From a virus: a stretch of DNA of 21,792 nt. The translations under genes were made by a program, and so were the position numbers. The notes under the pieces are model-generated. The model saw only the letters and a program-made list of their open reading frames with translations, was not told where the DNA came from and ran no database searches. The first letter of the stretch is position 1. Each line of letters begins with the position of its first letter. The stretch covers positions 1 to 21,792 of IMG/VR virus record IMGVR_UViG_3300025732_000305; one strand, written 5' to 3'. Shown here piece after piece: positions 1-21,792 of this stretch.

Positions 1-351
1 AACGGAAAATACGAGATACTGGAGTACAAAGGTTCGAATGAATTTAGCGACTTAATGCTATATGCTCCTATGGACGTGGCTATTTCGGCTTCGCTTTTTT
101 TTTGGACTTTAGGAAGCGAGTTGTTAAACGCTACCCTAAACTATTTGGAGACGGAATTAACGAATCTGACAAAGAAAGAACAAGCGATTATTCACAAAGA
201 ACTCAGTTTGGTAAAAAATGGGGGTGGTATTCAAGCATCTACGGACTTGCTAAGGGAGACATTACAAAATATGACGAAGTTACTCGATACGGATTATATC
301 AATGTCTCACTTATCTCACTTTCGAAGCAGAAAAAAACGAAATCGAATTAA
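1..351 (+). CDS. Tail assembly chaperone, zero-frame product (5' partial)
   Basis: The frame is open from the first base of the window, so the start lies upstream and only the C-terminal 116 residues are seen. It reads as plausible protein throughout, including a hydrophobic stretch after VAISASLFF and the segment NGGGIQAS. At bases 96-102 it crosses T TTT TTT in the correct phase for -1 slippage, after which the ribosome would enter the frame ending at 377. Position in a tail operon, next to a frame lacking its own ATG, fits the gpG half of a lambda G/GT-type chaperone pair, which helps tail tube subunits assemble on the tape measure. That role is inferred from layout; I see no diagnostic motif in the zero frame. 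Alternatively only the part before base 102 matters and the rest of the frame is a shadow. Confidence 0.5.
   Translation, partial: NGKYEILEYKGSNEFSDLMLYAPMDVAISASLFFWTLGSELLNATLNYLETELTNLTKKEQAIIHKELSLVKNGGGIQASTDLLRETLQNMTKLLDTDYINVSLISLSKQKKTKSN
95..103 (+). promoter_or_regulatory. T9 run, candidate -1 frameshift slippery site
   Basis: Nine consecutive T residues. In the zero frame the codons are ctt ttt ttt tgg, so bases 96-102 read T TTT TTT, the canonical X XXY YYZ heptamer. Slipping back one base leads to TTG GAC, which is the frame ending at 377. I did not identify a convincing downstream hairpin or pseudoknot by eye. Confidence 0.5.
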
Positions 352-377
352 ATGAAATTAAAAAAAGCTACAAATGA
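102..377 (+). CDS. Tail chaperone -1 frame extension (gpT-like), probably made by frameshifting
   Basis: This 91-codon frame resembles a small tail protein common in Bacteroidetes phages; the recognisable part is FGKKWGWYSSIYGLAKGDI followed by DEVT, then CLTYL and a charged helix to the end. It contains no ATG or GTG at all: the only start available is the TTG at 102, directly on the T9 run. In-frame stops at 39-41 and 45-47 close it upstream. The simplest reading is that it is translated as a fusion to the upstream zero frame after a -1 shift at 96-102, giving a long chaperone form as in lambda gpGT. Its TGA overlaps the next start as ATGA (374-377). A sequencing or assembly error in the T9 run would give the same picture, since one base more or less would fuse the frames. 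Confidence 0.6.
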   Translation: MDFRKRVVKRYPKLFGDGINESDKERTSDYSQRTQFGKKWGWYSSIYGLAKGDITKYDEVTRYGLYQCLTYLTFEAEKNEIELNEIKKSYK

Positions 378-829
378 CAGGCTACTTTTCACTATTAAAT
401 GAACTAAGAACCCACTTCAATTCGGATCCAATTGTGAACACTATTTCGCAAGGGTCGATTTTCAATGTGGATTTAGGCAAACAAACCATTTTCCCACTGG
501 TTCACGTTATGGTTAATCAGGTTACTTTCAACGACAATGTTATGACTGCGAATGTCACTCTTTTAGCAATGGACAACGTAAGCCAAAGAAAAGACGAAGC
601 ACCCGACTCATTCGAGACCGCAGATAATGAAATAGACGTTTTGAATACTCAACTTGCGGTTTTAAACCGGGCATTCGAAATGCTTAAACACGGAAACTTA
701 TTCGATGACTTATACCACTTGAACGGAACTCCAACTTGCGAACCATTTACCGAGAGATTTGAAAACTACTTAGCAGGTTGGGCAATGACATTTGATGTAG
801 ATTTTCCAAATGAAATGACACGATGTTAG
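374..829 (+). CDS. Tail terminator/completion-like structural protein
   Basis: A 151-residue protein of a type recurrent in Bacteroidetes siphophages and usually placed among neck or tail genes. Recognisable segments are DPIVNTISQGSIFNVDLGKQ near residues 18-37, the acidic NEIDVLNTQLAVLN in the middle and a C-terminal FTERFENYLAGWAMTFDV. Size and position between a chaperone and a gp10-like protein fit a tail terminator or completion protein that caps the tail tube, but this is inference from context. Its start overlaps the previous stop (ATGA) and its end overlaps the next start by seven bases, so it is translationally coupled on both sides. The exact role is uncertain. Confidence 0.55.
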   Translation: MTGYFSLLNELRTHFNSDPIVNTISQGSIFNVDLGKQTIFPLVHVMVNQVTFNDNVMTANVTLLAMDNVSQRKDEAPDSFETADNEIDVLNTQLAVLNRAFEMLKHGNLFDDLYHLNGTPTCEPFTERFENYLAGWAMTFDVDFPNEMTRC

Positions 830-1359
830 AAAAAGCGCACCAAAGAAAAGCACTTGAAAAGTTCCGTGATTACGTCATTCGGGAAGCGAAGAATAATCTA
901 CGCAAAAAAAATGCTTCAGGAGAACTGATGAAATCCTTAAAGGCTGATTTTAAAGTTATGCCTAACTCGATTCGGTTCTTTTTTCAAATGGCGGAATATG
1001 GTTTCTACCAAGACCAAGGAGTAAAAGGTGTAAGTTCGGGAAAAAGTTTAAGCAACTTTAGATTCGGAACAGGCACAGGGAAAAAAGGCGGTTTAACGGA
1101 AGGGATTCGAAAATGGGTTGCGAAAAGACGAATCCAATTTAGAAATGAAAAAGGACAATTTTTGTCCAATGATGCAACGAGCAGAATCATCATTCGTTCA
1201 ATTTGGCAAAAGGGAATCAAGCCATCTTTATTCTTTACGAAACCATTTGAAAAAGCATTTACCAAACTACCAAATGAAATGATAGAAGCCTATGGCTTAG
1301 AAGGTCAAGAACTATTCGACACAATAATGAAAGAAAACTTTAAGAACTATGGCTATTAA
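823..1359 (+). CDS. HK97 gp10-like neck/tail completion protein
   Basis: A basic 178-residue protein. The central segment YGFYQDQGVKG, the Gly-rich FRFGTGTGKKGGLTEGIRKW and the C-terminal GIKPSLFFTKPFEKAF form the pattern typical of Bacteroidetes phage proteins grouped with HK97 gp10-like neck or tail-completion proteins. The GIKPSxFFTKPF block resembles the conserved C-terminal helix of that group, where a basic residue is followed by 'pFl.pA'-like residues. It would act at the head-tail junction of the particle. It overlaps both neighbours (7 and 11 bases), in line with expression from one late polycistronic message. Function rests on motif resemblance and location. Confidence 0.55.
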   Translation: MLEKAHQRKALEKFRDYVIREAKNNLRKKNASGELMKSLKADFKVMPNSIRFFFQMAEYGFYQDQGVKGVSSGKSLSNFRFGTGTGKKGGLTEGIRKWVAKRRIQFRNEKGQFLSNDATSRIIIRSIWQKGIKPSLFFTKPFEKAFTKLPNEMIEAYGLEGQELFDTIMKENFKNYGY

Positions 1360-2452
1360 CCGAATCTTTGCAAGAAGCCCGTATATTGTGGAAATCAACC
1401 AACCTACTCAAACAGGGAGCAAGGTAGAATTATACATTTACCAAAGTGGAACGCCCGCACCCGTATCGCCGAGTTACACGTTAGAGAAATTGATTCCTGC
1501 AAGTAACAACACTCAAACATTGTATAATATTTCTCCGTACTTAATGGAGTATATAGAGCATAACACTTTCGTGAATAATTATTCAACCGATAGTGGGTTG
1601 CTTTCGGTATCGGAATATATTTTAGTTGATGTTAAGACGTATTGGCTTGACCCGTTCACGCAATCTTATGTTGCGCTTTCAACGGCAACTTACTACGGAT
1701 TTGATGGTTTCGGGCTTTACTCACAAGGGTTTAACCCTACTCACGGTCAAGCAATGCCCGTACATTTAGACGAACAAAACTACTACTTTTGGTCTGATGC
1801 TAATAACACCCCTATAAGCAACCAACTTCAACGAGGTGGTACTTTTGTTGCGTGGTTAGAAACAGGGTGGGAAGTCAAATATACGCAACTTCAAACAGGC
1901 TTAACTTACTCATATACGATTGCTTCAAATGACTATTATAACCTATACAGGGTTTACCCAAGTTATTATTTGACAGGAAACATAGTTGAGATATTTACCC
2001 CTATGGCGGTTTTAAGTTGGACATCAACTTTTAATCCGATTGAAGAGTGCAAGTACGATGTTCAAGTAGTGGATTTTGTTAATATGTACGGGGCTTGGCA
2101 AAGGGAGTTTTTCTTTAAAGCGAGTTTCGAAAACTTAGAAGTAACGACTACCGAATTTAACTTGATGCAAGAAGGCTCCGTTCCTTTTTGGAGTTACAAC
2201 GAATTATTGAACCAACGTCAAACCTTTAACACTAACGGAACAATCGGCTATCGAGTTAATACTGGGTGGGTAGATGAAACCTTTAATAACAACCTTCAAC
2301 AACTTATGTTAAGCGAAAGAATTTTGCTAAATAATATGCCTGTCAAGTTAAAGACGAAATCCGTAGAAAAGCAAAAAAACATAAACAATAAGATGATTAA
2401 TTATGTCCTTGAATTTGAGCAAAGCAACGACCTAATAAACAACGTAATTTAA
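1349..2452 (+). CDS. Tail structural protein of unknown function
   Basis: A 367-residue protein rich in Asn, Tyr, Thr and Ser, with few Lys in its first two thirds, which is typical of beta-rich particle proteins. It begins MAINRIFARSPYIVEINQ, a start I associate with a recurrent Bacteroidetes phage tail protein; no enzyme motif is visible. A Lys-rich segment near the C-terminus (around residues 335-350) precedes the end. It has no signal peptide or membrane segment. It lies between the completion proteins and a very large tail protein, and its TAA overlaps the next ATG by one base (TAATG). It may be part of the distal tail or a fibre/adhesin; I cannot choose between these from sequence. Confidence 0.5.
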   Translation: MAINRIFARSPYIVEINQPTQTGSKVELYIYQSGTPAPVSPSYTLEKLIPASNNTQTLYNISPYLMEYIEHNTFVNNYSTDSGLLSVSEYILVDVKTYWLDPFTQSYVALSTATYYGFDGFGLYSQGFNPTHGQAMPVHLDEQNYYFWSDANNTPISNQLQRGGTFVAWLETGWEVKYTQLQTGLTYSYTIASNDYYNLYRVYPSYYLTGNIVEIFTPMAVLSWTSTFNPIEECKYDVQVVDFVNMYGAWQREFFFKASFENLEVTTTEFNLMQEGSVPFWSYNELLNQRQTFNTNGTIGYRVNTGWVDETFNNNLQQLMLSERILLNNMPVKLKTKSVEKQKNINNKMINYVLEFEQSNDLINNVI

Positions 2453-4734
2453 TGAAAAGGCAAGTAAGAATTTTCGTAGAAGGTAGGCAACTTGACTTGT
2501 TCAATGACGAATCAATCGAGGTAACTTCCACGATTCAAAACGTCCAAGACATATCGAAAACCTTTACGGATTTTTCGCAGTCATTCACGATTCCAACAAG
2601 TCCGAGAAACAATGCAGTTTGGCAATACTTCTACGAAAACGCTATCAATAGTTCAATTAACTATCAGGAACGCTTGGATGGTTATATTGAAATAGATATG
2701 ACGTTTTTTCGTAGGGGTAAAATCCAAATGGAAAAGTCGCAACTAAAAAACGGACAACCCAACTCATATACGGTAACATTCTACGGAAGCATAACTACCC
2801 TTAAAGACATTTTTGGAGAGGACCTATTAAGCAACTTAGATTATACGACCTTAAACCACGATTACACGTTCACGGAAGTATTTAACCGAGTAGTGGACGC
2901 TTCGACTGATTATGACGTATGCTATCCTTTAATTAGTTCTAACAGGATTTGGGAATACGGACCACTCTTCCCTAATGGAAACATACCTAATTGGTTAGGT
3001 TCAATCGGTGGAAACGACATTACTAATAACTTAGGCGCAATCGTTTACACGGAGTTATTCCCTGCGGTTCGAGTGGCTTCAATATTTCAAATCATTGAGC
3101 AAACTTACGGGGTTAATTTCACGGGAGCTTTTTTAACGGATCCAAAATTCACACAGGCTTACTTATGGTATAAAAATCGAAATCAATTTGTATTCACTTC
3201 CGAAGCTCAGGACATAACTTTAAGTTCATTCATAGGGGGTGGTGGGTATGGTCTTTACAACTTACTTCCTTATGTTGATATAGCAACTTCAAGCGTTAAT
3301 TTAACTTACTTAGGCGGAGTTAATTGGCACGGGGTTTCCTTAGCAGTTAATACAATTTCAAACCCTGCAATTACTTATTATATTGACGTTTACAGGAACG
3401 GAAATCTATTCGCTACTTGGACTTGTCTCAACACTACGATAGGGGGCAATTTAGGGTTTATCACAAACACGCAAGGGTTAAATGACACTTATACTTTTCA
3501 GATTAGGTCTTCGGCTCCTTTAAGCGTGGATTTTGTACTAACGTATGGGGTAAGTTATTTCATTGGAATTACCCCACAAAATGATTTTGTCCAGTATTCC
3601 ACGAACACAAACAACTTAACCACGTTCACGGACTTAGCCAACTCCGCCCCGTTAATGAAGATTAATGACTTTATTGCGGGGATTTTAAAGGAATTTAACT
3701 TAACTTGTTTTGCGACAGGGGTTAATACCTTTGAGATTATTCCTTTGCAAGATTGGTACGCTTCGGGGGCGGTCGTGGACATAACCGAGTTCACGGATAA
3801 AACCGAAATCGGAGTAGATAGGGTAAAACTTTACAAGAAAATTGCGTTCAAATATCAGCAGTCAAACTCCTTTATGAACAAAGCATTCTTCGACCAAGCA
3901 CTCAGAGAATACGGAAACACGGAATACCAATATCCATACGATGGCGGAGAATACACCATAGAAGTTCCATTTGAAAACTTACTATTTAATCCGTTTGTCG
4001 ACCACGATATTCCAACAGGGTTGCAAGTCGGTTACTCCTTGGATAATGCTTTTGCTCCGTATATCCCAAAACCTTGCATCCTTTATAAATTCGGAGGGGT
4101 TAATTTAGTTCAAGATTTTAAACTTTCAGACGGAACAAACCCGCCAACGGCAACGAATGACTACGTTATGTTCGGTCAAGATTTGCAAGTTATGGGGGTA
4201 GATTATTCCACGAATTTTGCACCTGAAACGTCAACGCATTGGCTAACTGCTATCAATCAATCTTTATTCGCGACATATTACTTTCCTTATTTAACAAATC
4301 TCTTCAATGCTAAGAACCGATTAACTACGATTAAGGCGAATTTACCCGTCTCACTTTTAACGGGACTTCAATTAAACGACAGGCTAATCATTCGGGATAA
4401 AAGGTACTTGATTAATCAGATGAAAACGAATATGACAACGGGTGAAACTACGTTCGAACTTTTAAATGATTTTATGCCTATCGAACCAATTAAAATCATA
4501 CAAGTTGGGGAAGCCGAAGACGATGGACTAATCGGAGTAAGCCTACCTAACACAGCATTAAAGGCTATGTTTTCAAGCACTCAAACTGATGTCTTTATAG
4601 ACCCAGTAATGATTGAATCGAGCCAACAAATCTACGTTAGATTTAGCGCAGACCCAACGACCACAATCGATGTTACTTACTTGTTTCCGAATGGAGACAC
4701 ACAAGACGACCAAATAATAATAGTTAAGATATGA
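2452..4734 (+). CDS. Large tail protein, baseplate hub/distal tail candidate
   Basis: A 760-residue beta-rich structural protein. The first 100 residues contain DISKTFTDFSQSFTIPTSPR and a following segment about size and shape changes (FYENAINSS, RGKIQMEKSQ) that recur at the start of large tail proteins in Bacteroidetes phages. The middle is Asn/Thr/Tyr-rich with aromatic clusters, and residues around 440-560 (DRVKLYKKIAFKYQQSNSFM) look like a conserved core shared with tail hub proteins. The C-terminal 80 residues (after FMPIEPIKIIQVGEAEDD) look like a separate small domain. A baseplate hub or receptor-binding component is plausible from size and from its place just before the tape measure gene, but no catalytic or named domain can be read directly. 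Confidence 0.5.
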   Translation: MKRQVRIFVEGRQLDLFNDESIEVTSTIQNVQDISKTFTDFSQSFTIPTSPRNNAVWQYFYENAINSSINYQERLDGYIEIDMTFFRRGKIQMEKSQLKNGQPNSYTVTFYGSITTLKDIFGEDLLSNLDYTTLNHDYTFTEVFNRVVDASTDYDVCYPLISSNRIWEYGPLFPNGNIPNWLGSIGGNDITNNLGAIVYTELFPAVRVASIFQIIEQTYGVNFTGAFLTDPKFTQAYLWYKNRNQFVFTSEAQDITLSSFIGGGGYGLYNLLPYVDIATSSVNLTYLGGVNWHGVSLAVNTISNPAITYYIDVYRNGNLFATWTCLNTTIGGNLGFITNTQGLNDTYTFQIRSSAPLSVDFVLTYGVSYFIGITPQNDFVQYSTNTNNLTTFTDLANSAPLMKINDFIAGILKEFNLTCFATGVNTFEIIPLQDWYASGAVVDITEFTDKTEIGVDRVKLYKKIAFKYQQSNSFMNKAFFDQALREYGNTEYQYPYDGGEYTIEVPFENLLFNPFVDHDIPTGLQVGYSLDNAFAPYIPKPCILYKFGGVNLVQDFKLSDGTNPPTATNDYVMFGQDLQVMGVDYSTNFAPETSTHWLTAINQSLFATYYFPYLTNLFNAKNRLTTIKANLPVSLLTGLQLNDRLIIRDKRYLINQMKTNMTTGETTFELLNDFMPIEPIKIIQVGEAEDDGLIGVSLPNTALKAMFSSTQTDVFIDPVMIESSQQIYVRFSADPTTTIDVTYLFPNGDTQDDQIIIVKI

Positions 4735-4916
4735 GTTACATAAATACCATAATTCAGTTACTTCAAGTAGGCGAGTTTGTAGGCGAACACGAATACATTG
4801 AGATAGCGAAAGGAAAATATAAACTACACGACAGGATTAAACCCGCATTCAAGCAAATGTTAAGGGAATTATACTTAAAAAAACTAAATAAAAATGGCGG
4901 AAAAACGGACGATTGA
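4731..4916 (+). CDS. Small conserved tail-operon protein
   Basis: A 61-residue charged protein beginning MSYINTIIQLLQVGEFVGEH and ending in a basic, Lys- and Asn-rich tail. It has no membrane segment and no motif that I recognise. It starts inside the stop of the preceding gene (ATGA) and ends 23 bases inside the tape measure gene, so it is embedded in the operon and probably real despite its size. Small proteins just before the tape measure gene are sometimes tail chaperones, but here that role seems to be filled by the frameshifted pair at the left end, so I assign no function. Confidence 0.5.
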   Translation: MSYINTIIQLLQVGEFVGEHEYIEIAKGKYKLHDRIKPAFKQMLRELYLKKLNKNGGKTDD

Positions 4917-7323
4917 TTTAGAAATCAAAGACAACACAAGGTCCTTAAAGGCGCAATATAAGGAAGCAGTAATTGAATTGCAAAAGGTTAGTCAAGCCTA
5001 TGGGGAAACTTCCGCAGAAGCCGTAAAGGCGGCTAAGGCGGCGTCCTTGTTGAAAGACCAAATATCAGACACAAATAACTTAGTAGACGCCTTTAATCCT
5101 GATGCAAAATTTAACGCAGTTACGAAATCCGTAGGTGGGGTGTTAGACGGATTCCAAGCGGTTCAAGGTGGCTTAGGATTAGTCGGAATTGAGGGGGAAG
5201 CCGTTCAGGCAACTTTACTGAAAGTGCAAAGTGCTATGGCACTATCGCAAGGGCTACAAGGGTTAATGGAGGCAAAGGATTCATTCAAGCAATTATACAC
5301 GGTAATTAAGGACGTAGTTTCGGGGTTATTCAAAAAGAATGCCGTTACTATGGCTGGGGCGGCTATCGATAAAGCCAACGTTGTAACGACAGGGCTTCAA
5401 GCAACTGCTTCGGGCGGTTTAGCCGCTGCTCAAACAGGGGTATCGGTATCTACAGGGGTGGCATCTAATGCTATGAAGGTATTTAGAACTGCGTTAATTT
5501 CAACAGGAATTGGGGCGATTGTTGTGGCTATCGGGTTGCTTATAGCGAATATGGATAAGGTTGCTCAATTATTCAAATATGCAGGGGAAAAAGTGTTGTG
5601 GGCTTATCATCAATTTGAAAAATTAGGCAAAGGGTTAAAGATTTTTATTGCGTGGTTTTTGGTAATCCCAGGACTTGTCTATGCGGCAATTAAAGCCCTT
5701 GAATATTTTGGATTTATAGACGATGAACAAACTGCACGACAAAAGAAAAACGCTAAGGCAGCCGCAGAAGCCCACGAGAAAAAGACGGATAGAAGGATAA
5801 AGGCTCTGCAAAAAGAATCGAAGGCGGAACAGGCTCGACTTGAACACGAAATCAACCTTCAGCGAGCATTCGGAAAAGAGACATTTGCTTTGGAAGTTAA
5901 GAAATTAAAAGCCCAAATAACTGCAGGTCGTGAGTTCATAAAACTACAAAAAGAAAAAGCCCAAACGTATGTCATTGAATTAGGCTTATTAGCCGCTTTA
6001 GAGGAGGAGGATTCTGATAGATATAAAAGCCTAAAGAAAAAGTTAAAGGAATCAAACAAGGCTATCGCAGAAAGCTATAAGGAAACGGTTGGGGCTATCA
6101 ACGCCCTTGAGATTTTACAGGCGGAAAATTCCGTTAAAGGGGCGGAAAATGCTAAGAAAACCAAACAGGATTTAATGGCTTTCATTAAGAAGCAATACGA
6201 AGACGAATCCAAATTAGCTGAAGAATTAGAGAATCAAAAACTTGCGTTAATGCAAGACGGAATTGATAAAGAAAAAGCACTCCGACAAGATGCCTTCAAT
6301 GATTACAAAGACAACTTTCTAAAGGAAAAAATGGCGGAGGAACAAGCCGCACTCGACAAGAAATTTGAAAACGGAAAGCTAAGTGAAAAGGAGTACATAA
6401 AAGCTACTTCGGACTTAAGATTAAACGCCGAAGCAAACTTAACGGAAGCTGAAAAAGAAATCCTAACGAATGCTAAGTTGATTTTAAATCAAGACTTACT
6501 CGCAATAGACGAAAAGCACCAAGCAGAAGTCAAGAAAAGAACGGAAGACTTTCAAAAGAAAATGGCGGAAGACGAACGCAAACGAAAGTTAGAGTTTGAT
6601 ATGCAGATTGAAAACTTGGAGGAATTAAATTATCAAGCAAAACTATCAGACCAAGCGAGGGAACTTTATTTAGTGCAGGAAAAATATGCCGAAATGGAAC
6701 GTATGGCTAAGGGAAATGCTGAAGCCGAAAAGACGTTGGAAGAAGCAAAAGGAAGGGAAGTAGATGCCATAAAGAAGAAATTTGCAGATGAAGACAAGAA
6801 GCGAAGACAAGATAATTTAAACAAAAACTTAGACGCAACGAAGCAACAATTTCAAGCCATTGGGGATTTAGCCTTAGCCTTTAATGCCAAATCAAAAGCG
6901 GGGCAACTCAAAGCATTTAATATAAAGAAAGGGGCAGATATAGCAAGTGCAACCATTGACACTTACAAGGCGGCCAACTCGGCTTATGCTTCGATGTCGG
7001 GAATCCCAGTGGTAGGCCCTGCATTAGGGGCGGTAGCGGCAGGGATAGCCGTAGCGGCGGGAATCCTGAATGTAAAGAAAATTGCTTCACAAAAGTTTGA
7101 AGGTGGCGGAAGCACTTCAGGTGGTGGTGGTGGCGGTGGTGGAGACGTAGGCGGATTAACTGCGGGTGGTGGACAAGCACCTAACTTTAACGTAGTTGGA
7201 AACAATGGACTTAATCAATTAGCCCAACTTCAACAACAACCCACACAGGCATTTGTCGTGAGCGGACACGTTACGACTGCTCAGTCCTTAGACAGGAATC
7301 GAATTGAAAACGCAACACTTTAA
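4894..7323 (+). CDS. Tail tape measure protein
   Basis: An 809-residue protein, the longest in the window, with tape measure architecture. Residues 1-60 are alpha-helical and charged; residues 70-190 are Ala/Gly/Val-rich; two hydrophobic segments follow at about 200-220 (ALISTGIGAIVVAIGLLIAN) and 250-268 (IFIAWFLVIPGLVYAAIKAL); residues 280-660 are a very long Lys/Glu/Ala-rich coiled coil with many heptad-like runs; then comes a second hydrophobic Ala/Gly stretch (around 700-735) and a poly-Gly linker before a Gln-rich end. Tape measure proteins set tail length and can insert in the host membrane through such hydrophobic segments. At roughly 1.5 Angstrom per residue a tail near 120 nm would be expected, which is a rule-of-thumb inference. 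No lytic transglycosylase or peptidase domain is seen. Confidence 0.85.
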   Translation: MAEKRTIDLEIKDNTRSLKAQYKEAVIELQKVSQAYGETSAEAVKAAKAASLLKDQISDTNNLVDAFNPDAKFNAVTKSVGGVLDGFQAVQGGLGLVGIEGEAVQATLLKVQSAMALSQGLQGLMEAKDSFKQLYTVIKDVVSGLFKKNAVTMAGAAIDKANVVTTGLQATASGGLAAAQTGVSVSTGVASNAMKVFRTALISTGIGAIVVAIGLLIANMDKVAQLFKYAGEKVLWAYHQFEKLGKGLKIFIAWFLVIPGLVYAAIKALEYFGFIDDEQTARQKKNAKAAAEAHEKKTDRRIKALQKESKAEQARLEHEINLQRAFGKETFALEVKKLKAQITAGREFIKLQKEKAQTYVIELGLLAALEEEDSDRYKSLKKKLKESNKAIAESYKETVGAINALEILQAENSVKGAENAKKTKQDLMAFIKKQYEDESKLAEELENQKLALMQDGIDKEKALRQDAFNDYKDNFLKEKMAEEQAALDKKFENGKLSEKEYIKATSDLRLNAEANLTEAEKEILTNAKLILNQDLLAIDEKHQAEVKKRTEDFQKKMAEDERKRKLEFDMQIENLEELNYQAKLSDQARELYLVQEKYAEMERMAKGNAEAEKTLEEAKGREVDAIKKKFADEDKKRRQDNLNKNLDATKQQFQAIGDLALAFNAKSKAGQLKAFNIKKGADIASATIDTYKAANSAYASMSGIPVVGPALGAVAAGIAVAAGILNVKKIASQKFEGGGSTSGGGGGGGGDVGGLTAGGGQAPNFNVVGNNGLNQLAQLQQQPTQAFVVSGHVTTAQSLDRNRIENATL

Positions 7324-7344
7324 CCATTTTTAAATTAATATATT

Positions 7345-7923
7345 ATGAGAATCATAGAATTGATAATCGAAGCCGAAGACGAACAAGGCGGAATAGAAGC
7401 GGTAAGCTTAGTTAAAAGTCCTGCTATCGAAGAAAACTTCATAGCCTTGGCAAAACACGAAATCGAACTCAAAGAAATAGACACTGAGAAACGAATCCTA
7501 ATGGGTGCGGCTCTAATCCCAAACAAACAAATCTACCGAAAAAACAACAAGAACGAGGAATATTATATTTACTTTTCGTCTGACACGATTAGAAAAGCAA
7601 GTGAACTATTCCTGATGCGGTCAAACCAAAACAACGCAACTTACGAACACGAGAAAAAAATTCAAGGGTTGTCGGTTGTCGAATCTTGGATAATTGAAGA
7701 CAAACAAAAAGACAAATCTAAACTTTACGGATTCGACTTACCAAAAGGAACTTGGATGATTTCGATGAAAGTAAATAACGAAGAAGTTTGGAACGACGTT
7801 AAAGAAGGCAAAGTTAAAGGCTTTTCAATCGAAGGTTACTTTGCGGATAAATACGAAATGAGCGCAGAGGAAAACGAAGCTACCGAAGTAATCAATGAGT
7901 TAAAGAAACTTTTAGGCTTATAG
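7345..7923 (+). CDS. XkdF-like prohead protease (Peptidase_S78_2 type)
   Basis: A 192-residue protein with the pattern of the XkdF-like serine protease family found in many Bacteroidetes phages. The start GGIEAVSLVKSPAIEENF (residues 15-32), ILMGAALIPNKQIYR (51-65), TYEHE with candidate catalytic His102, VVESWII (111-117) and KGFSIEGYF with candidate catalytic Ser161 follow in the expected order. Such proteases cut the scaffold and capsid N-terminus during head maturation. Here the gene sits 1.3 kb before the capsid gene with the scaffold-like gene between them, supporting that role. The length is usual for the family. The start follows a 21-base AT-rich gap after the tape measure gene, so this may begin a separate translational unit in the same message. 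Confidence 0.8.
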   Translation: MRIIELIIEAEDEQGGIEAVSLVKSPAIEENFIALAKHEIELKEIDTEKRILMGAALIPNKQIYRKNNKNEEYYIYFSSDTIRKASELFLMRSNQNNATYEHEKKIQGLSVVESWIIEDKQKDKSKLYGFDLPKGTWMISMKVNNEEVWNDVKEGKVKGFSIEGYFADKYEMSAEENEATEVINELKKLLGL

Positions 7924-7924
7924 A

Positions 7925-8059
7925 ATGGCTAAACAAACTAACGTAAAAGTTCACGTTCGCAAACCAAAGGTAAAACGTCCTAACATACACGCCAAAAGTA
8001 AAACGAGCAAACTAAAAACTTCAAAGAATTACGTTAAACTAAATAAAGGTCAAGGATGA
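7925..8059 (+). CDS. Conserved basic microprotein (44 aa)
   Basis: ATG at 7925 opens a 44-codon frame reading MAKQTNVKVHVRKPKVKRPN and then a segment with KSKTSKLKTSKNY, ending KLNKGQG. It is extremely rich in Lys, with no acidic residue, so it may bind nucleic acid or an acidic partner such as the scaffold. I recall very similar short basic proteins next to the protease gene in other Bacteroidetes phages, so I take it as real although it is short. It starts one base after the protease stop and its TGA overlaps the next ATG (8056-8059), which supports coupled translation. Function is not known to me. Confidence 0.7.
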   Translation: MAKQTNVKVHVRKPKVKRPNIHAKSKTSKLKTSKNYVKLNKGQG

Positions 8060-8256
8060 AAGAAGAAAAGCGGTCAAGCCCAAGAGGCGGTAAGCGTGGT
8101 TGCCTATGCAAAGACGGAACTTACAACCGAAAATGTTGTACTGGCGATTTACAAAATCAAGGAATAGGAAGCACTTACGACCAAACGACAGGAAGTCAAA
8201 CAACCAACCAAAACACGAACCATTCAAGCACGAATAATGGTACAGGCGGTAACTAA
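8056..8256 (+). CDS. Small Cys-motif phage protein (66 aa)
   Basis: The N-terminal half holds RGGKRGCLCKDGTYNRKCC followed by TGDLQNQGIG, with four cysteines arranged C-x-C and C-C; the same block is familiar from short proteins in Flavobacterium phage head regions. The C-terminal half is low complexity, rich in Asn, Thr, Gln and Ser. The cysteines could bind a metal ion or form disulfides, but with only four in this spacing I cannot decide. It is coupled to the basic microprotein before it by an ATGA overlap and followed by a 37-base gap. A role in the head is suggested only by its position between protease and scaffold. Confidence 0.65.
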   Translation: MKEEKRSSPRGGKRGCLCKDGTYNRKCCTGDLQNQGIGSTYDQTTGSQTTNQNTNHSSTNNGTGGN

Positions 8257-8293
8257 AAATGCAACAAACAAAAATTAAATAAGTTATAAGGAT

Positions 8294-8626
8294 ATGAAAA
8301 ACATTTTAGACAAAATCAACAAAGCGGACGAAATCCAAGCCAACAAAGTTGAGTTAGGTACGCACGAAGTGGAGTTAGCGACTATTAAAATTCTTGAAGA
8401 CGATGCTGTAAGAATGAAAAAAGGTTTAGATAAATTAAAAGCATTACGTTTAGAAATGAGAAAAACCTATTTAGATTCAATAGATAAAGCAAACACTAAT
8501 TGGGGGGATTTTAAGCAAAAAGCAAAAGAACTTGGATTAGACCCAAATGAGTTTCCGTTAGTTAAAAGTTTTGTCGATAGACAAAGAGAACTTGACGATG
8601 CGTTTTACTTACCTAATAAATTATAA
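8294..8626 (+). CDS. Coiled-coil protein of the head module
   Basis: A 110-residue, almost wholly helical protein. Residues 1-75 show heptad-like spacing of Leu, Ile and Val with many Lys and Glu (for example LDKLKALRLEMRKTYLDSID), followed by WGDFKQKAKELGLDPNEFPL. No membrane segment or enzyme motif is seen. AAGGAT lies six bases before the ATG, one of the few Shine-Dalgarno-like sequences in the window. It sits directly before the acidic scaffold-like gene, so it may assist capsid assembly, but this is inference from location only. Confidence 0.65.
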   Translation: MKNILDKINKADEIQANKVELGTHEVELATIKILEDDAVRMKKGLDKLKALRLEMRKTYLDSIDKANTNWGDFKQKAKELGLDPNEFPLVKSFVDRQRELDDAFYLPNKL

Positions 8627-8637
8627 ATAAAAACAAA

Positions 8638-9237
8638 ATGAAAAATAGTACACTATTAGAAAAAATCAAAGCTATGCTTTCTAACGAAATTAAGTTAGAG
8701 CAAATGTTAATGGGCGATGGGGTTACTAAAATCGAAGCCGAAACTTTTGAAACAGGAAAAGAAGTTTTTGTCGTAACTGAAGACGAACAAAAAATTGCCG
8801 TTCCAGTAGGCGAATACGAATTAGAAGACGGGCGAATCTTAGTTATAGTTGAAGAAGGAATCATTTCTGAAATCAAAGAAAAAGAAGAAGAAGTTAAAGA
8901 GGAAGAAGTAACCGAAGAAGTTGCCGAACCAGTAGCCGAAGAAGAAATGACAACCGAAGCCCCTGTATCTACTCCAAAGAAAACAATCGAATCCATCGTT
9001 AAAGAAACATTCTTTAGTGAAATGGAAAAACTTAAAAAAGAAAACGAACTATTAAAAAGCGAATTAGCTAAGTTATCTAAAGTTGACGAAGTCGAAGAAA
9101 CAATGACCGAACTTTCAGAAGCCCCTGAACCTATCGCTTTTAATCCTGAAAACGAAGCAAAAACCGACCATTTTAAAATCGGTAAAAAAGCATCTAAAGG
9201 TATAATGGATTCCGTTCTTAACAAAATGTATAATTAA
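8638..9237 (+). CDS. Capsid scaffold-like acidic protein
   Basis: A 199-residue highly acidic protein immediately upstream of the major capsid gene. Residues 15-75 have a beta-rich segment (GDGVTKIEAETFETGKEVFV, PVGEYELEDGRILVI) typical of a group of Bacteroidetes phage head proteins; residues 80-110 are a Glu-rich linker (KEEEVKEEEVTEEVAE); residues 115-150 are a coiled coil (MEKLKKENELLKSELAKLSK); the end is a basic helix (KIGKKASKGIMDSVLNKMYN). Acidic coiled-coil proteins with a basic C-terminal capsid-binding helix between protease and capsid genes are usually scaffolds removed by the protease. The beta segment before the linker is less usual for scaffolds, so a decoration or head-tail role is not excluded. 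Confidence 0.65.
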   Translation: MKNSTLLEKIKAMLSNEIKLEQMLMGDGVTKIEAETFETGKEVFVVTEDEQKIAVPVGEYELEDGRILVIVEEGIISEIKEKEEEVKEEEVTEEVAEPVAEEEMTTEAPVSTPKKTIESIVKETFFSEMEKLKKENELLKSELAKLSKVDEVEETMTELSEAPEPIAFNPENEAKTDHFKIGKKASKGIMDSVLNKMYN

Positions 9238-9251
9238 TTTTTTAAAATAAA

Positions 9252-10187
9252 ATGCCAACAACAACTAACATCACAACATCGTACGCTGGTCAATGGGCTG
9301 GTAAGTACGTTTCTGCGGCTCTTTTGAGCGCACCAACAATCGAAGGCGGAGGGGTTACCGTTATGCCTAACGTAAAATTTAAATCAGTAATTCAAAGGGT
9401 TGAATCAAACGACATTCTAAAAGATGCCACCTGCGACTTTACACCTACTTCTACTGTTGATTTAACCGAGCGAGTTCTTGAAGTAAAAGACCTACAAGTA
9501 AACCTAACTTTTTGTAAGTCTCAATTTCATTCAACTTGGCAATCAATCGAAATGGGTTATTCGTCTTTTGATACTTTGCCTAAATCTTTTGCTGATTACT
9601 TAATAGCTTATGCTTCTGAGAAAGTTGCAGCCGCTAACGAGGTTTCTATTTGGCAAGGTTCTTCTGCAACGTCAGGTCAATTTGACGGATTATTTACAAC
9701 TGCTCAAGCCGATCCCGCTCTTCCAGTAGCGCAAAACATCGTTGGAGTTGCTATTGATGCTACTAACGTAATTGCCCAAATGCAATTAGTTTACGATGCT
9801 ATCCCTGCTTCTTTGTACGGAAAACCTGACTTAAAACTTTATGTTTCTCAAAACGTAGCTAAGGCTTATGTCGCTGCATTGGGTGGTTTCGCAGTAGCGG
9901 CTACTTCAAATTCAGGGGTTAATGCTCAAGGTACTATGTGGTACAACAACGGAGCGTTGACGTTCAACGGATTGCCTATCTTTATGGCTAACGGATTGCC
10001 TGCCGATTCAATGTTAGCTACAACCGTATCTAACCTTTATTTTGGTTGTTCACTTTTAAGCGATACGCAAGAAGTTAGAGTAATTGACACTTCGGCTACT
10101 TTAGGAGATGACAACGTTCGTGTAGTTATGCGAATGGCTGCAGGGGCGCAATACGGAGTTATCGAGGACATCGTAATTTACGGATAA
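9252..10187 (+). CDS. Major capsid protein
   Basis: A 311-residue protein whose pattern matches HK97-fold capsid proteins of Bacteroidetes phages: an N-terminal TNITTSYAGQWAGKYVSAAL, a central helix rich in Ala and Ile (FADYLIAYASEKVAAANEVS, then IWQGS), the LYVSQNVAKAYVAAL segment and a C-terminal RVVMRMAAGAQYGVIEDIVI. It has no delta domain of 100 residues at the N-terminus, consistent with a separate scaffold encoded just upstream. Codon use looks smoother than that of its neighbours, with common Ala GCT and Gly GGA/GGT codons as expected for a highly made protein. A 14-base gap separates it from the scaffold-like gene, and a GC-rich hairpin follows its stop, which may stabilise the mRNA or reduce read-through. 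Confidence 0.85.
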   Translation: MPTTTNITTSYAGQWAGKYVSAALLSAPTIEGGGVTVMPNVKFKSVIQRVESNDILKDATCDFTPTSTVDLTERVLEVKDLQVNLTFCKSQFHSTWQSIEMGYSSFDTLPKSFADYLIAYASEKVAAANEVSIWQGSSATSGQFDGLFTTAQADPALPVAQNIVGVAIDATNVIAQMQLVYDAIPASLYGKPDLKLYVSQNVAKAYVAALGGFAVAATSNSGVNAQGTMWYNNGALTFNGLPIFMANGLPADSMLATTVSNLYFGCSLLSDTQEVRVIDTSATLGDDNVRVVMRMAAGAQYGVIEDIVIYG

Positions 10188-10195
10188 TCGCAATT

Positions 10196-10224
10196 AATTA
10201 ACGGGGGCGGTTAATTTTGCCCCC
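10196..10224 (+). terminator. Hairpin after capsid gene, weak terminator or mRNA-stabilising element
   Basis: GGGGGC at 10203-10208 and GCCCCC at 10219-10224 form a perfect six-pair GC stem with a ten-base loop, followed by only TATTTAT, so termination would be partial at best. AATTAAC at 10196-10202 and GTTAATT at 10210-10216 can form a seven-pair stem that excludes the GC stem. Confidence 0.5.
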
Positions 10225-10253
10225 TATTTATAAACGAATAAAAACATAAAAAA

Positions 10254-10817
10254 ATGAGTTGCGATATATCACACGGAAGATTAGAACCTTGTAAAGATGC
10301 GGTAGGTGGTTTGCGTAATATTTACATTTTGAACTATGGTCTTTACGACCCCATTTCAGATGTAACGTATGATGCGACACCGGGCGAGGAAGACCAAATT
10401 ACTGCTATTGCTTTAACACCCGCTTCTACAATTTACAAGTACGAATTGAAAGGAACAAATTCCTTCGAAACCACTATTACGAGTTCACGAGAAAACGGAA
10501 CAACTTTCTTTGAACAAGTGTTGTCCATTCAGTTAAAAAAACAAGATGCGATTACACACAAACAAATCAAGTTGCTTTCTTACGGAAGACCAAATATTAT
10601 TGTTGAAAACAACAACGGGCAATTCTTTATTGCAGGTCTTGTCAGAGGAATGGACGTAACTGCGGGAACTATTGCCAACGGAACTGCACTTGGAGATATG
10701 ACAGGTTACACTTTGACTTTCACAGGTCAAGAACCAGTACCTGCTAACTTCTTAGATTGTTCCGATGAAGCTGGATTAGTTGCTTTATTGAATAACCCAA
10801 CGGTTGACAATAACTAA
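10254..10817 (+). CDS. Major tail tube protein
   Basis: A 187-residue protein with the signature of Bacteroidetes siphophage tail tube proteins: MSCDISHGRLEPCKDAVGGL at the start, then YKYELKGTNSFETTITSSRE and NGTTFFEQVLSIQLKK, LLSYGRPNIIVENNNGQFFI and GMDVTAGTIANGTALGDMTG, then YTLTFTGQEPVPANF. Copies of this protein stack to form the tail tube around the tape measure. It is placed with the capsid gene, away from the other tail genes of this window. Hairpins lie before and after it (the capsid hairpin and the strong terminator at 10839-10864), so the capsid-tube pair may be regulated as a high-expression block. Confidence 0.8.
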   Translation: MSCDISHGRLEPCKDAVGGLRNIYILNYGLYDPISDVTYDATPGEEDQITAIALTPASTIYKYELKGTNSFETTITSSRENGTTFFEQVLSIQLKKQDAITHKQIKLLSYGRPNIIVENNNGQFFIAGLVRGMDVTAGTIANGTALGDMTGYTLTFTGQEPVPANFLDCSDEAGLVALLNNPTVDNN

Positions 10818-10838
10818 GAATTTTACGTTCATAGCGTT

Positions 10839-10864
10839 AAGGGGGTGGCGACACCCCTTTTTTT
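10839..10864 (+). terminator. Intrinsic terminator after tail tube gene
   Basis: GGGGTG (10842-10847) and CACCCC (10852-10857) form a six-pair GC-rich stem with a GCGA tetraloop, extendable by G-T and A-T pairs, followed by seven Ts (10858-10864). This is a textbook Rho-independent terminator. Confidence 0.85.
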
Positions 10865-10898
10865 ATGCACAAAAAAACACAAAAAGAGTTATACATAT

Positions 10899-11231
10899 AT
10901 GATAGTAGTTTCAGAATCTAACACTTCGCAATCATTTGATTTTATACCGAGATACGGAACTCCCGTAACTTGCGAACTAACGGACGAAAACACGAACGTG
11001 CCTGTAATAGTTTCAGGAACATTTACAAGCGGCGATTATGTTCACTCATTTTCTGCGGTATTACCTACTTTGGAAAACCACTTTTACTGGGTTGAACTAA
11101 AAGACGGAAGCAACAACACCCTATTAAAAGAGAGAATGTTTTGCACGAATCAACCTATCGACACTTTCTCCGTGAACAACGGTGGATATGTCTCGAATCA
11201 AACAACTAACGACTTCATAATGTATGAGTAA
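10899..11231 (+). CDS. Small beta-rich structural protein
   Basis: A 110-residue protein rich in Thr, Ser, Val and Asn with alternating hydrophobic residues, as in a small beta sandwich (FDFIPRYGTPVTCELTDEN, VSGTFTSGDYVHSFSAVLP, FYWVELKDGSN, MFCTNQPIDTFSVNNG). Small proteins of this look occur near the portal or tube genes of Flavobacterium phages. The ATG at 10899 is chosen over an in-frame GTG at 10845, because the latter lies inside the terminator stem and adds an unlikely leader. The gene overlaps the portal start by eight bases. It may be a minor head or tail decoration protein; the function is not known. Confidence 0.6.
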   Translation: MIVVSESNTSQSFDFIPRYGTPVTCELTDENTNVPVIVSGTFTSGDYVHSFSAVLPTLENHFYWVELKDGSNNTLLKERMFCTNQPIDTFSVNNGGYVSNQTTNDFIMYE

Positions 11232-13026
11232 TAATGTCCACATTTTACAATTAGCGGAATACCAACAACCCGTACTTCAGGAAAACTCGCGCGATGCGTG
11301 GGTAGGTTGGGGAGAAAATAACGACTACTTCGATTATTTAATAGATAGGTATACAAATTCAACGACAAACGGCGCGATAATAAACAACGTTTCGCGTTTG
11401 ATATACGGAAAAGGTTTAAGCGCCTTAGACGCTTCGCGTAAGCCTAACGAGTATGCGCAAATGATGACTTTGTTTAGTAAAGATTGCGTTCGTAAAATGG
11501 TATTCGATAGAAAACTTTTTGGTCAATTTGCAATCCAAGTACATTACAACGAAAAGCACGATAAAATTCTAAAGGCTTACCATATACCCGTTAACCTATT
11601 AAGAGCGGAAAAATGTAACGACAAAGGCGAAGTAACGGGATATTATTATTCGGATAATTGGAAGGAAGTACGCAAGTTCCCGCCTATGCGGATTCCTGCA
11701 TTCGGACACTCAAAAGAAAAAATCGAAATCTTATTCGTTAAGCCTTATGGGGTTGGGATGAAATACTATGCCTACCCCGACTACCAAGGCGCGATACCTT
11801 ACGCAGTTCTTGAAGAAGAAGTAAGTGATTATCTAATTAACGAAGTTCAAAACGGCTTTTCAGGAACAAAAGTCGTTAACTTTAACAACGGAGTTCCTTC
11901 GGAAGAACAACAAGACTTAATAAGCCAAAAAGTTCTAGGAAAATTAACGGGTTCTAAAGGCCAAAAAGTTATCGTAGCTTTTAATTCCAACGTAGAATCA
12001 AAAACAACAGTCGACGATATACCGTTAAACGACGCACCCGACCATTACACGTATTTATCGGACGAATGTTTACGCAAAATAATGTTAGGCCATAACGTTA
12101 CTTCGCCTTTACTTTTCGGTATTGCTTCAACTAACGGGTTTAGTTCTAACGCGGACGAATTACAAAACTCGTTTATCCTATTCAACAATATGATTATTAA
12201 GCCGTTTCAAGACGAAATACTTGAAGCCTTTGATAAGGTATTAGCTTATAACGGAGTAGCGTTAAAATTATTCTTTAGAACTCTTAAACCGCTTGAATTT
12301 ACGGACTTAGAAAATGCACAAACGGAAGAACAAGTAACCGAAGAAACGGGAGCGGATGCAACGGAATTAAAAGCACAAAGCACCGAAGAACAAATAGCGT
12401 TAGCGTTACAAGAGTTCGGCGAACAACCGCAAGAAAATTGGCTATTAATAGACGAAGCACCAGTAGATTACGACACGGACGAAGAAGAAAACAACGCTCT
12501 TAAAGGCGAAAAAAGTTTATTCTCACGTTTAGTTGAATTAGTAAATACTGGGATCGCTTTTCCTAATTCAAAATCAGAGCAAGACGAAGTAATAGAGGGA
12601 ATAAAATTTATTACGAGATACGTTTACGAAGGCGAAGACGGCGGGAAATCAGGTAAGACAAGACCATTTTGTAAACTAATGAAATCGGCTAAAAAGATTT
12701 ATCGAAAAGAAGACATTCTAAGAATGAATCAATCAATCGTGAATGGGTTCTATGTAAACGCTGAAGGGCGAGAAATTGGCTTCGGTCCACGAGGAAATCT
12801 AACTTATGATATTTGGCTCTACAAAGGTGGTGCTAATTGTCATCATCGCTGGAACAAAAGAGTTTACGCACAGTTCGATACTCGCTTCGGGATTGACGTA
12901 AATAGTCCAAACGCTAAACAAATTGCGGTCAAAAAGGCAGAGAAATTTGGTTATAAAATTAAAAACAATGCACTTGTTTCGACACGTCCAATAGATATGC
13001 CGAACCGAGGATTTTTACCTAAATAA
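11224..13026 (+). CDS. Portal protein with C-terminal extension domain
   Basis: A 600-residue protein. Residues 1-365 look like a Bacteroidetes phage portal: an Asn/Tyr-rich start (WGENNDYFDYLIDRY), the helix around residues 53-65 (IINNVSRLIYGKGL), a central KAYHIPVNLLRAEKC segment and a long conserved region including LGHNVTSPLLFGIASTNGFS at about residues 289-308. A Glu/Thr/Gln-rich linker covers about 365-445. The final domain (about 455-600) holds RPFCKLMKSAKKIYRKEDI, YDIWLYKGGANCHHRW and a basic end. The Cys of FC, the Cys and the two His of GANCHHRW could bind a metal ion; similar motifs occur in Mu gpF-like or other head-morphogenesis domains. Portals form the dodecameric DNA channel of the capsid. 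The extension suggests that a minor head protein has become fused to the portal, as in related phages. Confidence 0.75.
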   Translation: MSNNVHILQLAEYQQPVLQENSRDAWVGWGENNDYFDYLIDRYTNSTTNGAIINNVSRLIYGKGLSALDASRKPNEYAQMMTLFSKDCVRKMVFDRKLFGQFAIQVHYNEKHDKILKAYHIPVNLLRAEKCNDKGEVTGYYYSDNWKEVRKFPPMRIPAFGHSKEKIEILFVKPYGVGMKYYAYPDYQGAIPYAVLEEEVSDYLINEVQNGFSGTKVVNFNNGVPSEEQQDLISQKVLGKLTGSKGQKVIVAFNSNVESKTTVDDIPLNDAPDHYTYLSDECLRKIMLGHNVTSPLLFGIASTNGFSSNADELQNSFILFNNMIIKPFQDEILEAFDKVLAYNGVALKLFFRTLKPLEFTDLENAQTEEQVTEETGADATELKAQSTEEQIALALQEFGEQPQENWLLIDEAPVDYDTDEEENNALKGEKSLFSRLVELVNTGIAFPNSKSEQDEVIEGIKFITRYVYEGEDGGKSGKTRPFCKLMKSAKKIYRKEDILRMNQSIVNGFYVNAEGREIGFGPRGNLTYDIWLYKGGANCHHRWNKRVYAQFDTRFGIDVNSPNAKQIAVKKAEKFGYKIKNNALVSTRPIDMPNRGFLPK

Positions 13027-13027
13027 G

Positions 13028-13528
13028 ATGGCGGAAGCATTACTAATTACGAGAGACGATTTGGTGCGGTTTACGGCACTCAACGGGAATATAGATACCG
13101 ATACCTTTATTCAATGGATTAAAGTCGCTCAGGACATTCATATACAACAATATACAGGCACTGAATTGTTAGAGAAAATCAAAGCGGATATAATCGCAAG
13201 TACGCTAATCAATCCTTACTTAGATTTGGTAGAGACCTATTTAAAGCCTATGTTGATACACTGGGCAATGGTGGAATATCTCCCCTTTATGGCATATACA
13301 ATGGCTAATAAGGGAATTTTCAAACATTCAAGTGAGAATGCAACCAATGTAGAAAAAAACGAGGTAGATTTTCTAATTGAAAAACAAAGATATTTAGCGC
13401 AAAATTATACTGAGAGATTCATTCAGTTTATGACATTTTCGGGAAATACTTTCCCCGAATATTACACGAACACGAACTCGGACATCTATCCAAACACGGA
13501 CTCAAATTATACAGGATGGGTAATATAA
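13028..13528 (+). CDS. Head-tail connector (gp6-like adaptor)
   Basis: A 166-residue mainly helical protein of the sort that follows the portal in Bacteroidetes phages. It starts MAEALLITRDDLVRFTALNG, continues with IQWIKVAQDIHIQQYTGTEL and MLIHWAMVEYLPFMAYTMAN and ends in a Tyr/Asn-rich tail (YYTNTNSDIYPNTDSNY). The helical core with an early TGxxLxxKI-type motif fits head-tail adaptor proteins, which form a ring under the portal. Its start lies one base after the portal stop. The C-terminal tail may extend into the neck, but this cannot be confirmed from sequence alone. Confidence 0.65.
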   Translation: MAEALLITRDDLVRFTALNGNIDTDTFIQWIKVAQDIHIQQYTGTELLEKIKADIIASTLINPYLDLVETYLKPMLIHWAMVEYLPFMAYTMANKGIFKHSSENATNVEKNEVDFLIEKQRYLAQNYTERFIQFMTFSGNTFPEYYTNTNSDIYPNTDSNYTGWVI

Positions 13529-13608
13529 AAAAGAACTACGAGCCAAAGAAAAGCAATATAATTAAGTTGCAAAAATTGATTAAGAAACTTCAAATAGTTA
13601 AGAAATGA
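13516..13608 (+). CDS. Basic microprotein (30 aa)
   Basis: ATG at 13516 overlaps the end of the connector gene by 13 bases and opens a 30-codon frame rich in Lys and Ile (MGNIKKNYEPKKSNIIKLQK and then LIKKLQIVKK). Its TGA overlaps the next start (13605-13608). The tight overlaps on both sides suggest that it is translated, but the protein is so short and of such simple composition that it could also just bridge translation to the next gene. It could form an amphipathic basic helix. No function can be given. Confidence 0.45.
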   Translation: MGNIKKNYEPKKSNIIKLQKLIKKLQIVKK

Positions 13609-13733
13609 ATGACTGGGGACAAGCAAGTGTTAATGAAATAGGGTGGGGACAAGCCGTAAGATTTGGAATGGAAATCGGTTGGGGTTCTATTTGTTTAATC
13701 AGTCCCTTCGGCGACACAAATATACGAGGATGA
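13605..13733 (+). CDS. WG-repeat microprotein (42 aa)
   Basis: ATG at 13605 opens a 42-codon frame reading MNDWGQASVNEIGWGQAVRF and ending with GWGSICLISPFGDTNIRG. It has three WG units; the first two are encoded by a direct DNA repeat (TGGGGACAAGC at 13613-13623 and 13643-13653). Short proteins starting MNDWG with repeated WG and Asn-rich segments occur at this place in many Bacteroidetes phages and are usually longer; here the protein stops early at the ATGA overlap with the next gene. The function is unknown. Position after the connector and before the holin leaves open either a structural or a lysis-related role. Confidence 0.55.
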   Translation: MNDWGQASVNEIGWGQAVRFGMEIGWGSICLISPFGDTNIRG

Positions 13734-13903
13734 ATGACCATTTAAAAGGACTATCGGTATTATATTTTCTCCTTAGCTACATAGGGGTAGCATTTGCAAT
13801 TTTTGAAGCACCATATTTTTTCGTCAAACTTTTTGCGGTTTCCTTTGGGTTGCTAAATACCATTCAACTTTTAAACGAATATAACGAGAGAGATGAAAAC
13901 TAA
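13730..13903 (+). CDS. Small two-segment membrane protein
   Basis: A 57-residue protein starting MNDHLKGLSVLYFLLSYIGV at the ATG at 13730, inside the previous stop. Two hydrophobic segments lie at about 8-25 and 29-48, separated by EAPY, with a charged tail (NEYNERDEN). It directly precedes the holin and overlaps it by eleven bases. A small second holin, pinholin or antiholin is possible from location and membrane topology, but nothing more specific can be seen. An upstream start in the same frame at 13643 would add a basic leader with no clear purpose, so I prefer the coupled ATG. Confidence 0.6.
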   Translation: MNDHLKGLSVLYFLLSYIGVAFAIFEAPYFFVKLFAVSFGLLNTIQLLNEYNERDEN

Positions 13904-14321
13904 TATATCTTTTATTTTGCTTTCGTTTTTAAGTATTCTTGCTCCCGTTGTACCTATGATATTAATAGCTATAACCTTTATTTGGTTAGATATGGTTTTC
14001 GGATTGTGGCGAAGTATTAAGTTAGGCGGGTGGAAGGCGATTCGTTCCCGAAGGTTATCGAACACAATTTCAAAATCACTGTTATATTCAGGGGCAATAG
14101 TTGCGGTTTTTTTCTTAGAAAAACACGTCCTATCAGACATCTTAGGAATGTTTATTTCAGTCGATTTAATACTCACCAAAGCATTTACTTTCTTCTGCAC
14201 TTTTGTTGAGATAAAAAGCATCAACGAAAGCTACGAAGACATTACAGGCAAGAACGTATTAAATGCGTTCAAGGAATTTCTAACACGCACCAAAGAAGAT
14301 TTAAATGAGTTCAAACCTTGA
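13893..14321 (+). CDS. Phage holin (holin family 4-like)
   Basis: A 142-residue membrane protein with three hydrophobic segments at about 5-32, 60-77 and 83-107, and a charged cytoplasmic C-terminal tail (INESYEDITGKN then KEDLNEF). The loop WLDMVFGLWRSIKLGGWKAI followed by RSRRLSNTISK resembles the loop of the toxin secretion/phage lysis holin family (Phage_holin_4), and many Flavobacterium phages have such a holin just before an amidase. It would form holes in the inner membrane and time lysis. It overlaps the endolysin gene by 17 bases, so expression is coupled. Confidence 0.75.
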   Translation: MKTNISFILLSFLSILAPVVPMILIAITFIWLDMVFGLWRSIKLGGWKAIRSRRLSNTISKSLLYSGAIVAVFFLEKHVLSDILGMFISVDLILTKAFTFFCTFVEIKSINESYEDITGKNVLNAFKEFLTRTKEDLNEFKP

Positions 14322-14958
14322 CATTCAAAAGATAGTCCAAAAGAGATTATCAAAGGGACAATTTTTTGAGGAAAATTCCGAGAAATCCCAAATCTATTTA
14401 CACCATACAGCAGGTAATGGAAACGCTGAAGGGGTGGCACGTTATTGGAATAGCAACGATTCGCAGATAGCAACGGCATTCGTAATCGGAGAAAACGGAA
14501 CAATCGTACAATGCTTTTCATCTAAACACTGGGCTTGGCACTTAGGAATAGATTCTCAGGATTTTGCGGTCAGGGGCTTAGGCTATAAGAACTTAAACAA
14601 ACTTTCGGTAGGAATTGAGGTGTGTAATTGGGGTATGCTAAAGGAAAGGGGAGGAAAATTCTTCAACTATGTAGGGGGCGAAATCAACCCAAGTTATGTA
14701 ACTACTTTAGAGGCCCCGTATAAGGGCTACCTACATTGGTATAGATACACGGATTCACAAATCGAATCCTTACGTCAACTTGTAGTATATCTCTGCGAAA
14801 CCTACGACATACCGAAGACCTATCGTGAGCAAATTTGGGGCTTAGATTTAGAAGCGTTTAAAGGTTCAAAAGGTATTTTCACTCATAATTCAGTCCGCAA
14901 GGATAAGTCCGATATTTACCCTTGTCCGAGAATGATTAAAATGCTACAAGATTTATGA
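14305..14958 (+). CDS. Endolysin, N-acetylmuramoyl-L-alanine amidase (Amidase_2)
   Basis: A 217-residue single-domain amidase of the Amidase_2/PGRP fold that cuts the bond between MurNAc and the stem peptide. The motif IYLHHTAG gives His33/His34 as zinc ligand candidates; SVGIEVCNWG is the central strand; THNSVRKDKSDIYPCPRM near the end gives His194, Lys201 and Cys207, matching the H-x-x-x-R-x-D-K-x-D-x-x-P pattern of this fold with Cys as third zinc ligand. No signal peptide is visible, so release through the holin is expected. There is no separate cell wall-binding domain, as is usual for phages of Gram-negative hosts. Confidence 0.88.
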   Translation: MSSNLDIQKIVQKRLSKGQFFEENSEKSQIYLHHTAGNGNAEGVARYWNSNDSQIATAFVIGENGTIVQCFSSKHWAWHLGIDSQDFAVRGLGYKNLNKLSVGIEVCNWGMLKERGGKFFNYVGGEINPSYVTTLEAPYKGYLHWYRYTDSQIESLRQLVVYLCETYDIPKTYREQIWGLDLEAFKGSKGIFTHNSVRKDKSDIYPCPRMIKMLQDL

Positions 14959-15422
14959 TACGTTTAATGCTATTTATAAGCGTTTTAACGCTACTTTCGT
15001 GTTCAAGTGAACGCAAAGCACAATACCACTACCGAAAGGCTCTTAAACACGGTCTAAAGGTGGTTAAAGATACTGACACAATTCGCATAACTACCTTAGA
15101 TAGTTTTCCTGTCATTATTAATAACGAAATTGTTTACGAAAAATTCATAACTACTAAGGATACTATAATAGAATTTAAGAATATTTACGTTCCGAAAACA
15201 CGCTTTCAAACAAGAATCGAATACAAGGAAAGAATCAAGACACTTCGGATAGAAGGAAAGACGAAATGGAAAACTGCTAAAGCGGTTCAGCCAGTGAAAT
15301 ATCGAACAAATTGGTGGGTTGTTTTGATTGCTTTCGTGCTTGGATTCATTATAAGATTCATTCTAAATTCGACCTTTATTAATAGGGTTCAACTTTTCTT
15401 CCGATATTTCGGTCAAATTTAA
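14955..15422 (+). CDS. Lipoprotein with C-terminal membrane segment, u-spanin candidate
   Basis: A 155-residue protein beginning MIRLMLFISVLTLLSC, a short signal peptide with lipobox LLSC (acylated Cys16). A charged periplasmic part with beta-like segments (residues 25-110) follows, then one hydrophobic segment at about 119-137 (NWWVVLIAFVLGFIIRFIL) and an 18-residue tail. A lipid anchor at the N-terminus and a transmembrane anchor at the C-terminus is the layout of unimolecular spanins such as T1 gp11, which bridge outer and inner membranes and fuse them after the cell wall is cut. The gene directly follows holin and endolysin with an ATGA overlap. Function is inferred from topology and context; a plain phage lipoprotein is the alternative. 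Confidence 0.65.
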   Translation: MIRLMLFISVLTLLSCSSERKAQYHYRKALKHGLKVVKDTDTIRITTLDSFPVIINNEIVYEKFITTKDTIIEFKNIYVPKTRFQTRIEYKERIKTLRIEGKTKWKTAKAVQPVKYRTNWWVVLIAFVLGFIIRFILNSTFINRVQLFFRYFGQI

Positions 15423-15438
15423 CAAATCAAACTTGCCT

Positions 15439-16302
15439 ATGAACTTAATCAAACACGGACGCAATGTCCACGAATTGCAACTTGACGGTAAACAAGTCCA
15501 CGTTGCTATGCTTTCCGATTTACACTGGGATAACCCTAAGTGCGACCGAGATTTATTAAAGAAGCATCTTGATTGGTGCAATGAAAACCAAATCCCAGTA
15601 ATTATCAATGGCGATTTTTTCTGCTTAATGGAAGGGCGGGGAGACAATCGAAGGTCGAGAAACGTAAGACCCGAACACTCAAACACAAGGTATTTAGATT
15701 CAATCGTGGAAACGGCGGTGGAATGGTTTGCTCCTTACTCGGACATTATAAAGGTTATAGGTTATGGAAACCACGAAACAGGGGTAATTAAGTACCAGGA
15801 AACCGACTTACTTAGAAGGTTTGTGGACCTATTAAACTATAAATGCAAGAGTGATGTTCAAGTCGGTGGTTACGGTGGTTGGATAATCATTAAACAAAAC
15901 TTTTATGGGACTATTCAAGGAAGCACCAAAATTAAATACTATCACGGTTCAGGTGGTGGCGGAGTAGTTACTAAAGGAGCATTAAACTTGACACGAGCTT
16001 TAGAAATGTACGAAGATATGGACGTGTTCACAATGGGACATATCCACGAGAACTCCAGTAGAAATGACGTAAGGGAATGCCTTAACGTCCATTCTAAGAC
16101 AGGATACTCAGTTAAGCAAAAAAACATTCATTTAATGCTCACGGGTACTTATAAAGAAGAATATGGCGAAGGGGCTTATGGCTGGCACGTTGAACGTGGC
16201 GCACCACCAAAACCATTAGGAGGGCGAATATTGAAAATCGAATGCAAATTAGTTGATAACATCTTACATAAGAATGTGGATTCATTCAAGTTTCCGTTGT
16301 AA
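15439..16302 (+). CDS. Calcineurin-like metallophosphoesterase
   Basis: A 287-residue protein with the full motif series of the metallophosphoesterase superfamily: D27-x-H29 (SDLHWD), NGD at 57-59, GNHE at 110-113, YHG with His169, and GHIH at 200-203. These residues bind two metal ions and hydrolyse phosphoester bonds; substrates in this family range from DNA to nucleotides and proteins, and none can be inferred here. The ATG at 15439 is preferred over the in-frame TTG at 15433, since the family domain begins soon after it. A 16-base gap follows the spanin gene, and two terminators follow this gene, so it is the last gene of the late unit. It may be a nuclease or nucleotide-processing enzyme and need not act in lysis. 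Confidence 0.85.
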   Translation: MNLIKHGRNVHELQLDGKQVHVAMLSDLHWDNPKCDRDLLKKHLDWCNENQIPVIINGDFFCLMEGRGDNRRSRNVRPEHSNTRYLDSIVETAVEWFAPYSDIIKVIGYGNHETGVIKYQETDLLRRFVDLLNYKCKSDVQVGGYGGWIIIKQNFYGTIQGSTKIKYYHGSGGGGVVTKGALNLTRALEMYEDMDVFTMGHIHENSSRNDVRECLNVHSKTGYSVKQKNIHLMLTGTYKEEYGEGAYGWHVERGAPPKPLGGRILKIECKLVDNILHKNVDSFKFPL

Positions 16303-16325
16303 ATTTGCTTATAGCGTTTTTAATT

Positions 16326-16370
16326 AGGGAGGAAACTCCCTTTTTTTATGGACAAATTTTGTCCTTTTTT
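16326..16370 (+). terminator. Tandem intrinsic terminators ending the late unit
   Basis: First hairpin: AGGGAG (16326-16331), loop GAAA, CTCCCT (16336-16341), then a T run to 16347. Second hairpin: GGACAAA (16350-16356), one T, TTTGTCC (16358-16364), then six Ts (16365-16370). Both fit Rho-independent terminators; together they should separate the late operon from the replication module. Confidence 0.85.
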
Positions 16371-16711
16371 ATACCTTAAAGGGTATTCAGGAGTAAAAAA
16401 CCTGTCTGTTTATACCCGTAGGGTTACAAAATTGCGCCTATTATTAATCCATAGGTTTACAATATAATGTAAATTTCACGTTTTTACCCTGATTTTATGT
16501 GGATTTCTCCACGATTATACACTTATAATGTGATTCCTTATTTAGAATGAATATAAATTACATATTTTTGATGCTCTGAAACCCTTGTAAACATTAGGAT
16601 TTTAAAAATAATTGTAAAAAACTTTGATTTTTTTTGTTAAAAAGTGTGGTATATCGGAAATAGTATTTATATTTGTGTATAGATAATTAATAACAATTAA
16701 AAAAAAACGCT
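16371..16711 (+). other. AT-rich non-coding region with inverted repeats
   Basis: No convincing gene lies between the tandem terminators and the ATG at 16712. Small inverted repeats follow one another: ATACC/GGTAT (16371-16386), ACCC/GGGT in the TATACCCGTAGGGTTA stretch, TTTACA/TGTAAA (16456-16473) and GTGGA/TCCAC (16499-16512), and TGTAAA recurs at 16586-16591 and 16613-16618. A promoter lies at the right end. The layout could suit a replication origin or operators, but I see no clear iterons. Confidence 0.5.
16644..16681 (+). promoter_or_regulatory. Bacteroidetes-type promoter P1
   Basis: TATATTTG at 16668-16675 matches the -7 element TAnnTTTG of Bacteroidetes sigma-ABfr promoters. GTG at 16646-16648 lies where TTG is expected for the -33 element. 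Bases 16658-16681 are identical to the second promoter near 21250. It would drive the small early genes from 16712. Confidence 0.75.
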
Positions 16712-16873
16712 ATGAAAACTTTTAAAATTATTTATTTAGACAAAGACGAAAACGAGCTTTGAACATCATTAACTGAGCAATACGATTTAAAGGATTGCAA
16801 AAAATATGCTGAATTAATTGCGGCAAATTCAAACCAAAATGATTTATTTACCTATGAAATAATTGAACTATGA
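16712..16873 (+). pseudogene. Small early gene interrupted by in-frame TGA
   Basis: The frame begins MKTFKIIYLDKDENEL, meets TGA at 16760-16762, and continues coherently as TSLTEQYDLKDCKKYAELIA, then a short Asn-rich piece and YEIIEL before a second TGA at 16871-16873. That second stop overlaps the next start as ATGA, the coupling used throughout this phage, so the full 52-residue frame appears to have been the functional gene. A Trp codon TGG changed to TGA would explain it. TGA clearly acts as stop in many genes here, so general recoding is not supported. Either a nonsense mutation, a sequencing error or site-specific readthrough is possible. It is the first gene behind P1 and has the recurring ACGCTATGA start. 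Confidence 0.55.
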
Positions 16874-17052
16874 ACAAGGAACAAATGATTGAAATTATTC
16901 ACGCATTCGAGCAAGAATTGTGGAATGAGAGAAAAGAATCCATTAATGCTTTCGGTTATGGAGACGAAGCTACGCAAAGGTGCATAACTCGGTGGCTAAT
17001 TATGGACGAATTAATAACAAAACTTAACATCGAAAAAAATGAAACTATTTAA
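16870..17052 (+). CDS. Small helical protein
   Basis: A 60-residue acidic, helical protein (MNKEQMIEIIHAFEQELWNE, then NAFGYGDEATQRCITRW and MDELITKL). The pattern of an early 'E-x-E-L-W' helix followed by a 'W..MDEL' helix recurs in short proteins of Bacteroidetes phages. No motif for function is visible. It overlaps the broken gene before it by four bases and the small membrane protein after it by 14 bases. Confidence 0.6.
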   Translation: MNKEQMIEIIHAFEQELWNERKESINAFGYGDEATQRCITRWLIMDELITKLNIEKNETI

Positions 17053-17176
17053 ACGAATCTATGAAGGCTTAGACGCCGAAGGACAAATGATGCTGAACTC
17101 ACTAATCGAAGGTCTAATGGTCTTCGGTTCGGTAATCGGCTCACTATTATTAATCGCTTATTTTATTACGCTATGA
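17039..17176 (+). CDS. Small membrane microprotein (45 aa)
   Basis: ATG at 17039 opens a 45-codon frame: MKLFKRIYEGLDAEGQMMLN then a hydrophobic end, EGLMVFGSVIGSLLLIAYFI, giving one membrane segment with a charged N-terminal part likely in the cytoplasm. The stop overlaps the next start as ATGA (17173-17176), and that start sits in the recurring ACGCTATGA context. It is likely real because of the two tight overlaps. Its early position suggests a host-interaction role, but no more can be said. Confidence 0.55.
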   Translation: MKLFKRIYEGLDAEGQMMLNSLIEGLMVFGSVIGSLLLIAYFITL

Positions 17177-17481
17177 AAACTGACACTACCTACCCATTTT
17201 GCGAATTTGAATCGGAAGAGTTCTACGGGGAATGCACCTTTGAAATCATTCCTGATGGCGAAGGAGATTTTGATATAGAAATAAGCACTTACGTTGCTTG
17301 GACGTTAGCAGGAGAAATCGAGTTTGAATACCTATTAACTGACAATGAGTTAGTCGATTTGATAAATAACATAGCGGAGGACTGCGCTAATCAGAATGTC
17401 TTAGAAAATCTCGAGGAGGACGAAAAAGATTGGAATAACTATTTAAACTTTAAAGATGAACACGACAGAGAAAGGGGTTGA
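17173..17481 (+). CDS. Acidic protein of unknown function
   Basis: A 102-residue very acidic protein (many Glu and Asp, such as GEGDFDIEIS and LEEDEKDW) with three cysteines in the first 80 residues. It has beta-rich N-terminal and helical C-terminal parts and no recognisable domain. Strongly acidic small early phage proteins sometimes mimic DNA and block DNA-binding host proteins, but I have no direct evidence for that here. It is coupled upstream by ATGA and overlaps the next gene by 26 bases. Confidence 0.6.
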   Translation: MKTDTTYPFCEFESEEFYGECTFEIIPDGEGDFDIEISTYVAWTLAGEIEFEYLLTDNELVDLINNIAEDCANQNVLENLEEDEKDWNNYLNFKDEHDRERG

Positions 17482-17683
17482 TTTACCCGACCAAGTTAAT
17501 TGGTGGCTTACTGGCGAAGGTTGGCTACATAAAGACGGACACTTTAACTTTAATCACTATTGCAACGTAATAAAAGCAAAATATGAAAACATTCGAAATA
17601 ACCCATTATTATCAGGAAACCCCGAAGTCAAGAAGGAAAATAAAAAAATCCTATGTCGAAGCATATTCCCCGAGCCACGCTAA
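17456..17683 (+). CDS. Small protein overlapping its downstream neighbour
   Basis: A 75-residue protein. Its N-terminal 45 residues read like a genuine domain (VDLPDQVNWWLTGEGWLHKD, GHFNFNHYCNVIKAKYENIR), with aromatic residues and a helix. The last 25 residues (after NPLLSG) are basic and lie entirely within the overlap with the next frame, so this tail may have less constraint. No function is visible. The ATG at 17456 is inside the preceding gene, in line with coupling. Confidence 0.5.
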   Translation: MNTTEKGVDLPDQVNWWLTGEGWLHKDGHFNFNHYCNVIKAKYENIRNNPLLSGNPEVKKENKKILCRSIFPEPR

Positions 17684-17735
17684 ATTAGTGTTAGATATTT
17701 GGGAAGGAATAATAATTAAAATCAAAGAGATATGA
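17583..17735 (+). CDS. Small basic protein, frame nested in neighbour's end
   Basis: ATG at 17583 starts a 50-codon frame (MKTFEITHYYQETPKSRRKI, then KKSYVEAYSPSHAKLVLDIW and a Lys/Ile-rich end). It overlaps the preceding gene by 101 bases in a different frame and ends in an ATGA overlap with the DnaA-like gene (17732-17735). Because the phage uses such overlaps regularly and the sequence has a normal mixture of residues, I consider it probably translated. It has no recognised domain. Confidence 0.5.
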   Translation: MKTFEITHYYQETPKSRRKIKKSYVEAYSPSHAKLVLDIWEGIIIKIKEI

Positions 17736-18130
17736 TTATAGACATAGCAAGACAGTTAATTGAAGAGAATGATTTAAAGAAAAAAAGTAGAAAAAGACGG
17801 AATGTAAATCGGAGGTGCTACATAACAAAGAAGCTACGAGATGAAGGGATAACGTATCAATTTATAGCTGATTTGCTGAACTTGAACCACGCTACTATAA
17901 TTCACTCCTATAAGATGGCTAACCAATGGGAGCGTTTTCGAGACAGGGACTATCTACTCGACACGGAGCATTTAAGGGTGAACTTTAATTATTTAACGGA
18001 ACACCCAGTAGAAAGGAGTTTAAACGAGTTTATAACCGATGTCAAAGACTGTATTTCAATTAGGGAATTATATGTTATTCAAGAACGAATGAAAAGAAAA
18101 GAATATAAATTCGAAACACAATTAGAATAA
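17732..18130 (+). CDS. DnaA domain IV-like helix-turn-helix protein
   Basis: A 132-residue basic protein. Residues 19-61 (RKRRNVNRRCYITKKLRDEG, ITYQFIADLLNLNHATIIHS, then YK) resemble the DNA-binding domain IV of the replication initiator DnaA, where the signature is D-H-x-T-V-x-H-A-Y; here it is NHATIIHSYK. There is no ATPase domain. Residues 62-132 are a charged helical part. It may bind DnaA-box-like sites in the phage origin or act as a transcription regulator of the replication region. It is coupled by ATGA to the upstream gene and followed by a promoter motif and a 135-base non-coding gap. Confidence 0.65.
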   Translation: MIIDIARQLIEENDLKKKSRKRRNVNRRCYITKKLRDEGITYQFIADLLNLNHATIIHSYKMANQWERFRDRDYLLDTEHLRVNFNYLTEHPVERSLNEFITDVKDCISIRELYVIQERMKRKEYKFETQLE

Positions 18131-18135
18131 ATTAG

Positions 18136-18146
18136 TTATATTTGTG
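18136..18146 (+). promoter_or_regulatory. Promoter -7-like motif P2
   Basis: TTATATTTGTG at 18136-18146 contains TATATTTG (18137-18144) and shares all eleven bases with the two repeated promoters. No TTG lies at the expected -33 distance, so it is a weaker candidate. It would drive the leader and the replication initiator. Confidence 0.5.
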
Positions 18147-18149
18147 AAC

Positions 18150-18238
18150 GGCTTCCTCTAACATTATAAAGTCGAAAGGTTTGTTGCCCTTGTTTTTGAA
18201 GTAGAGGTTAGAGGCTACGGATAAAGCGAGGGTTTTTT
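18150..18238 (+). ncRNA. Candidate structured RNA or leader with pseudoknot potential
   Basis: CCTCTAAC (18155-18162) pairs perfectly with GTTAGAGG (18207-18214). CCCTTG (18187-18192) pairs with CGAGGG (18227-18232) with one U-G pair and is followed by six Ts (18233-18238), like a terminator. The two helices cross, so they form a pseudoknot or exclude each other. GTAG/CTAC (18201-18204, 18215-18218) can add a small hairpin. The transcript would start just after the promoter motif at 18144. It may be a small RNA or an attenuator leader of the replication initiator. Prediction by eye only. Confidence 0.35.
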
Positions 18239-18265
18239 ATTTATTAAAATTTAAGTTATGTTATT

Positions 18266-18931
18266 ATGAGCGGTTGGATTAAGATACACCGAAAGTTTTT
18301 AGATTGGGAATGGTTTAACAAAAGCGAAGCGGTACACCTGTTTATTTATTTGCTATTAAAAGCGAATCACAAAGACGCAAGTTGGCAAGGTATGGAAGTT
18401 AAACGAGGTGAATTTATTTCGTCTTTAGGTAAGATTTCTTCGGATACGGGAATCAGTTTACAAACGCTTAGAACACTTTTGAAAAAGTTGGAAAACACAA
18501 ATGAAATCGAAGTAAAATCAACAAACAAATTTACCATTATAACTATTTGTAAATATGATAGTTACCAAGATGAAACCGAAGACACTAACAAGCAACTAAC
18601 AAACAATCAACAAACAACTAACAAACAACTAACAACAAACAAGAATGATAAGAATAATAAGAATGAAAAGAATAATACATTTAATTTTTATGATTCGATG
18701 GTTTCTTTTGGATTCGAGGAACAACTTGTTAAAGATTGGATTCAGGTTCGCAAGGTTAAAAAGGCTACAAACACCGAAACCGCGTTTAACGGATTTATCC
18801 GCGAAGTAAATAAAAACGAAAATAGTCCTAATTTTATACTCAAGAATTGTGTAGAACGAAATTGGAGTGGATTCAAGTCCGAATGGCTACCTAAAGAAGT
18901 TACAATCGAAAATAGTTTTTGTTGGAGATGA
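18266..18931 (+). CDS. Replication initiator/organizer protein (winged-helix)
   Basis: A 221-residue protein with the shape of phage replisome organizers. Residues 1-95 start MSGWIKIHRKFLDWEWFNKS, then LFIYLLLKANHKD, and contain a winged-helix pattern (ISSDTGISLQTLRTLLKKLE). Residues 108-135 are a low-complexity linker of Asn, Thr, Gln and Lys. The C-terminal part (FYDSMVSFGFEEQLVKDWIQ, ILKNCVERNWSGFKSEWL) resembles the end of DnaD-like replication proteins. It would bind origin DNA and recruit the helicase encoded two genes downstream. A three-codon ORF ATG TTA TTA TGA (18258-18269) ends on its start. The start ATG at 18266 is the first good one after the leader. Confidence 0.7.
   Translation: MSGWIKIHRKFLDWEWFNKSEAVHLFIYLLLKANHKDASWQGMEVKRGEFISSLGKISSDTGISLQTLRTLLKKLENTNEIEVKSTNKFTIITICKYDSYQDETEDTNKQLTNNQQTTNKQLTTNKNDKNNKNEKNNTFNFYDSMVSFGFEEQLVKDWIQVRKVKKATNTETAFNGFIREVNKNENSPNFILKNCVERNWSGFKSEWLPKEVTIENSFCWR
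18593..18636 (+). repeat. Short direct repeats within the initiator gene
   Basis: CAACTAACAAA occurs at 18593-18603 and 18615-18625, and CAACTAACAAC at 18626-18636, the last two adjacent; CAACAAA lies between the first and second. They encode the Gln/Leu/Thr/Asn linker. They may be iterons or just low-complexity coding sequence. Confidence 0.5.
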
Positions 18932-19128
18932 AAATAGGAGAAATAATAAAAGACGTTGAAGACGGCGACTGCTATTTTATCGGACAAGTTACCGAAACTA
19001 AAAACAATGAAGTAATTAAATACAAGTTGTTAAAGATTATTTGGAGTGGCGAAGAAGACACCGAATGCGAAGACCTAAACACCGAAATTGAACCACGTTG
19101 GTGGTATATAGAAAAACACGAACTATGA
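18928..19128 (+). CDS. Small acidic protein between replication genes
   Basis: A 66-residue acidic protein starting MKIGEIIKDVEDGDCYFIGQ at the ATG at 18928, which overlaps the initiator stop. Beta-like segments (DCYFIGQVTETKNNEVIKYK) suggest a small barrel or SH3-like fold, ending WWYIEKHEL. Short proteins like this accompany replication genes in Flavobacterium phages. I see no catalytic motif. It overlaps the helicase start as ATGA (19125-19128). Confidence 0.6.
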   Translation: MKIGEIIKDVEDGDCYFIGQVTETKNNEVIKYKLLKIIWSGEEDTECEDLNTEIEPRWWYIEKHEL

Positions 19129-20015
19129 AAGGATTTAAGATAACAAAAGCACACGAAGTAATTGACGATTTATTCAGGTATAGAAACAACTACCACGAAA
19201 AAGGTAAATACTTAGGATTTGAAGGAATGGACGAATACTATTCAATGAGTTTAGGAAATTGCACGGATTGGACGGGTTTTCCGATGTCGGGTAAAACTCA
19301 AGTTCTTATGGAATGTTTAATGAATACGAGCCGTTTTTATGGTTGGAAACATTTAGTATATTTCCCTGATGTTGGTTCGAACGTGGAAATAATCGCGGAT
19401 TTAATCAATAAGAAAACGGGTAAAAGTTTTAACCCAAGTGCGTACAATGTAATTACGGACGATGAAATAGTAAGCGCGATAGATTGGATTACGCACCATT
19501 TTAAGGTACTAACGCGAGACGATATTAAGGCGAAAATGACACCGATAGAATTTTGGGATTACGCAGTTCAACTAAAAAAAGACGAAGGACTTGAAACCGC
19601 TTCGATAGATTCTTGGAAGGACTTAAACCACCCTTACAACGATTACGGGGGTTACGCTCAGTATTTAGAGTTCGTGTTGCCGTATCGTAACCAAATCGCA
19701 GAAGATAACGACTTACACTTACATACAATTATTCACCCAAAGCTAACGGAAAAGGAAAACGGAAAACGAAGCGCACCAGTTCCATACGACTTAAAAGGCG
19801 GTTCGGAATGGTTTAATTCGGGAAAGTGTATGATAACAGTACACCGAGACGACCCAACGTTTTATAAAGCAGAATTGTACTTTAACAAGATTAAACCGCG
19901 TTCAAACGGAAAAATAGGTAAACACGAAATCTTTTTCGATAAAGAAAAATTAGTTTACTTTGAGCAAGAACAACACGGGAACACATTAATTAAAAAATAC
20001 GCTAAATCAAAATAA
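19125..20015 (+). CDS. Twinkle/DnaB-like replicative helicase core (RecA fold)
   Basis: A 296-residue ATPase. Walker A is GFPMSGKT at residues 51-58 (Lys57, Thr58), followed by the DnaB/Twinkle-like segment FYGWKHLVYFPDVGSNVEII. IDSW (Asp162) fits the Walker B strand and LHTIIHPK (His204) fits the sensor-like H motif typical of the T7 gp4/Twinkle C-terminal domain; KGGSEWFNSGKCMITVHRDD follows as in those helicases. The protein is just the RecA core, with about 45 residues before the ATPase and no primase or DnaB N-terminal domain. It probably unwinds the phage origin together with the initiator encoded upstream. The ATG at 19125 is chosen for the ATGA overlap. Confidence 0.75.
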   Translation: MKGFKITKAHEVIDDLFRYRNNYHEKGKYLGFEGMDEYYSMSLGNCTDWTGFPMSGKTQVLMECLMNTSRFYGWKHLVYFPDVGSNVEIIADLINKKTGKSFNPSAYNVITDDEIVSAIDWITHHFKVLTRDDIKAKMTPIEFWDYAVQLKKDEGLETASIDSWKDLNHPYNDYGGYAQYLEFVLPYRNQIAEDNDLHLHTIIHPKLTEKENGKRSAPVPYDLKGGSEWFNSGKCMITVHRDDPTFYKAELYFNKIKPRSNGKIGKHEIFFDKEKLVYFEQEQHGNTLIKKYAKSK

Positions 20016-20305
20016 TGGACGATTTCACAACACTACGAGCGCAAGTTTTACTTTCTCACACTTACCTAAAGATTCAAGGAAGTTTGAACGACATAAAAGC
20101 GAAGAACCCTAACCGAACGGATTTAATTGATTCAATGGAAGAAACGCTAGAACATTTACAGGAATGTAAGGTATATTGGAATCAACTCGAGCAAGAATAC
20201 CGAGCGTTGCGCCAAAACGCTTACCGATTAGAATTAGTTAACTTGGACTTAAACACGGAAAACAAGCGTTTAGAAGCCATTAATAAAGCCTTAAATTACG
20301 AGTAA
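20015..20305 (+). CDS. Coiled-coil protein
   Basis: A 96-residue helical protein, MDDFTTLRAQVLLSHTYLKI at the start and a strong coiled coil in residues 40-96 (MEETLEHLQECKVYWNQLEQ, LELVNLDLNTENKRLEAINK). There is no DNA-binding or enzyme motif. It starts on the last base of the helicase gene (TAATG) and its end overlaps the NinG start the same way. It may be an accessory factor of the helicase or NinG proteins, which is inferred from position only. Confidence 0.6.
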   Translation: MDDFTTLRAQVLLSHTYLKIQGSLNDIKAKNPNRTDLIDSMEETLEHLQECKVYWNQLEQEYRALRQNAYRLELVNLDLNTENKRLEAINKALNYE

Positions 20306-20820
20306 TGAAGTGCAAGAACTGTAAAGCCGAATTTACTCCCGTTCGATTTAATCAAAAGTTTTGCTTTGATACTGATTGTGTCCGTGTTTGGGTAGAACTT
20401 GAAAAGGAAAAACAATGGAAAAAGAAGAAAAAGGTACTTAAAGACGAACTACAAACCGTTCAAGAACTAACTAAACTTGCCCAAGTAGTGTTTAATAAGT
20501 ACATAAGGCTACGAGATAAGGATAAACCTTGCGTAAGTTGCGGTTGTAAACTCGGTTCAAAGTTTGACGCAGGGCATTATTTTAGTAGTGGTGGACACAA
20601 AGCCGTTACATTCGATGAAAACAACGTTCACGGCCAGTGCGTAACGTGTAATCAACATAAACACGGAAACTTATTAAACTACCAAATAGGAATCCAACAA
20701 AGAATAGGCGCGGATAAATTAATAGAACTCCACGCAAAAGCACACGAAACAAGAAAATACACACGGGACGAACTCAAAGAAATAATAGAAACTTACAAAG
20801 AAAAAATAAAAACGCTATGA
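20305..20820 (+). CDS. ninG: NinG/Rap-like recombination protein
   Basis: A 171-residue protein of the NinG (Rap) family. The N-terminal zinc finger has Cys3, Cys6, Cys20 and Cys25 (MKCKNC, FCFDTDC); a basic coiled helix follows (EKEKQWKKKKKVLK); then come PCVSCGC and the HNH-like core FDAGHYFSSGG, FDENNVHGQCVTCNQHKHGN. In lambda, Rap is a Holliday junction/branched DNA endonuclease supporting phage recombination. Length is slightly below the lambda protein. It lies in a recombination group with a PD-(D/E)XK-like nuclease and an ERF annealing protein. Confidence 0.85.
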   Translation: MKCKNCKAEFTPVRFNQKFCFDTDCVRVWVELEKEKQWKKKKKVLKDELQTVQELTKLAQVVFNKYIRLRDKDKPCVSCGCKLGSKFDAGHYFSSGGHKAVTFDENNVHGQCVTCNQHKHGNLLNYQIGIQQRIGADKLIELHAKAHETRKYTRDELKEIIETYKEKIKTL

Positions 20821-21200
20821 ACGAATCAGTATTATTTAATTACCTGAAAGAAAACTATTTTCCCGACTTAGAACGAAGCACGGGACGTTATGATAAATGG
20901 GATTGTTTTTCCCCAAGTACAAAAACACGAATAGAACTAAAATGTAGAAGAAAACACTACCCGAATTTAATTCTAGAAAAAATAAAGTACGTTGATATGA
21001 TACAACGATATGTAGAACAAGAAGAAAAACCTATTTACATAAACTCAACTCCTAACGGAATCTTCGCATTCGATTTACGCAACATAAAACCTAATTGGAT
21101 AACCAATAACCGTATGCCACAAACAACGGACTTCGAAAATATAGCACCTATCGAAAAGACCTACACGCTAATAAATATCGAAGAAGGAAAAAAAATTTAA
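20817..21200 (+). CDS. PD-(D/E)XK-like nuclease
   Basis: A 127-residue protein. Residues 20-48 (RSTGRYDKWDCFSPSTKTRI, ELKCRR) give the core PD-(D/E)XK pattern: Asp29, then Glu40-Leu-Lys42. A preceding conserved Glu and a following helix (ILEKIKYVDMIQRY) are also typical. Short proteins of this kind are widespread in Bacteroidetes phages; they may act as endonucleases in recombination or in resolving replication intermediates. It begins inside the NinG stop with the ACGCTATGA context. A non-nuclease role cannot be excluded, since only the minimal motif is seen. Confidence 0.6.
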   Translation: MNESVLFNYLKENYFPDLERSTGRYDKWDCFSPSTKTRIELKCRRKHYPNLILEKIKYVDMIQRYVEQEEKPIYINSTPNGIFAFDLRNIKPNWITNNRMPQTTDFENIAPIEKTYTLINIEEGKKI

Positions 21201-21231
21201 CATTTTTTAACAAATAAATTATATCGAAGTA

Positions 21232-21267
21232 TTGCAGATTAAAAAATAGTATTTATATTTGTGTATA
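21232..21267 (+). promoter_or_regulatory. Bacteroidetes-type promoter P3
   Basis: TTG at 21232-21234 and TATATTTG at 21254-21261 lie 19 bases apart, as in the Flavobacterium consensus TTG-N17-23-TAnnTTTG. Bases 21244-21267 are identical to 16658-16681 of P1. It would drive the small gene at 21286 and the ERF gene. Confidence 0.8.
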
Positions 21268-21285
21268 ATTAAAAACGAAAACGCT

Positions 21286-21468
21286 ATGAAAACATTAAAT
21301 TTTAATCGCGCTGAATGGTATCGATTTGAAACACTTTGTAAATTATTTGGGTTTAAGGTTGAAACCGACGCAACTTATAACTATTCAAATTTAGTTGAAA
21401 CCGAATATTATTATTTAAGAATAATAAAAAATGGCAACGTGGTATGTATCGCAAATCTTATTGATTAA
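21286..21468 (+). CDS. Small protein behind promoter P3
   Basis: A 60-residue protein (MKTLNFNRAEWYRFETLCKL, FGFKVETDATYNYSNLVETE, then YYYLRIIKNGNVVCIANLID). The mix of an early helix and beta strands suggests a compact fold. I do not recognise it. The ATG at 21286 is the first one after P3 and carries the ACGCTATGA context; a GTG further upstream in frame lies within the promoter and is not likely used. No motif points to a function. Confidence 0.6.
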   Translation: MKTLNFNRAEWYRFETLCKLFGFKVETDATYNYSNLVETEYYYLRIIKNGNVVCIANLID

Positions 21469-21482
21469 TAACAAAACAAGGG

Positions 21483-21506
21483 GTGCGACTTGGTTAACGC
21501 ACGTTT
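21483..21506 (+). other. Small hairpin before the ERF gene
   Basis: GTGCG (21483-21487) and CGCAC (21498-21502) form a five-pair stem with a ten-base loop, followed by GTTTTAATTT. It could be a weak terminator or an attenuating element between the small gene and ERF. Confidence 0.35.
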
Positions 21507-21519
21507 TAATTTATACGCT

Positions 21520-21792
21520 ATGAAACATTTATTTAAGTCGTTGGCAGCCTTCCAACAAGAAGTACCCGTAATTCACAAAGGGACGCAAGGCTATGGGTAT
21601 TCTTACGCAGATTTACCTAAGATTTTTGAAGTAGTTAACCCGCTTCTAAAAAAACACGGATTAGGCTTCACGCAGTTACTCGATACTAAAGAAGGAATCG
21701 ATTACATTGCTACGGTTATTTTCCACGTTGAAAGTGGAGAAACATTAGAATCAAAGGTGGCTATTCCACAAGTCGAATTAAAAGGGATGAAC
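21520..21792 (+). CDS. ERF-family single-strand annealing protein (3' partial)
   Basis: The first 91 residues of a gene running off the right end. MKHLFKSLAAFQQEVPVIHK followed by GTQGYGYSYADLPKIFEVVN, PLLKKHGLGFTQLLDT and ATVIFHVESGETLESKVAIP matches the N-terminal core of the ERF superfamily (P22 Erf type), which anneals complementary single strands in phage recombination and genome circularisation. The TYADL-like and 'LLKKHGL' segments are the most characteristic. It follows NinG and a nuclease, in line with a recombination module. The start has the ACGCTATGA context. Confidence 0.8.
   Translation, partial: MKHLFKSLAAFQQEVPVIHKGTQGYGYSYADLPKIFEVVNPLLKKHGLGFTQLLDTKEGIDYIATVIFHVESGETLESKVAIPQVELKGMN

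Follow-up and report, generated by a model that had tools for sequence, protein, structure and literature searches.

We analysed a window of 21,792 bases, the whole of one virus record, which opens inside a gene whose 5' end lies off the contig. The gene is present whole in L002, a near-identical contig (99% identity to the window in the -1-frame domain described below), where it runs for 245 codons (L002:4513-5250); the window covers residues 130-245 of this 245-residue zero-frame product. The 3' part of the gene occupies positions 1-351 of the plus strand, and the N-terminal part of its product matches phrog_32199, a family annotated as of unknown function. Zero-frame codons start at 1, 4, ... 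97, 100 and read CTT TTT TTT TGG from position 94, a phase that confirms the in-phase slippery heptamer T TTT TTT which the earlier note had reported at 96-102, and that places it within a run of nine Ts (T9) at 95-103. In the -1 frame, a T-like domain (KKWGWYSSIYGLAKGD...) extends over 102-377 of the plus strand, with 91 codons, a TTG at its head and neither ATG nor GTG, while the zero frame is closed only by the TAA at 349-351. The two frames are both open over 103-351 (plus strand), which is 249 nt past the heptamer with the stop counted (the earlier figure was 248), and their endings differ little in length, with 82 zero-frame and 91 -1 codons after the slip. The next gene (374-829, plus strand; 151 aa, phrog_30964) begins with an ATG that overlaps the stop of the -1 frame as ATGA.

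Upstream of this frameshift gene lies the gene for the large terminase subunit, seen in L002. The window continues with five ORFs (151, 178, 367, 760 and 61 aa), which separate the frameshift gene from the tape measure protein encoded at 4894-7323. Read together, window positions 1-13026 and the upstream part of L002 give the order terminase, frameshift gene, small ORFs, tape measure, protease and portal, with the head genes coming after the tape measure gene. Rfam and tRNA scans of the window returned no match.

Comparison with relatives, a large group of phages that are uncultured apart from a Nonlabens pair, revealed a nearly invariant T run. A first search with the -1 domain found 164 relatives, of which the best 80 were kept; T9 was exact in all 80, as it is in the window. 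Wider scans, each taken to its best 80 loci, gave 449 sources, many of them the same contig again, and these represent 208 distinct homologous slip regions; T9 was exact in 207 of the 208 among the matches listed, and so was the in-phase heptamer T TTT TTT, which is of the X XXY YYZ type. The codon preceding TTT TTT was NTT in every case (179 of 179 sources: GTT 143, CTT 27, ATT 9), and the zero-frame codon after the run started with T in every class seen (TGG, TAC, TAT, TCG). The remaining region carries T10 (L228:959-968), has both frames fused into one, and may be either an assembly error or a natural variant. The earlier note had called for a check of the run for length errors and had named a T8 or T10 that yields one continuous frame as the outcome that would undo its proposal. 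By comparing homologous regions, we found only this single fused T10 among the 208 distinct regions listed, and the T9 run is thus not a sequencing artefact.

To characterize how the -1 domain could be translated, we surveyed start codons in the 147 distinct relatives whose upstream part is complete. From the slip to the WGWY motif, the -1 frame contained an ATG or GTG in none of them (0/147). Its first codon is TTG in 130 of the relatives and TTA in the other 17, and a TTG start is therefore not conserved. Further upstream, between the preceding -1 stop and T9, ATG and GTG were missing from 138 of the 147 and one was present in 9, and the conserved -1-frame residues start right at the T run. 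Because no ATG or GTG start stands before WGWY in any of the 147 relatives, the one evident way into the domain is to change frame at T9. The earlier suggestion that this reading frame could hardly be made without a shift, and that the shift occurs at T9, is upheld by these counts, and the comparison supports the view that the -1 domain would need a frame switch at T9. The 3' border of the overlap was regular as well: in all 147 relatives examined the zero-frame stop lies at most 71 nt from the -1 stop; the ATG of the following gene was found in 136 of these and has -4 spacing to the -1 stop in 124.

Past the slip site, the zero frame is strongly depleted of stop codons. Within its first 69 codons, 71 distinct close relatives contain no stop at all, against 4.59 per sequence expected from codon usage, and the chance of an open zero frame is P 1.7e-4 to 3.2e-3 for each; 69 codons were used in this test, 18 of the 71 having a natural zero-frame stop at about codon 70. 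The third frame holds 8-13 stops over the same stretch. As a control we took 17 other window genes picked from the ORF list, in which the stop expectation holds, since the same calculation predicts their +1-frame stops correctly (446 seen versus 452.5 expected); none of the 3,977 70-codon windows in these genes was open in either alternative frame. The 147 distinct relatives, which come from -1-frame queries, likewise had no zero-frame stop in 65 codons, versus 3.96 per sequence expected. Among the matches listed, 203 of the 207 T9 regions keep the zero frame open for 67-92 codons from TTT TTT, although one of the five wider scans was queried with the zero-frame protein and could favour open frames. 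The long open stretch past the slip that the earlier note had described is thus a property of the family, with four exceptions among the 207 listed: L320 at 21 codons and three Nonlabens-type sequences at 27, and the zero-frame tail is therefore not universal. L320 (L320:1994-2061) has a natural early stop, 21 codons from TTT TTT on, together with an intact -1 domain; its T9 is retained even though TCG, rather than TGG or TAC, comes after the slip.

Substitution patterns point to constraint beyond the mere absence of stops. A tree-based count on 63 sequences gave 0.097 changes per sequence at -1-frame four-fold sites of codons 22-71, versus 0.165 in the genes on either side. A pairwise test on 106 phylogenetically independent pairs, drawn from 213 distinct sequences, gave a four-fold divergence of 0.080 in -1 codons 22-65 where single-coding sequence has 0.205 (Wilcoxon P about 1e-15), which amounts to 2.5 times less change in the overlap. 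When the count was restricted to codons in which no third-base change could create a zero-frame stop, the values in the 106 pairs were 0.085 and 0.217, and the constraint therefore exceeds stop avoidance. In -1 codons 0-21, four-fold differences occurred at 3 of 647 sites over the same pairs. Where a third base does change, the resulting zero-frame replacements are milder than expected (BLOSUM -1.5 versus -1.8, P 0.001). The comparison of codon-position conservation in both frames that the earlier note had recommended thus finds constrained -1 four-fold sites and conservative zero-frame replacements; with the stop deficit, these results across relatives favour its reading of the locus as an unusual dual-coding stretch. 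About 200-270 nt after T9, corresponding to 103-351 in the window, appear from these comparisons to be under selection in both frames.

The 3' limit of this constraint is less sharply drawn. Past the zero-frame stop, four-fold divergence rises (8 of 25 sites differ) but two-fold divergence remains low (16 of 238), and past codon 84 four-fold divergence is low (3 of 85 sites), partly as this is still overlap in the longer types and partly as it lies next to the following gene. The last six -1 codons (window 357-374 and equivalents), by the next gene's ATG, are nearly fixed, with four-fold differences at 1 of 60 sites. We dropped a clean boundary of constraint at the zero-frame stop, since the tree-based rise rests on one site and the pair data are mixed. 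RNA structure as a source of the synonymous constraint found no support from folding or from a consensus structure.

We then characterized the predicted products. AlphaFold2 modelled the zero-frame product with a mean pLDDT of 77.8; a single predicted helix at residues 153-183 (10-residue pLDDT means 75-89) spans the slip site, whose residues 162-163 are FF, and the tail after residue 184 is poorly predicted (10-residue pLDDT means 41-67). The -1 domain modelled alone reached a pLDDT of 68.1 and is all helical. Within the family, the N-terminal domain matches phrog_32199 in 64 of 64 members, and phrog_166 ('tail protein') matches weakly in 24 of 64, with a best E of 5e-4. Searches of Pfam and NCBIfam gave no match to the family, no annotated tail-chaperone family in PHROG, Pfam or NCBIfam matches the frameshift gene, and fold comparison with the PDB gave no match at E <= 0.001. 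A matching fold was found in 36 predicted viral proteins, and those named in the list are all uncharacterised. The mode of action, together with the weak tail-protein profile matches, suggests that the gene may encode a tail chaperone. Among cultured phages only a Nonlabens pair matched, four further records at E 0.8-4 being left aside as weak local matches. Flavobacterium phage 6H (NC_021867; L292:10048-10927, minus strand) gave a weak fold match to the family, and its gene plus the 304 unannotated nt after it are coding-like sequence in changing frames; we dropped this phage as evidence, as the frames there change in another way. An actinobacterial protein from the genome-collection scan (L213) was rejected as a chance match with no T run.

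Taken together, we propose a single gene whose two products are determined by frame switching at T9, a reading to which we assign a probability of roughly 0.8. Most translation would stay in the zero frame and yield a 'G-like' protein of about 245 residues, in which the conserved N-terminal domain is followed by a long helix spanning the slip site and by an additional tail some 60 residues long. In a minority of events, a -1 shift on T TTT TTT, or an mRNA with one extra U from polymerase slippage, would produce a 'GT-like' fusion, about 254 residues long, with the conserved WGWY domain at its end. As shown by comparison of the relatives, T9 is kept, a shift appears to be needed and both frames appear to be selected over the overlap; we infer in addition that the shifted product is the minor one, that the zero-frame tail is itself a useful protein segment, and that the pair may act like lambda gpG/gpGT in tail assembly. 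Weighing against the proposal are the poor prediction of the zero-frame tail, the short zero frames of L320 and the Nonlabens type, the mixed constraint past the zero-frame stop, and the failure to detect a stimulator or an annotated tail-chaperone match. A more specific version, on which we would bet neither way, holds that the same nucleotides encode two alternative C-terminal segments of near-equal length, that the zero-frame tail is selected and functional, and that T9 swaps the endings, unlike lambda's extension, in an arrangement kept in some 200 distinct phage sequences. The zero-frame extension could instead code for nothing useful and be open only to bring ribosomes to the next gene, a coupling that avoids premature release. 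The near-coincidence of the two stops (within 71 nt in 147/147) and the -4 spacing of the next ATG (124/136) suit such coupling, as does the poor AlphaFold2 prediction of the tail. Coupling does not, however, predict the contrast of 0.085 with 0.217 at never-stop four-fold sites or the conservative zero-frame replacements, and it cannot explain codons 0-21, which encode the conserved zero-frame helix; we regard it as unlikely. Much less probable still is that the -1 domain is a separate gene, expressed with no frameshift from a weak start of its own, either TTG at 102 or reinitiation. The window does have that TTG, and the second gene of the Nonlabens phages is annotated from an ATG overlapping the zero-frame stop, but TTA takes the place of TTG in 17/147 relatives, ATG and GTG are found in 0/147, -1 conservation sets in at the T run, and the Nonlabens homology reaches about 25 codons ahead of the annotated ATG. 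As for a homopolymer sequencing or assembly error that split one continuous gene, we consider its likelihood negligible: homopolymers are error-prone and L228 has T10, but T9 recurs in 207/208 regions listed, including two deposited cultured-phage genomes, and after such an error the zero frame would not remain open and selected.

The frame switch at T9 could be brought about by the ribosome or by RNA polymerase. At -1 sites, SD-like sequences or downstream RNA structures commonly act as stimulators, without being obligatory. A search for SD-like stimulators across 213 sequences gave 60 hits, and no single motif was shared by more than 25 sequences; RNA folding 3' of the slip gave z-scores of -1.1 to +0.7, and the consensus RNA structure, at -0.43 kcal/mol, contained no compensatory pair. 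The lack of a detected ribosomal stimulator of either kind fits the possibility that RNA polymerase slips on T9, so that a fraction of the mRNAs carries U10 and is read normally into the -1 domain. The same possibility is favoured by a run of exactly nine in 207/208 regions listed, though seven Ts suffice for a ribosomal heptamer, and by L228, in which one added T fuses the frames. The review PMC5009743 states that runs of 9 As or Ts cause high-efficiency slippage by bacterial RNA polymerase in vivo, and that Thermus dnaX relies on 9 Ts; T9 reaches the threshold for transcriptional slippage given there, at least nine A or T. The two extra Ts are, however, also fixed by the protein, in that the preceding codon always encodes I, V or L (NTT) and the next zero-frame codon is T-initial, and the same review describes G/GT frameshifting in other long-tailed phages as ribosomal; the in-phase position of the heptamer likewise suits a ribosomal shift. 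Both kinds of slippage fit the sequences, with the ribosomal kind slightly ahead, and we hold polymerase slippage to be a genuine possibility, somewhat short of even odds.

If the one-gene, two-product reading is true, the family would offer a natural dual-coding region of about 200-270 nt with some 200 distinct sequences to study, and the T9 locus would be a test case for distinguishing the ribosome from a slipping RNA polymerase. The gene is also likely misannotated in many such phages, as a hypothetical protein with a truncated or missing second gene, as in the Nonlabens records. Searching the literature by title or abstract, with full texts limited to freely available papers, we found no paper on this gene family or on a long selected G/GT overlap.

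Frameshifts in tail chaperone genes usually leave a short overlap. The gene described here resembles lambda G/GT in that a phage assembly gene would switch to the -1 frame close to its end, yielding an unfused product alongside one joined to a conserved second domain; as expected of G/GT genes, the slippery site lies in the 3' part of the first ORF and the -1 ORF has no start of its own. The stop codon of lambda G ends 18 nt past the heptamer G GGA AAG, whereas the overlap here is 249 nt, in line with the earlier remark that it far exceeds the lambda case. The slip sites also differ (GGGAAAG versus T9), and so does the setting: lambda G/GT is flanked by the major tail protein gene and the tape measure gene, while the gene here follows the terminase and, rather than standing directly upstream of the tape measure (4894-7323), precedes it by five ORFs. 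No sequence relation was detected between lambda G/GT and this gene, which may work like lambda G/GT and is a putative member of that class. HK97 gp13/gp14 offers a further likeness as an annotated -1 frameshift product of a tail gene; its -1 reading frame becomes open no more than 52 nt upstream of where the gp13 stop ends, an overlap far shorter than here, and a script search of the gp13/gp14 overlap found no in-phase XXXYYYZ heptamer. According to PMC5009743, Thermus thermophilus dnaX likewise yields two products from a nine-T run; there, the zero frame encodes the longer product, and the shorter one arises by slippage.

The closest cultured counterparts are the Nonlabens phages P12024S and P12024L, which combine a homologous N-terminal protein (26% identity), T9 and a homologous -1 domain (23-25% identical) next to the terminase gene, with homologues of the window's next two genes also downstream. 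They differ in having a zero frame of 27 codons counted from TTT TTT and a second ORF whose internal ATG overlaps the zero-frame stop, the frameshift being unannotated. The earlier note had named relatives with a normal ATG for the second frame and no slippery site as evidence against its proposal; here the ATG is present, but T9 is kept. Homology in the Nonlabens -1 frame begins about 25 codons before the annotated ATG (FR.R....YP.L and SD are conserved), and on account of these residues the -1 frame is homologous from the T run on. As annotated, the second gene, P12024S_39 (JQ823122.1; L136:2625-2870) and its counterpart in JQ823123.1, starts at the internal ATG; since conserved -1-frame sequence extends back to T9, both copies look truncated in the record, with the frameshift left unannotated.
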